From assembly GCA_009773765.1 (NCBI GenBank), contig WTWZ01000002.1, forward strand, positions 62,001-126,000: a stretch of 64,000 bases of DNA. The letters run 5' to 3'. Source of the DNA: Prolixibacteraceae bacterium (GTDB taxonomy: Bacteria; Bacteroidota; Bacteroidia; Bacteroidales; Prolixibacteraceae). Shown here piece after piece: positions 1-64,000 of this stretch. Each line of letters opens with the position of its first letter. The first letter of the stretch is position 1. The notes beneath the pieces are model-generated. The model was not told the DNA's origin. It saw only the letters and a list, made by a program, of their open reading frames with translations, and ran no database searches. The translations under genes were made by a program, and so were the position numbers.

Positions 1-1
1 T

Positions 2-487
2 AAATGGATTGCCTTTGTAGGTTTGCTCGATAACAGGCCTTACGAAATATTTACCGGTTTTTCTGACGACGAAGACGGGATTTTGCTGCCTCGTTCCATT
101 ACAAAAGGTTACATCATTAAAAGCCGCGAAGACGAGGAAACTTCAAGGTACGATTTCCAATACATCAATTCGCGGGGCTACAAAACCACCATCGAAGGGC
201 TTTCGCACAAATTTAACCCGGTGTACTGGAACTACGCAAAACTGATTTCGGGGACTTTACGCCACGGAATGCCAATTCATAAAGTGGTAGATTTGGTTAC
301 CAGCCTGCAATTGGACAACGAAACCATCAACTCGTGGAAAGCAGGTGTTGCACGCGCCCTGAAAAAATACATTCCTGACGGCACTTTAGCCGAAGATGCC
401 AAATGCGAAGAATGCGGATCGGACGAAGTGATTTATCAGGAAGGATGTCTCACTTGCATTTCGTGCGGATCGTCGAAATGTGGATAA
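2..487 (+). CDS. Adenosylcobalamin-dependent (class II) ribonucleotide reductase, C-terminal part; gene starts upstream of the window
   Basis: Frame open from base 2 (KWIAFVGLLDNRPYEIFTGF...); C-terminal CEECGS...CLTCISCGSSKCG cysteine cluster typical of NrdJ-type enzymes. Confidence 0.88.
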   Translation, partial: KWIAFVGLLDNRPYEIFTGFSDDEDGILLPRSITKGYIIKSREDEETSRYDFQYINSRGYKTTIEGLSHKFNPVYWNYAKLISGTLRHGMPIHKVVDLVTSLQLDNETINSWKAGVARALKKYIPDGTLAEDAKCEECGSDEVIYQEGCLTCISCGSSKCG

Positions 488-510
488 AATACCAGCCATT
501 AAAAAATGTC

Positions 511-541
511 AAACCAGGATCGGAAACGGTCCTGGTTTTTT
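511..541 (+). terminator. Rho-independent terminator after RNR
   Basis: AAACCAGGA-(tcggaaacgg)-TCCTGGTTT perfect 9-bp stem followed by a T tract. Confidence 0.85.
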
Positions 542-600
542 ATTGTACAAAAAAAGCGCTGCAAAATGCAACGCTTTACACGTATTTTTTAATCTGAAAA

Positions 601-981
601 TTATGCTTCAATCATTTTCCGGTAATCGTCGGCCGAAAGCAATTCGCCAAGTTCCAACGGATCGGCCAGGGTTATTTTAATCATCCATCCGGCATTGTAA
701 GGGTCTTTGTTTACAAGTTCGGGTTCGTCGGCAAGGGCAGGGTTTACCTCAACAACCTGGCCACCAACCGGCATAAACAAATCTGAAACGGTTTTTACAG
801 CTTCCACAGTGCCAAAAGTATCGCCTTTCCCAAGGTGTTCGCCTTCAGTTTCAATTTCCACAAAAACCACATCGCCTAACTCGCCCTGCGCAAAATCGGT
901 AACTCCGATTATGGCTGTATCGCCTTCCACGCGAACCCACTCGTGATCTTGCGTATATTTTAATTCTGCCGGAATTTTCAT
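601..981 (-). CDS. gcvH: Glycine cleavage system H protein
   Basis: 126 aa, YTQDHEWVRVEGDTAIIGVTDFAQGELGDVVFVE...VEAVKTVSDLFMPVGG lipoyl-domain signature. Confidence 0.96.
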   Translation of the reverse strand: MKIPAELKYTQDHEWVRVEGDTAIIGVTDFAQGELGDVVFVEIETEGEHLGKGDTFGTVEAVKTVSDLFMPVGGQVVEVNPALADEPELVNKDPYNAGWMIKITLADPLELGELLSADDYRKMIEA

Positions 982-1136
982 AACTTTTGTTTTTTTAATT
1001 TTCTCAAAAATAATACTTTTAAGTGAAAGAAACAGTCATAAAAATCAGCCATTTTATAATTTATTGATATTATTTGTACCGTTTACAAAAAAAAAAATGA
1101 CTGTCGTTTCGTAATATTGCAATTAAATAAAATCCA

Positions 1137-1559
1137 ATGTTTTCTGAAAAAGCAGAACATATTAAAAGCCTGAACCTTATTGCCAAACGGCTGATTGGCG
1201 AATTTCGCGGTGAACGGATATTTGCATTTTACGGTAAAATGGGCGCCGGAAAAACCACATTCATCCAATCGGTTTGTAAAGCTCTGGGGTCAAAAGATAT
1301 AGTGACCAGCCCCACTTTTGCCCTGATAAACGAATATAAAACCGGCGACAGTCAATCTGTTTTTCACTTCGACTTTTACCGGATAAAAAATATGGAAGAG
1401 GCTTTTGACCTGGGTTACGAAGATTACCTGTACAGCGGAAGTTACTGCCTGATTGAGTGGCCGGAACTGATAGAACCACTTTTGCCCAAAAATATTGTAA
1501 AGGTAAAAATTGAAGTTGCTGAAAATGGTACGCGAAACATTTCGGCGCTGAAAGTTTAA
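1137..1559 (+). CDS. tsaE: tRNA threonylcarbamoyladenosine biosynthesis ATPase TsaE
   Basis: P-loop GKMGAGKTTFIQ, SPTFALINEY, HFDFYRI. Confidence 0.93.
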   Translation: MFSEKAEHIKSLNLIAKRLIGEFRGERIFAFYGKMGAGKTTFIQSVCKALGSKDIVTSPTFALINEYKTGDSQSVFHFDFYRIKNMEEAFDLGYEDYLYSGSYCLIEWPELIEPLLPKNIVKVKIEVAENGTRNISALKV

Positions 1560-1665
1560 ATGTAAAAAATCAACCCATCTTGTTCATTTTGAAAATTCCA
1601 CTTTTGAATGTAACTTGTTCACCGTTTAAAACGATATAAAACCTAACTTAAACCGCTCAGGAAAA

Positions 1666-2886
1666 ATGACAATACAGGAAAAATCAAATGAAAACAGCCT
1701 GATTTCGAAGGCTATGCTTTTACCGCAGGAAGAGATGCTTGAAGTAAAAAAGCGGGGGCTGAAAATAAAAATCGGTATCCCTTCCGATTTTTCCAAGGTG
1801 GAATACCGTGTTCCGCTCACCCCGCAAGCCGTTGATTTGCTGGTTTCGTACGGCCACGAGATTCTGATTGAAACCAACGCGGGCAAATCGGCCAGCTATT
1901 CCGACAAGGCTTATCGCGATGTAGGGGCACAAATTACCGATACCAAAGAGGAAATCTTCCAGTGCGATATTGTTTTGCGGATTTCGCCTTTCAGCAACGA
2001 TGAAATCGACATGCTGCGAGGCAACCAGGTGATCGTCTCAACCATGCAGCCCCATGCGCATTGCCGTGAATCAATTCAGAAACTGATGCAGAAAAAGGTG
2101 ACTGCCATTGCCTACGAATACCTTGAAAACGAGCAAGGTTACATGCCTTTTGTACACCAGATGAGCCAGATTGCGGGTGTAACTTCCATAACCATTGCCA
2201 GCGAATACCTGAGCAAATCGCGAAATGGGAAAGGCGTGCTTTTTGGCGAAGTTACCGGCGTTACACCGGCCGAACTTGTGATTATCGGCACCAGCACCGC
2301 CGCCGAATATGCTGCACGTGCCGCGCTTGGACTGGGAATTTTTGTCAAGGTTTTTGATACTTCGGTTTACGAACTGAGTAAACTCGAAGAACGGCTTGGC
2401 CGTCGGGTTTTTACATCGGTTTTTTACCCGAAAGTGTTGAAAAAAGCACTTGTTTCGGCAGATGTTGTGATTGGCGCCATGTCGTTTAATGCCACATTAA
2501 AGTTTAAGGTTTCAGGGGAACTGATAAAACAGATGAAGGAAGGTTCGGTGATTATTGACCTGAACGTGAGCCAGGGCGGATGTTTCGAAACCTCGGAATG
2601 TACCGATTTTAACAACCCGGCATTTGTAAAACATGGCGTTGTGCATTATTGCGTACCCAATTTGCCGGCGCTTGTGGCACGCACTGCGTCCATTTCAATG
2701 AGCAACATTTTAATCCCCGTTCTGCTTTCCATCAGCGATGATGGCGGGGTGGACAACTACATTAAAACATCAAGGGGATTCAGGAAAGGGGTTTACATTT
2801 ACCATGGAATCCTCACCAACAGGGATATTGGAAACCTGTTTAACATCCCTTCAAAGGAAATCGACCTGCTGCTTGCAGCATTCTGA
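1666..2886 (+). CDS. ald: Alanine dehydrogenase family protein
   Basis: YRVPLTPQAVDLLVSYGHEILIETNAG; Rossmann segment VIIGTSTAAEYAARAALGLGIFVKVFD. Confidence 0.8.
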   Translation: MTIQEKSNENSLISKAMLLPQEEMLEVKKRGLKIKIGIPSDFSKVEYRVPLTPQAVDLLVSYGHEILIETNAGKSASYSDKAYRDVGAQITDTKEEIFQCDIVLRISPFSNDEIDMLRGNQVIVSTMQPHAHCRESIQKLMQKKVTAIAYEYLENEQGYMPFVHQMSQIAGVTSITIASEYLSKSRNGKGVLFGEVTGVTPAELVIIGTSTAAEYAARAALGLGIFVKVFDTSVYELSKLEERLGRRVFTSVFYPKVLKKALVSADVVIGAMSFNATLKFKVSGELIKQMKEGSVIIDLNVSQGGCFETSECTDFNNPAFVKHGVVHYCVPNLPALVARTASISMSNILIPVLLSISDDGGVDNYIKTSRGFRKGVYIYHGILTNRDIGNLFNIPSKEIDLLLAAF

Positions 2887-2891
2887 ATGAG

Positions 2892-3845
2892 TTATTCTTC
2901 TATACCAGTTTCTTTAAACTTGTTTTTCAGAAAAAGCAAATCCGACACTAAAAACTTTTTTATTTTATCGAGGCTCATTGTAGTTGTATTGTTTCCATGT
3001 TCAGCCCCGCCCAAATCGTACTCATAATGAATGGAAACCGGTGCTTCGATATTGAACGATTTGTATAGTTCGAAGTAGGTATTAAAATCGACCATTCCTT
3101 CGCCGGGCGGAACATTTTTAATCTGCCATTTTCCATTTTCAGCTTTCACCCACACAAAATCCTTGACATTGGTGGTTTTTATCCAGGGCGCAAGCAGTTT
3201 CAAGCCCAGCGGCCATGAAACCCCGCCTTCCACCGTTGCATGACGAATATCGTACTGAACGCCTATAAATTCCGGATCGCGATCTTTCAACAGGTGGTAC
3301 AAATCCCAAACCGGCCCGCCAACACGGGTTCCCGAGTGGTTTTGGTAATCGCCGTGAATGCCATACTTTCGGTTTAGTTTTTCAAGTTTTTCAAATATTA
3401 TTTTATGTTCGTCGAGATTTTGGGGAATGGATTTTTTAGAATCAAAATCTAAATAGCCCATCCGGTAATAACCTATTCCCAAATCGGCCATTGTTTTCAG
3501 GATATTGTTCGAAACAGGATCATCAGGATTGCTGATTTCAGTCACAATCATATTTGAATCGACTCCTGCTTTTCTCAGGGCTTTTAACGCTTTTGGCAAA
3601 CCGGTGCTTACGTTTTCGGGAAGAACCTGTCCATTGGTACGAACCGTCAGGTCAGCGCCATCGAACCCTTGTTCGGCCAGAATTTCGGCAATTTCATCAA
3701 AACTTAAAAATTGCAGGCATTTGGTAAAAACATGGATGGGCCGTTTTTTTGCTGAACCCGAAATTACAGCCGCATTCAGGGTTCCGCTAGTTGCGGCCCA
3801 TGCTGCTGTAACCGCGGTTGATTTTATAAAGTTTCTTCTTTCCAT
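2892..3845 (-). CDS. Exported sugar phosphate isomerase/epimerase-like TIM-barrel protein
   Basis: MERRNFIKSTAVTAAWAA Tat-like leader; xylose-isomerase-like TIM-barrel motifs. Confidence 0.8.
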   Translation of the reverse strand: MERRNFIKSTAVTAAWAATSGTLNAAVISGSAKKRPIHVFTKCLQFLSFDEIAEILAEQGFDGADLTVRTNGQVLPENVSTGLPKALKALRKAGVDSNMIVTEISNPDDPVSNNILKTMADLGIGYYRMGYLDFDSKKSIPQNLDEHKIIFEKLEKLNRKYGIHGDYQNHSGTRVGGPVWDLYHLLKDRDPEFIGVQYDIRHATVEGGVSWPLGLKLLAPWIKTTNVKDFVWVKAENGKWQIKNVPPGEGMVDFNTYFELYKSFNIEAPVSIHYEYDLGGAEHGNNTTTMSLDKIKKFLVSDLLFLKNKFKETGIEE

Positions 3846-3869
3846 TTTTTTTGCTGTTTCCCGTTTTCG

Positions 3870-3966
3870 ATGAAACGAGCATTACAAAATTTTATCACAC
3901 AGACGAATCATTATAAGCGAGTTACATCGAATACCTTTAAAAATTAACAATTATAATGAGATGAAA
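3870..3966 (+). repeat. Copy A of a ~97-bp dispersed repeat (inverted partner at 38269-38364)
   Basis: tgaaacgagcattacaaaattttatcacacagac...gcgagttacatcgaatacctttaaaaattaacaattataatgagatgaaa matches the reverse complement of copy B at roughly 92% identity by hand alignment. Confidence 0.88.
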
Positions 3967-4001
3967 AATAGCCCCGTCTCCTACATTTTGCCCTTTCTTC
4001 A

Positions 4002-4073
4002 CTCGCCAACAAAAACGCCTGCAACAGCAACAGCGCTTTTCGGTATAAATTCACGGCGGGTATCTTTTCCCAT
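4002..4073 (-). pseudogene. Truncated N-terminus of a Tat-exported (Gfo/Idh/MocA-like?) protein
   Basis: Reads MGKDTRREFIPKSAVAVAGVFVGE*, a Tat-leader-like RREF...KSAVAVAG that stops at once. Confidence 0.5.
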
Positions 4074-4189
4074 TGGTTTAGATATTATTGAAAGCGGTTA
4101 AATTACTAAAATACCGGTGATTTATGAAAGTGGACAAAAAAAAGAAACGCCGGTTTTTGACATCTCTTTTTCAACTGAAATCAATCAAT

Positions 4190-6003
4190 TTAAAAACTGT
4201 AATTAACTCCGCCAAACACAGTTGTTCCGGGCATGGTGTAATACCGGTTCACCTCGTAGGTTTGATTTAGCAAATTTTCGGCGCTGACATATAAACTTAA
4301 ATTTTTCAAAAGGTTATATGAAGCTTTGGCATTCAGTAAAGTGTAACTCTCCGAATTAACTTTGGGGGTTGGGTCGTTATCGAGATTTGAAATTTGCTGA
4401 ATGTTTGCTGTCAGTAAAAGTTTATTCAACCGGTAATTTGCATTGAGAAAAATGTGGTGTGCGGGTGTGGCATAAACCGGATTTTCCATGTGAATGTAAC
4501 TGTATGTGGCATTCAATGTCAGGTTTTTTGTTGCTTCGGCATTAATTGCAACTTCAATTCCCCTGTTATTTACCTTGCCCGAATTTTGCAAACCCTGGTT
4601 GGGAACAGTAACTATCAGATTATCGCCATTAAGCGAATAAACTGTAAGTTCAGCGCTCATTTTATTGTTGAAAAAAAGCTTTGAAATTCCGGTTTCGTAG
4701 CTGATAATAGTTTCGGGATTAAGATTTGGGTTTGGCCCCCACAGAAATAATTCGCGCATTGTTGGGCTTCTGAAACCTTTCGAAACGTTGGCTTTCCAGG
4801 TTGTAACTTCTCCAAATTTCCATGCAAAACCAGCCGATGGAATCCACTGGTCACCATAAACGCTGTTGTTCTGATAACGCAACCCGGCATTCAGCGTGAG
4901 TTTTTCTGCGAAAGTTTGCTGTATAAAAAAGTACGAGCCAAACTCTGTAATTGAAGTGTCGGCAAATACAATTCCTTTACCGCCCATAGCTTTCAGGTTT
5001 TCGGCCATTCCGCCATATTGGCTGTAATCTATTCCGGCAGTCAGCGAATTTCCTTCGAAAAGATGAAGTGATTCGTAAAAATTAAGGCCAAAATTGTTAT
5101 CGACAGAATGAAACCCGTCGGTGATATCATGTTCGCCAAAATTGTAAAAAAACTTAAATGCCCCCGAAGCCTTTTCAAATTCGTTTTGCAGGGTGAAAGC
5201 GCCATAACCACGCATGATATCAATGCGCTCGCCTGGTTTTGCATTGGTAATGTCAGGGCCAGGGTCGGCAGCATTAAAAGCGGCCAGACTAAAATCGGTA
5301 GTGGCGTAAAAATGGTCGCTGAAATTGTAGCCCAATTTGATATAACCGTTGGTAATTTTGAAATCGGAATGAGGCCGGTGCCCATCGGTTTGGTCGTGGT
5401 TACCGGAAATAAAAGCGCTGAATTTGTCTTTTTTGTAACCCACCGAACCCATGTATTTCTGGGTGTTGTAAGAACCGTATGAAAAACGTGCATTCCCGTG
5501 AACGCCATCCACTGTCTGCTTTTTGGTGATAATATTGATAACGCCGCCGGACCGCGGATAACTTCCACCCGCTCGGCATCCGAGGCCACATACGAATCGG
5601 GCAGCGGGTGCCCCATAATACCCATAAACTGCGGATGCCCGTCGATGAGCATTAATACACCGGTTGTCGGGTTTCCTCCTACTCCACGGATGGAAATCTG
5701 GCCGGCAGAACCGGCGGCCACCCCAAAGCCCGTAACACCCCGCTCGGTAACAAAAAGCCCTGGTACACGCCCGTTTAAAACCGGCAGCAGCGCTGACTCG
5801 TCTGATTCTTCTATGGTTGTCCTGTTCACAACCGAAACCGACATGGGAACGTTGTTCCTGCTCACTTTTGTGGGTGTTCCTGTAACCACAACCTCTTCAA
5901 TCCTGATAGTATCGGACAGATTGAAACTGAGCTGGGCATTGGTGTTCAAAAAAAACAGGACGCCCAGAATAGATGATGTTAAAAAACCGGTGTTTATTTT
6001 CAT
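4190..6003 (-). pseudogene. TonB-dependent receptor, frame broken by an internal deletion in the plug domain
   Basis: Plug ...ASDAERVEVIRGPA (frame of 5041..6003) continues as GGVINIITKKQTVDGVHGNARFSYGS in the frame of 4190..5512; the usual S-x-LYGSNAMG segment is absent at ~5543-5550. Confidence 0.85.
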
Positions 6004-6042
6004 ACTAATAAATTTATATGCTCGTTTTATTTTACTATTTAT

Positions 6043-6070
6043 GTGTTACTAATTACATATTTCGTGTTAC
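6043..6070. promoter_or_regulatory. Putative NikR-like operator upstream of the TonB receptor
   Basis: GTGTTAC-N14-GTGTTAC; its first 12 bases gtgttactaatt are identical to the site in front of the nikR-like gene. Confidence 0.6.
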
Positions 6071-6087
6071 CCTAAATTCAAAAAAAA

Positions 6088-6489
6088 TTACTGCGCCTTA
6101 CTCATTACCAGTTTCCCGTGTTCAATTCCTTTAATACTGATGAGTTTTTCCGAAATTTCGGTCAACCGTTTCGAAGGGCCTTTTACAGCAATAATTTCCA
6201 TGTAATTAACCTCATTCAGATAAAACCCCTGAACAGATAAAATCACATCGCTGTATTCAAACTGAATTTCTGACGATTTTTTAAGGATTTCGCGTTTTTG
6301 ATTATTAAAAACAAGCACAACTGCACCTGCCACAATATTGTCGCATTTCCATTTTTCTTCGGTCAGGTATTTTTCGATTAAATGACGAATGGCCTGCGAA
6401 CGGTTGGCAAACTGATTGTCGGCCACAAATTCGTCGAGGTCTTTCAGCAAATCTTCGTCTAACGAAACTCCAAACCTGGAAACAGACAT
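6088..6489 (-). CDS. NikR-like ribbon-helix-helix/ACT regulator with non-canonical ligand site
   Basis: SRFGVSLDEDLLKDLDEFVADNQFANRSQAIRHLI N-terminus; C-terminal IQFEYSDVILSVQGFYLNEVNYMEIIAVKG aligns without gaps to the NikR metal-binding segment. Confidence 0.88.
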   Translation of the reverse strand: MSVSRFGVSLDEDLLKDLDEFVADNQFANRSQAIRHLIEKYLTEEKWKCDNIVAGAVVLVFNNQKREILKKSSEIQFEYSDVILSVQGFYLNEVNYMEIIAVKGPSKRLTEISEKLISIKGIEHGKLVMSKAQ

Positions 6490-6490
6490 T

Positions 6491-6518
6491 GTGTTACTAA
6501 TTTTAAAATTCGTAGCAC
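6491..6518. promoter_or_regulatory. Putative autoregulatory operator of the NikR-like gene
   Basis: GTGTTAC-N14-GTAGCAC, an inverted repeat with one mismatch, immediately upstream of the start codon. Confidence 0.65.
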
Positions 6519-6544
6519 GAAAATAGGAAAAAAGTTTGAAACAA

Positions 6545-6970
6545 TCAGGGCTCCCAAATCAGTTTCTTTCCAAAACCCAACCGGTTGTCGGTCATTTTTA
6601 TGTAACTGACCCGGATAATCCACAACGAAGTATCCATCAAAGCTGCAAACGGAAACTTTTTCAGGTAGGCAAATTTGGCTTTAGGGGCCAGTTCACCTGC
6701 AGGAATTTCCATAATTCCGCGAAACTGAATTCCCTGTATTTTCCCAACCACACTGGTTTCCAAAACAACGCTTCCGGCAACATTCTGATTTTGAATCGCG
6801 TCCTGCGCATGTTTGGTAGCGTTATCAGTGGTAAATACAAAGCAGTTTTCGTCTTCGAGCCAAACATAAAAACAGTTGGCGCACCACGGATTGTTTTCAA
6901 CACAGGTTGCAAGAGTAAAAACATGATGTTTTTTGATAAATTCAATAATTCGCTTTTCCGGGAAATTCAT
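6545..6970 (-). CDS. YhbP-like pyridoxamine 5'-phosphate oxidase-fold protein
   Basis: FIKKHHVFTLATCVENNPWCANCFYVWLEDENCFVFTTDNATKHAQ. Confidence 0.8.
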   Translation of the reverse strand: MNFPEKRIIEFIKKHHVFTLATCVENNPWCANCFYVWLEDENCFVFTTDNATKHAQDAIQNQNVAGSVVLETSVVGKIQGIQFRGIMEIPAGELAPKAKFAYLKKFPFAALMDTSLWIIRVSYIKMTDNRLGFGKKLIWEP

Positions 6971-7063
6971 TTGAAAAAATTTAGGTGTCTAAAATAGAAG
7001 GAACTTTTATTTCAGACAAATAGTAATTAGTTTTGAGTACTGAGAATAATAATACTTTTAAAT

Positions 7064-7480
7064 ATGGCAACAATTAAAACGATTTATCTGGGCGATTTGC
7101 GAACCGAAAACGAACATCTGCAATCGGGCAACAAAGTGTTAACCGATGCACCCACCGACAACCGCGGTAAAGGCGAGTATTTTTCGCCTACCGATCTACT
7201 GGCAACGGCGCTGGGTAGTTGCATTATGACGATTATGGGAATAAAAGCCCGCGATAATGGAATTGATCTTACCGGCACTGAAGTGGAGATAACCAAAATC
7301 ATGGCATCCGATCCACGACGGGTTGCAGAGGTTGTAGTGGAATTTAATTTTCCGAAAAAGAATTATTCTGAAGAAGAAAAACAATTGGTTGAAAGTGTGG
7401 CCGGAATCAGCCCGGTGCCACTGAGTTTGCACCCCGATTTGAAGCAGACCATTATTTTTAATTGGCAGGCTTTAGTTTAA
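7064..7480 (+). CDS. OsmC family protein
   Basis: FSPTDLLATALGSCIMTIMGIKARDNGIDL. Confidence 0.9.
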   Translation: MATIKTIYLGDLRTENEHLQSGNKVLTDAPTDNRGKGEYFSPTDLLATALGSCIMTIMGIKARDNGIDLTGTEVEITKIMASDPRRVAEVVVEFNFPKKNYSEEEKQLVESVAGISPVPLSLHPDLKQTIIFNWQALV

Positions 7481-7519
7481 AGTTTAAGGTTTAAAGTTTA
7501 AGGTTCAAAGTTTAAAGTG
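7473..7519 (+). repeat. Short degenerate tandem repeat (GTTTAAAGTTTAAG units)
   Basis: gtttaaagtttaaggtttaaagtttaaggttcaaagtttaaagtgtg read directly. Confidence 0.85.
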
Positions 7520-7534
7520 TGTTAAGAAAATTTA

Positions 7535-9475
7535 TTAGGGATTGCTTTTCACAATTTTTGTTTCGTATGTATCGAGGTTGGTTTTAATGCGGAGCAGGTA
7601 CAGCCCTTCGGTAATTTCAGGCCAGTTAAATTCAGTTTTATTACCTGAATACTGCTTTACTAAAACACCTTGGGCGGAATAGAGTTGCAATGAAACAAGT
7701 TGTTGCGCTGGCGGTAATGATACCGAGAATTGATTAGAAAATGGATTGGGAAAAACTTTTACTTGTTCTGAAACTGATTCAAATTGCGCGGTAACCACCG
7801 ACTCGGTTTTTGAAACCAGCCAGTAATCAGGGTCAATTATTAACTCTGCCACCTGAAAACCAACTTTAACCAAATATTCCTGGTTATTTGTGGTTTGAAC
7901 CAATCTAAAATCTGCCGAGTCTGTTTTATTTTCATTGTAAACCCGCACCGGAACCGGCATTTCGAAAAAACTAACCGATGGATGCGACTGTGTTTGCGAA
8001 AGTATGATTTTTAAAAGCCCCTTCTCAACAGGTACAAATTCAGCGGAGTAAATGGGAAACCCTTCGCCATAAAACCAATCGTTAAAAAAACCGGTGAGAC
8101 TTGTATCGCCGGCCGCTTCCATGTGTTTAACCAGTTGATGTGTCCGTGCAAAACCGTTGGCAATTTGCGGATCGTTGTAATAGTTTTTCACTCCTTTAAA
8201 GAATGCTTCATCTCCTAAAACCCATCTCAGCATGTGCAACAGGTAAGCGCCCTTGGAATACGAAAGCCTTGCATTGAAAATTGTACCGACATTGGTGGTG
8301 TCTTTCACAAATACTGAGCCTCCGGGTTGCCGCAGAATCCGTTCCACATTCAGTTTTTTCCAAATCGGCCACCAGTAACCATCCTGCAAATTTTCGTAAA
8401 CAAGTCCTGCGAGATAAGTGGCAAAACCTTCGTTCAGCCAGATATCCTGCCACGAACCGCAGGTAATGTAATTGCCAAACCACTGGTGGGCCAGTTCGTG
8501 CGCCACCAGCTCGTAGTTGAAATTGTACATAAAGCTCATGGTTTGGTGTTCCATCCCACCCCTCCATCCAAACTGTGCATGTCCGTATTTCTCATTGGCA
8601 AAGGGGTATTCGCCAAAAAGCCGGTTGAATAATCCAATAAACTCAACGGTTACAGGTGTTTCGGTTTTTGCTTTTTCAAGATTTTCGGGATAAACATAAT
8701 TCAGGATTTCAATTTTCCGGCCATCTTCCATTTCGAACCAGTCGGAATAAGTAGCATAGTTTGTAACCGCAATGGCAACCAGGTAAGTTGTAATGGGGTG
8801 CCGGTGTTTCCAGTGCATTCTGCGAAAACCTGCTTCAACTATATCCTGAACTACCACACCGTTACTTGCTGTCCGGTACATTTCAGGCGTAGTAACAATA
8901 ATATCAATGGAATCGATTTTATCCACCAGAGATTGCTTGCAAGGCCACCATTCCAGAGCTCCGTAAGGTTCTGAGAGAGTCCAGATGACAGGGACTCCGG
9001 CATGTGTTCCTTGCGAAAAGGCGCCAAATCCAATCGTATCCGATACCGGTTCTCCGTGATAAGAAATCTGTACTGAGTCGATTTGATTCTCCGGTAATGG
9101 GTCGTTTATTGGAATCATGAGTTTATCGCCGCTGCGGCTGAATCCAATCTGTTGATTGCGATGAACGACAGAGGTTACTGTCATCGATTGTTTTAAATCG
9201 AATTCAATTTTGGTTAAATTTTCAATCTTGCTTTTAAAGTAAGAGGTAACAACTCCCCTGATATACTTTACATTAGGGTCAATTTCCCATTCCATTCGCT
9301 GGTAAAACAAATCGGTTTCAGTGTAACTTTCATTCTCTTTGAAGGTTGATTTTAACCGGAATTTTTGCTGATCCTGCAAAGCCATTTTATCGGTGAAATC
9401 AGGATCGGGTTTTTGGGCAAAACCAGTAATAGCAATAATAAGAGAGAATAATATGGATTGAATAAATCTGAGCAT
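7535..9475 (-). CDS. M1-family metallopeptidase with T9SS type A sorting domain
   Basis: HELAHQWFGNYITCGSWQDIWLNEGFATYLAGLVYE zinc site; C-terminal VFPNPFSNQFSVSLP...GLYLLRIKT...KIVKS. Confidence 0.94.
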   Translation of the reverse strand: MLRFIQSILFSLIIAITGFAQKPDPDFTDKMALQDQQKFRLKSTFKENESYTETDLFYQRMEWEIDPNVKYIRGVVTSYFKSKIENLTKIEFDLKQSMTVTSVVHRNQQIGFSRSGDKLMIPINDPLPENQIDSVQISYHGEPVSDTIGFGAFSQGTHAGVPVIWTLSEPYGALEWWPCKQSLVDKIDSIDIIVTTPEMYRTASNGVVVQDIVEAGFRRMHWKHRHPITTYLVAIAVTNYATYSDWFEMEDGRKIEILNYVYPENLEKAKTETPVTVEFIGLFNRLFGEYPFANEKYGHAQFGWRGGMEHQTMSFMYNFNYELVAHELAHQWFGNYITCGSWQDIWLNEGFATYLAGLVYENLQDGYWWPIWKKLNVERILRQPGGSVFVKDTTNVGTIFNARLSYSKGAYLLHMLRWVLGDEAFFKGVKNYYNDPQIANGFARTHQLVKHMEAAGDTSLTGFFNDWFYGEGFPIYSAEFVPVEKGLLKIILSQTQSHPSVSFFEMPVPVRVYNENKTDSADFRLVQTTNNQEYLVKVGFQVAELIIDPDYWLVSKTESVVTAQFESVSEQVKVFPNPFSNQFSVSLPPAQQLVSLQLYSAQGVLVKQYSGNKTEFNWPEITEGLYLLRIKTNLDTYETKIVKSNP

Positions 9476-9541
9476 GTGCCAAAGTTAAAAAAAATCAGTT
9501 CGAAATTTCGCCGAACCGGGAAGAGGCTATTTTCTCCATAT

Positions 9542-10141
9542 TTATTTGCCAATCTTAACTTTGGTCAGATAAATCGAAGTTTTTTGTTCGTGAGATGAAT
9601 AGTAACTCACCCACAAAACATCATCGTGCCAAACCATTCCGGCATAACTTGTGTCGCCGCCGGAAGGAAGCGTGAGCAATTCTGAAAGTTTTCCGGTAGC
9701 TGGATTAATCCAGCAAAGCGAAGTACGCGCCGGATGCCAATTGTCGGTTTTGTAAAGCCGCACTGCCGCCAAAAACCGGCCATCGGGTAAAAGAATCATG
9801 TCTGGTCCGCCAATCCTGACTCCCAAATCCTTCCAACTCCAACTGGTGAAAGGAGGGATTGAAATTCCAAGTAATCCGCTTTTATTTTCACTATCGCGAC
9901 GAAGCAAACAAAAGGCAGTATCGCCTTTAAAAACAATTGAAGTTTCATTTGGGTAACTGTCTATATTTAAATCTTCAACCAGCGTTTCAAAGTTTCTCCC
10001 ATCGCTGCTTTTGTATAATCTCAGCGACTTTTTTTCACCGCAACCATAACCAAAATTAAAGGCTGCGTTGTTGTGCCATATTAAATCGGTAAAAGCATTG
10101 TGTTGAATTTTGGAACTAAAGTAAGCAAAATGAGTTTTATT
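9542..10141 (-). pseudogene. 5'-truncated sialidase-like (BNR/propeller) gene remnant
   Basis: Conceptual frame KTHFAYFSSKIQHNAFTDLIWHNNAAFNFGYGCGEKKSLRLYKSSDGRNFETLVEDLNIDSYPNETSIVFKGDTAFCLLRRD...PDGRFLAAVRLY; stop at 10142-10144 with no start codon or leader. Confidence 0.65.
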
Positions 10142-10238
10142 TTATAAACGACAAAATAAAATACATTTTAGTATTTATTTATGAACTATTTTTATCTGCT
10201 GATTGTTAGCATTTTGTAACCAATAAAATAATTAGATT

Positions 10239-10772
10239 ATGAAAAATTTAGTATTCTACACAATGCTGGCAGTCATGGTAGTTTTATCATCATGCGAAAC
10301 ATCAAACACAGATGAAGTCCTTCAGGACGAAGCAGCTTTGAAAAGCGGTAAAAAAGTGATGAACTTCAGGGCACATTTGTCCGGTGATCAGGAAGCACCT
10401 CCAAATGAATCAATTGCGCAGGGACAGGCCATTTTTCAGTTGAGTAAGGATGGAACAGAACTCAGCTACAAACTAATTGTGGCCAATATTGATAATGTGC
10501 GAATGGCACATATTCATGTTGGGGCAGCTGGTACAAATGGCCCTGTTAGGGTATGGCTTTATCCTTCAGCCCCGCCGATGATGGTTATTCCCGGAACGAC
10601 GAATGGTATTTTGGCTGAGGGTGTAATAACTGCTGCAAATCTTTTGGGGCCTTTGGCCGGGCAACCGCTTTCGGCTCTCGTTGAATTGATGCAGGCAGGA
10701 AATACATATGTAAATGTTCACACCGATGCATATCCACCCGGTGAAATCCGCGGACAAATCTTCGGGAATTAA
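10239..10772 (+). CDS. CHRD domain lipoprotein
   Basis: Lipobox VVLSSCE; FRAHLSGDQEAPP...MAHIHVGAAGTNGPV...YVNVHTDAYPPGEIRGQI. Confidence 0.9.
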   Translation: MKNLVFYTMLAVMVVLSSCETSNTDEVLQDEAALKSGKKVMNFRAHLSGDQEAPPNESIAQGQAIFQLSKDGTELSYKLIVANIDNVRMAHIHVGAAGTNGPVRVWLYPSAPPMMVIPGTTNGILAEGVITAANLLGPLAGQPLSALVELMQAGNTYVNVHTDAYPPGEIRGQIFGN

Positions 10773-10811
10773 TTTTAGGGTAATTTCTTACGGGAAAATT
10801 TTACCGAAAAA

Positions 10812-10843
10812 AATAGCCAGGAGTTTTACTTCTGGTTATTTTG
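10812..10843. terminator. Hairpin terminator between convergent genes
   Basis: aaaatagCCAGgAG-ttttact-TCTGGttatttt. Confidence 0.6.
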
Positions 10844-11716
10844 TTCACAGACGCTAAGATTTTCTATTTCATCTGCGTTCAGTGCCCGGTCAAAAACTGC
10901 CAGTCCACCAATCAAACCATTAAAAAAATTGCCCATTCCACTTTTTAAGAGTACTGCACCCACGGTAAAATCAGAACCATTGTTTCCCATTTCATCCGGG
11001 AAATAATATGGGTTTTTGGATTGTGTCAATCCCTCCGGAAAACCTTCGAATCCTTTTGTGTTGTCAATTAACTCCGGTTCGCGGGGCTGAAATTCGCCAT
11101 TCAGAAACGACTTAATATATTTGCCGTCGTAAGTCAACGCTACACACTGCCATTCACTTTTGGCAACGGTTTGTTTGCTGGCTGAATAATCGATTGAATA
11201 TGGGAATGGAGGTGTTGGCTTGCCTGTTTTGCTGATGTGACCGCAAACCTGATCCTGTCCATTATAATGCGGAAGCTAAACGAAAAGTCCATATTGCCGT
11301 TTTCCTCCATCCTGATATTCATTCCACATTCCGCCTGCAAAGCCTGTGTTGCCTTCCCATTTTACCCAGGCAATTACGGTTACTGCCTGTCCTTCACCAT
11401 AAATATTCAATTCTCCTGTTTTTGAATTTTCAAGCGAGAGAAAAGCTTTATTTCCAAACTGCGCAGAATAACCCGATAACGAACCATCATTGATTCGAGG
11501 AAGTATTCCGTTTTGTTCTTTCAGCGGAAATTTGCCTAACCCAATTGCTTTACGAGTGTGACCTTCTTTTTCACTAAAATCCCACAATGCACCCAGACCG
11601 GAAGATTGTTTTATTTTCGACAACAATTTCTGATTGGATTTTATTATATCGTTTTGTGAAATTACCTGATTCACAAACAAAACAAACAGAAAAGTAATTG
11701 CCCAACTTATCTTCAT
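10826..11716 (-). pseudogene. LamG/concanavalin A-like secreted protein interrupted by one in-frame TAG
   Basis: ...GGKRQYGLFV*LPHYNGQDQVCGHISKTGKPTPPFPYSIDYSASKQTVAKSEWQCVALTYDGKYIKSFLNGEF... in a single frame; TAG complement at 11276-11278. Confidence 0.82.
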
Positions 11717-14103
11717 TATTTAAAATCTTCCGGTTGAAATGAATAAATTTCTCCTGCTTTGGTTTCCTGCGAAAACTGTTTTCCTGAATATCTCAGGTTT
11801 AGTTTTTTACCCAAAAGTGATTTCACATCAACAGCAACCAGTGTTCCGTTTTCCCAGGCAATGGTAAATTCAAAACCTCCCTTTCCTTTTATTCCAGAAA
11901 TTTTTCCAATTGAAAGTGCTGAAGGCAGCGCCGAAAGAATATCCTGGTAAAAATCGCCGTTTTCATCGCGGAGGTGCGATTGCAGCAACATTTCGGTAAT
12001 ACCGGAGGTAGCCCCGAAATTCCCATCAATTTGAAAAGGCGGATGGGCATCAAATAAATTCATGTACAGACCGCCTTTATCCTGATAGTCAGTTTCGGCG
12101 CCAACTGATGGGACCATGAGATTTTTCAGTAGAAGGAACGAATGGTCGCCATCGAGCAGCCTAGCCCAGAAGTTGATTTTCCAGGCAAGCGACCAACCCG
12201 TGCCGCCATCGCCGCGATGTGAAAGTGTAACTTTACAGGCTTCAGCAAGTTCGGGGGTTGTCAGCGGGTGAATTTCGCTTCCCGGGTGCAATCCCCATAA
12301 ATGCGAAACGTGCCTGTGCTGTTCTTTTGGGTCGTCATTGTCAATCAGCCACTCCTGCAGTTGCCCGTGCCGACCAATATGGTTGGGTGCAATTTTAGCC
12401 CTTTTCTCTTTCAATATTGTTGTAAAATCAGAATCCACACCAAGAATTTCAGCAGCTTCAACGGTATTTGCAAAAAGTTCCCGGATGATTTGATGATCCA
12501 TAGTTGGCGCCATAACAAGGCCGCCCAGTTCGGGACTGTTACTCGGGCCGCTTACCAGCCATTCCGGATTTTCAGGGCAGGCAACCAGATAATCTGCAAA
12601 AAATACCGAAGCTTCCTTTAAAACCGGGTAAGCAGTATTTTTTAAATATTCTTTATCGCCTGAAAACTGGTATCGCCACCACAAATGCTGGCTAAGCCAT
12701 GCACCGCCGGTAGGCCATATTCCATGATCGGCATGGTTGATGGGAGCAGCGCCCCGCCACAAATCGGTGTTGTGATGGGCAACCCAGCCTTTCAGGTTGT
12801 AATGTTCTTTGGCAACATTCTGACCGGTAACCGCCAAATCTTCAACCATTTTTATCAGCGGTTCGGCACATTCGCCCAGATTGGTGATTTCGGCAGGCCA
12901 GTAATTCATTTGGGTGTTGATATTGATGGTGTATTTGCTGTCCCAGGGCGGCGCCATCCTGTCGTTCCAGATTCCCTGCAGGTTTGCAGGCTGCGTTCCC
13001 GGCCTGGATGAAGAAATAAGTAAATACCTTCCGTATTGGTAAAGAAGCGAAACCAATGATGGGTCTTCGTCGGTTTTAAAGGAAATCAACCGTTCGTTGG
13101 TTGGCCGTTTCGAAAATTCAGAACTGCCCAAATCGATTTCCACCCTTTTGAATAATTGCTGATAATCGGCGATGTGTTCGGCTTTCAGCTTTTCATACGA
13201 TTTTCCTTCCAGTCCGGCAAAGTATTTTTCGCATCTTTCAGCCGGGTCGGCGCTGATATCGCTGTAATTCACAAAACTGGTTGCAGCAACCAAAAACAAT
13301 GTCACTTTTTTTGCATTCTGCACTTGTATTGTGTTTTCGGTTTGAATTAATCCCCCGCCTTCATTTACAACTTTCAATCTGGCTTCGAAAGTGAGTTTGC
13401 TTTCTGGATAAGGTTTTCCGTCATGCCCCAATTCATGCGGATAGTTGTTAGCCTTTCCCTGTAAAACAATTTCATCGCCCTCAACAAAAACAGTATAGTT
13501 TTTATGCGGCGAATTCATCCTTGCCGTGAAATTCAGCGACCCTTTTTTTGAGGATTCAAGACGGATTACCATTGCCTGGGCAGGAAAAGATGAGAAAGTT
13601 TCTCTTTTAAATTTCACCCCGTCAACTTCATAAATAATTGTCGAAAGCGCTTCTTCCAAATCAAGTTCCCGTTTATAATTCACAGCATTATCATGTCCGG
13701 TAAAATCCAGAAAAAGATTACCAAACGGCTGATAACAAAGCTGTCCGAAAGGTTGCGACATAAAATGCTTGTTGCCCAGTGCGTGTGCCTCATCCTGTTT
13801 ACCAGCCCAAAGCAGTTCGCGCAGTTTACCAAAGTACTCATGAGCGCCGGGATTTGCATAATCGTGTGGCTGTCCGCTCCACAACGTTTCCTCATTAAAC
13901 TGTATGGTGTCGGTTGAGGTACCGCCGTAAACCATTGCCCCGAGCCGCCCATTTCCAACCGGAAGCGCTTCTGTCCAGGTTTTGGCAGGTTTATCGTACC
14001 ACAATACAAGTGAAGGATTCAGTACCTTTTCGGGTTTAACGGTGTTGCATGAAATCTGTATGCAAAACAAAAAGGGTAAAATCAGAATATTCAGATATTT
14101 CAT
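11716..14103 (-). CDS. Glycoside hydrolase family 95-like (alpha-L-fucosidase/galactosidase) lipoprotein
   Basis: WTEALPVGNGRLGAMVYGGTSTDTIQFNEETLWSG; RPGTQPANLQGIWND; NINTQMNYWPAEITNL. Confidence 0.93.
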   Translation of the reverse strand: MKYLNILILPFLFCIQISCNTVKPEKVLNPSLVLWYDKPAKTWTEALPVGNGRLGAMVYGGTSTDTIQFNEETLWSGQPHDYANPGAHEYFGKLRELLWAGKQDEAHALGNKHFMSQPFGQLCYQPFGNLFLDFTGHDNAVNYKRELDLEEALSTIIYEVDGVKFKRETFSSFPAQAMVIRLESSKKGSLNFTARMNSPHKNYTVFVEGDEIVLQGKANNYPHELGHDGKPYPESKLTFEARLKVVNEGGGLIQTENTIQVQNAKKVTLFLVAATSFVNYSDISADPAERCEKYFAGLEGKSYEKLKAEHIADYQQLFKRVEIDLGSSEFSKRPTNERLISFKTDEDPSLVSLLYQYGRYLLISSSRPGTQPANLQGIWNDRMAPPWDSKYTININTQMNYWPAEITNLGECAEPLIKMVEDLAVTGQNVAKEHYNLKGWVAHHNTDLWRGAAPINHADHGIWPTGGAWLSQHLWWRYQFSGDKEYLKNTAYPVLKEASVFFADYLVACPENPEWLVSGPSNSPELGGLVMAPTMDHQIIRELFANTVEAAEILGVDSDFTTILKEKRAKIAPNHIGRHGQLQEWLIDNDDPKEQHRHVSHLWGLHPGSEIHPLTTPELAEACKVTLSHRGDGGTGWSLAWKINFWARLLDGDHSFLLLKNLMVPSVGAETDYQDKGGLYMNLFDAHPPFQIDGNFGATSGITEMLLQSHLRDENGDFYQDILSALPSALSIGKISGIKGKGGFEFTIAWENGTLVAVDVKSLLGKKLNLRYSGKQFSQETKAGEIYSFQPEDFK

Positions 14104-14148
14104 CGGTATAAGTTTAAGAATTTCAATCTCCCAAACTTACAAAATATA

Positions 14149-14490
14149 TTAACAAAAAATCCCCGGCCCCACAACCGACCGGTGGACTGAAACCGCCGGC
14201 AATGGCAACAAATGTATGGGCACCTGTGGTTTCAGCCTGAAATTTTCGACTGCCAGCGAACTTACATAAAAATAAAGAAATGGGCCAAACAAAAACAAAA
14301 TGGGGAAATTTCCGGGGCTGAAATAATCGACCACCTGTAATGGAAGCAGAATTGCCCCCGGAAATATGGTGATAGTAGCCATCCAAACAGTTAAAAATGC
14401 AAAACTGATGCGCCACGTCCGTTTGAAAATAAAAATCTTATCCCGAACAGTGATTGAACAAGGCCAATTATTGCGATTGTTTTATTCATT
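14149..14490 (-). pseudogene. Remnant of the membrane half of a 7TM-AraC-type regulator
   Basis: MNKTIAIIGLVQSLFG then, after a frame change, IFKRTWRISFAFLTVWMATITIFPGAILLPLQVVDYFSPGNFPILFLFGPFLYFYVSSLAVENFRLKP; no HTH part. Confidence 0.4.
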
Positions 14491-14648
14491 CAGTTTTTTT
14501 ACCTGAAAAGTTATGGACTATTTACAAGAAGACAGGTTTAATGGTGCATTTTATGATTTGGAAAAAATAATTAAAAGATTCAGTTTTCAATTTAAACTTT
14601 TTGGCATAAAAAGTATCCAATATATTAATCAATGAAATTTTGAGCAGT

Positions 14649-15323
14649 ATGAAAACAAAAAGTATCAATATCGCAGTTGTGTTTGTTTTAACTTTAACTG
14701 CAATTTTTGCGGGGCAAACAAAAGCACAGTCGTTAATTGTTAATCCGGCGCTTGACGAACGTGTAAAAAAGTTTCTTTCAGAACAATCGGGCCAATGGCA
14801 CGATTTAAATATTCCTGAAGTTGATGGCCGGCTACTTTATGATCTTGTCATAAAGGGAAACTATAAAAGTGCGCTTGAAATAGGCACTTCAACAGGGCTG
14901 TCAGGTATTTATATCGCCTGGGCGCTGAGCAAAACCGGCGGCAAGCTCATCACCATTGAAATAGATGAAAACAGGTATAAAAAAGCAGTTGAAAATTTTA
15001 AAAAGGCGGGGCTTTCTGAATACATCGATGCACGGCTGGGCAATGCCCACACACTTGTGAAAGAGTTAAAAGGGCCGTTTGATTTTGTTTTCAGTGATGC
15101 CGACAAAGACTGGTATATCAATTATTTTAAGGATGTTGACCCCAAACTAAAGGTTGGCGGATGTTTCACAACCCATAATATTTCAGAAAGAAGTGATGGC
15201 CGCAGAAGTTCAGGTTACAGCGCATCTTATCTTCAATATGTAAGAAGCCTCAGCAATTATGAATCGACATTGAACAGCGCCGGTGGCGGGGTTTTGATTA
15301 GTTATAAAAGGGCTGAAAAATAA
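14649..15323 (+). CDS. O-methyltransferase-like SAM methyltransferase with N-terminal signal sequence
   Basis: MKTKSINIAVVFVLTLTAIFAGQTKAQS leader; ALEIGTSTGLSGIYIAWAL, KLITIEID, FVFSDADKDWYINYF. Confidence 0.82.
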   Translation: MKTKSINIAVVFVLTLTAIFAGQTKAQSLIVNPALDERVKKFLSEQSGQWHDLNIPEVDGRLLYDLVIKGNYKSALEIGTSTGLSGIYIAWALSKTGGKLITIEIDENRYKKAVENFKKAGLSEYIDARLGNAHTLVKELKGPFDFVFSDADKDWYINYFKDVDPKLKVGGCFTTHNISERSDGRRSSGYSASYLQYVRSLSNYESTLNSAGGGVLISYKRAEK

Positions 15324-15334
15324 CCGGTCAAGAA

Positions 15335-16696
15335 ATGTCTGAAGTCAAACTGCAAAGGAAATTGGGCCTTTTTCCGGTTACCAATATTGTTGTTGCCAAC
15401 ATGATTGGGGCCGGCGTTTTCACCACCTCCGGGCTGCTTATGGCCGGACTGAACAATCCGGTTTTAATGCTGGCGCTTTGGTTAGTGGGGGGCATTATTG
15501 CCCTTTGCGGCGCCCTTTCGTATGGCGAACTTGGCGCGGCCATGCCGGGAGCAGGGGGCGAATATCTGTTCCTTTCGAAACTCTATCACCCCATTTTTGG
15601 TTTTCTGAGCGGATGGGTTTCGTTTATTGTTGGCTTTTCGGCTCCAATTGCTGCTTCTGCTTTGGGTTTCAGCGAATATTTCTGCAGGGCGCTGCCAGTA
15701 ATTCCGTGGTGGCTCGGAAATGCCGGAATAATGAATGAGGCAACTACTAAAACGCTGATTTCAATTGTTGTAATAGTGGGGTTTACTTTTATCCATTACC
15801 GGGGTATAAAATCGGGGGCGCTGATACAAAATATCCTTACCATTCTTAAAGTTGCACTAATCGTATTTCTTTTGGCAGCGGGTTTTCTTTCAGGCAAAGG
15901 CGATATGGCAAATATTGGCACAGGTGGCGGGGTTGCTTCCGGCCTGACAGGATGGAAAACTATCGGGCTTTCGTTAATGTGGATCATGTTTGCATACAGC
16001 GGCTGGAACGCCTCCACTTATCTTGGTTCCGAAATCAGGAACCCATCCAGAACATTGCCCCGTTCGCTTATCTTAGGAACCGGGATGGTCATGCTGTTAT
16101 ACCTTGGGCTGAACGTGTTGTATATTTACAGCATCAATCCGAACGACATGAAAGGCGTTATTCCGGTTGCGGGACTTGCCATGGGAAACCTTTTCGGGAA
16201 ATCTGCCGATACGCTGTTTTCACTGCTGATAGCATTCGCACTGTTTTCTTCGCTCAGCGCTTTTATCATTATTGGTCCCCGAGTATATTATTCCATGGCA
16301 AAAGATGGTTTGTTTTTCAAATCGGTTGCCCAAATTCACCCGAAATTCCAGGTACCTTCAAATTCAATAGTTTTGCAATGTATAATAGCAGTTATACTCA
16401 CACTTTCAGGAACTTTTGAACAGGTGTTGACTTACATGGGATTTGCTTTGGGTATTTTTCCGATTCTGACAGTATTAGGTGTTATTAAATTAAGAAAAAA
16501 TAACCCAACTTCACTCAGGCTGGCAGGGTTTCCTTTTACCCAGATTATTTTTGTAACAACAGGGATCATTATTCTCATCCTTGCATTTCTTGAAAGGCCT
16601 GCTGAATCATCCATCGCGCTATTAACTGTTATTGTTGGTGTTCCTGCTTATTTTATTTTTAAAAGAAACAGTAATAAACGCCCTTTAAAACCATGA
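15335..16696 (+). CDS. APC family amino acid permease
   Basis: GLFPVTNIVVANMIGAGVFTTSGLL; GALSYGELGAAMPGAGGEYLFL. Confidence 0.93.
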   Translation: MSEVKLQRKLGLFPVTNIVVANMIGAGVFTTSGLLMAGLNNPVLMLALWLVGGIIALCGALSYGELGAAMPGAGGEYLFLSKLYHPIFGFLSGWVSFIVGFSAPIAASALGFSEYFCRALPVIPWWLGNAGIMNEATTKTLISIVVIVGFTFIHYRGIKSGALIQNILTILKVALIVFLLAAGFLSGKGDMANIGTGGGVASGLTGWKTIGLSLMWIMFAYSGWNASTYLGSEIRNPSRTLPRSLILGTGMVMLLYLGLNVLYIYSINPNDMKGVIPVAGLAMGNLFGKSADTLFSLLIAFALFSSLSAFIIIGPRVYYSMAKDGLFFKSVAQIHPKFQVPSNSIVLQCIIAVILTLSGTFEQVLTYMGFALGIFPILTVLGVIKLRKNNPTSLRLAGFPFTQIIFVTTGIIILILAFLERPAESSIALLTVIVGVPAYFIFKRNSNKRPLKP

Positions 16697-16787
16697 TAAT
16701 TATTATTTTCAACTAAAGCAGTACAGGAAGAAATGAGTATTAGCCCATCTCAAATTCCCTAAAACTTCTATTTCGTTTACAACTGAG

Positions 16788-16973
16788 ATGGTTAGTTTAC
16801 TACGTAAATATGGCGGCATGGCTACAGGAAAAGCCTACATGAAATACATTGGAATGGATTGCGGCGAATTCCGTTCTCCCATAAAAAATATGAGCAGCGA
16901 CGATTTTGCGAGATTTAAGGAAGACGTTAAAACGTTGGAAATGGAAGAGGAATTCTCAAAATGCTTTTCTTAA
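16788..16973 (+). pseudogene. C-terminal fragment of a DHDPS/N-acetylneuraminate lyase-family protein
   Basis: LLRKYGGMATGKAYMKYIGMDCGEFRSPIKNMSSDDFARFKEDV resembles the family C-terminus; the barrel is missing. Confidence 0.6.
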
Positions 16974-17652
16974 ACCAAAGTTCGTAGGCTGGATCCAGAA
17001 ATTCGAACATTGTACCTCTGATATCCACAAGTTCTTTCTCATACAAAACTTTTTTTTGTTTGCTTATATTGGCTGATGTTCCTAAACGAAATTTGGTTAG
17101 AATTTCAGGGTTACTGTAACCATCAGTAATGCCTGAAGCGATAGCTTTCAATAGGTTTAACTGAGTTTCGCTCAACATTTCAGTTTCCAGTTGATATAGG
17201 TTGGCATTCTGAGCTAATAAATCTTCAATTGCAAGAGTAATAATTTCATTTTTAACCGAATCGGAAGTGCGAAGCCAGGTAAGGTGCGATAATTGCTGAA
17301 CGTAGTATGAATGAGCCTTAACTGAATGAATTATAATCCTTGCCTGATCTTCTGTAATCTTCTTCCCGGTCGATTGAAACCTTTCTACTATAAAAGCTAT
17401 CCAGTGCTCTGCTGAAATCTTCTCCAGATTAATTGTTTCCCCGAATTTGTAAAATGGCATTGACTGTTTTTCAAATAAGGTTGACATCATGTGTTTTTTG
17501 CTTCCATAAAGGCAATAGGTTACTGATTGATGGTTTTGCCAGGCTGTTCGAAGACGTTTATGAAATAAATCCGATTCAGAAAAATTTGCTGTATTTTGAA
17601 ACTCATCAATATATGAATAAAATATATTCCAAACCGTTTGGTTAGCAACCAT
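16927..17652 (-). pseudogene. C-terminal part of an AAA (archaeal-type) ATPase; N-terminal P-loop missing
   Basis: YSYIDEFQN (Walker B-like) then VTYCLYGSKKHMMSTLFEKQSMPFYKFGETINLEKIS; no Walker A upstream. Confidence 0.65.
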
Positions 17653-17675
17653 TCGGTTAGCAACCGATTGGTTAG
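17640..17675. repeat. 15-bp tandem repeat containing the palindrome GGTTAGCAACC
   Basis: ggttagcaaccattc|ggttagcaaccgatt|ggttag. Confidence 0.85.
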
Positions 17676-17777
17676 TTTGTTACTTTAATATAACAGGTTG
17701 ATATATTGTATTTTAGATTGGAAAACGCCAATCCAGGGGTAGTTTTTAACTTACATGTCTGCAATTACATCACCATT

Positions 17778-20060
17778 TCATTTTAATTCGAATTTACCCG
17801 AAAGTGGCGCATCTGAATTTCCCCCAACAAAAACCATAAACTCACCGGGCTCGGCATAAAACTGCAAATCCTGATGGTAAAATGCCAGGTCGTTTGCCGA
17901 AAGGTTGAAAGTTACAGTTTCAGTTTCACCCTTTTTGATGAATATCTTTTTGAAACCTTTCAGTTCTTTTAAAGGGCGGGTTACCGAAGCCACCACATCT
18001 CGCACATACAACTGAACCACTTCCTCACCATCAAAATTACCGGTATTGCTAACATCCACCGAAACTTCAATTTCGTCTCCACTGGAAAAGGTTTGTTTAC
18101 TGACAGCCAGATTTGCATATTCAAAATTTGTATAACTCAATCCAAAGCCAAATGGGAAAAGTGGTGAATTTTCGACATCGAGATAATTTGATCTGAACTT
18201 TGTAAACACGTCATCCGCCTGCGGACGGCCGGTTTTGCGCATTGCATAATAAATTGGCACCTGCCCCACATTTCGCGGGAAAGTAACAGTTAGTTTTCCT
18301 GATGGATTGGTTTCGCCAAAAACAACATCGGCAATGGCGTTTCCAGCTTCCACTCCGGGATGGCCGGTAAACAGAATGGCATCGGCCAGTTCATTTTCCT
18401 CCGGAATGGCCAGCGGACGGCCGCTCATAATTACAAGTACCAGGGGTTTTCCCGTTGCAGCCAGCGCGCGGACCAGTTTTTTCTGGCTTTCGGGAATGGT
18501 GATATCAGAACGGCTTGCCGATTCCCCGCTCATTTCCGAAGCTTCGCCAACCACCGCCACAACAACATCGGCGCTTTTCGCAACATTTACCGCTTCCTTT
18601 AACATGGCTTCAGCCGAACGCTCGTCAATTTCAATACGTGGGCCAAAAACATTGATTTTTGCAGCAAACACAGGGTCATCGGAAATATTGGCGCCTTTGG
18701 CATACACAATTTTCACATTTTCCCCTGCAACTGATTTCATTCCTTCCAAAATAGGTACCGAAAGTTGCGGATCGCCGGTGGGCGCCCAGGTTCCAAGCAT
18801 GTTGTTTTTATCGTTGGCAAGCGGCCCAATCAGCGCTATATTACCCGATTTCTTCAGTGGCAGCATCTGGTTTGTGTTTTTCAGCAAAACCATTGAATGT
18901 GCAGCAGCCATTCGTGCAATTTCCCGGTTTTCTGCCGAGAGGATATCTTTTGCCGGCCTCGCATCATCAAAATACCGGTACGGATCGTCAAACAAACCCA
19001 GTTTGTATTTAGCTTCCAAAACGCGGCGGCAAGCCAGGTTGATTGCCTCTTCGGTTACTTTTCCCTCGTTCAGCGATTTTTCAAGGGTTGTCAGAAAACC
19101 TTCGCCAACCATATCCATATCGAGCCCGGCGTTGAGCGCCATTGCAGAAACTGCCTGCAAATCGCCCATACCGTGGTCAATCATTTCGTTGATTGAAGTA
19201 TAATCCGATACAACAAATCCATCAAATTCCCACTGTCCGCGCAACAATTCTGTGAGCAGCCAGCGGTTACCGCTGGCCGGAATACCGTCAACATCGTTAA
19301 ACGACGTCATTACACAACCAACTCCCGCATCAATTGCAGCTTTGAATGGTGGCATATATTCGTTGAACATTTTCATCCGGCTCATGTCAACTGTATTATA
19401 ATCGCGGCCAGCCTCGGGAGCGCCATACAAAGCAAAATGTTTTACTGTTGCCATCATCGTGTGCGGAGCTTTCAAATCGTTTTGCTGATAACCTTTTACC
19501 ATGGCTTTTGCAATTTCAGAACCAAGAAAAGGATCTTCTCCGGAACCTTCGGAAATACGCCCCCAGCGGGGATCACGCGAAACATCAACCATGGGCGAGA
19601 AGTTCCAGAAAATACCGTCGGCAGTGGCTTCCTTAGCAGCCATTTGTGCTGTTTTTTCAATCAGTTCCAAATCCCAGCTAAATGACAAACCCAGCGGAAT
19701 AGGGACCGTAGTTTTGTACCCGTGGATTACATCGGCCCCAAAAATCATCGGTATTCCCAAACGAGTTTCCTCAACTGCCATTTTCTGAGCCTGCCGCAAT
19801 TTATCAGGACCGTAAAATCCAAAAATGCCCCCCACATTTCCGGCTTTTATTTTGGATTCCACATCGGTACTCACCACCGAACCGGTGAGAATTCCACCAC
19901 CCGGAGTTACCAGGTTGAGTTGCCCGATTTTTTCCTGAATGGTCATTTTACCCATCAATTCCGATATGAACCGGTCCATTTCATTGTCAGCACTTTTTTG
20001 ATTATTGTTGCTGCAAGCGGTAATTGCGAGCACAGCGATTAAAACAAAAATTTTTCTCAT
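17778..20060 (-). CDS. Glycoside hydrolase family 3 beta-glucosidase, lipoprotein
   Basis: MTIQEKIGQLN; VMTSFNDVDGIPASGNRWLLTELLRGQWEFDGFVVSDYTSI; fibronectin III-like C-terminus. Confidence 0.96.
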   Translation of the reverse strand: MRKIFVLIAVLAITACSNNNQKSADNEMDRFISELMGKMTIQEKIGQLNLVTPGGGILTGSVVSTDVESKIKAGNVGGIFGFYGPDKLRQAQKMAVEETRLGIPMIFGADVIHGYKTTVPIPLGLSFSWDLELIEKTAQMAAKEATADGIFWNFSPMVDVSRDPRWGRISEGSGEDPFLGSEIAKAMVKGYQQNDLKAPHTMMATVKHFALYGAPEAGRDYNTVDMSRMKMFNEYMPPFKAAIDAGVGCVMTSFNDVDGIPASGNRWLLTELLRGQWEFDGFVVSDYTSINEMIDHGMGDLQAVSAMALNAGLDMDMVGEGFLTTLEKSLNEGKVTEEAINLACRRVLEAKYKLGLFDDPYRYFDDARPAKDILSAENREIARMAAAHSMVLLKNTNQMLPLKKSGNIALIGPLANDKNNMLGTWAPTGDPQLSVPILEGMKSVAGENVKIVYAKGANISDDPVFAAKINVFGPRIEIDERSAEAMLKEAVNVAKSADVVVAVVGEASEMSGESASRSDITIPESQKKLVRALAATGKPLVLVIMSGRPLAIPEENELADAILFTGHPGVEAGNAIADVVFGETNPSGKLTVTFPRNVGQVPIYYAMRKTGRPQADDVFTKFRSNYLDVENSPLFPFGFGLSYTNFEYANLAVSKQTFSSGDEIEVSVDVSNTGNFDGEEVVQLYVRDVVASVTRPLKELKGFKKIFIKKGETETVTFNLSANDLAFYHQDLQFYAEPGEFMVFVGGNSDAPLSGKFELK

Positions 20061-20068
20061 GGCTGAAT

Positions 20069-21832
20069 TTAATTTACTTCAATAGTTTTAAACCTTTCAG
20101 AAACTCCGTTTTCGTTTATAGCTTCGATGGTAAACCAGTAAGTTTGCTGGTTGTCCATTGCTTTAAACCAGTATTCATTTTGGTCGTGGACCATCACACA
20201 ATTGTATAATTTGTTGGGGTGTGTTCCGTAATAAATGTTGTAGGCGAATGCATTTTCAACAGGGCTCCATCGAATCCAGGCGCTGCGTTTGTCCTTTTCG
20301 GTGCGCAAAACCATGAATGTTTTCACCGCATCAGGTTTTGCGCCATTCCCGTTTCCAAAAATACGCAGCCCGCTGATGGCAAATTTTCCGGTAGGCATGT
20401 GTATATTTTCCAGTTTAACAAACCTGGCCCGGACCGGCGCTGAAAGCTCAATATAATCGTGCGGAACATCGGTTTTGTTGGCGCTTTTATCAACAAGAAG
20501 GCTCCATTTTTTGCCGTCAACCGACGAAAACATTTTATACTGATGAAACTGAACGCCGCCATTTATTTTTCCGAGGTGGTTGCTGTCCACATCCTGATCG
20601 GCATAATTAATCTGAATGGCATGAACCGTTGAAACTACGCCCAAATCAGACTGAATCCATTCGCCTTTTTCCCCAGATGCAGCGCTCCACCAGGTTTTCA
20701 GGTTTTCGTCGTTGGCGTTGTTGGCATTGTACCCGCCGTATGTTGACGATACCAGCAGCGGCTTTTTGTAGTTCAGCAAATACCAGTCGGGGCGCGGGGT
20801 TTCGTGTTTTTCAGCTTCGCCGGGCAGGTAGTGCGGGTAATCGCCAAAAGCCGTGTTGCACCACATTACATCATCGGCGTCAAAACCGGCAGGCCAGATT
20901 CCCAAACGTCGTTCAAAGTTATTTTTCACCGAAATATGAATGGTGCTCACATGCCACCACCGGTTGTTATTATCCTGAAATGTGCTTCCATGACCGGCGC
21001 CCCGGGCAAACCCTCCCAGCTTCATGCTTACCGGATCGGATTGCGGCGAAAAAGGCCCGAGAGGTGAACTGCCCACTATTACCCCATCGGCATATCCGCT
21101 GAATTCGGTTCCAGGAGCGCCATATTGAAGGTAATATTTCCCGTTGTGTTTTGTCATGTGAGCGCCTTCCATAAACGGGTCGAGGAAAGTGTTGTCCATG
21201 TGTTCGCCGAAGCGCTGCCAGCCATACCTCCACGGTTCGAGCAGGTACATTTCCTTTCGTGTACCGACAGGCTCCATTGTTTTGCGGTTCAGTTCAATAC
21301 CGTAAAGCGGGTAACGATTGCTGCTGCCGTTGTACATGTAAAAACGCCCATCATCGTCGGTAAAAAAATCGGGGTCCCAGCCTCCGATTTCAAACGAATC
21401 AACCAGAGCTTCCCAATGATTTTGTTTTGGATTAGTGCTCATCCAAATGGTGAATTTACTTGTGTAAGTGGAACCAAAAACGAGCATCGTATCACCAATA
21501 ATTCCAACGGCAGGGGCACACAATTCGTCGTAAACACTACCGTTCCATGGGCGAAGAAATTTACGCGGTACAAAATTCCACTCATTCATGTCCGGGCTCC
21601 ACCAATAGCCCCACTGGTTGGTGCTGAAAAGATAAAAATCGCCTTTGTAATTTACAATCACCGGATCTGCAGTGGCCCGGTGCCGGCCCCACTCGCTGAA
21701 GTTGGGTATTGGCGTGTAGCCATAATCGATATTGATTGGGTTACAATAAGTTTTACTCACTTTTTGTTGTGCTGAAATAAAAAAAGCATTTAACAAGGGG
21801 AACAGAATAAAAAGAAAAGTCAGGATTTTCAT
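20069..21832 (-). CDS. GH43-like glycosidase with C-terminal F5/8-type and FN3-like domains
   Basis: CNPINIDYGYTP...RATADPVIVNYKGDFYLFSTNQWGYWWSPDMNEW; discoidin-like segment WWSAASGEKGEWIQSDLG. Confidence 0.85.
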   Translation of the reverse strand: MKILTFLFILFPLLNAFFISAQQKVSKTYCNPINIDYGYTPIPNFSEWGRHRATADPVIVNYKGDFYLFSTNQWGYWWSPDMNEWNFVPRKFLRPWNGSVYDELCAPAVGIIGDTMLVFGSTYTSKFTIWMSTNPKQNHWEALVDSFEIGGWDPDFFTDDDGRFYMYNGSSNRYPLYGIELNRKTMEPVGTRKEMYLLEPWRYGWQRFGEHMDNTFLDPFMEGAHMTKHNGKYYLQYGAPGTEFSGYADGVIVGSSPLGPFSPQSDPVSMKLGGFARGAGHGSTFQDNNNRWWHVSTIHISVKNNFERRLGIWPAGFDADDVMWCNTAFGDYPHYLPGEAEKHETPRPDWYLLNYKKPLLVSSTYGGYNANNANDENLKTWWSAASGEKGEWIQSDLGVVSTVHAIQINYADQDVDSNHLGKINGGVQFHQYKMFSSVDGKKWSLLVDKSANKTDVPHDYIELSAPVRARFVKLENIHMPTGKFAISGLRIFGNGNGAKPDAVKTFMVLRTEKDKRSAWIRWSPVENAFAYNIYYGTHPNKLYNCVMVHDQNEYWFKAMDNQQTYWFTIEAINENGVSERFKTIEVN

Positions 21833-21902
21833 TTGTACAGGTTTTAAGTTATGAACCTTTAAAACAACCAGATTTTTATATATCTCAACAGGAGTAGTTG
21901 GC

Positions 21903-23303
21903 CTAAAAACTAAACTCCAGTTTTTTCAACCCCCGCCGAACATCTTCATCTTTCATGAACAAACCCCAAAGCAACCCGGTTCGGTAATTCTCTATCATTA
22001 CAACAATTGGCCCCTGGTCGATGGCAAGGTATCTTTTGGGCCACCAGTTGTATTCTTGGCTGAAAGCATCATAGAAACCATACTGCCCCATTAGTTTGTT
22101 GCCCAAATCTTCGTAAAAATGCCGGATTACAGGCATTACCTGTTCAGGGGCATAAGGCATCGACGACAAAGCGGCGGTTGGTGAAATAACGCCCAAATCA
22201 AATGCAGGGCTATGGGCAGCGTATCCGAATTCAACCCCGGTTGAATCAGGGGTTGGTTTTGGCAAACTTGTATCCCTGAAATAGTCACCTGCCCCCGGAA
22301 CCGAATAACTGGCAGTCAGTCCCCAGCAATTCTCTCCGTAACCTTTATATCCGTGTGGGTTTTCAATACAATGCTGACGGTTGATCATGGTGTGGGCAAC
22401 ATTGTGTTCCCAGTAATTTACATACTTGTCTGATAGTTTTCTTGGATCGAGACCAACGAAAGAATAATGTGCCCAGAACAATGGTCCTCCCTGTTCGATG
22501 TCGCCATTGTGGTTCAATTTTAATGTGTAACCGTATTTTTCATTGTTTCCCACAATTTCGCCATTCCGTGCCCAGCCTTCATGGTATGCAGCCGGATTAA
22601 CCGGGTGGGTTGGTGAAGCTGCCCCCAAAACATACACCATCAGGCATTCGTTATAACCTTTTACCGGAAAGTTCATTTTCCATCCGTAATTGGGCGACCA
22701 GTGCCAGTAAAGAACATTTTCACCGTCTTTTTGGTGAAAGTCCCACTGCACCTCGCGCCATAGTTTATCAATGTCGGCTGCCAGTTGTTTTTCCCGTTCG
22801 TTTCCATCTATGAAATATTGTTTCACAGCAATCAAGCCCTGCACCAGAAAAGCTGTTTCCACCAGGTCTGCGCCATCGTCGAATTGGCTGAAAGGCTTTA
22901 CTTTGCCGGTTTCTCCATCGAGCCAGTGTGGCCAAACACCATGAAAACGATCAGCTTTTTCGAGAAAGGAAACAATTTTTTCGAAGCGTTCAAGTCCCTG
23001 CCCGCGAGTAATAAATTTGCGTTCTATGCCAACGAGGATGGCCATCAAACCAAAACCGCTGCCGCCTGAGGTTACAATGTGTTTGTCGTTTTGCGGGTAA
23101 ACACCGTCAACATGGAACCGCTCGCGCGCCATGCCCGAATTGGGTTCGGCTCCATCCCAGAAATACTGGAAAGTATAATACTGAACGGAGTCGAGCAGTT
23201 GTTCGTCAGTTAGGCCAACTTTTTTGATTTCAGCCGTTTTGTTCCTGGTTTGAGAGCAACTTCCGAGGAAAACAAGAATTAATATGTAAATCGGATATTT
23301 CAT
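21903..23303 (-). CDS. Glucoamylase-fold / GH144-like family protein, lipoprotein
   Basis: TSGGSGFGLMAILVGIERKFITRGQGLERFEKIVSFLEKADRFHGVWPHWLDGETGKVKPFSQFDDGADLVETAFLVQGL. Confidence 0.88.
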   Translation of the reverse strand: MKYPIYILILVFLGSCSQTRNKTAEIKKVGLTDEQLLDSVQYYTFQYFWDGAEPNSGMARERFHVDGVYPQNDKHIVTSGGSGFGLMAILVGIERKFITRGQGLERFEKIVSFLEKADRFHGVWPHWLDGETGKVKPFSQFDDGADLVETAFLVQGLIAVKQYFIDGNEREKQLAADIDKLWREVQWDFHQKDGENVLYWHWSPNYGWKMNFPVKGYNECLMVYVLGAASPTHPVNPAAYHEGWARNGEIVGNNEKYGYTLKLNHNGDIEQGGPLFWAHYSFVGLDPRKLSDKYVNYWEHNVAHTMINRQHCIENPHGYKGYGENCWGLTASYSVPGAGDYFRDTSLPKPTPDSTGVEFGYAAHSPAFDLGVISPTAALSSMPYAPEQVMPVIRHFYEDLGNKLMGQYGFYDAFSQEYNWWPKRYLAIDQGPIVVMIENYRTGLLWGLFMKDEDVRRGLKKLEFSF

Positions 23304-23360
23304 CGTTTTCAGTTTTTAATAAATCGGTAAACTATTTCCGTTTGGCAGGAACATTTCTGA

Positions 23361-23398
23361 AAAAAAAGGCCGCCCGGTTACCCACCAGGCAGCCTTTA
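23361..23398 (-). terminator. Terminator/attenuator between the susCD part and the GH part of the PUL
   Basis: Minus strand: AAAGGCtGCCtGG-tgggtaa-CCgGGCgGCCTTTTTTTT. Confidence 0.7.
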
Positions 23399-23435
23399 TT
23401 AATCTGTCTAACAAAACTATAAAATTTATGAACTT

Positions 23436-25169
23436 CTATTTTTCATTGTTTATAATGGCCTTAATCTCAGCCTGGGTGAGCGCTTTGTTAAATATCCGGA
23501 GTTCGTCCATCAGACTGAGGTCGGATTTATGATCCCAGCCGGTAAACCGCGGCGCCCCCGACATGATGGAGAGTATATCGCAGCCATCCCAGTTAATTCC
23601 TCCAAAAGTTCCCTGTCTCACCACTTCCCCGTTAATGTAAACCACACATTCGGTTCCGGAAATAGTAAATGCCATGTGAACCCAGTTGGCAGTAGCTGGA
23701 TTAATTGTTGCGGCAGCGCCGCCGTCAAACCATGAATCAGCAGTTCCATTACCGGCGTTAAGTTTAAATATTTGTGCCGTAGCTGAACCTTCTCTGAAAA
23801 ACCTGAATCCGTTATTACGGTTGTTTGGCGCAGCAGGCGCTGCTGCATCTGGTGGCCCCATTACCAGAATACCAGCACGGTTAGGGTTTGCATTAATTTT
23901 TGTCCAGAAAACTGCGCTGAACTCGTTATTTTTCAGTCCTGTGGTGGGGAATGTAAGATACGAATCCGTAGCGCCTGCATAGGCCTGGCCTTTTTTACCG
24001 GAAGCAAAATCGGGAGTGCCAATTTTATTTGCTTCGGTTTTGCTGATCATCTCTTTATAGTTCCCGTCGAAAGGCATGTAGAAAACCTCTCCGCTGTATT
24101 TTGCCATGTACGGCGAGTCGTAATCTATAATTGCCTGAATTTCGGAAGCAGAAAGCGCTTTATCGAAAAACCTCATTTCGTCGTACTGGCTTAAATCTGA
24201 TTTATGGTCCCAGTAAGCAAAATTTGGCTGGCCTGACGCAATTGTAAGCGAGGTACAGTTGGCCCAGTCGATACCGGTGTTGGCTGTTTCCCTGGCAAGA
24301 GCCCCGTTGATATAAATTACGGTAGAACTTGAATTTACAGTAAAAGCAATGTGTACCCATTCGGTTGAAGGAGCATTGATTTCCTGTCCGTCGTTCCATG
24401 TTTCACCTGCGCCTGTTCCCACGTTCAGTTTGATGCGTTGTTTGGCCGGGCCGCCTTCACGGAACAACCTGAAACCGTTTGTACGCAGTTCGCCGGGAGG
24501 GCTCACACTGAGAATACCCGACCTGTCGGGTGAAGCGTTAACTTTGTACCAGAATGCCGCAGTAAATTCACTCTTTTTGAGGTCGGTTATTGGAAAGGTA
24601 AGATATGCATCGGTAGCGCCTTTATATGCCTGGCCATTCTGAATCCCACCGGTTACAAACGAAGGCGAACCCACTTTTGTGGCAAACTGGAAACTGATCA
24701 TTTCCATGTAATCGCCTTCAAAAGGCATATAAAAAATTTCGTTTGGAAACACCTTTGTATATGGCGAAACCTTGGAGAATTTGACCGTTTGTGTAGTAAC
24801 CTTTCCCTGAAGGTCGGTAGCTTTTACTGTAATAACGTGATCGCCATTGGCAACTTCTTTATAAACCGTGTCTGCCAGCAAACGCCGGTAGTCCTTAAAG
24901 CTGGTGTAGTTCGCCACTTCTTTCCCGTCAAATGTTATCAAAACCGATTTTAGTTCGATGTCATCCGTAACTTCAACCTGAATGTTTACATGTGAAATGA
25001 GGTCGGGTACTTTTATTTCGTATCCTGGGGCTGGAGCGATAATTCTAATTACCGGGGCTGACGCATCAGTACCGGGACTCACCGGGGTTATCGGGTCAAT
25101 TCCCTGATCGCAGGCCACCGCAAACAGCAGCGCCATTGATAAAACCAAAATATTTCTTGTTATTTTCAT
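23436..25169 (-). CDS. Double-LamG surface lipoprotein (SusE/F-position glycan-binding protein candidate)
   Basis: Lipobox FAVACDQ; two LamG repeats each with FWYKVNASPDRSGILSVSPP / FWTKINANPNRAGILVMGPP. Confidence 0.85.
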   Translation of the reverse strand: MKITRNILVLSMALLFAVACDQGIDPITPVSPGTDASAPVIRIIAPAPGYEIKVPDLISHVNIQVEVTDDIELKSVLITFDGKEVANYTSFKDYRRLLADTVYKEVANGDHVITVKATDLQGKVTTQTVKFSKVSPYTKVFPNEIFYMPFEGDYMEMISFQFATKVGSPSFVTGGIQNGQAYKGATDAYLTFPITDLKKSEFTAAFWYKVNASPDRSGILSVSPPGELRTNGFRLFREGGPAKQRIKLNVGTGAGETWNDGQEINAPSTEWVHIAFTVNSSSTVIYINGALARETANTGIDWANCTSLTIASGQPNFAYWDHKSDLSQYDEMRFFDKALSASEIQAIIDYDSPYMAKYSGEVFYMPFDGNYKEMISKTEANKIGTPDFASGKKGQAYAGATDSYLTFPTTGLKNNEFSAVFWTKINANPNRAGILVMGPPDAAAPAAPNNRNNGFRFFREGSATAQIFKLNAGNGTADSWFDGGAAATINPATANWVHMAFTISGTECVVYINGEVVRQGTFGGINWDGCDILSIMSGAPRFTGWDHKSDLSLMDELRIFNKALTQAEIKAIINNEK

Positions 25170-25198
25170 TTTGTTTTCCTTTTAAAGTCAATAAAATA

Positions 25199-26734
25199 TC
25201 AGTTATTCCCTTTTAAAACCGGTAACAAATCGATTTGGGTCTGCGGATAAGGCAGGAAACTTTTGTTTTCCGAGAACGTTCTGCCATCGTAGCTTAATTC
25301 GTTGTATTTGCCAAGCCTGATCATGTCGTAATAGCGGATACCCCATTCCATTGCCAATTCAGCAAATTTTTCATCCATCACCTGAGCATTGGTTACTCCG
25401 GTTAAAGCTTGTAATCCGGCACGGTTACGAACTGCGTTCACAGCCTGGTCAGCCGTCATACCAGTACCAGAGGCTCCCTGAGTCAGCGCTTCGGCATGCA
25501 TTAAAAGAACTTCTGCATATCGGATACAAGTTAAATTCTTATTTGTTCCGTAATCGGTTCTTCCCGGTGTAAGCTGGTCGGATGGCAAATAATGCTTACC
25601 ACTGGCAAACATGGCGCGTGCATAATCGTTGATACGGTCGCCCGAACGGGTAGTGTTCGAAACCCATGCCGGCAAACTGGCGTATTTTGCATCTTTTTTG
25701 ATTTCGGTAATACCACGGTTGGTAAATAATACGCTGGTTTCGAGACGAACGGTTTCGCCGCGGTCGAGCATGAATTTAATGTATTTCATGCTGGGTTCAA
25801 AAAATCCCCAACCACTTCCGGCGCCTGTCACTTTGGGCGTCCAGTTTTCTGAACCGAAAAAAGCATACAGATAGCTGAAGTTTGTTCCCGAACCCTGTCC
25901 CAAATCGGAGTATTGCAGTTCGAGCAGGTTTTCAGAATTCAGCTTCCCTTTTATTTTGAAAAGTTCGTAAAAATTGGGTTCAAGTGTGAATTTTCCCGAG
26001 CTTATTATTTGCGAGGTGGCCTGTGCAACTGCTGCATAGTTTTTTAATTCGAGATTGGCCATAGCCTTTATGGCAAGAGCGGTGTGCTTAGTCACTCCTC
26101 CCTTGATATCAGTCCGCTGGTTGGGGTTCATATCCGGTAAAAACGGAATTGCTTCGTCCATTTGATCCGAAATATGTTTCATTACCTCATCTTTGGTTGA
26201 AAGTTGGGTGACGAGCAATACAGATGGATCGGAACCTGAGGGGATTAAAATGCTACCCCAGGCACGCGATAAATTGAGCAGCATAAACGCGCGAAGGGTT
26301 TTGGCTTCGGCAATGTACTGGTCGGCTTTGGCTGAGTTTCCGCCGGCTGCCCGGTACAGCTCAACCTGTTCGATGGCAGAGTGGCAGAAGAAAATGTCGA
26401 GGTAAAGATTTTGCCAAACCGAGTTGTACATCCAATAGTCTTTGTTGTAGTTGAACTTGTCGGTTTCGGCATAGTCTTGCTGGTCGCCCTGCCCGCCTGC
26501 ATTAACATCATCGCCCCTGACCGCTATCAGCGGGAAATCTTCCCATCCTCGGGAATAAAATTCGGCATACGCCCCAATGAGGGGGAGAATCATATTGCCT
26601 GAGTTTGAATAATCGGTTTCTTCGGTAAAAGCCCTGTTTTCTGCAGGTTCGTCGAGCAAGTCATGACATGCGGTAACGGCCAGCAGCGCAACAACAGCAA
26701 ATGTGATCTTTACAATATAATTTATTCGTTTCAT
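25199..26734 (-). CDS. SusD/RagB family nutrient-binding lipoprotein
   Basis: CHDLLDEPAENRAFTEETDY; LNLSRAWGSILIP; C-terminal RAGLQALTGVTNAQ...EWGIRYYDMIRLGKYNEL. Confidence 0.95.
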   Translation of the reverse strand: MKRINYIVKITFAVVALLAVTACHDLLDEPAENRAFTEETDYSNSGNMILPLIGAYAEFYSRGWEDFPLIAVRGDDVNAGGQGDQQDYAETDKFNYNKDYWMYNSVWQNLYLDIFFCHSAIEQVELYRAAGGNSAKADQYIAEAKTLRAFMLLNLSRAWGSILIPSGSDPSVLLVTQLSTKDEVMKHISDQMDEAIPFLPDMNPNQRTDIKGGVTKHTALAIKAMANLELKNYAAVAQATSQIISSGKFTLEPNFYELFKIKGKLNSENLLELQYSDLGQGSGTNFSYLYAFFGSENWTPKVTGAGSGWGFFEPSMKYIKFMLDRGETVRLETSVLFTNRGITEIKKDAKYASLPAWVSNTTRSGDRINDYARAMFASGKHYLPSDQLTPGRTDYGTNKNLTCIRYAEVLLMHAEALTQGASGTGMTADQAVNAVRNRAGLQALTGVTNAQVMDEKFAELAMEWGIRYYDMIRLGKYNELSYDGRTFSENKSFLPYPQTQIDLLPVLKGNN

Positions 26735-26752
26735 GTTGTTATCTGTTAATGG

Positions 26753-29700
26753 TTAAAATTTTATACTTAGACCTACAGTATAAACTGCCGGAACCGGATA
26801 GGTTTGAGTATCGATCCCATTGGCCACTTCAGGATTAAAACCGTTGTATTTAAACAAGGTCAGCGGTCGCTCGGCTGTCAGAATTATCCTTGATTCGGGT
26901 ATATTAAATGCAGAGATTTTTTTATCCCTGATATTATAAGCCAACTGTAAATTCTGAATTCGGAAGAACGAGCCGTCTTCAACAAAATAGTCGCTCATTT
27001 TCTGGTTCCACCCCTTGCGCAAACCTGCCGATGACGGGTATTTGTTTGAAGTGCCTTCACCGTGCCAGCGGTTGACGGCCAGGTCGGCGTCCATGTTTTC
27101 ACCTGCGGTCCATATAATTTCGCCGCGTTTACGGTTTAGTATCGAGTTTCCGTTTTGTCCGCTCATATTTGCCGAAAAATCGAAATCTTTCCATGAAATA
27201 CCTATATTAAAGCCGTACATAAAAGTTGGGAAGTATGAACCCAAAACAACACGGTCGTCATCGTTAATCACACCGTACCCTGGTTCGCCCTGTTCCTGCT
27301 GATCCTGATATTTCAAATCGCCTGGAACTGCACCGGCAGGAGCTGAAGGATCGGAATTAATTTCTGACTGGTTCTGGTACACTCCAAGCACTTTATATCC
27401 AAAGAAAGCAAGTAAAGGCTCACCAACCATCGAACGCTGGCGGAATTCAGCCATTCCCCCATCAATATAAGGCTGTCCGTACAAATCGCGGACTTCATTT
27501 TTAAGTGTTGAGAGATTCAGCCCTACATTATAACTGAAATCTTCAGATATTTCGTTGGCCCAGTTTAAAGTCAGTTCAAAACCTGAGTTTCTGATTACAC
27601 CAACATTTTTTAGCACGCTACTGGTGGTTGATGGGATTCTTACATAGATGGCAGCATTTTTTGTGTCGCGTATGTAATAATCAATATCGGCTGACAAACG
27701 GTTGTCAAACAGCCGGGAGGTTAAGCCGATGTTTGTTTCCTCGGTAAGTTCCCACTTCAGCGAAGAATAGGTGCTTGTTGTAGTTGTGCCCGCAACCATT
27801 ACGCCATCAAAAACTGTGTTAACAACAGTAGTTGTTGAAGCGCCGTCGCTGGCCTGAATTTTATCATTTCCTAACTGTCCCCAGTTTGCGCGAAGTTTCA
27901 GATAATCCAGTCCCTTAATATTTTCCATAAATCTTTCCTCTGATATTACCCAGCCTACGCCGATAGTGGGGAAGTATCCCCATTTTTGCTGGTATTTCGA
28001 GCTGCCGTCAGCCCTCATGGTTGCATATAACAAGTATCTGTCGTTGTAATTATAAGATAACCTCCCGAAATACGAAATACCGTATTGGCGCAATCCATCG
28101 TTGAGAACACCGGTTGGAGGAACGGTACCGGCCTGATCGATGTACCATGCCTGTTCCTGGTCGTAAGGAAAATCGATACCCTGTGCGCTTAATCCGTGGT
28201 ATGCTTCGTCGCGGTACGACTGGCCTGCCATTACAGTAAAACTGTGATTGTCTAGCCTGTCGTTATAAGTAAGCACATTATCCCATATTTGATTTGAAGT
28301 ATTGGACATCCTCTTGGTTAAAGTTGCATCGGGCCTTTGAAAACCATCGCCAATGTAATAAGGCAGATTCACGTTTCGCTCGTCGAGCGAAGTGAATGCA
28401 TGGCTGTAGGTTGTTTTGAATGACAGTTTATCAGGTAAAATTTCAAACTGGGCATAAAAATTAGCCAGCAGTTTTTTAATTTTCAGTTGGTTTTCATTAT
28501 ATTTTAGTGTGGGGAAAGGGTTTTGCCCGCCCCTGTACCCAAGGTCCTGCGCATTGGCCCAGGGTTCGGGCCAGGCCTTAGTGTTCGATTCGTCGTAAAC
28601 CGGCATAATTGGAACGGCAAAATAAGCCTGGTTCCAGGCGCCTGCTTCATCATTGTATTTTAACGCATTGCTGAATATCACATTTCCCCCGACAGTTAGC
28701 CAGTCGGTTGCTTTATAATCAATCTTTGAACGAAGGTTAAACCGCTGGTATTCGTTTTTCATATCAAGAATACCTTCCTGGGCAAAATAGTTTGTTCCAA
28801 TGGCATAAGAAGCCTGTTTGCTCCCGCCAGTAATATTTACACTATGGTTATGGATTGCAGCAGGGCGCAGTATTTCGTTGTACCAGTCGGTATTTACATC
28901 AGGCACATTCGGGTTAATGCGGCTGCGGCCGTATTTCTGCATAGAATTCAATATAAACCCTGCATCGGCAGCCGATCCCGATTCATTAGCCATTGTTGTA
29001 AACTGTTCGGCATTTGCCATTTTTAATACATTTTGAGCTACCTGGGTCCCAAAATAGCCATCATACGAAATTTCTGCCTTTTGTTCGTACCCTCCCGATT
29101 TTGTCTCGATTAAAACAACGCCGTTTGCTGCCCGAACCCCGTAAATGGCGGCTGCCGAAGCATCTTTTAGTACCGAAATCGAGGAGATATCAGCAGTATT
29201 CAAAAAATCGATGTTATCATAAAACATTCCGTCAACCACATAAAGAGGCGCTTCGTTGTCCCTGCCCGGGTATGAACCGATACCGCGTACACGAATGGTT
29301 GGCGCATCGCCCGGAGCACCCGAACTCACAACCTGCAAGCCTGCCACTTTACCTTGTAAAGCCTGCATGGCCTGGCCCGATGGGCTTTTTACCAACTCCT
29401 CTGCTTTTATCGTGGATATGGATGAGGTAAGGTCTTTTACAACCATTTTACCATAACCAACCACTATAACCTCGTCAAGTCCAACAATCGATTCAGCCAT
29501 TTCTATATCGATTGTGGTTTTGCTCCCAACAGGAATTTCCTGTGTCAAAAACCCGATAAAGCTAAAAACCAAGGTTGATTGTCGTGATACCTGAAGGGAG
29601 TAGTTCCCGTTCACATCTGTTACTGTACCATTTACCGTTCCTTTCTCAAGAATGGAAACGCCCGGTAACCCTAACCCCGTATTGTCGATTACTTTTCCCG

Positions 29701-29776
29701 AAATGCCCACTTTTTCCTGGGCTGTTAGTGTAGTAACCAACAATGAGAGAAAGAATAAAAGAATTAGTTTTCTCAT
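26753..29776 (-). CDS. SusC/RagA family TonB-linked outer membrane protein
   Basis: Start set at MRKLILLFFLSLL; GKVIDNTGLGLPGVSILEKGTVNGTVTDVNGNYSL; VVVGYGKMVVKDLTSS; VLKDASAAAIYGVRAANGVVLIETK. Confidence 0.96.
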   Translation of the reverse strand: MRKLILLFFLSLLVTTLTAQEKVGISGKVIDNTGLGLPGVSILEKGTVNGTVTDVNGNYSLQVSRQSTLVFSFIGFLTQEIPVGSKTTIDIEMAESIVGLDEVIVVGYGKMVVKDLTSSISTIKAEELVKSPSGQAMQALQGKVAGLQVVSSGAPGDAPTIRVRGIGSYPGRDNEAPLYVVDGMFYDNIDFLNTADISSISVLKDASAAAIYGVRAANGVVLIETKSGGYEQKAEISYDGYFGTQVAQNVLKMANAEQFTTMANESGSAADAGFILNSMQKYGRSRINPNVPDVNTDWYNEILRPAAIHNHSVNITGGSKQASYAIGTNYFAQEGILDMKNEYQRFNLRSKIDYKATDWLTVGGNVIFSNALKYNDEAGAWNQAYFAVPIMPVYDESNTKAWPEPWANAQDLGYRGGQNPFPTLKYNENQLKIKKLLANFYAQFEILPDKLSFKTTYSHAFTSLDERNVNLPYYIGDGFQRPDATLTKRMSNTSNQIWDNVLTYNDRLDNHSFTVMAGQSYRDEAYHGLSAQGIDFPYDQEQAWYIDQAGTVPPTGVLNDGLRQYGISYFGRLSYNYNDRYLLYATMRADGSSKYQQKWGYFPTIGVGWVISEERFMENIKGLDYLKLRANWGQLGNDKIQASDGASTTTVVNTVFDGVMVAGTTTTSTYSSLKWELTEETNIGLTSRLFDNRLSADIDYYIRDTKNAAIYVRIPSTTSSVLKNVGVIRNSGFELTLNWANEISEDFSYNVGLNLSTLKNEVRDLYGQPYIDGGMAEFRQRSMVGEPLLAFFGYKVLGVYQNQSEINSDPSAPAGAVPGDLKYQDQQEQGEPGYGVINDDDRVVLGSYFPTFMYGFNIGISWKDFDFSANMSGQNGNSILNRKRGEIIWTAGENMDADLAVNRWHGEGTSNKYPSSAGLRKGWNQKMSDYFVEDGSFFRIQNLQLAYNIRDKKISAFNIPESRIILTAERPLTLFKYNGFNPEVANGIDTQTYPVPAVYTVGLSIKF

Positions 29777-30059
29777 AGCTCTTAAATTTGAATTAATTTT
29801 GATACCAAAGATAAACCACCCAGTGCCCAGTTTAAACATAATACTCTACACTTCTGATTCTCCTGTAAAAGTGATTCCCTGTTTTTAACTCATCATAAAC
29901 TCATCAATTATAAATTTACCTCACCTAACATCCTGTTATTATGATATTTAATAAATTATAGATTAAATAAACTGTTTAAAATAAAATACAAAATCATAAC
30001 CCTGAATGATTAGATTGATAAAAAAATATACCTTTAATGTGTCTTTATACGGTTAAATA

Positions 30060-32909
30060 ATGGGAAAATGTTTTCTTATACTCAGTATTACAGGTTTTAA
30101 AATAATTTCGTTATTGTTGGTTATTATGCCTGAAATGACTTTTGCAGCTCCTGATACAGACCATTTTCGCCAAAATGTAAAGTCTTTCAATAAAATTAAT
30201 TACAACGCTGCGCGTCAAAACTGGAGTGTAAGCGCATCGCCAAACGGATTTGTTTACTTTGCAAACCATCAGGGATTACTTGAGTTTGACGGGACAACAT
30301 GGAATTTATACAGTTTGCCCAACGAAACTATTTTGCGGGCGGTAAAGGTTAAAAACGATTCGGTGATATACACCAGCGGATACATGGAACTGGGTTACTG
30401 GAAACCCGATCAGTACGGGGCTTTGCATTATTTTTCGCTATACGAAAAAGCAAAAAAATACTTGTTTAAAAACATCGAATTCTGGAACATTGCAGTTGCC
30501 GGCAGTTATGTTTATTTCCAATCGTTTAACCGGATCCTGGCATACAATTCCGATACAGTTTCCATAGTCGAATTATCGCCATTTATTTCGGTAATGAACC
30601 AAGTTAACAACAAAGTTTTGGTTGCTGTCAGAGACATCGGAATTTTTGAAATAGTTGGCAAATCGGCCATTCCTTATTTAAGCGGTGAATTTTTTAACAA
30701 TAAACTGGTTCAGTTTCTTATCCCTTACAAGGGTAATCAATTGTTGATAGGGACTGCGGCGCACGGGATTTTTGTGTGGGACGGAAGTGAAATTTTACCC
30801 TGGAACAGCGCATGGACAGATTATTTCGTTAAAAACGAACTTAACCGCGGTTACCATTCGAAAAACGGCGAAATAATAGTGGGGACCATAATCGACGGGA
30901 TTGCTGTTTTTGACGAAAACGGGGCCCTTGTTATGAAAGCCAACGTGCAGAACGGCCTGCCGAACAATACCGTTCTTGGGATTGAAACTGATGAGTGGCA
31001 AAATATCTGGCTGGCGCTTGATGATGGAAATGCTTTTATTTCTGAGAATAGTAACAAGGGATTCTCGGTAGAGAATATTCCGGGGGTAGGGGCTATCTAC
31101 TCCATTTCGGTTTTTAATGATAACCTTTATCTGGGAACCAACCAGGGGTTATTTGTGAAACCTGTGAATGATGATAATCAAAGTTTTACGCTTGTTTCCG
31201 AAACGCAGGGCCAGGTTTGGGACTGCAAGGTAATCGACGGGAAGTTGTGGGTGGGCCATAACCGGGGCACTTTTATTATAGAAGGAAAAAAGGCAATACC
31301 AATCTCAACCCTGTCGGGGGCGTTTACCATTAAGGAGGACACGAAAAACCCGGAAATGCTGATTCAGGGAACCTATAACGATCTGATGGTTTACAAAAAA
31401 TCAGGCAACGCGTATAAATTCAAAAACAGAATTGCTGATTTCTCGGATCTGATCAGGTATATTGAAATCGATCATCTTGGAAATATATGGGCAAGTCATT
31501 TACACCGGGGCATTTATAAAATCGCCACAAGCAACAACCGCGATTCGGTTACACAGGTTAATTATTACGGGGAAGAAATTTTCAAAAAGAACCTGTCGGC
31601 AAATGTTTTTAAGGTAGAAAACCGAATAGTATTTACCACCGGAGATCAGATTTTTACTTATGATGACCTGAATGACACAATCATATCGCACCAGTTTTTA
31701 AACAATTTTCTGGGAGAATTCGCATCATCGCACCGAATTGTTGAAGCGCCCAATCACCACTATTGGTTTATCAGTAAAAAAAGCATTGCGCTATTTTTAA
31801 TCCTTCAGGACAGTGTAAAGCTGATAAAGGAGTTTCCGGTTTCGCTTTTTAAAAACCCGCCTCTTGTTGATGGGTTTGAAAATATTCTTCCAACGGGCGA
31901 GAAAACTGCGTTGCTCTGTTTACAAAACGGTATTGCCAACCTTGATGCTTCTGTTCAGGACGAGGGCAATTCAATATCAAATTTCAAACCTGTGCTAAGG
32001 CAACTGCAACTGTTTTCGGCACGGGGCAAAACCATTCAGTTGCCACTTGGCCATACACAGTTCAAAATCAAAAATAATTATCATAACATTTACCTCCGGT
32101 TCTCATTTCCGCATTTTAACGATTTGCCTGTTTCGTACATGTACTTTCTTGAAGGATTAAACAGCGAGTGGTCGGTTCCGTCAGATGAATCCGGGTTCAG
32201 GTTTGAACGCTTGCCCGAAGGGGATTATACGCTCCGAATCAAAGCCGTTGATTCGTGGGGAAACGAGAGCCAGGTTTTCAACTGTTCGTTCAAGGTTTTG
32301 CCGCCCTGGTATGCCTCTGTGCCTGCAATTCTTATTTATGTCGTATTGCTTGTAATAATCCTGCTGCTTTTCAGAAGGTGGGGAATTCGGTTGACAAAAC
32401 GAAAAGAACAGCGGCAGCATGACGAAAGGGAAAAGGAACTAATCAGGCTGCGAAATTCAAAATTGCGCGAGGAGGTGGAACATAAAAGCAAGGAATTGGC
32501 GAACTCAACCATGTCAATCATAAAGAAGAATGAGTTTCTGATGGAGCTTAAAGAGATTATCGGCAAGCATAAAACTGAACTCGGAAGCCGTTACCCCGAT
32601 AAAAACTATAATTACCTCAACAGAAAAATTGATGAAAATATTTCAAATCAGGACGACTGGCAGGTTTTCGAAAATAATTTCGAACGGGCACACGAGCAGT
32701 TTTTTGAAAAAATGAAAACTTCTTTTCCGCATCTTACACAAAGCGATTTGCGGTTGTGCGCCTACTTGCGCATGAACCTTTCATCGAAGGAAATAGCGCC
32801 ATTATTGGGCATTTCATTCCGTGGCGTTGAAAACCATCGTTACAGGTTGCGTAAAAAAATGAACCTTGAGCATGATGAAAACCTGGTTCACATTATTAAC
32901 GGGGCATAA
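30060..32909 (+). CDS. Membrane-anchored propeller / Y_Y_Y / HTH regulator without histidine kinase domain
   Basis: Repeated propeller blades, RLPEGDYTLRIKAVDSWGNES Y_Y_Y segment, TM VPAILIYVVLLVIILLLF, C-terminal LSSKEIAPLLGISFRGVENHRYRLRKKM LuxR-type HTH. Confidence 0.85.
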   Translation: MGKCFLILSITGFKIISLLLVIMPEMTFAAPDTDHFRQNVKSFNKINYNAARQNWSVSASPNGFVYFANHQGLLEFDGTTWNLYSLPNETILRAVKVKNDSVIYTSGYMELGYWKPDQYGALHYFSLYEKAKKYLFKNIEFWNIAVAGSYVYFQSFNRILAYNSDTVSIVELSPFISVMNQVNNKVLVAVRDIGIFEIVGKSAIPYLSGEFFNNKLVQFLIPYKGNQLLIGTAAHGIFVWDGSEILPWNSAWTDYFVKNELNRGYHSKNGEIIVGTIIDGIAVFDENGALVMKANVQNGLPNNTVLGIETDEWQNIWLALDDGNAFISENSNKGFSVENIPGVGAIYSISVFNDNLYLGTNQGLFVKPVNDDNQSFTLVSETQGQVWDCKVIDGKLWVGHNRGTFIIEGKKAIPISTLSGAFTIKEDTKNPEMLIQGTYNDLMVYKKSGNAYKFKNRIADFSDLIRYIEIDHLGNIWASHLHRGIYKIATSNNRDSVTQVNYYGEEIFKKNLSANVFKVENRIVFTTGDQIFTYDDLNDTIISHQFLNNFLGEFASSHRIVEAPNHHYWFISKKSIALFLILQDSVKLIKEFPVSLFKNPPLVDGFENILPTGEKTALLCLQNGIANLDASVQDEGNSISNFKPVLRQLQLFSARGKTIQLPLGHTQFKIKNNYHNIYLRFSFPHFNDLPVSYMYFLEGLNSEWSVPSDESGFRFERLPEGDYTLRIKAVDSWGNESQVFNCSFKVLPPWYASVPAILIYVVLLVIILLLFRRWGIRLTKRKEQRQHDEREKELIRLRNSKLREEVEHKSKELANSTMSIIKKNEFLMELKEIIGKHKTELGSRYPDKNYNYLNRKIDENISNQDDWQVFENNFERAHEQFFEKMKTSFPHLTQSDLRLCAYLRMNLSSKEIAPLLGISFRGVENHRYRLRKKMNLEHDENLVHIINGA

Positions 32910-32962
32910 AATTTATGGTATAAAGCTGCGGTTAAAAACCACAGCACCCGGGTTGACACCTG

Positions 32963-34355
32963 TCAATCAATTTTCGGCATCAGTTTTAAAACGGTTCCCG
33001 GGTCGTTTAAAACCACATATATTGCGCCATCTGGACCGGTTTGCACATCGCGCACGCGGCCTTGTCCTTTCAGAATCACCTCATCGTGCATAACACGGTT
33101 GCCTTCCAAGCTCAACAATCTGACCTCCTCGTATTTCAGTGCGCCAACCAATAATTTATTTTTCCATTTTTTAAATAAATCGCCACGGTAAAAATCAAGC
33201 CCGCATACCGCAATTGACGGCGTCCAGTAGAAGTTGGGCTGTTCCATGCCTTCCATGTGTGTAAGTTCGGTAATAATGGTTCCGTTATAGTTAATTCCAT
33301 AGGTGATGGTTTCCCAACCGTAGTTTTTACCGGGTTTAATCAGGTTTAATTCGTCGCCGCCCATTGGTCCGTGTTCGGTTGTCCAAAGCTCGCCGGTTTC
33401 GGGGTGGATTGCCATTCCCTGAATATTCCTGTTCCCAAGGGAATAGAGCGATTTCATGGCTTTCGGATCTGACATGTAAGGATTATCAGCCGGTATTTTG
33501 CCATCTTTATGAATCCGGTGGACCTTGCCGTTGGGAAGCGAATTGTCCTGTGCCTGAAAACCGGCGCCCCTGTCGCCAATGGCAAAATACAAATATCCTT
33601 CCGGATCGAACACAATTCGGCAACCATAGTGGTGACGGGTTGTACGGTACGTTTCGTGTGGCGCTTCAAAAAGTACCTGTTCGTTGGCCCATGTATTATT
33701 TTCAATTTTGCCGCGAACAATTTTCGTCATTGCCCCAGGTCGTTCTTCTCCTGCCTTCTTATCCAAAACATGACTGAAAGCCAGATAAACCCAACCGTTC
33801 TGACTGTAATCGGGGTCAACCGCAACATCCATCAAACCACCTTGCCCTTCGTTTAAAACTTTTGGGATATTTTTAACCGGTTCGGGTTGCAGTTTTCCTT
33901 TTATAACAACACGCACCCTGCCGGGTTTTTCAGTAATCAAAGCAGTTGAAGGATCCAAGAAGTCGATTGCCCACGGGATTTCAAGCCCTTCGGCAAAAAC
34001 TTCAACATTCAATTTATAATCGAGTGTTTCAAACTCTTTTACAATTGCTGGTTTAACGGTGCCGGCGCTTTTTTCAGAATCGCTTACATACTTCATTATC
34101 GCCCGTATATCATCATCTTTTAAAATACCGTCATACGAAGGCATTCCAAGATGAAGAATTCCGAATTTCACATTCCTGAATTTGTAACTGTCGGCGGCCC
34201 CATACTGCCAGATTCCATCAACCAGGCTGCCACTCGTGACAGGTTGCACAATACTGTTGATACAGGGCTGCGCCATCGGGTTGTGCACAGGCGTTTAATC
34301 CAAAAAAGGAAATTACAATCGAGGCTAAAACTGAAAATCTGATTCTTTTCTTCAT
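32963..34355 (-). pseudogene. PQQ-dependent sugar dehydrogenase with N-terminal lipoprotein c-type cytochrome, frame broken by deletion after CATCH
   Basis: MKKRIRFSVLASIVISFFGLNACAQPDGAALYQQYCATCH (start 34355), then frame change to SGSLVDGIWQYGAADSYKFRNVKFGILHLGMPSY...GLEIPWAIDFLDPSTALITEKPGRVRVV. Confidence 0.82.
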
Positions 34356-34430
34356 GTCAATAAGTTGAAATTAATATACTACAAACGAAAACGGATAAAA
34401 AAGTTCAATTTAAGGAAAATATTTTGCCTT

Positions 34431-36944
34431 TTAATTATTCTGAATGAAGACTTTTTCCATTTCAACTACTCCTCTTTCGCTTTTTAAAACGGCAAGAAAA
34501 ATACCATCTGAGATATGTTTTGCATTCACCTCGAAAGAAGCGTGCTGAATATTTTTCAGCTCCAAGATTTTTTCTCCACGCAAACCCAATAATTCCATGG
34601 AATAGTTTGCAGGTTTGTAATCCTGAATTTCAACCCTGAAAGTTCCGTTCGACGGGTTTGGAAATACTTTCATCCCCTTTCCCTTTTTCTGAATGTTCCC
34701 TGAAAACGTTGTATTTTCGAGCACAACATACATGGCATTTGCAGGCAACACAATTTGAACCTCGTCGCCCAGTTTCTCAACCTGGATTGTTGACTTTGCA
34801 TAACCGGCCGCATCGAGCAGGGTTGCCTGGTTGATACCCTTGTTTTTCAGTTTAATTGTAACCTGCGTGATGGCGCACTTCCAGGGCATTTTACCTGTGT
34901 TGGTAATTTTTAATCCCGAAATTGTTTTCCCGTCAACAACAAAATCAGCAGGTGTTTCTGCCCAGCCGGTGGGTTGATAAACAGTGCCAACCTGAACAAG
35001 TATTTTCGAAGATTCGCGGATGGTTTTTTCATCCATCGCCACCACCTGAATTGCAGCGTAATTATTTGTTGTTTCAATGGTCACATCACTTAATTCGAAG
35101 GTTTGTTGCGTTCCGGTAAAACCACAAATTCCCTGCGCAGAAGGTGCATTCATGGTGCAAATTCCATTTTTGTAATCCCAGAACAACTGGTTATTGCTTG
35201 CCGTTAATTTTTTATTCTGATAATCGATTAAAGTTTCAAGAAGAGGGGATTTAACCGAGTTGGCAGGGGTTCCGCCATAAACAACTTCAACCTTACCTGT
35301 TAAATGTGCCAGCGGCGAGACTTCAGTCTCTTTCGACGGATTTATCTGACTGTAACTGTCGCGGTTGGGATCGAAACTGTTTTCTTCGCTCACCATCGGC
35401 ATTTTACGGTCGTAAATCGATTGCAGTGTTCGTTCCTCGTGGACAACAGTTTCACCCTGACTGATATATCCTTTACGGTAAAGCAGCGCATTTGCCGGAA
35501 ACAAGGCCAGTTGCCCGGGAGTTGAAATTGTCCACCGGTACATAGGGTGCTGGCCCCCGGCGAGGTTGGCCCAGGTAAAATAAGGATTTGGATCGAATGA
35601 AGGGGAAGTAGGTGAAAACCAGTAATATGAATCGACGCCGGTTAACGACATATATGCTGCCACCAGAAACGGCCCTTCGGCCTGAAATTTATGGGGCAGG
35701 TTCCATGCACTTTCGGTTACAAGCATCGGCGAACCTTTTACTTGTTTAATATTTACCGGTAATTTATGTGGCTCGAACAACACCGATTTTCCAACGTAAT
35801 GATGCCCGGGATCGATTCTCCATCCTGAGTTTTCGCCCACATGGCCGGGGTCGTTATAGCGGTTTACGGCCAAAACCTCACTTGTTGTATTTGAATATCT
35901 TTCAGCATCGAAAAGCAGGTTGGCATCGGCGGTTTTCCAGTTGTTGGCATTAATTAGCTGTGGACAACCCAAATTATTTCTGTAATAATCGTGAATTTCC
36001 TGATAAAAATTTCTCTGCGTTTCGGCCAGAAACTGAACCTGGTCGCTTAACCGTTTTGCTTTACCCCCCGATTGTGGCTGTGTGGCATCCCAGATATGAT
36101 AAAGTGCCAATTCACCGGTAACCCAGTTGTCTTTGGATTGGGCAACATTCATCCAGGCCGTTTTTATGGCCGCTGGATTCCCATATTTTGCAACTGCCCA
36201 CTGGTAAAATTTTTGCATGATGACTTTTTCAAACTCGGGTTTTACCGATGAAATGGTCCACCAAAAAACACCGTCTTCGTTTTTTATCTGAATGAGCGCA
36301 ACCGCCGGGTCGTCTTTTAGAGCGGTTCCTGTAAACGGGTTTTTCTCAGTGTAAAGGTATTTCACCCAGTTTTTGTAAGCGTTTTTCAAAGTATCGCTAA
36401 AATACATCACTCCCCACAAATCATCCTTTGCAGTATAACCGGGAATACCCCAGCCACTCAGTTTGGGTTCGCCCATATGGCCGTTGTGCGCCCAAAACGG
36501 GGAAATGGTTGAATAAATCCCTTCCTTTTTCATTGCTGCCACCATTCGCCATATTGCAGTTACATCGGCTTTGTCAACTTCATTGATATTTGCGCCAACA
36601 GGGTTGATACTCCCGTGGTAACGAATCATGTTTACTCCCATTTTTGCCAGGAAACGTGCAAACTTAGCCAAGTCGGCATCGCTCATACTCTTTGTGCCGT
36701 CGCCTCCGTTAATGCTCCAGAACCGCATTGGTTTACCATTTTCGGTTTGAAAAGAATTTCCATCGGCTGAAAGTTTAATAAACCCGTTTTCGCCAGCAGT
36801 TTTTTCGTTGAGGTACCGCAAGTCGAGCAGGGCGTTGTTGGTAAAATTATCGCCGGGATAATTAAAACTCCATCCATCTTTTGGCGATTGGGCAGCAGAA
36901 TTGAAAATCAGGGAAATTAAGAATACAATTGATAAGTGCTTCAT
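34431..36944 (-). CDS. Secreted glycoside hydrolase-like TIM-barrel protein with T9SS sorting domain
   Basis: GFIKLSADGNSFQTENGKPMRFWSINGG...KFARFLAKMGVNMIRYHG; C-terminal KVFPNPSNGTFRVEIQDY. Confidence 0.85.
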   Translation of the reverse strand: MKHLSIVFLISLIFNSAAQSPKDGWSFNYPGDNFTNNALLDLRYLNEKTAGENGFIKLSADGNSFQTENGKPMRFWSINGGDGTKSMSDADLAKFARFLAKMGVNMIRYHGSINPVGANINEVDKADVTAIWRMVAAMKKEGIYSTISPFWAHNGHMGEPKLSGWGIPGYTAKDDLWGVMYFSDTLKNAYKNWVKYLYTEKNPFTGTALKDDPAVALIQIKNEDGVFWWTISSVKPEFEKVIMQKFYQWAVAKYGNPAAIKTAWMNVAQSKDNWVTGELALYHIWDATQPQSGGKAKRLSDQVQFLAETQRNFYQEIHDYYRNNLGCPQLINANNWKTADANLLFDAERYSNTTSEVLAVNRYNDPGHVGENSGWRIDPGHHYVGKSVLFEPHKLPVNIKQVKGSPMLVTESAWNLPHKFQAEGPFLVAAYMSLTGVDSYYWFSPTSPSFDPNPYFTWANLAGGQHPMYRWTISTPGQLALFPANALLYRKGYISQGETVVHEERTLQSIYDRKMPMVSEENSFDPNRDSYSQINPSKETEVSPLAHLTGKVEVVYGGTPANSVKSPLLETLIDYQNKKLTASNNQLFWDYKNGICTMNAPSAQGICGFTGTQQTFELSDVTIETTNNYAAIQVVAMDEKTIRESSKILVQVGTVYQPTGWAETPADFVVDGKTISGLKITNTGKMPWKCAITQVTIKLKNKGINQATLLDAAGYAKSTIQVEKLGDEVQIVLPANAMYVVLENTTFSGNIQKKGKGMKVFPNPSNGTFRVEIQDYKPANYSMELLGLRGEKILELKNIQHASFEVNAKHISDGIFLAVLKSERGVVEMEKVFIQNN

Positions 36945-37030
36945 GTCAGAATTGTTTTAAAAGTTTTGGCTGGCTAAATATCATAACTCTTTTTTAAATT
37001 AACCTCGGTACATCGCCTGTTTTTTCTGAT

Positions 37031-37702
37031 TTATTGCTGAATTAATAATTTACCTATCACTTTTCCCCAAATGTCATAACCTTTTTTATTCATGTGCAAC
37101 CCGTCTTCGAGAAACACATCCTTGTAAACATTTCCATTGTTATCGAGCATAGGGCACCACACATTGACGAATTCAAGATTGCCGTTCTTTTCGCAGTATT
37201 TTTTTAATTTTTTGTTGAAAGCAATGTAGCTGTTTTTAAGTTTAATCCTCGAAATACTGGGTTTAGGCGAAATAAAAACAACACGGGTTTCGGGCAAATC
37301 CTGCTGGATTTTTCCAGCCAGTTTTTTGGCCTCCTTTAAAATTTCCTTTGGTTTTTTTTTGCTTGCCAGATCGTTGTCGCCTACGTAAATAAATAAAATA
37401 TTTGGCGCTGGTTTTAAAATCATTTCATTATAAAAATACAAAAGATCGCTGAAATGAGATCCTCCGAAACCATTGTTAATTACATTGTATTCAGGGAAAT
37501 AAGACTGAACATCATTCCACATTCTGATACTTGAACTGCCCGTAAATACAACCAGCTTTTTATCGGCGCTGAAATTGTGTTCTTTCTTGACAAGTTCATT
37601 TACCTGATCTTTAAGTCGGCTGGGATCCTGGGCATTCGAGAATAATGTTCCTGTAAAAAGTAAAATGGTGGCGAAAAAAAAACAGGTTTTGAATAGTTTC
37701 AT
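37031..37702 (-). CDS. SGNH/GDSL hydrolase
   Basis: VVFTGSSSIRMWNDV; NNGFGGSHFSD; YVGDNDLA; DGLHMNKKGYDIW. Confidence 0.9.
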   Translation of the reverse strand: MKLFKTCFFFATILLFTGTLFSNAQDPSRLKDQVNELVKKEHNFSADKKLVVFTGSSSIRMWNDVQSYFPEYNVINNGFGGSHFSDLLYFYNEMILKPAPNILFIYVGDNDLASKKKPKEILKEAKKLAGKIQQDLPETRVVFISPKPSISRIKLKNSYIAFNKKLKKYCEKNGNLEFVNVWCPMLDNNGNVYKDVFLEDGLHMNKKGYDIWGKVIGKLLIQQ

Positions 37703-37703
37703 T

Positions 37704-38270
37704 TCATTTCAGTTTACAGGTTCTCATTTTGGTTTTGGCAAGTTCAGGTAATTGGGTTACAGGTTTATCAAGATAAAAATAGGCAGTTGACGACCAGTCG
37801 TCGGTGCGGTAGCGGCCTTCCGGATTGGCAAACAAAGCATTTTCGTGTGCAACCATCCTACCCAAACCATTTCCGAAGAAATCGCCAAACGGGGCCGAAA
37901 CCGCCGGTTTTTCAGCGCCATCCCAAAACATTTCGATTTTCAGCGAGCGCAACATTTGCGGCGACCGATCCTGAATTGTAAACCACATCCGGGTGATAAT
38001 TCCCATTCCCTGAACATCAAGCAATACTTTCGATTCCCCGGCTTTTAACACATCGTACGGGTGGCCTTTGGCGCCTTTGTTTTCCATGCCTCCGGTACCT
38101 TTGCCCGAAGTCGGGTTTTCGAAACTGTTCCAGCGCGGCTCCAAAGCCTGGTACTGAAATAACGGGGCATTCAAAACCTGTCCGGCGGTTTTGGGTTGTT
38201 CGTTTTTACACGAAAAGAAGAAGAAAACCAGTGCGAGAGAGAAAAACACAAAGTTGTTTTTTGGTTTCAT
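37704..38270 (-). pseudogene. DUF2961 lipoprotein, apparently internally deleted
   Basis: N-terminal FENPTSGKGTGGMENKGAKGHPYD...GIITRMWFTI...PFGDFFGNGLG; FANPEGR joined directly to YRTDDWSSTAYFYLDKP, which resembles the far C-terminus. Confidence 0.65.
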
Positions 38271-38364
38271 CTCATTATAATTGTTAATTATTAAAGGTAT
38301 TCGATGTAACTCGCTTTATAATGTTCCATCTGTGTGGCAAAATTTTGTCATGCTCGTTTCATTG
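38269..38364 (-). repeat. Copy B of the ~97-bp dispersed repeat, ending at the DUF2961 start codon
   Basis: Reverse complement tgaaacgagcatgacaaaattttgccacacagat...aagcgagttacatcgaatacctttaataattaacaattataatgagatgaaa. Confidence 0.88.
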
Positions 38365-38611
38365 GTTTAGTTTTTTATAGTTGTTCAATATTCCGCTTGA
38401 ATAATTATTGACGGATTGCTGATTAGTTTCCTGTTGCGCCACACTCCTGACTACCAGTAAAACTTCCAATAATCAGAATATTAGCAACTGGCCTTTTTGT
38501 ATTTTGTCATTTTTCAGTCGAATATAATCAATCTTTTCAATCGAAGAGGTTCCGTTACTTGGTGCGTTGGCGTGGGATGCGCATGGTAGCTTGCTCTGGG
38601 CAAAATAACAT

Positions 38612-39235
38612 TTATAAATCCAACAACACCTTCCCTGAATCTTTCAACAACCCAACAGACCATTTTATAATTACAAAGGAACTGATAATTGCCCCTAAAG
38701 CATCGAGCCAAACGATGTTCCATATCATGGCTGCTGTCAACCCGATAATAGCAGTTACGCTCGTGAGGGCATCGGCGATTACATGCAGATAGGCTGCTTT
38801 TATGTTGTGGTCGGAATGTTCGTGTTCGTGACGGAGCAGAAAAGCACAGGCAATATTTACAACTAATCCAATCACAGCAACTAATATTGCTTCTTTGTAC
38901 ATGATTTCGGAAGGGTTGTAAAGCCTCTGAAATGCTTCGTAAAGGATTACAAAGGCAAAGATTAAAAGTATAAGTCCGCTACTGTATCCCGACAAGGACA
39001 AAATTTTGTTTGAATTGCCCTTGTAATTTGTGTTTGCTGAAACTTTACGAACAATGATGTAAGCTACCCAACTAAGCCCTATAGCGAGTACATGCGAACC
39101 CATGTGAATGCCGTCGGCAAGCAATGCCATTGATTTTGTTGATAAGCCGAATATAATTTCGACAACCATAGTAATGGCAGTAATTATAACTACCAACATG
39201 GTTTGTTTTTCGTGATTATGAATGTGTTCTGACAT
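38612..39235 (-). CDS. Cation diffusion facilitator (DmeF-like), probably C-terminally truncated
   Basis: TKSMALLADGIHMGSHVLAIGLSW; HEHEHSDHNIKAAYLHVIADALTSVTAIIGL; stops at KVLLDL* without a cytoplasmic domain. Confidence 0.82.
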   Translation of the reverse strand: MSEHIHNHEKQTMLVVIITAITMVVEIIFGLSTKSMALLADGIHMGSHVLAIGLSWVAYIIVRKVSANTNYKGNSNKILSLSGYSSGLILLIFAFVILYEAFQRLYNPSEIMYKEAILVAVIGLVVNIACAFLLRHEHEHSDHNIKAAYLHVIADALTSVTAIIGLTAAMIWNIVWLDALGAIISSFVIIKWSVGLLKDSGKVLLDL

Positions 39236-39297
39236 AATGATTTTTTAAATTTAATTTCTTGCACAAAGATAGGTTGTCATGTATTAGTATATAGGTT

Positions 39298-39436
39298 CTA
39301 ATCATTATAAAGCTGGTACATTTTATAAATATTGTTTCGAAATTCGGTGGGGCTTGTTCCTGTAATTTCTTTAACAACAATATTCAGGTAATTTGGTGTA
39401 ATGCCTAATTGCCCTGCGTATTCGATAATTGTTGTT
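39298..39436 (-). pseudogene. C-terminal HTH fragment of an AraC-family regulator
   Basis: TTIIEYAGQLGITPNYLNIVVKEITGTSPTEFRNNIYKMYQLYND*. Confidence 0.75.
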
Positions 39437-39442
39437 ATTTAA

Positions 39443-39637
39443 GCACGCAGGCGCTGGTACTTTGCCTACAAATACTTACAGGGTATTGCAAAATTATACC
39501 CGTACATGTTTGAGCATTGGAAAGTTGGGTTTATGCCTTAACCGCAGTCTTTCATTATGAAGAGCCGTGTGAACCGAGAGGTTCAAGCACGGTTCTGTGA
39601 GAGGTTTAGGGGTGAAATTTCCCTTTACCTGCTCGAT
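39443..39637 (+). mobile_element. 5'-truncated group II intron: last residues of the intron-encoded protein plus domains V and VI
   Basis: ARRRWYFAYKYLQGIAKLYPYMFEHWKVGFMP* then DV GAGCCGTGTGAACC-GAGA-GGTTCAAGCACGGTTC (39562-39595) and a DVI-like hairpin gaggtttaggggtgaaatttccctttacctgctc. Confidence 0.9.
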
Positions 39638-39699
39638 GTATAATTTCCTTCCTTTCTTTAGATGTCATTTTGTTTCATCTTTTTTAGGATATTTGATTG

Positions 39700-40023
39700 T
39701 TAAATAATTAGTCCTTTGTTATTATCGTTTGGCTCAATTAAGTCCCACATATTGCCGTATAAGTCTTCAAATACCGCAACTTTTCCGTATTCAAAATTTG
39801 TTGGAGGTCTCACAAAATTTATCTGTCTGTCTATCATTTTATTATAATCTCGCCAAAAATCATCCGTAAAGAGAAAAAATCCAACTCGTCCTCCAGTTTG
39901 ATTTCCAATACTTCTTGTCTGTCTTTCGTTTGCGGCTTTAGCAAGTAATAAGCAACATTTTGCGGGCGATTTCCTGTCAAGCCGAAAGACAGCCTGAGCG
40001 GAAAGATACACACCGAAAACCAC
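39700..40023 (-). pseudogene. VOC (glyoxalase/bleomycin-resistance) protein with disrupted N-terminus
   Basis: LLLAKAANERQTRSIGNQTGGRVGFFLFTDDFWRDYNKM...YGKVAVFEDLYGNMWDLIEPN; N-terminal half missing or unrelated. Confidence 0.7.
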
Positions 40024-40068
40024 TGCTGCCGCGCTTGACGGGTAGCTGATGTTATGGTGCGTAATTGG

Positions 40069-40389
40069 TTACAAGAATGTTAGTCCGACTTTTTTATTTA
40101 GACCCTTCTCGAAAATCCTAATCAGCGTCGATAATTGAATATTGCCTTTGGCGTTTTCAATTTTTGAAATATAGCTTTTTTTGGTTCCTGCTTTTATCGC
40201 AAGTTGTTCTTGTGTCATATTTGCAGTTTTTCTTGCTTCCTTAAGCATCTCGCTTACGATGAACATTTGAGCACTTTCTTCATATTCATTGCGGCTTTCA
40301 GTCCCAATTTTGCCGTACTCTTTTTCTATGAGTTCATCAAATGTTTTTATTCCTTTATAATCAGTCATGTTTTTATTTTTTAAATTCAA
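40069..40389 (-). CDS. HigA-like XRE antitoxin
   Basis: KEARKTANMTQEQLAIKAGTKKSYISKIENAKGNIQLSTLIRIFEKGL. Confidence 0.88.
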   Translation of the reverse strand: MNLKNKNMTDYKGIKTFDELIEKEYGKIGTESRNEYEESAQMFIVSEMLKEARKTANMTQEQLAIKAGTKKSYISKIENAKGNIQLSTLIRIFEKGLNKKVGLTFL

Positions 40390-40708
40390 AATACTCTCTC
40401 TTTATCCTCATTGCCTTTTCAATCTCATTAATTGGCGTTTTTTGTGTCTTTTTTTGAAAACCGTTAAATAGCACAATCAGCTTTCCTTCGTCAAAACAAC
40501 AGAATACTCGGTAAATATTTGATTGGTACTCAATTCGTATTTTATAAAGTCCATAATATCCTGTCATGGGAGATAGAAACTTTTCCGGTACTCTGTCAAC
40601 CTGCTTTATTAGTTCAAGTACATACTGAACTTGCTGTTTTACCTTTATATCCAGCTTTTTATAAAAGTCAGTGAAGTAGTCTCCATGAAATATTATTTGT
40701 CTATCCAT
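40373..40708 (-). CDS. HigB/RelE-like toxin (phage-derived Gp49-like)
   Basis: Overlaps the antitoxin start; LYKIRIEYQSNIYRVFCCFDEGKLIVLFNGFQKKTQKTPINEIEKA. Confidence 0.88.
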   Translation of the reverse strand: MDRQIIFHGDYFTDFYKKLDIKVKQQVQYVLELIKQVDRVPEKFLSPMTGYYGLYKIRIEYQSNIYRVFCCFDEGKLIVLFNGFQKKTQKTPINEIEKAMRIKREYFEFKK

Positions 40709-40825
40709 ACGCGAAAAGTTATCTCCAAAGATAACAAGTCTTTTTCGAATTCCAAATACCTTAGTAAAAATGTAGTGTCTTTCATGGACCGGGTATTATG
40801 CGCCATACTTAATACCCCGAAGTTA

Positions 40826-41320
40826 TTATACTTTTTTAATAATGCCATTATCTTTAACTTGCTTCTGTTCTGTTTCCATATTGCTTTTTATTCCTTCAAA
40901 AAAATCCAGAATCGTTGTTCGTGCCGGGAAATAAAAGTAAGTAAAACCGAAGTATTTTACCTCGCCGGTTTTCCGTTTAATCCTGATTTTCTGCGGTTCG
41001 CGTTCTATTTTCCGGATTTCGGTTAACCTGATGTTAACAGGTTCACTGTTATTTGGCAAATGGTAATTAAGTTCGTTTTCATCCCATGAAACAAAGTATT
41101 TATTGTTGTCTAAGTTATTCCGGGCAATATACACGCCAATAGCTCCCTGAAATGCGAGCATTACAAAAAGAGAAGTTTGCAGGTTGAAAATCCGGTAATT
41201 AAACCCCAGTTCCGAAATTAACCCTGCCAAACCCAAAACCGTCATTACGATGCAAAAGACAAGATAGAACCTCATCTGCTGTGAGTTGGTTTTGTATAAC
41301 TGAAATCGCTTTGGTTCCAT
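40826..41320 (-). CDS. Hypothetical membrane protein
   Basis: 164-aa ORF with two hydrophobic segments and a soluble tail; no family recognised. Confidence 0.55.
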   Translation of the reverse strand: MEPKRFQLYKTNSQQMRFYLVFCIVMTVLGLAGLISELGFNYRIFNLQTSLFVMLAFQGAIGVYIARNNLDNNKYFVSWDENELNYHLPNNSEPVNIRLTEIRKIEREPQKIRIKRKTGEVKYFGFTYFYFPARTTILDFFEGIKSNMETEQKQVKDNGIIKKV

Positions 41321-41326
41321 ATATTT

Positions 41327-41524
41327 CTAATGTTTTTCTATCTCTTTTTCCCCGGAACGGAGAAACTCAAGGATTGTTTTATTAAAATTCTGTAAGCAAC
41401 TGTAGTATAACCGGTTTGCAGCCCCGTTCCAAAATCTCCTATCAGCCAGTGATTTGGCTTCGTTAAATGTTACCTGTGCTTTTTCAATGAGATAACGGAT
41501 GATATCATCTTTTAAAAATGTCAA
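41327..41524 (-). pseudogene. Truncated HEPN-domain protein
   Basis: IEKAQVTFNEAKSLADRRFWNGAANRLYYSC then loss of the rest. Confidence 0.6.
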
Positions 41525-41828
41525 ATTTCAACACCTTCTTTAATAACGTTTTTGTACAATAAAGTTATTTATAATTATTCCACTGCTCCTGCGAAAGAAT
41601 AAGTGTACTGATTACTTCTTCGGCTTCAAGTTCTGTATCAATTAACCCGGTTCTGAATTGTCGCTTTATCTTTTCGTTAACCATCAATGAAGAAATAATC
41701 AGAAAATCCCAGTCGGAATTGGTCTTTGAATCGCCCCTTGCCCGCGACCCAAAAAGAATCACCCTGCCCCGTGGGTCGAGTTTTCTGATGGATTCTTTTA
41801 CTTAATATACCAGTTCCTGCTGTTTCAT
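41521..41828 (-). pseudogene. MNT-type minimal nucleotidyltransferase, partner of the HEPN fragment
   Basis: MKQQELVY*VKESIRKLDPRGRVILFGSRARGDSKTNSDWDFLI...; in-frame TAA at 41802-41804, 3' end out of frame relative to a NVIKEGVEI* tail. Confidence 0.75.
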
Positions 41829-41854
41829 AACATCAAATTTAAAAAACTAAAATT

Positions 41855-42040
41855 ACTTCTTCAAATCCGCATAACTAATCAGCTTTATCCCCTTTTTCTG
41901 AATTGTCTGTTTCACTTTTTCGCTGGTAAAAACGCGGGTCACCCATTCGCGGTCGAGGCCAACGTTATCGTAGCCTTTGTGGCCGACGGTTTTCATTTCG
42001 TCGGTGTTTTTGGCAGGGTGTTCAACAAAAAATGGTATTT
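41855..42040 (-). pseudogene. Unidentified C-terminal gene fragment
   Basis: ...EHPAKNTDEMKTVGHKGYDNVGLDREWVTRVFTSEKVKQTIQKKGIKLISYADLKK* with no start in frame. Confidence 0.4.
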
Positions 42041-42059
42041 TCCTTTAAAAAGTTATGTA

Positions 42060-42365
42060 TTAGTTGTTTTCTGCAGTATTATCAGAATTTTCGCCATTGC
42101 CTGTGAACGACTTTGCAATGGAATGTGCTGCCAGAGGAGCGGTAAGAAAAATAAAAATGATAATCAGCAACGATTTCATATACACAGGGAATATGTTGAA
42201 AAACAGGCTGACACCAACTAACATTAGCAACAAACCAAAAGATGTGGCTTTTGTGGTTGCGTGTAACCGCCCGTATAAATCTTTAAAACGCAAAATCCCG
42301 ATGGCGGCAACCAGAATAAAAAAGGAACCCAGGAGTATAAATACAGATATGATTATTTTATTCAT
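42060..42365 (-). CDS. mrpG: Mrp/Mnh antiporter subunit G
   Basis: AAIGILRFKDLYGRLHATTKATSFGLLLMLVG. Confidence 0.93.
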   Translation of the reverse strand: MNKIIISVFILLGSFFILVAAIGILRFKDLYGRLHATTKATSFGLLLMLVGVSLFFNIFPVYMKSLLIIIFIFLTAPLAAHSIAKSFTGNGENSDNTAENN

Positions 42366-42633
42366 TTTTTTGCTTTAAATAGGTTGAAACTGCTATGGTG
42401 CCAATAAATGAAATTAACGAGATAATTACAGGTATATCGAAATACATTTCGTTGTTAATCAATACCGAATATACCAGAATTACGCCCATGATAATTGACG
42501 CAATCAGATCCATGGCGGCAATTCTGTCGTTAACAGACGGCCCTTTCAAAAGCCTGGCCAATGTGATTGTCATTGCGGCCATTAAAAATGCAAAAGCGAT
42601 GTACAAAACAATATTAGGTACGGGTTCTGTCAT
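42358..42633 (-). CDS. mrpF: Mrp/Mnh antiporter subunit F
   Basis: LARLLKGPSVNDRIAAMDLIASIIMGV. Confidence 0.93.
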   Translation of the reverse strand: MTEPVPNIVLYIAFAFLMAAMTITLARLLKGPSVNDRIAAMDLIASIIMGVILVYSVLINNEMYFDIPVIISLISFIGTIAVSTYLKQKNE

Positions 42634-42636
42634 TTG

Positions 42637-42969
42637 TTAATTTGTTATCCTTAAAATTCGTTTCTGAATACTTTCGATTTCTTCCATTGTTTTTTGGTGA
42701 TCGCTTATTAACAACGCATGTATAAGCAAAGTTTTTTTGTCTTCACAAATTTCAACACTAAGAGAGCCGGGGGTCATCGAAACCAGGTTGCTGAAAAGCA
42801 ACAAGCCCGCTGAAGATTTTATTTTGAGCGGGAATTCGATAAAGCCGGGTTGTGTTTTCATTTTTGGCGATAAAATAATATAAGCAATGTAAAAATTGGC
42901 TTTCACAAGTTCCGCCAGGTAAAACACAATAAACTCCGGAATATAATATAACAGCTTTAAACTTTTCAT
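42637..42969 (-). CDS. mrpE: Mrp/Mnh antiporter subunit E
   Basis: Na+/H+ antiporter subunit E pattern, LVSMTPGSLSVEI. Confidence 0.9.
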   Translation of the reverse strand: MKSLKLLYYIPEFIVFYLAELVKANFYIAYIILSPKMKTQPGFIEFPLKIKSSAGLLLFSNLVSMTPGSLSVEICEDKKTLLIHALLISDHQKTMEEIESIQKRILRITN

Positions 42970-44456
42970 GGTGTTCTGTTTCTTAAAACCATATCTATGT
43001 AAATGGCAGGTTCAATCAGTTGGTTAGCGGCTTCCATTGTATAAGTAAAAACCGTTGCCGCAAATATTCCCATCAAAACTGAAGCAGTTGCAAGAATTGC
43101 CAGTGGCACATAATCGGCCCAATTCAATTTGATTGATTCCTGGTTTTCGTGATTTTCAGGCTGTTTTTTCAGAAATGCCTCGTTCCAGATTTTAATCATT
43201 GAATACAGGGTTAAAAGACTGGTCAGCAGTGCAACAGTTGTAATGATGTAGCTACCACTTTCAATCCCCGCCTTAATCAGCATAAATTTGGCAAAAAACC
43301 CCGATAAAGGAGGAACACCAGCCAGTGCGAAAGCCGGTACAATAAACAACACGGCAAGCAGCGGGTTTTGTTTGTACAATCCGCCCACTTCTTTCAGGTG
43401 GAAAGAGCCTTTGGTTTTGGCAATCATCCCCGAGGCAATGAAAGCGCCTGTTTTGGCAATCATATTGTGCAGTGTAAAAAAAACCGCTCCGGCAATGGCC
43501 AAAGGGGTAAAAATACCAAGCCCCATAATCATATAACCTATCTGGCTGATAATGTGGTACGAGAGGATCCTTCGGGTTTCATAATACGATGCCGCTGCCA
43601 TTCCGCCAGTTACCATTGTAAGGCCGGCAACAATCAACAGCAGGTTATGCCAGAATTGCTGGTCGTGAACAAAAAAGAGCGTAAAGAACCTGATTAAAGT
43701 GTAAACTCCGACTTTGGTAAGCAGTCCGGCAAATAGCGATGTTATGGCAATATTTGGGGTATGATATGAAGAAGGTAACCAGAAAAACAGGGGAAAAACT
43801 GCCGCTTTGATTCCAAATGCCACGAAAAACAAAATTGATGAAGTGTTCATCAGCAGGGCCTGCCCGTCATTTTTGAGGATTTCGGCCAAGTGGGCCATGT
43901 TGAGCGTTCCTGTTTTTCCGTAGAGTAATCCAAGTCCGGCCAGGAACAGTAATGAACCCAACAAATTGAGGGCGAGGTATTTTATTCCACCTTCCAGTTG
44001 TTCCTTTTTTTTGCCCATTGTTATTAAAACGAACGATGAAATGAGCATTACTTCGAACCAAACATAAAGGTTGAAAACATCGCCAGTGGTGAATGCGCCA
44101 TTCATTCCCATAGTAAGGGTGAAAAAGAAAAAGTAAAAACGGGGCAATGGAAAATCATCAGGCAGAAAACGGATGGAGAACAGCGAAACAGCAATCAGGA
44201 TTAGCGATGAAACCATCAGCATCAGTGCGCTCAGGTAATCTACAACCAGCACAATGCCGAAGGGCGCTTCCCATCCGCCAACATTCAGGGTTAAAATCCC
44301 GCTGGTTTTTAACCGAAAAAAAAGCGCCAGCGAAACCACGAAAATGGCCAAACTTCCGAGCGGTCCTACCCAGCGGCAGGTTTTTGGCGTGCGGAAAACC
44401 AGCAAGCTGATGGCCAGCGCGAACGGAATCAAAATGGGCATTGCAACTATGGTCAT
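42966..44456 (-). CDS. mrpD: Mrp/Mnh antiporter subunit D
   Basis: NuoN-like: FTTGDVFNLYVWFEVMLISSFVL, KAAVFPLFFWLPSSYHTPNIAITSLFAGLLTKVGVY. Confidence 0.95.
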   Translation of the reverse strand: MTIVAMPILIPFALAISLLVFRTPKTCRWVGPLGSLAIFVVSLALFFRLKTSGILTLNVGGWEAPFGIVLVVDYLSALMLMVSSLILIAVSLFSIRFLPDDFPLPRFYFFFFTLTMGMNGAFTTGDVFNLYVWFEVMLISSFVLITMGKKKEQLEGGIKYLALNLLGSLLFLAGLGLLYGKTGTLNMAHLAEILKNDGQALLMNTSSILFFVAFGIKAAVFPLFFWLPSSYHTPNIAITSLFAGLLTKVGVYTLIRFFTLFFVHDQQFWHNLLLIVAGLTMVTGGMAAASYYETRRILSYHIISQIGYMIMGLGIFTPLAIAGAVFFTLHNMIAKTGAFIASGMIAKTKGSFHLKEVGGLYKQNPLLAVLFIVPAFALAGVPPLSGFFAKFMLIKAGIESGSYIITTVALLTSLLTLYSMIKIWNEAFLKKQPENHENQESIKLNWADYVPLAILATASVLMGIFAATVFTYTMEAANQLIEPAIYIDMVLRNRTP

Positions 44457-44803
44457 TTTTGTGAATCGGTTTGTTTTAACTGGTCCAAATCATCGGTTCC
44501 GGTAACTTCGAAGAATTTGTATTTCAGGGCGAGGATAAACACCACCATGCCCAGCCCGATTACGATTGCGGTTAAAACCAGCGCCTGTGGCAGCGGGTCG
44601 GCCAGTTGTGCAGAGTTTGTTGTTGTGCCGTCAACAAATGCGGGGCTTCCGTGGATGAGCCCTGCCGAGAGAAAAACCAGCAGGTTGGTGGCATTGCCCA
44701 TAAAAATTATCCCGATGATAAATTTCAGAATACTCCTTCGCAGCAGCATGTAAACACCTGCCGTGTATAAAATGCCAACTAATATTGCCAGTACTACTTC
44801 CAT
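44453..44803 (-). CDS. mrpC: Mrp/Mnh antiporter subunit C
   Basis: NuoK-like: GNATNLLVFLSAGLIHGSPAF, DPLPQALVLTAIVIG. Confidence 0.94.
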   Translation of the reverse strand: MEVVLAILVGILYTAGVYMLLRRSILKFIIGIIFMGNATNLLVFLSAGLIHGSPAFVDGTTTNSAQLADPLPQALVLTAIVIGLGMVVFILALKYKFFEVTGTDDLDQLKQTDSQK

Positions 44804-45219
44804 ATTTTTTCGTAAGATAATGAAAACAAAAACAATAAAGTAACTCCAATTACCGTAAAGAATACGCCAATATCGAACAGAAAAGGGGTGCCAAATTTAA
44901 ATCCTTCCGTAAAAGGAAAAGGAATTGTAAACCAAACACCTTGCATTATAGCAGTTTTCAAAAACACGCCAGGCCAGATGCTTATAAAAATAAGGATTAA
45001 CCCAATCCCCATATAACCTTCGGGTTTTATTTTTATCTCTTTTTTAAGGAGTTCGGGGGTAAAGGCAAAACCTTTGTACGCCAGCGAAAGCCCGGCAAGT
45101 AAACCACCAATAAACCCGCCGCCCGGATAATTGTGGCCGCGAATTAAAATGATGACCGAAAAAATCACCAGCAGCCATCTTACATATTTCGATGCAATTT
45201 GCAGAATTACTGAATTCAT
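44794..45219 (-). CDS. mrpB: Mrp/Mnh antiporter subunit B
   Basis: RGHNYPGGGFIGGLLAG; LFDIGVFFTVIGVTL. Confidence 0.94.
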   Translation of the reverse strand: MNSVILQIASKYVRWLLVIFSVIILIRGHNYPGGGFIGGLLAGLSLAYKGFAFTPELLKKEIKIKPEGYMGIGLILIFISIWPGVFLKTAIMQGVWFTIPFPFTEGFKFGTPFLFDIGVFFTVIGVTLLFLFSLSYEKIWK

Positions 45220-47522
45220 GTTTTTGGTTTTTTTGAGTTTAATAAAACCGAAACGCCAAGCGCAGCCACAACCAATACTGTCACTTCGCCTAATGTGTCA
45301 AGCGCCCTGAAATCGACAAGGATTACATTGACAACGTTTTTACCAAAAGCTTTATCATAACTGTTGGCCATAAAATACTCTGAGATAGGGTTATTAAAAT
45401 CAACATTAATGGCTTTAATAGCTACAAGTGTCATTGCGCTGCCAAAAATAGATGCAACAATTAAGTCGCGTATTTTGGTTGCTTTTGCGGAAAGTCTGGC
45501 AAAAACAGGAAGCCGCTGCAAAATTAGCATAAACATAACAACCATAAGCGTTTCGGCCAGAATTTGAGTGATTGCCAGGTCAACGGCACTGTAATACAGA
45601 AAAATCAGGGACAGGCCGTAACCGGTAACACCCATTGCAATAATGGCCGCAATCCGGGAGCGTGTAAGCACGGTAAACAACGTGGCCAAAACAATTATCA
45701 GAACCAAACCGGAGATGTAAAATGGTTGAAAAGTGATTGATGTTTCCAAATGCCAGCCTCGTGTAAAATACAATTGCAGCCAAAGCAGGGCGGCAGTAAA
45801 AAGTATGATTGTGAGTATGTAATACCGGTGGTAACCGTGTTGCATCACCTTTGTTTTACTAACTGAAATGGCAACAAATTTTTCGAGCGCATAGGAAAAA
45901 ACCTCCGGGAACCTGACAGGGAAAATTATCTTGTTAATTTTTCGCCACTTTTCCTCAATCCAATCTTTTTTAATCAGAATATATGAAAGTAATGCCCCCG
46001 CTGCAACTGTAGCCAGGCTCAAAAAAAGTACCAGGTTGAAACCGTGCCAGAGTTTGAGTTCCGCTTTAACCGGTTCAGCATAAATAACACTCATAGCAGG
46101 ATCAATAATCCATTTGCCCAGAAAGTTGGGAGAAATTCCAAAAATAAGGCTGAGCAAAACCAACAATCCCGGCCCCAAAACAAACATCACATTTTTAATT
46201 TTGGAAACATTGTAGCTGTTTTTTGGTTTTCCGAGAAATACTTTAAAAATCAAGCGCATGGATACTGCAAACATGAAAATATTGGAGATTACCCCAAAAA
46301 TAAAAATCAGCGACCCAAAACCCGGCGACTGCACTTTGGCCTCGTAAATCAGCTCTTTGCCCAGAAAACCGAGCATTGGCGGCAATCCGGCCATCGAAAG
46401 CAGTGCAAGCAGTGCTATACCAAAAGTGATGGGGAACGATTTCTTTAAACCGCCAAGCTCGTTCAGGTCGCGTGTCCCGGTTTTCTTTTCAATAAAACCG
46501 GCAACCATAAAGAGCGAGGCTTTGTAAAATGCGTGGATGAAAAGGAACAAAACGGCTGCTTTTATCGAAAGCCTGGTGTCGATACCGATAAGCAGCACCA
46601 GTATTCCAAGCGCATTGATGGTGGTGTAAGCTAAAATGATTTTTAAATCGGTTTGGGTAATGGCAAAATAAGAGCCAATAAGCATGGTTATAACGCCAAA
46701 CAGCGGAACGATAAAAGTCCATTCGGCAGTTCCGCCAAGCGCGGGACTTAACCTTGCCAGCAGAAAAACGCCAGCCTTAACCATGGTTGCAGAATGCAGG
46801 TAAGCGCTCACGGGCGCGGGCGCCTGCATGGCTTCCGGTAGCCAGAAATGAAACGGGAACTGCGCCGATTTGGTAAAAACCCCAAGTAAAATCAATAACA
46901 GTCCCGGTAAGTACAAACTGCTTTCTTTTATTTTTTCTGAACCTGCAATCCAATCGTTAAGCGAATAACTGTCAACCACACTTCCAATCAAAAGGATGCC
47001 TGCCAAAAGCCCAAGCCCTCCAAAAAAGGTAATTACCAGGGATTGAAAAGCGGCTTTTCGGGCTACTTCTTTTTCATGAAAAAAGCTGATTAAAAAAAAG
47101 GAGAGCACAGTTGTAAATTCCCAGAAAATAAAAAGCTGAATTAAGTTGGACGACATTACCAAACCCAACATGGCGCCGCTGAACAGGAATAAAAAAAAGA
47201 AGAATTTATCGGTGTAATCATAGCTTTTCATGTACGAATGGGCGTAAAGAAAAACTGAGGCGCCAATTCCGCTAACCAGAAGTGCAAAAGCAAGGCTTAA
47301 CCCATCGAGCAGGAATTCGATATTCAGCCCCAACTCAGGAATCCAGTGCGCAAAAAGTATTATCGGTTTTTCAGCCGAAATGAACTGAATTTTACTTGCG
47401 AACCAGATAAAAGCAGCCAAATGCACAACTGCAATTAAAACACCTTTTTGTAATTTTATTGACTTTGGCAGTAAAAAAATCCCAACCGCCAGTAAAAAAT
47501 ATATGATTAATAAATTCAGCAT
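45216..47522 (-). CDS. mrpA: Mrp/Mnh antiporter subunit A with fused MbhD/MbhE region
   Basis: FWEFTTVLSFFLI; KSAQFPFHFWLPEAMQAPAPVSAYLHSATMVKAGVF; C-terminal DLAITQILAETLMVVMF and FRALDTLGEVTVLVVAALGV. Confidence 0.95.
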   Translation of the reverse strand: MLNLLIIYFLLAVGIFLLPKSIKLQKGVLIAVVHLAAFIWFASKIQFISAEKPIILFAHWIPELGLNIEFLLDGLSLAFALLVSGIGASVFLYAHSYMKSYDYTDKFFFFLFLFSGAMLGLVMSSNLIQLFIFWEFTTVLSFFLISFFHEKEVARKAAFQSLVITFFGGLGLLAGILLIGSVVDSYSLNDWIAGSEKIKESSLYLPGLLLILLGVFTKSAQFPFHFWLPEAMQAPAPVSAYLHSATMVKAGVFLLARLSPALGGTAEWTFIVPLFGVITMLIGSYFAITQTDLKIILAYTTINALGILVLLIGIDTRLSIKAAVLFLFIHAFYKASLFMVAGFIEKKTGTRDLNELGGLKKSFPITFGIALLALLSMAGLPPMLGFLGKELIYEAKVQSPGFGSLIFIFGVISNIFMFAVSMRLIFKVFLGKPKNSYNVSKIKNVMFVLGPGLLVLLSLIFGISPNFLGKWIIDPAMSVIYAEPVKAELKLWHGFNLVLFLSLATVAAGALLSYILIKKDWIEEKWRKINKIIFPVRFPEVFSYALEKFVAISVSKTKVMQHGYHRYYILTIILFTAALLWLQLYFTRGWHLETSITFQPFYISGLVLIIVLATLFTVLTRSRIAAIIAMGVTGYGLSLIFLYYSAVDLAITQILAETLMVVMFMLILQRLPVFARLSAKATKIRDLIVASIFGSAMTLVAIKAINVDFNNPISEYFMANSYDKAFGKNVVNVILVDFRALDTLGEVTVLVVAALGVSVLLNSKKPKT

Positions 47523-47552
47523 CAGAAATGCAAAATTTTTAAAACGGGTGAA

Positions 47553-48461
47553 TTATTTTTTTAATAAACCAATTGGATCGACAATGGTTTTAAAATAATG
47601 GTCAATATCATTGTTGTTTGCAGAAGCCGTAAGACTAAGCACAGGTACTTTAGACAAATTGATTATGTGGTGTGCAAAAGCGCCGATATAATTGTTGTAA
47701 GTAAAACCCTCCTGATGGGTCATCACAATAATCATGTCGGCCTCAATTTCCTCGGCATATTCGAGTACACGCATAAACGGCGGTTTTTTTGATATTTCAA
47801 ATACCTTAAAAAGAGTCTTGATACCATTGGCATTCAAAAATTTTTCCGCTGCTTTCAGTTTTTTGTAAATCAGGCTTTCGCTTATCTTAATCCCGCCAAT
47901 TAATGCCGAAACCAGGTGGATTTCGGAATTATAATTCTTTCCGTACATCAGCGCTGCTTTCAGGTTTTTTTCGGTATCGCGGGTTAAATCGAGTGGTAAA
48001 ACAATTTTGTTCTTCACTTTTACAGGCGTACCTTTTACGGTCAGCACCGGAACGGTTGATTTCAGGGTTACGTGGAAAACAGTTGTTCCCAGTTCGGTAT
48101 CAGGTTCCATGCAATCGTGGTTTTCGCCAAGAACAACCATTTTAATCTCCGATTGCCGGGCTGCCTCCAGTATTTTAATGTAAGGTTTTCCGAGTTCGAC
48201 CAAGGTGCCAAATTTAACATTTGGCCAATTTTTTTGAAGCGAATTTGTAAGTTTAAGTAATTTATCCTTTGCCTGGTTGGTAATTTTCACCAGTTCATTG
48301 CCGGAAGAAAAGAATTCCATTAACAAGCCGGGGGTTTCAATTACATTCATTAAAATTACTTCGCCGTTTTGGCTGCTTGCCAATTGTGCTGCATATTGCG
48401 CCGCTTTTAACGAAGGCTCGTTAAAATCAACCGGTACGAGTATTGTTGTATAATCTTTCAT
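47553..48461 (-). CDS. Universal stress protein, two UspA domains
   Basis: MKDYTTILVPVDFNEPSLKAAQYAAQLA; second half NKIVLPLDLTRDTEKNLKAALMYGKNY. Confidence 0.88.
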   Translation of the reverse strand: MKDYTTILVPVDFNEPSLKAAQYAAQLASSQNGEVILMNVIETPGLLMEFFSSGNELVKITNQAKDKLLKLTNSLQKNWPNVKFGTLVELGKPYIKILEAARQSEIKMVVLGENHDCMEPDTELGTTVFHVTLKSTVPVLTVKGTPVKVKNKIVLPLDLTRDTEKNLKAALMYGKNYNSEIHLVSALIGGIKISESLIYKKLKAAEKFLNANGIKTLFKVFEISKKPPFMRVLEYAEEIEADMIIVMTHQEGFTYNNYIGAFAHHIINLSKVPVLSLTASANNNDIDHYFKTIVDPIGLLKK

Positions 48462-48535
48462 TTTTTTCTTTGTTTTCTTTTCTCCACAATATTCAACCAA
48501 TAAAACCGGTAATTTGTTTTGATAAAAAACCGAAA

Positions 48536-50059
48536 CTACCCAAACCACCCCCGGGTTCTTCCCTGCAACTTGTTCAGCACATCTATTGTGATATTAACAT
48601 CGTTTACTATCTGAAAATCGAACATTCCAACACAAATAAAATCGGCGCCGTTTTTAAATGCCCAGTTAAATCCGTCTTCGGGTGTAATTGATCCGGCAGC
48701 CAACACTTTGAACCCCATAACCGGAACCTTTGTGCGGTTTACAAACTCTACTGTTTTATCGGGGAACAAACAGAAAATATTGTCGTGGAAACGGTTGTGA
48801 TCGAGGTGACGTTCACCATCAACCTCAAACGGAATGCGGTTTTCGCGCGGGTGGGCGCTCCAGTAATTATCATGATGAAACGTCTGCATATAATAATCGG
48901 GTATAATACCCTGTTCCTCGCAGGCAATTAAAGCATCAATGGTGTGCGCGCCCAGCCCGGCTGTGATTTTGTGGCTTCTTATTTTTTCGAGCATCATGTC
49001 AATCACCTCCATTTTATTGTCGCGCACCAGCCAGTCGCACCAGTTTCCCTGTACCTGGATAACATCCATCCCCCCATCGGCAGCTTTATTGATATTCACA
49101 AAATAATCCTTCTTTTCCATATCGGGCGCCACCTGTATAATGATTTTAATTTTGCTGCCGGTCATTTTTTTATACTTCAGCATGGTATCCATCGTGGGGA
49201 ATCCGATATTTATTGAATTAATCCCTGCTTTTTCGGCCAGTATCAGCGTTTCGAAGATTTTCTTTTCGGTATTGTAGGCACGGAAAAGCGAAGGGACATA
49301 AATCAGGTCGCGCGAGTGTGCCCACCCGCCAATGAGGTTTCCACCCAATATTAACCTGCTGAATTCATGCCCGCCTATTTTTCCTTTCGGAAGTTCACCT
49401 TTCAGTTCTTTAATATCGGCCCCGCCAATTTGAATGGTTGCCCCCGAAAGCGTATCGACGCCATATTCGCGGGCTTCGCGAAAAGCGCCCAGGCCAATTA
49501 CGCCAAGCGCCGGAATTGTTGCCAGATTTTTCAATGCTTCACGACGGGAATGCAGGTTGGCACTTTTCTCCGGTCCGCTTGTTTCAGGTGTTCCCTTTTT
49601 CAACTGAAACCATGTATGGGCATACAGTCCGTAACCCTTATCCTTTATCAGAAAAATAACCAGCAGCGCCAATGTTTCGATGAGGTTTTTATTGACGATA
49701 TAAAGATTTCCCTCTGCAGCGCCGAATAAATTGCCACCAAAAGGAGGATAGGCGAAATAGTACAACATCAGTAAAATCATGCCCGAAACGGATGAAAGAC
49801 GGATAAAAATGCCGAGGAAAAGGCCGAGGCCAATCAAAACCAGTCCGGCCATATTTACCGGATCTATAATTTTCATCAAACCCTCAGAAGCTGCCATCCA
49901 CTGATAGAATCCTGCGAACGGGCCAGTGGCATTGGCCAGATAACCCGCAGCGCTCCAGTTAGGTATTAGAAGTTTTGAAATGCCTTCGTATAAAAAATGC
50001 CAGCCAATGGCAACCCTGAAAAGGGTAATTGTTAGTTTTTTCCAGTTCCAGTCTTTCAT
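48536..50059 (-). CDS. DoxX-like membrane domain fused through a Tat-like segment to an AKR/TIM-barrel-like domain
   Basis: N-terminal FRVAIGWHFLYEGISKL DoxX pattern, SRREALKNLATIPALGVIGLGA, then EFSRLILGGNLIGGWAHSRDL... barrel. Confidence 0.8.
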   Translation of the reverse strand: MKDWNWKKLTITLFRVAIGWHFLYEGISKLLIPNWSAAGYLANATGPFAGFYQWMAASEGLMKIIDPVNMAGLVLIGLGLFLGIFIRLSSVSGMILLMLYYFAYPPFGGNLFGAAEGNLYIVNKNLIETLALLVIFLIKDKGYGLYAHTWFQLKKGTPETSGPEKSANLHSRREALKNLATIPALGVIGLGAFREAREYGVDTLSGATIQIGGADIKELKGELPKGKIGGHEFSRLILGGNLIGGWAHSRDLIYVPSLFRAYNTEKKIFETLILAEKAGINSINIGFPTMDTMLKYKKMTGSKIKIIIQVAPDMEKKDYFVNINKAADGGMDVIQVQGNWCDWLVRDNKMEVIDMMLEKIRSHKITAGLGAHTIDALIACEEQGIIPDYYMQTFHHDNYWSAHPRENRIPFEVDGERHLDHNRFHDNIFCLFPDKTVEFVNRTKVPVMGFKVLAAGSITPEDGFNWAFKNGADFICVGMFDFQIVNDVNITIDVLNKLQGRTRGWFG

Positions 50060-50299
50060 GGTTTAGCTTTATTTAATTTTGAATGAAACAAAAATATCAT
50101 TTTGAGCAATTAAAAAAACTTCTGAAAAACAATAAGTTTTAGGATATTGTTATTTAGAATATTTATTGACACATAGAACAACCCATGTTATTACTCGGTT
50201 AAATTTCAGGAAGGTGCAAAAAGAGTGCGGTTGTATATTGATATTTGTTGTAATTTCACCTCGCTAAATATTGTATTAAACAAATAAATTCAAAATAAG

Positions 50300-51295
50300 A
50301 TGGCTACAAGTTATAAAGAATTAGGACTGGTAAACAGCAAAGAACTTTTTGCCAAAGCTGGTGCAGGCGGATACGCAATTCCCGCGTATAACTTCAACAA
50401 TCTCGAACAGTTGCAGGCAATCCTACAGGCCTGTGTTGAAACCAAATCTCCGGTAATTCTGCAGGTTTCGTCGGGTGCGCGCAAATATGCCAACGCCACA
50501 TTGCTCCGCAACATGGCTAAAGGCGCCGTGGAATATGTAAAGGAACTTGGTTGCGAAATCCCAATCGTTCTTCACCTTGACCATGGCGATACTTTCGAAC
50601 TTTGCAAAGAGTGTATCGACAGTGGATTTTCATCGGTAATGATCGACGGATCTCACCACTCATACGAAAAAAACATCGAGCTTACCAAACGGGTTGTTGA
50701 ATATGCACATGCCCACGGAGTTACAGTGGAAGGCGAACTTGGCGTTTTGGCCGGAATTGAAGACGATGTGGTTGCTGAACATTCAACCTATACCCGTCCT
50801 GAAGAAGTGGAAGATTTTGTAAGCAAAACCGGTGTCGACTCGCTGGCTATATCAATTGGAACTTCGCACGGCGCCAACAAATTTACACCTGCACAGTGCG
50901 AACGTAACGAAGAGGGGATTCTTATTCCGCCAATGCTCCGTTTTGATATTCTCGAAGAAATTGAAAAACGTATCCCTGGTTTCCCGATTGTTCTGCATGG
51001 TTCATCATCAGTTCCGCAGGATTTGGTAAAAGAGGTGAACGAATATGGCGGCAAAATGAAAGATACAGTTGGTATTCCGGAGGAATGGTTGCGCAGGGCT
51101 GCAAAATCGGCTGTTTGCAAAATCAATATCGACTCTGACGGCCGTATCGCAATGACTGCTGCAATCCGTAAAGTTTTAGCTGAAAACCCGGGCGAATTTG
51201 ACCCCAGAAAATATCTTGGGCCAGCGCGCGATTCGCTGAAAAAGTTGTATATGCACAAAAATATCAATGTGCTGGGTTCTGCCGGACAGGCATAA
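50300..51295 (+). CDS. fba: Class II fructose-bisphosphate aldolase
   Basis: AIPAYNFNNLEQLQAI; VLHLDHGDTFELCKECIDSGFSSVMIDGSHHSYEKNI; VEGELG. Confidence 0.96.
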   Translation: MATSYKELGLVNSKELFAKAGAGGYAIPAYNFNNLEQLQAILQACVETKSPVILQVSSGARKYANATLLRNMAKGAVEYVKELGCEIPIVLHLDHGDTFELCKECIDSGFSSVMIDGSHHSYEKNIELTKRVVEYAHAHGVTVEGELGVLAGIEDDVVAEHSTYTRPEEVEDFVSKTGVDSLAISIGTSHGANKFTPAQCERNEEGILIPPMLRFDILEEIEKRIPGFPIVLHGSSSVPQDLVKEVNEYGGKMKDTVGIPEEWLRRAAKSAVCKINIDSDGRIAMTAAIRKVLAENPGEFDPRKYLGPARDSLKKLYMHKNINVLGSAGQA

Positions 51296-51330
51296 GTGAT
51301 TGAAAAACAGGTTCAATTTAATACAAAAAC

Positions 51331-51360
51331 AGGGATAGCCATTAAGTTATCCCTCTTTTT
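51331..51360 (+). terminator. Rho-independent terminator after fba
   Basis: AGGGATA-(gccattaagt)-TATCCCT-cttttt. Confidence 0.85.
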
Positions 51361-51733
51361 AACCCTTTCCGCTGATTTTTTTTTAATGTCTGACTGTTTT
51401 TGATGTTTATTTTTTTTTCGTTTTAAGCAATCATAATACTCGGCACGAACCCTCCCTGCTTTTAGATTATTTCCTGTTTGCCAAATTTTATCAAAACGGA
51501 GTTTGAAAACAAATTATCATGTTCTTCTGGTGCGAGCACATTAAAGCAATTGCATTTGTGTTGGCCAATACAGCAACTTGTATATGTAACCGGCCCCATC
51601 ATAATCCTAAAAACTGCGGAAGTTGCCATATTCATGGCAAAGGCACAGGAATTCCGGCTTACATGGGATATAAAACAGCGCTGGGCCAAATACCGGATTT
51701 TAAGAAATAACAGTATTTTCCTGAATAGCTTAA

Positions 51734-52612
51734 TCACATCCATTCTTCGGTTAAAACCTCGCCTTTAATACTAATCACCACTTCTTTTACAGGCACTTTG
51801 CGCGAAGCCATTTGGGCTGCCATTTGCACCATTTGCGATAATCCGCCGCAACAGGGAACTTCCATGATAACAACGGTAATGGTATTTACCCTCGGTTCGT
51901 CAATCAGTTTCACCAGTTTCTGAATATAAATATCTTTCCCCTGGTCAAGTTTTGGGCAGGCAATTATCATTTTGCGCCCTTTAATAAAGTCATTGTGAAA
52001 ATTTCCGTATGCAAATCCGGCACAGTCGGCAGCCACCAGAAGATCGGCGCCATTAAAATACGATGCCGAAGGGTTAATTAAATGAAGTTGCACCGGCCAT
52101 TGTGTTAATTGAGAGGGAACCTCGCCAACCGGTGCCGCCATTTTTATACCTGCAACATTGAATGACTGGGGCGCCGAACCGGCACACCCGCAACCCGGGC
52201 CGGCTGCTTCCTGTTTGTGTTCTTTTTCGCCATGCAAAAGTTCATGAACTTCACTGATTTTAAATGGCATAATATCGCGGTTGGCTTTTATATAAGTGAG
52301 CGCCTCGTTTAAAAAACCGGTTTCGCCATGTTCCTGCAAATGTTTCAGGTGGGCAAAAACAGTGGCTTTCCCGCTTTTTATCATCTGCGAAATTACAACC
52401 ACTTCGTCGTAGTCGTCTGCCTCACGTTTTTCGATGGTTATTGCACCCATCGGACAATGACCAAGGCAAGCTCCCAGCCCGTCGCACATCAGTTCGCTGA
52501 TTAATCGTGCCTTCCCATCGATAATTTGTAAAGCTCCCTCGTGGCAGTTCGGAACACAGTCGCCACATCCGTTACAAAGTTCCTCGTCTATTTTAACAAT
52601 CTCCCGTATCAT
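51734..52612 (-). CDS. Double 4Fe-4S ferredoxin-domain protein
   Basis: CNGCGDCVPNCHEGAL ... CDGLGACLGHCPMGAI, plus GCGCAGSAPQ and EVPCCGGL cysteines. Confidence 0.9.
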   Translation of the reverse strand: MIREIVKIDEELCNGCGDCVPNCHEGALQIIDGKARLISELMCDGLGACLGHCPMGAITIEKREADDYDEVVVISQMIKSGKATVFAHLKHLQEHGETGFLNEALTYIKANRDIMPFKISEVHELLHGEKEHKQEAAGPGCGCAGSAPQSFNVAGIKMAAPVGEVPSQLTQWPVQLHLINPSASYFNGADLLVAADCAGFAYGNFHNDFIKGRKMIIACPKLDQGKDIYIQKLVKLIDEPRVNTITVVIMEVPCCGGLSQMVQMAAQMASRKVPVKEVVISIKGEVLTEEWM

Positions 52613-52629
52613 AATTTTACCACTTTATT

Positions 52630-52731
52630 AAAACAAAAGTAGGAGTTGAACGTTTCGAAAGATGTACCAATTGTTACAAAACAGCAAATATGATTAATTA
52701 TCAGCTTTTAACGGAGTGCCCTATTTTTGAA
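52630..52731 (+). repeat. Duplicated CRP promoter/start region, copy 1 (CRP gene lost: reads MINYQLLTECPIFEQ... then 34-aa dead end)
   Basis: aaaacaaaagtaggagttgaacgtttcgaaagatgtaccaattgttacaaaacagcaaatATG; 52/60 matches upstream of ATG with copy 2. Confidence 0.88.
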
Positions 52732-52808
52732 CAAAGAGCAATCTCTCTCTTTTCAAAAGATCGCTCTTCTGTTTTTCATCATTCACAATAATTATCAACA
52801 ATAACTTT

Positions 52809-53579
52809 TTATTCCTGCAATTCGCCAATAATCATTTTACATGGCTCACATGTACATTCAATTGCTCCTGTTTGAGGATAAAACCGTTCCCTGCAATCGC
52901 ATGAACCGGTACAGTCAACTGTTATCGCGTCTTGTGTTTCTGAATTATAACTTACGGCAAATGTTTTTATCTGCAAATCAGGGCCCGTATATTCAAAGTA
53001 AAGAATACTATTATTTGGATAATTTTCCTGCTTTACTGATTTGATATTTATCTGATTTTCAGTAATTCCATCAGTTTTCCAATCAGGGTTAAATTTAAAG
53101 ATTTCTTCATAAATATTAAATACAAATGATTTGCTTCCAAATTGTAAAATGTTGTCAGTTGATTCGTAATGCATAATGCAATCTGAACATTTACACTGTA
53201 CATATTCTCCTGCAATACCTTCTAAAGCGCAGTCACAATTCCCTGTACACCAAACTTTGTAACCACTTGAATAATTCTTAACATCTTTATTATCTACGTA
53301 ATAGGTCTTATAAATTCCGAATTCTTTTTCTTCTCCTTTATCATCTTTGTAAGTTATTATTTGCAAGAAATAATTCTCAAATTCATAATCCTTAACTCCA
53401 ACAATTGATTGTGCCCTAATAATTTCATTATTTGCTTCAAATGATTGATTGATTGAGTTTATCAATAACTCGTTATCAAACATTAAATTTTGTGTATTCG
53501 ACAAATCGTTGTTTTTACAACTTTTTATTATTATACCCAACATAAGCACTAATGATAGTATAATTACAATTTTTTTCAT
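52809..53579 (-). CDS. Lipoprotein with two copies of a CX3CXC-X11/12-CXCX2C motif
   Basis: Lipobox GIIIKSCKNN; CTGNCDCALEGIAGEYVQCKCSDC and CTGSCDCRERFYPQTGAIECTCEPC. Confidence 0.8.
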   Translation of the reverse strand: MKKIVIILSLVLMLGIIIKSCKNNDLSNTQNLMFDNELLINSINQSFEANNEIIRAQSIVGVKDYEFENYFLQIITYKDDKGEEKEFGIYKTYYVDNKDVKNYSSGYKVWCTGNCDCALEGIAGEYVQCKCSDCIMHYESTDNILQFGSKSFVFNIYEEIFKFNPDWKTDGITENQINIKSVKQENYPNNSILYFEYTGPDLQIKTFAVSYNSETQDAITVDCTGSCDCRERFYPQTGAIECTCEPCKMIIGELQE

Positions 53580-53879
53580 AACTAATTTATTTTTAATGAT
53601 TAATTTATTCAGAGATCCCCACTAAAAATTACTTGGTGGTAATTTCAACTTTGCCTTCCCGATCGGGGAAAAATAAATATATTCTCGGGAAGGCTAATCA
53701 ATAAATTTGTTATTGTCTGAAAAATTCATTTTGGAAATTTTTTAGTTTGCAGAATTTTGATTTGCAAACAAAATTACTTTAAACCTACCCAATAAAAAAT
53801 ATAGCAATATGTTGTTTAACATTTTGATTTATTTTTTATTGCGAAAATTCATTTTACTGCATTTATTCTTCAGCTAGTA

Positions 53880-54082
53880 TTACTCCACAGTTACTTATCA
53901 CCAATTATTCTCCAGGTATATTGCGCAAAGCCAATTGAGTAGCCATTTTTATACCTGCGGCAGTTAAATAACTGCGGGGCAGAACCTGTATAACAGCAAC
54001 CAGCTTTGGCATAATCGTGTGTATGTTCCATATCGCGATTCCGTTGTTTGTTAACTTCGCGTATTTTAAATTACATTGTTTT
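53880..54082 (-). pseudogene. Decayed second copy of the 4Fe-4S protein
   Basis: M*FKIREVNKQRNRDMEHTHDYAKAGCCYTGSAPQLFNCRRYKNGYSI versus intact MPFKISEVHELLHGEKEHKQEAAGPGCGCAGSAPQSFNVAGIKMAAPV. Confidence 0.75.
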
Positions 54083-54093
54083 TTCGTTTTATA

Positions 54094-54195
54094 AAAACAA
54101 ATGTAAAGGTTGAACGTTTCGAATGATGTATCAATTGTTACAAAACAACAAAAATGATAAATTACCGGCTATTAACTGAGTGCCCTGTTTTTAGG
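54094..54195 (+). repeat. Duplicated CRP promoter/start region, copy 2 (CRP gene intact)
   Basis: aaaacaaatgtaaaggttgaacgtttcgaatgatgtatcaattgttacaaaacaacaaaaATG. Confidence 0.88.
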
Positions 54196-54831
54196 GGAAT
54201 AACAGAAACAGAAGCTGAAAATCTGTTGAATAAGATTCATTTTCAAATAAGAAGTTACTCGAAAGGCGAAGTTGTGGTGGTTGCAGGCGAGCCTGTTTTG
54301 AATTTGTACATCATCATTTCAGGAAGTGTGCGGGGTGAAATGATTGACTACTCGGGAAAGACCATAAAAATAGAAGACATTGAAGCTCCAAAACCCCTGG
54401 CCACGGCATTTTTATTTGGGAAGGAGAACAAATTCCCGGTAACTGTTACTTCAAACAATGAGGTTAAAATACTTTCCATGCCAGTAACTGAATTCTTAAA
54501 ATTGCTGCAACTCAACACCCAGATTCTGAAAAATTATTTGAACAGCATTTCTTCGCGGGCACAGTTTCTTTCGCAAAAACTGAATTTTTTAAGTTTTAAA
54601 ACCATTAAAGGAAAGGTTGCCCATTTTCTGCTCGAACATGCCGGAGAAAAATTCCATTCGGTTGAGTTGAAAAATACCCAACAGCAGTTGGCCGATTTGT
54701 TTGGGGTTACCCGCCCGTCGCTTGCCCGTATTTTTGGAGAAATGCAAAAAGAAGGATTAATCAGAATTACAAACAAAACAGTTGCCCTAATCGATAAAAA
54801 AGCTTTATACGATTTGATGAACAATGCATAA
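54154..54831 (+). CDS. Crp/Fnr family transcriptional regulator
   Basis: cNMP-binding-fold N-terminus; HTH NTQQQLADLFGVTRPSLARIFGEMQKEGLI. Confidence 0.92.
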   Translation: MINYRLLTECPVFRGITETEAENLLNKIHFQIRSYSKGEVVVVAGEPVLNLYIIISGSVRGEMIDYSGKTIKIEDIEAPKPLATAFLFGKENKFPVTVTSNNEVKILSMPVTEFLKLLQLNTQILKNYLNSISSRAQFLSQKLNFLSFKTIKGKVAHFLLEHAGEKFHSVELKNTQQQLADLFGVTRPSLARIFGEMQKEGLIRITNKTVALIDKKALYDLMNNA

Positions 54832-55579
54832 AAAAAACGAACTCATTTATTATAAAATCTTTTCAGGATTTGAAAATGTGGTGGCATTTACAACCACAAA
54901 ACAATCTTTTCAACCGCCGAATCCAAGATTCACGGGCGATTCTCCGGAAATTTTTGAAACCAATCGTTTGCTTTTAGCTGAAAAGCTGATGATAAAACCA
55001 GGACAACTTGTATTTCCGCGACAAACGCACACCAATTGCGTGGCAGAAATTTCAGATATTCCCGATCATGAAATTAAAGAAACCGATGCTCTTGTTACAA
55101 ATAAGCCAGGAATTTGCCTGTGTGTGCAAACTGCCGATTGTGTGCCTGTTTTACTATTCGACCCGAAGATGAATGTAATTTCGGCAGTCCATGCCGGATG
55201 GCGCGGAACGGTTAAAAAAATTACAGGAATTGCCGTTCAGAAAATGGCCCGGAATTATGGTTCATCGCCCAAAAATATAATAGCAGCAATTGGTCCTTCA
55301 ATAGGCCCGGAAATCTATGAAGTTGGCAATGAAGTGGTTGAGGAAGTGCGAAAATCGTTGCCCGTCGCTGATATTTTACTTCTCAAAAACAGTTCGGGTA
55401 ATTTTCATTTAAACCTTTGGGAAGCCAACCGGCAAATTCTGCTGGAAAACGGGCTGCAGGGGAGAAACATTCAAATTTTTGGTGAATGTTCTTTTACCCA
55501 AAACCACAGGTATTTTTCGGCCCGAAAAGAAGGCGCCGAAACGGGCAGAATTGTTTCCGGAATTATGATTCTGTGTTAA
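54824..55579 (+). CDS. pgeF: PgeF/YfiH (multicopper-oxidase laccase domain) family protein
   Basis: PRQTHTNCV; VQTADCVPVLLFDPKMNVISAVHAGWRGT; AIGPSIGPEIYEVG. Confidence 0.93.
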   Translation: MHKKNELIYYKIFSGFENVVAFTTTKQSFQPPNPRFTGDSPEIFETNRLLLAEKLMIKPGQLVFPRQTHTNCVAEISDIPDHEIKETDALVTNKPGICLCVQTADCVPVLLFDPKMNVISAVHAGWRGTVKKITGIAVQKMARNYGSSPKNIIAAIGPSIGPEIYEVGNEVVEEVRKSLPVADILLLKNSSGNFHLNLWEANRQILLENGLQGRNIQIFGECSFTQNHRYFSARKEGAETGRIVSGIMILC

Positions 55580-55711
55580 AACAGAAAACAAGCTGCAAAC
55601 CATAAAAAATTCTTAAAAAACAATTCTGTCCTTCCTTTTTGGGGCAAAACAATTATCTTCGCAACTGTTAAATTATCAGAATCTTATTAATTTCCGGGAA
55701 ATCAACAGCAA

Positions 55712-58700
55712 ATGAAGAAATATTCACTGTACAACAATGTTTTTGGCTGGGCAACCTTTATCATTTCAGCCGTTGTTTATTTATTGACTATTGAGCCAAC
55801 GACCAGTTTCTGGGATTGCGGGGAGTTTGTTGCCACCGCATACAAACTTCAGGTTGGGCATCCCCCGGGAGCGCCTATTTATATGATAGCGGGCAGGTTT
55901 TTTACCCTTTTTGGCGGGCCTGGAGATGCCGCAGTTTTGGTAAATTCGATGTCGGCGCTGGCAAGCGCCTTTACTATTATGTTCCTGTTCTGGACGATAA
56001 CACATCTGGCCAGGAAGCTGGTTGTGAATGGTGAAAATATTTCAACCGGACAAACCATTTCCATTATTTCCAGCGGCTTTGTTGGCGCTTTGGCTTACAC
56101 TTTCTCCGACACTTTCTGGTTTTCGGCAGTTGAGGGCGAAGTGTATGCATTCTCATCATTAATGACTGCAATTGTATTCTGGGCCATTCTGAAATGGGAA
56201 AACGTGGCCGATAAGCCTTATTCAAACCACTGGCTGATTTTTATTTCCTACATCATGGGTCTCTCAATTGGAGTTCACCTTCTGAATTTGCTGGCAATTC
56301 CGGCTATTGTTTTTGTATATTATTTCAAAAAATTTGAAGTAACCCGTAAAGGAATTATTGCCGCGCTTGCAGTTTCGGTAGCTGTTCTTGGAACTATAAT
56401 GTGGGGAATTATTCCTGGTTTTGTAACTATAGGTTCCTGGTTCGAACTGTTGTTTGTGAATACATTCGGACTGCCATTTCACACGGGACTTTTATTTTAT
56501 GTGGTGTTAATAATTGCTTTAGTTGTTTACGGAATCTGGTACACTACAAAAAAACAATTGGTAATGTGGAACACTATTATTGTTGGCGTTACCGTGATTT
56601 TAATCGGATATTCGTCCTTTGCGCTCATTATCATCCGTTCATCGGCCCAACCGCCAATGGACCAAAACAGTCCTAACAATGCTTTCTCTTTATTGAGTTA
56701 TTTAAACCGCGAACAGTATGGTGATAACCCGCTTTTATACGGACATTTTTATAATTCGCCGCTCGACCCGCAACAACGATATAGCCAGGGTAAAGCGGTT
56801 TACACGCCAATTGACGGTAAATATGTTGTTACCAACCATCGTGTAGTTCCAAATTACGACGACAAGTTCAATATGCTTTTCCCACGAATGTGGAGCACTA
56901 TGGAATCTTTTCATGCCGATGATTATATTGAATGGGGAAAAATAAAGGGCAAACGCATTCAGCATAAAAACGAACAGGGAGAAAACGAAATCATTGTTAA
57001 GCCAACCTTTACAGAGAACATGCGTTTCTTTTTCAGGTATCACGTTAACCACATGTACTGGCGATATTTTATGTGGAATTTTGCAGGCCGTCAAAACGAT
57101 ATTCAAAGTCATGGAAGTGTTATTCATGGGAACTGGATTAGCGGGATTAAATTTATTGACAATGCAATGTTGGGCAATCAGGATAATTTACCCGCCAGCC
57201 TGGCCAACAACAAGGCAAAAAACGCCTATTATTTTCTCCCTCTTTTACTCGGTCTGCTGGGTATATTTTTTCACTACAGTAAAGGGGCTGAAGGCAAAAA
57301 GGGCCTTTGGGTTGTTTTCCTGTTGTTTTTCATGACGGGGCTTGCCATTGTAATTTACCTGAACCAATATCCGCACCAGCCGCGTGAGCGCGATTACGCT
57401 TATGCCGGGTCGTTTTATGCCTTTACCATTTGGATTGGGCTCGGTGTTCTTGCCTTAGCTGAAGGATTGAGAAAGTTTCTGCCCGAAACCGTTTCTGCGG
57501 GAATTGCCGGAATATTAACTCTTTTGCTTGTTCCCGGAATTATGGCAGCCGAAAACTGGGACGACCACGATCGCTCGAACCGTTACACAGCGCGCGATTT
57601 TGGCGCCAACTACCTGAAATCATGCGCGCCAAACGGAATTATTTTCACCAATGGCGATAACGATACTTTCCCACTCTGGTACAATCAGGATGTTGAAGGC
57701 GTACGCACAGATATCCGCGTGTGCAATCTGAGTTATTTGCAAACCGACTGGTACATTAACCAAATGCGGCGTAAAGCCTACGAGTCGGACCCAATGCCAT
57801 TTTCTATGACTCCCGACAAATACATTCAGGGAACGCGCGATGTGGTTTACCTGATGGACAATCCACGAATTGCCCGCCAAACCATCGGGTTGAAAGAAGC
57901 GATTGATTTTATAGCCGATGATAACCCTGCAACCAAATTGCAACAAGCGGATAATGCGGCTTACATTCCGAAGAAAATACTGAGTTTTAAAATTGATAAA
58001 GAAGCAGTTATCAGAAATAAAGTGGTTCGTCCGCAGGATTATGATAAAATTGTCGATACAATTACCATCGATTTATCAGACCGGAGTTACCTTTCGAAAG
58101 ATGAAATGATGATACTGGATTTACTTGCAACAAATAACTGGGAACGGCCAATTTACTGGGCAATTACGGTTGGACGGAATAAATACCTGAACCTTGAAAA
58201 TTATTTTCAGGTGGAAGGATTTGCTTACCGCTTGGTGCCGATTAAAAGCGAAAGCCAGCCCGACCGTTTGATGTTTGGAAATGTGGCTTCAGACATCATG
58301 TACGATAATATCATGAATAAATTCAAATGGGGAAATATGAATGACCCCAAAATTTACATCGATGAAAACAATATGCGGATGATGTCCAACATTACTAACA
58401 GTTTTAACCGGTTGGCAACCACTTTAGTTGACGAGGGGAAAAAAGATTCGGCCATCGCTGTCATCGATCGCTGCCTGGAACTGATGCCATTAAATATTGT
58501 CCCTCCCGGATATTTTACAATTGAACTCGCTGGCAACTATTTTAGGGCTGGTTCAACTGAAAAAGGGAAACAACTTCTGGAACAGGTATTTAATTCATTC
58601 AACGACGATTTGAGTTATTACTTCTCATTAGACCGTAAATTTATTGCAAGTAAAAGCATTAACGAAGAGATTCAGCGTACAATGTTCTTCCTTCAGATTA

Positions 58701-58795
58701 TTGAAAGAACTGCACGCAGTAACAATCAAACCGAACTGGCGCAAAAAGTGGGCGATGCAATGCAAGGTTATTTTTCAAAATTCAATTCAATTTAA
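55712..58795 (+). CDS. DUF2723 membrane protein (O-mannosyltransferase-like)
   Basis: IEPTTSFWDCGEFVATAYKLQVGHPPGAPIYMIAGR; NQYPHQPRERDYAYAGSFYAF. Confidence 0.94.
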   Translation: MKKYSLYNNVFGWATFIISAVVYLLTIEPTTSFWDCGEFVATAYKLQVGHPPGAPIYMIAGRFFTLFGGPGDAAVLVNSMSALASAFTIMFLFWTITHLARKLVVNGENISTGQTISIISSGFVGALAYTFSDTFWFSAVEGEVYAFSSLMTAIVFWAILKWENVADKPYSNHWLIFISYIMGLSIGVHLLNLLAIPAIVFVYYFKKFEVTRKGIIAALAVSVAVLGTIMWGIIPGFVTIGSWFELLFVNTFGLPFHTGLLFYVVLIIALVVYGIWYTTKKQLVMWNTIIVGVTVILIGYSSFALIIIRSSAQPPMDQNSPNNAFSLLSYLNREQYGDNPLLYGHFYNSPLDPQQRYSQGKAVYTPIDGKYVVTNHRVVPNYDDKFNMLFPRMWSTMESFHADDYIEWGKIKGKRIQHKNEQGENEIIVKPTFTENMRFFFRYHVNHMYWRYFMWNFAGRQNDIQSHGSVIHGNWISGIKFIDNAMLGNQDNLPASLANNKAKNAYYFLPLLLGLLGIFFHYSKGAEGKKGLWVVFLLFFMTGLAIVIYLNQYPHQPRERDYAYAGSFYAFTIWIGLGVLALAEGLRKFLPETVSAGIAGILTLLLVPGIMAAENWDDHDRSNRYTARDFGANYLKSCAPNGIIFTNGDNDTFPLWYNQDVEGVRTDIRVCNLSYLQTDWYINQMRRKAYESDPMPFSMTPDKYIQGTRDVVYLMDNPRIARQTIGLKEAIDFIADDNPATKLQQADNAAYIPKKILSFKIDKEAVIRNKVVRPQDYDKIVDTITIDLSDRSYLSKDEMMILDLLATNNWERPIYWAITVGRNKYLNLENYFQVEGFAYRLVPIKSESQPDRLMFGNVASDIMYDNIMNKFKWGNMNDPKIYIDENNMRMMSNITNSFNRLATTLVDEGKKDSAIAVIDRCLELMPLNIVPPGYFTIELAGNYFRAGSTEKGKQLLEQVFNSFNDDLSYYFSLDRKFIASKSINEEIQRTMFFLQIIERTARSNNQTELAQKVGDAMQGYFSKFNSI

Positions 58796-58816
58796 AATCG
58801 AAACGTAGGTTAAAAA

Positions 58817-60085
58817 ATGAATATTCTGATTATTGGGCCAGGTGGCCGCAAACATGCCATGGGGTGGAAAATAAAGCAAAGCACCAAAGTTAACCAGTTG
58901 TTTTTTGCTCCCGGAAATGCAGGCACATCCCAAATTGGCGTCAACCTGAACACCAATGTTGCCGATTTTCAGAATATTAAAACTTTAGCGCTGCAAAACA
59001 ACATCGATTTAATGGTTATTGGCCCCGAAGTTCCGTTGGTTGAAGGGCTACACGATTTTTTTGCGAACGATTCAGAATTAAAATCAGTTAAAGTAATCGG
59101 CCCAAAAAAAGAAGGCGCACAGTTGGAAGGGAGTAAGGATTTTGCCAAAGACTTTATGGTGCGGCACAATATTCCAACTGCCCGGTACTTAACGGTGTCC
59201 AGCGGAAATATGGAAGAAGGCCTGATGTTTCTTGAAACTTTAAAACCACCGTATGTTTTAAAAGCCGATGGTTTGGCTGCCGGAAAGGGAGTTTTGATTA
59301 TTGAATCGCTGAAAGAAACAAAAAATTCGCTGAAAGTAATGCTTGACGGCCAATTTGGCGATGCCAGCCGTAAAGTGGTAATAGAAGAGTTTTTAAACGG
59401 AATTGAGGTATCGGTTTTTGTTATTACCGATGGTAAAAGCTACAAAATACTCCCCGAAGCCAAAGATTACAAACGCATTGGCGAAGGCGACACCGGCCTT
59501 AACACAGGTGGAATGGGAGCCATTTCACCAGTTTCGTTTGCCGATGCCGAATTTATGGAAAAAGTGGAAAAACGAATCATTCAACCCACCATTTCAGGAC
59601 TGCAAAAAGATAACATTGAATACTGTGGTTTTATATTTTTCGGGCTAATCAGCGTTAATAAAGAACCGTATGTTATTGAATACAACGCCAGAATGGGCGA
59701 TCCCGAAACAGAAGCGGTGATGTTGCGCATAAAATCTGATTTTGTTGATTTGCTCGAAGGCGCCGCAACCGGAACACTCGAAAATAAAACCATTGAAATA
59801 GACGAAAGGGCGGCAGTTGCGCTGATGCTGGTTTCGGGAGGATACCCCGGAAATTATGAGAACGGGAAAGTAATTTCAGGAATTGAAAATGTGACAAAAA
59901 GTATTGTTTTTCATGCCGGGACTAAAACTGAAAATAACAGCATTGTTACCGCCGGCGGGAGGGTAATCGCAGTTAGTTCGTACGGAACAGATATAAACAG
60001 CGCATTAAAAACTTCGTACGAAAATGCCAAAATCATTCAATTCGATAAAATGTATTACCGGAAAGATTTAGGGTTCGACCTGTAA
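58817..60085 (+). CDS. purD: Phosphoribosylamine--glycine ligase
   Basis: LIIGPGGRKHAMGWKI; GPEVPLVEG; YNARMGDPETEAVM. Confidence 0.96.
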   Translation: MNILIIGPGGRKHAMGWKIKQSTKVNQLFFAPGNAGTSQIGVNLNTNVADFQNIKTLALQNNIDLMVIGPEVPLVEGLHDFFANDSELKSVKVIGPKKEGAQLEGSKDFAKDFMVRHNIPTARYLTVSSGNMEEGLMFLETLKPPYVLKADGLAAGKGVLIIESLKETKNSLKVMLDGQFGDASRKVVIEEFLNGIEVSVFVITDGKSYKILPEAKDYKRIGEGDTGLNTGGMGAISPVSFADAEFMEKVEKRIIQPTISGLQKDNIEYCGFIFFGLISVNKEPYVIEYNARMGDPETEAVMLRIKSDFVDLLEGAATGTLENKTIEIDERAAVALMLVSGGYPGNYENGKVISGIENVTKSIVFHAGTKTENNSIVTAGGRVIAVSSYGTDINSALKTSYENAKIIQFDKMYYRKDLGFDL

Positions 60086-60090
60086 AAAAA

Positions 60091-61089
60091 ATGATTTTAC
60101 GATTATTAAAATCCAGTAACCCATTTATTTATATCCTTTTCCTGCTTATCGGAACCTTGTTCTGGATGGGTAGTTTAATACAACCTTTGCCATACAGTTT
60201 TTTTGATGGTGAAAACAACAATGTTTTCTATTACCCGATTTTTAAAATTACTGCCAAACTGCCCCTTTTGCAAGTTGTCCTCTCTTTGGTTATTGTTCTT
60301 TTTCTGGCATTTTTAATTCAGCTAATCAACAGCAGGTACGCCCTTATTAAAGCCCGGACAAAACTGCCAATTGCTGTTTTCATCATTTTTGCCGGGGGTT
60401 TTACAACCATACATACGCTTCATCCGGTGTTTTTTGGGGCCATTTTTCTGCTCTTTGGTATAAACAGTTTGTTTTCAATTTTTAATAATCCGAAACCACA
60501 TACTGAGATTTTTAACGCCGGGCTTTTCATTTCAATTGGAACACTTTTTTATTTTAACCTGATTGTAGTCCTGCCAGCATTTCTGTTTGCCATTTCCATT
60601 TTGCGCCGCGAGAGAAACTGGCGCGAATTTCTGATTCTTATTTTTGGTTTTGTCATCCCTGCTTTATTTGCGTTAAGTTATGCCTTTTTAACCGACCAAC
60701 TGAACGGATTTTTTATCACTTTTCAGCGAAACATAGTTACACCGGTAAACTATTTAAGCAACAACCTCCCAATGCTGGGATATTTGATTTTACTGGTTTT
60801 GCTTACCCTCATTGGCAGTGCTAAAATATTGACGCAATATGATTCGATGAAAGTCAGCACCCGCAAATATTACCTGGTCCTGCTCATTATATTTATTTTT
60901 TCGATGATCAGTTTTATTTTTGTCCCGGGAGCTTCGCTCGAAATGCTTGTTGTTTCGTTGCTAACTGTAACTTTTCTGGTATCAAATCTCTTTACGTCAA
61001 TTGAGTCGGGTTTCTGGCGGGAACTACTTTTTACGCTATTATTATTTTCTGCCATTTTTATGCAATTTGCCGAAAGGATGTTTGGTTGA
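60091..61089 (+). CDS. DUF6427-like multi-pass membrane protein
   Basis: 332 aa, many TM segments, downstream of purD. Confidence 0.6.
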   Translation: MILRLLKSSNPFIYILFLLIGTLFWMGSLIQPLPYSFFDGENNNVFYYPIFKITAKLPLLQVVLSLVIVLFLAFLIQLINSRYALIKARTKLPIAVFIIFAGGFTTIHTLHPVFFGAIFLLFGINSLFSIFNNPKPHTEIFNAGLFISIGTLFYFNLIVVLPAFLFAISILRRERNWREFLILIFGFVIPALFALSYAFLTDQLNGFFITFQRNIVTPVNYLSNNLPMLGYLILLVLLTLIGSAKILTQYDSMKVSTRKYYLVLLIIFIFSMISFIFVPGASLEMLVVSLLTVTFLVSNLFTSIESGFWRELLFTLLLFSAIFMQFAERMFG

Positions 61090-61155
61090 AGACCAACTCA
61101 ACCAGTAAATTCAAAACAAATAGGTAATTTTGCCCCAATAATTCATAGAATATCA

Positions 61156-61869
61156 ATGGTGCTCATTTTAAATATCGAAACATCAACCGAAGTCTGTTCT
61201 GTTTCACTGGCCGAAAACGGAAATCTTGTTGTATTGAAAGAAAGCAACGAAGGGTTTAACCATTCGAAATCGGTAACGGTTTTTATTGAAGAAATTTTTA
61301 AAGGGAATAATTTAAAAATTAACGCGCTCGATGCTGTGGCGGTGAGTAAGGGCCCCGGTTCGTACACTGGCTTGCGCATTGGCGTTTCTGTTGCCAAAGG
61401 ATTGTGTTACGGATTGAATATTCCGCTTATTTCGGTTTGTTCGCTGGAAATGATGGCTGTTCATACTGCCCGGAACCTTGAAAAATATTTGCCGGGAAGA
61501 AGTACTTTGCCTTTTCTTTTTTGCCCTATGATTGACGCCCGCCGAATGGAGGTTTACACCGCGCTTTACAATTCGGGGGGGGAGGAAATCCGTCCTGTTT
61601 CAGCCGAAATTATTGATGATAATTTTCTTTCCGGATTTTTTGGCACACATCAAATACTCATTTTTGGCAATGGCGCCGAAAAATGTAAAGACCGGTTAAA
61701 TCACAAAAATGCCTATTTAGCCGGCCCGAATTCAACCTCGGCACAGTTTATGCAAGCCATTTCAGAAGCAAAATTTAAAAAACAGGAATTTGAAGATATT
61801 GCCTGTTTCGAACCGTTTTACCTGAAAAACTTCGTGGCAACCATTCCAAAAGATAAAATTCTGAAATGA
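61156..61869 (+). CDS. tsaB: tRNA threonylcarbamoyladenosine biosynthesis protein TsaB
   Basis: LILNIETSTEVCSVSLAENG; VSKGPGSYTGLRIGVSVAKGLCYG. Confidence 0.95.
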   Translation: MVLILNIETSTEVCSVSLAENGNLVVLKESNEGFNHSKSVTVFIEEIFKGNNLKINALDAVAVSKGPGSYTGLRIGVSVAKGLCYGLNIPLISVCSLEMMAVHTARNLEKYLPGRSTLPFLFCPMIDARRMEVYTALYNSGGEEIRPVSAEIIDDNFLSGFFGTHQILIFGNGAEKCKDRLNHKNAYLAGPNSTSAQFMQAISEAKFKKQEFEDIACFEPFYLKNFVATIPKDKILK

Positions 61870-62600
61870 AAAAATTTATGGGCCTAACTCTCTTGTTTTT
61901 TCTGCTGGCGCAAACCGTTTCAGCAAAAAGGGAGAGAATATTGTTTGATTTGAAATTTGAATTTGCAAAGGGTGGCGAAGCGGTGCTTGCCATTACGGAT
62001 ACAATTTACAAAGGTTTGCCGGCAATTCATTATTACATGGTTGCCCGAACCACCGGAATCACAGACAAATTGTTTGGGGTAAACGATGTTTACGAAACTA
62101 TTGTTGACGCCAAAACATTACTGCCGTTAAAATCAATCAGAAATATTAAGGAAAGGAAATACCGCTGGTACAACGAAACTTATTTTTACCACGACATCGA
62201 CTCGTTAAACAGCAATAAAACCGGATGGATAGCAATACCTGATAACCTTGTCGATATCGTTTCGGTATTTTTCTATTTCATTAATAATCATCTTTTTAAT
62301 AAAATTGAAACCGGGTCAATTGTTACATTGCCTACTTATCACGGTGACAAAATATCAGACGTTTCGATAAAGTACATTGGCGAAAGCAAGGTAAGGACCG
62401 TTTTGGGCGAAATTAAAACTTATGTGCTTGTTCCATCGGTTGACAAGGGAAAACTGCTGAACCGCTCCGACGGGGTCATGTTTTTTATTTCAAAAGAAAA
62501 AAAAATACCGGTCCTGCTCGAATTCGACATGAAACTGGGGCAGTTAAAAGCAGTACTCCGGAGTTACAAAATTGATAACGTTGAGCAGATTACTAAGTAA
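61866..62600 (+). CDS. DUF3108 family exported protein
   Basis: RERILFDLKFEFAKGGEAVLAI; GDKISDVSIKYIGESKVRTVLGEIKTYVLVP. Confidence 0.75.
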   Translation: MKKFMGLTLLFFLLAQTVSAKRERILFDLKFEFAKGGEAVLAITDTIYKGLPAIHYYMVARTTGITDKLFGVNDVYETIVDAKTLLPLKSIRNIKERKYRWYNETYFYHDIDSLNSNKTGWIAIPDNLVDIVSVFFYFINNHLFNKIETGSIVTLPTYHGDKISDVSIKYIGESKVRTVLGEIKTYVLVPSVDKGKLLNRSDGVMFFISKEKKIPVLLEFDMKLGQLKAVLRSYKIDNVEQITK

Positions 62601-62696
62601 CGGGAGTGATTTTTAAGGTAAAAAATGATTAGTGAATGTTGATTTGTAACCGTTTTATTTATTTTTGCGCCGTAAATAACAAGAAAAGATAAATTC

Positions 62697-63266
62697 ATGG
62701 CTTCAACATCAGATTTCAGAAACGGATTGTGTTTCATGTTTAAAGGTGACATCCACACAATCGTTAGCTTCCTGCATGTAAAACCCGGTAAAGGCCCGGC
62801 TTTTGTTCGTACTAAACTCAGGAATATCAAAACAGGCAGAATAATAGAAAACACTTTTAACTCGGGCGTAAAGGTTGAAGATGTTCGTGTAGAGCGTCGG
62901 CAGTACCAGTATCTTTATAAGGACGAAGCCGGTTTAAATGTGATGAATACCCAGTCTTTCGAGCAGATTTCAATCCCGGAAAGCATGATTGAAAATGCCG
63001 ACCTGATGAAAGAGGGGCAAATCATCGAAATTCAGTTTCACGCCGATGAAGAAATGCCGTTAACTGCTGAAATGCCCCCGGTTGTTGAACTCCAGGTAAC
63101 ATCAACAATAGCCGGCGAAAAAGGGAATACAGCCAGTTCGAATGCATTAAAACCGGCAACAGTTGAAACCGGGGCAGAACTTATGGTTCCGATGTTTATC
63201 AATGAAGGCGACATTATCAAAGTAAGTACGGTTGACAGGAGTTACAACGAGCGGGTTAGGCAATAG
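62697..63266 (+). CDS. efp: Elongation factor P
   Basis: HVKPGKGPAFVRTKLRNIKTGRIIENTFNSG; C-terminal GDIIKVSTVDRSYNERV. Confidence 0.96.
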   Translation: MASTSDFRNGLCFMFKGDIHTIVSFLHVKPGKGPAFVRTKLRNIKTGRIIENTFNSGVKVEDVRVERRQYQYLYKDEAGLNVMNTQSFEQISIPESMIENADLMKEGQIIEIQFHADEEMPLTAEMPPVVELQVTSTIAGEKGNTASSNALKPATVETGAELMVPMFINEGDIIKVSTVDRSYNERVRQ

Positions 63267-63283
63267 AAATTTATTACCGAATA

Positions 63284-64000
63284 TCAATCCGGGCTGGTTT
63301 CAGTCCGGATTTTTTGTGCCTTGATTTGGTTTCTCGAATAAATATCAATGGCCACAATCATTGCTGTAAAACCCCAAAACGGAACTGAAAGTTTATCAGT
63401 ATCCAGAAAATTATTCAGGAATCCATGCACATAATAGGTAACTAACCCAATAAAAGCAGCCAGAACAATGGATTTTAATCGTTTGTCGGATAACCGCATG
63501 TATGTTTGAACGGCTGTGTAAATTACTACCCCGATAATCAGCAGAAAAGTAAGCATTCCCAAAACTCCCGATTCTGCCAAGGGCCCGAGATATTCGCTGT
63601 GGGCATTTCCGCCATCGGCCGAGTTGGTGCTGATTATGGTGCGGTTTGAGTTTAACTGATACCGGGCATACTGAAACATGTAAGTTCCGGGCCCGTAACC
63701 AAAAAACGGTTTTTCCTGAAACATCTCATAAGCACAATCCCACCGGTTAAGACGTTCCAGGTTCGAAGCATCGCTGGTAATATTTGTCATCGAGGAAAGA
63801 TGTGTTTTTAAATTTGCCGACGATTGTTTTGAATTATTTTCGAGGCTCATAAATATCTGATCCTGGAACACTATAAACAAAACCAGTAAAGAAATAAATG
63901 TGATAAACAGCGGTTTAAACCTGATTTTCAGTTTGACAATAACGTAAACCCCAATGGCTACAATCATGCTTAACCAGGCGGCACGGGTGTACGAAAGCAC
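63284..64000 (-). CDS. O-antigen ligase/polymerase-family membrane protein, C-terminal part; continues beyond the window
   Basis: LSYTRAAWLSMIVAI; NRWDCAYEMFQEKPFFGYGPGTYMFQYARYQ; NAHSEYLGPLAESGVLGML. Confidence 0.88.
   Translation of the reverse strand: MLSYTRAAWLSMIVAIGVYVIVKLKIRFKPLFITFISLLVLFIVFQDQIFMSLENNSKQSSANLKTHLSSMTNITSDASNLERLNRWDCAYEMFQEKPFFGYGPGTYMFQYARYQLNSNRTIISTNSADGGNAHSEYLGPLAESGVLGMLTFLLIIGVVIYTAVQTYMRLSDKRLKSIVLAAFIGLVTYYVHGFLNNFLDTDKLSVPFWGFTAMIVAIDIYSRNQIKAQKIRTETSPD
63285..63315. terminator. Terminator overlapping the 3' end of the ligase gene, serving efp
   Basis: AATCCGG-(gctggtttcagt)-CCGGATT-tttt. Confidence 0.75.

Follow-up and report, generated by a model that had tools for sequence, protein, structure and literature searches.

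A NikR-family repressor without the His3Cys nickel ligands in a Prolixibacteraceae genome, and its relatives across the order

NikR is a textbook metalloregulator, and the known regulator of the lar genes, LarR of L. plantarum, is a Crp-Fnr protein unrelated to it. The His3Cys nickel site was described in a 2022 paper as conserved among NikR homologues, and in H. pylori NikR the nickel-driven allostery needs Trp54, which couples nickel to DNA binding, and the apo protein retains weak DNA binding (PMC9860126). In the literature covered, which excluded most subscription papers, neither NikR clades lacking the ligands nor lar genes controlled by NikR were described. Here we describe a NikR-like repressor encoded in a 64,000-nucleotide stretch of contig WTWZ01000002.1 from a Prolixibacteraceae bacterium (the window), together with its relatives in the genus and the order.

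The open reading frame has exactly the predicted bounds, starts with ATG and encodes 133 aa (Table 1), and it is the only NikR_C gene in the window genome (G000). The RHH domain and ACT-like C-terminus proposed in the original prediction were borne out by Pfam matches above cut-off to RHH_1 (3.5e-7) and NikR_C (1.1e-19) and by an AlphaFold2 model (pLDDT 87.7) with a predicted NikR topology, for which all of the 50 PDB matches listed by Foldseek were NikR, the modelled metal-binding domain giving rmsd values of about 1.0-1.3 A. The protein also passed NCBIfam NF003381, 'nickel-responsive transcriptional regulator NikR' (121 bits against a cut-off of 105), and among solved structures P. horikoshii NikR (2bj1) came closest to it (E 4e-27). 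Along the metal-site stretch IQFEYSDVILSVQGFYLNEVNYMEII it aligned with 2bj1 without gaps, H/H/H/C becoming F77/G88/Y90/Y96, and FGYY was again read at the ligand columns when 107 NikRs from the order were aligned and numbered by E. coli NikR, where His76, His87, His89 and Cys95 of E. coli correspond to Phe77, Gly88, Tyr90 and Tyr96. Both comparisons agree with the gapless alignment of the original prediction, which was therefore correct in placing Phe, Gly, Tyr and Tyr at the four ligands. The protein thus lacks the square-planar nickel ligands, and the secondary His columns of its HHHC relatives (those with all four ligands; window positions 63, 64, 80 and 93) hold Asn, Gln, Ser and Glu instead. 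Across the whole protein the only His and Cys residues are H36, C49 and H124, none of them inside the metal-site segment or able to fill the nickel site, and neither the NikR alignment nor the structure model places any other His or Cys there; the loss of all four ligands, and of the secondary His residues as well, supports the earlier claim that the His3Cys site is gone. Sequencing error or chance was excluded, because close relatives carry the same replacements and are under purifying selection. Judged from its sequence, the protein is a member of the NikR family by fold and descent and, by the defining site, not a nickel-responsive NikR, and the automatic label 'nickel-responsive' is probably wrong for this protein and similar ones.

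Table 1. Features at the nikR locus, in window coordinates
Feature	Position	Strand	Description
NikR-like repressor	6088..6489	-	133 aa; RHH about residues 5-43, NikR_C/ACT-like 54-129; F77/G88/Y90/Y96
Operator 1 (predicted)	6491..6518	-	28-bp inverted repeat GTGCTAC-N14-GTAACAC; stops one base short of the nikR start codon
-7 promoter element match TATTTTCG	6518..6525	-	read from sequence; directly abuts operator 1
Operator 2 (predicted)	6043..6070	-	GTAACAC-N14-GTAACAC, half-sites in tandem; located after nikR and ahead of the TonB-receptor gene
TonB-dependent receptor, N-terminal part (plug domain)	5041..6003	-	leaves the family frame near 5540-5548
TonB-dependent receptor, C-terminal part (beta-barrel)	4190..5512	-	other frame; intact ~615-aa gene in relatives

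At least one NikR_C gene was present in 36 of the 37 genomes of the window's GTDB genus, and nearly all of the NikR-bearing genomes lacked the four ligands, the exceptions including G023, whose NikR is HHHC, and three genomes that retain a single His. We refer to this set of relatives, with the named members Draconibacterium, Mariniphaga and Maribellus (Prolixibacteraceae), as group A. The ligand positions of group A read FGYY, YGYY, FGYF, SGYY, LSFL or YSFL, with one His retained (FGHY-type) in G014, G029 and G033, and the cultured type strain D. orientale FH5T carries a ligand-poor NikR as well (L173). Another NikR type (IRIH, VRIH or IRIQ) was found at lar genes in five genomes of the genus (G001, G012, G019, G026 and G027) and was the sole copy in G001 and G026; this type heads lar operons at L035, L036, L041, L042 and L047. 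Both ligand-poor types, and no HHHC NikR, occur in G019 and G027, and G012 has a second NikR_C fragment (C18:16563-16694) that is broken by an internal stop. In an even draw from the order, 97 of 394 genomes had a NikR_C match, and about a quarter of the full-length NikR genes were ligand-poor. Partial and other states in the order comprised IHHC, HSHC, AIHC, TLHC, QQYC and LQNC, and the 82 non-HHHC NikRs kept none (49), one (25), two (6) or three (2) of the ligands. Weak NikR_C matches without an evident RHH, in frames of about 84-88 aa, were also seen (G060:C6:51590-51787, G270:C20 and G376:C1).

On the DNA-binding side, R5, S9, S31 and W47 were identical in all 82 ligand-poor NikRs, the RHH-strand residues R5, G7 and S9 were the same as in HHHC relatives, and W47 of the window protein aligned with Trp54 of H. 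pylori NikR. The two predicted operators in the window each present two half-sites over about 28 bp beside their putative target, and TATTTTCG at the edge of operator 1 is what we take to be a Bacteroidota -7 element of the TAnnTTTG type. A 28-bp site of this kind adjoined nikR in 25/25 group-A loci, with a -7-like element at its edge in 24 of the 25 against 0 of 300 control windows; similar sites lay downstream of nikR in most group-A loci and in several HHHC loci, and the same operator type was found at canonical (HHHC) NikR genes. A search of the whole window genome with the operator pattern returned the two nikR-flanking sites and one further, GC-rich match that looks like chance, and among 14 congeners only the nikR-flanking sites clearly recurred, other matches being near the control count. 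The claim that the RHH domain and the operator architecture are retained is therefore supported by R5/G7/S9, W47 and the operators of the group-A loci.

In trees, the HHHC NikRs enclosed the ligand-poor ones; parsimony needed four changes on a tree built without the four ligand columns, and a single ligand-poor clade was mildly rejected, again with these columns left out (AU p 0.03). On this sequence evidence, ligand-poor NikRs have about four origins from HHHC ancestors within the order, and the ligand loss is old, clade-wide and repeated rather than an isolated mutant. Purifying selection on the group-A NikR was evident from a median dN/dS of 0.068 (22 pairs), a value confined to group A, as HHHC values were left out for poor pairwise alignment. 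The ligand positions G-Y-Y changed jointly to S-F-L in two separate group-A sub-clades, a change that looks like packing, not metal coordination. Such packing would suit a constitutive repressor or autoregulator, in which the repacked pocket locks the DNA-binding state without ligand and the protein level alone sets expression of the TonB receptor: the group-A pocket is filled with aromatic or hydrophobic residues, the joint change fits packing better than a specific ligand, pockets are not alike between clades, and the weak DNA binding of apo H. pylori NikR (PMC9860126) offers a precedent. We nevertheless regard this as possible but rather unlikely, as W47 is invariant and the gene is under strong purifying selection, and an input-less regulator would be unusual to retain for a single receptor. 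The conservation pattern also bears on a second alternative, which we consider improbable, that metal or redox sensing has moved to Cys49 in the interdomain hinge, two residues from W47, perhaps joined by H36 or H124 from its own or an adjacent chain. C49 was present in 82/82 ligand-poor NikRs vs 28/63 canonical ones, the latter mostly the closest kin of the variants; part of the sample, however, was fetched with a pattern including KW[KQ]C, which inflates the count, and the occurrence of C49 in HHHC relatives makes it older than the ligand loss. H124 was likewise found in 29/29 group-A proteins yet also in 60/63 HHHC ones, H36 was variable, and one Cys with two His per chain is a poor ligand set.

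In group A a single TonB-receptor gene, with a product of about 615 aa, comes after nikR, and in a receptor tree these receptors branched beside receptors linked to canonical HHHC NikR; an excess of His or Met in the receptor as a clue to its cargo showed no clear difference between groups. In the window the receptor gene is broken at 5539-5548 (minus strand), where the frame that matches residues 6-155 of a relative gives way to another that matches residues 163-614; either a genuine lesion or an error of assembly may explain this, the copies of relatives being intact. Among genes of nickel use, a search confined to LarC, HypD, urease alpha and CODH found none of the four in the window genome or in most group-A genomes. 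HypD was present in G007 and G019 and LarC in G011, G015, G019, G025, G027 and G031, and the Lar-type NicO transporter was found in 5/30 group-A genomes, all of which carry lar or hyp genes, and was absent from the window genome. The absence of LarC, HypD, urease, CODH and this transporter from the window genome and most congeners, together with the broken receptor gene, could be taken as signs of a decaying relic, the nickel system having been lost in the lineage and the nikR/TonB pair being on its way out. Near-universal retention in the genus, intact receptors of about 615 aa in relatives, a dN/dS of about 0.07 and the preservation of both operators all run against this, so that decay is, for the clade, very improbable.

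Outside group A, many ligand-poor NikRs head operons of LarE, LarC, LarB and a NicO/UreH-like transporter, the LarE, LarC and LarB identities being backed by NCBIfam. A ligand-poor NikR stood directly before lar genes at no fewer than 19 loci, and an HHHC NikR at 0/63; as a ligand-poor-only trait, this linkage was set aside, since with about four independent changes a phylogenetic test is powerless. Within the genus, a predicted operator lay upstream of larE in the congeners G031 and G011, and in G011 an exact operator was also located 21 bp upstream of a gene for a LarA homologue (Pfam Lar_N). No operators were detected within the small loci near LarC in three HHHC genomes, nor around the genes for hydrogenase maturation in G007 and G019. 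From the sites at larE and the larA homologue, control of the nickel-pincer nucleotide (NPN) system would most likely fall to the ligand-poor regulator in genomes that have this system. The NPN link cannot explain why the nikR/TonB pair is kept in most group-A genomes, because LarC is missing there. Near-identical NikRs from different genomes were also seen to differ in neighbourhood, those with F at 76 (L191/L199) preceding a TonB receptor in genomes without LarC and those with L at 76 (L192/L198) preceding lar genes. In G255:C4, G336:C652 and G450:C23 a change of frame divides LarC, which is reminiscent of L. plantarum larC, a gene with a programmed frameshift.

With site loss, conservation, operators and linkage directly supported, we favour, with moderate confidence, a repressor that derives from NikR, controls a TonB/Lar regulon and has ceased to switch through Ni(II) bound by His3Cys; the original prediction had allowed for another ligand, a metal bound elsewhere or constitutive action. 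Since the ligands were lost, yet the DNA-binding part and the operators were kept across this marine Bacteroidota group, a familiar regulator has probably been re-tuned here to some other signal. Under such a mechanism, an RHH/ACT protein, a tetramer by analogy, would bind the 28-bp operators of two GTAACAC half-sites; binding to operator 1 at the -7 element would block the promoter and cause autorepression, and binding to operator 2, upstream of the TonB-receptor gene, would repress the receptor. In relatives that keep the NPN pathway, the same type of regulator would also act through operators in front of larE-C-B-transporter operons, and in a single genome through one in front of a larA homologue. 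The old metal pocket appears to have been repacked in group A with aromatic or hydrophobic combinations (F/Y, G, Y, Y or L/Y, S, F, L), and the signal may be something other than free nickel at the old site, e.g., a metal complex or metabolite tied to the TonB cargo. Because the regulatory domain and the coupling Trp are kept under selection, the window regulator most likely still switches, with an input that is not free nickel in the old site, although strong domain conservation could come from subunit packing alone. The pockets vary by clade (FGYY, LSFL, QQYC, IRIH, LQNC and KNYI), and one new ligand for all ligand-poor NikRs is unlikely because of this difference. It is a tentative and rather doubtful idea that the ACT domain has been repurposed to sense a ligand of organic or metal-organic nature, for instance the nickel-pincer nucleotide itself, a precursor or a TonB-imported chelate; if true, a Bacteroidota regulator family would adjust the supply of a cofactor in response to that cofactor, or to what carries it, and not to free nickel.

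Ligand-poor versions that retain DNA recognition account for about a quarter of the NikR-bearing genomes in the even draw from the order, and the natural series of 4, 3, 2, 1 and 0 ligands offers material for asking how a metal switch is lost or re-tuned. Compared with canonical NikR (E. coli, H. pylori and P. horikoshii), the window protein shares the RHH and ACT-like fold, a gapless alignment with PhNikR through the metal segment, linkage to uptake genes and the invariant coupling Trp, and its 28-bp operator type is common to Bacteroidales HHHC NikRs; it differs in having no His3Cys ligand or secondary His position, in host genomes that usually lack the classical nickel enzymes, and in an adjacent target that is a single TonB receptor, not nikABCDE or NikMNQO. 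The Bacteroidales HHHC NikR-TonB pairs (e.g., L136, L138, L142 and L146) resemble it in gene order, similar operators and a closely related receptor, whereas they keep all four ligands, and genes for hydrogenase maturation were present in most of the HHHC genomes tested. The Lar/NPN system (LarA, LarB, LarC and LarE) differs in that the window genome lacks LarC; its likeness lies in the operators before larE and the larA homologue in congeners and in the sister ligand-poor NikRs heading lar operons, and this link suggests a way into the transcriptional control of NPN supply.
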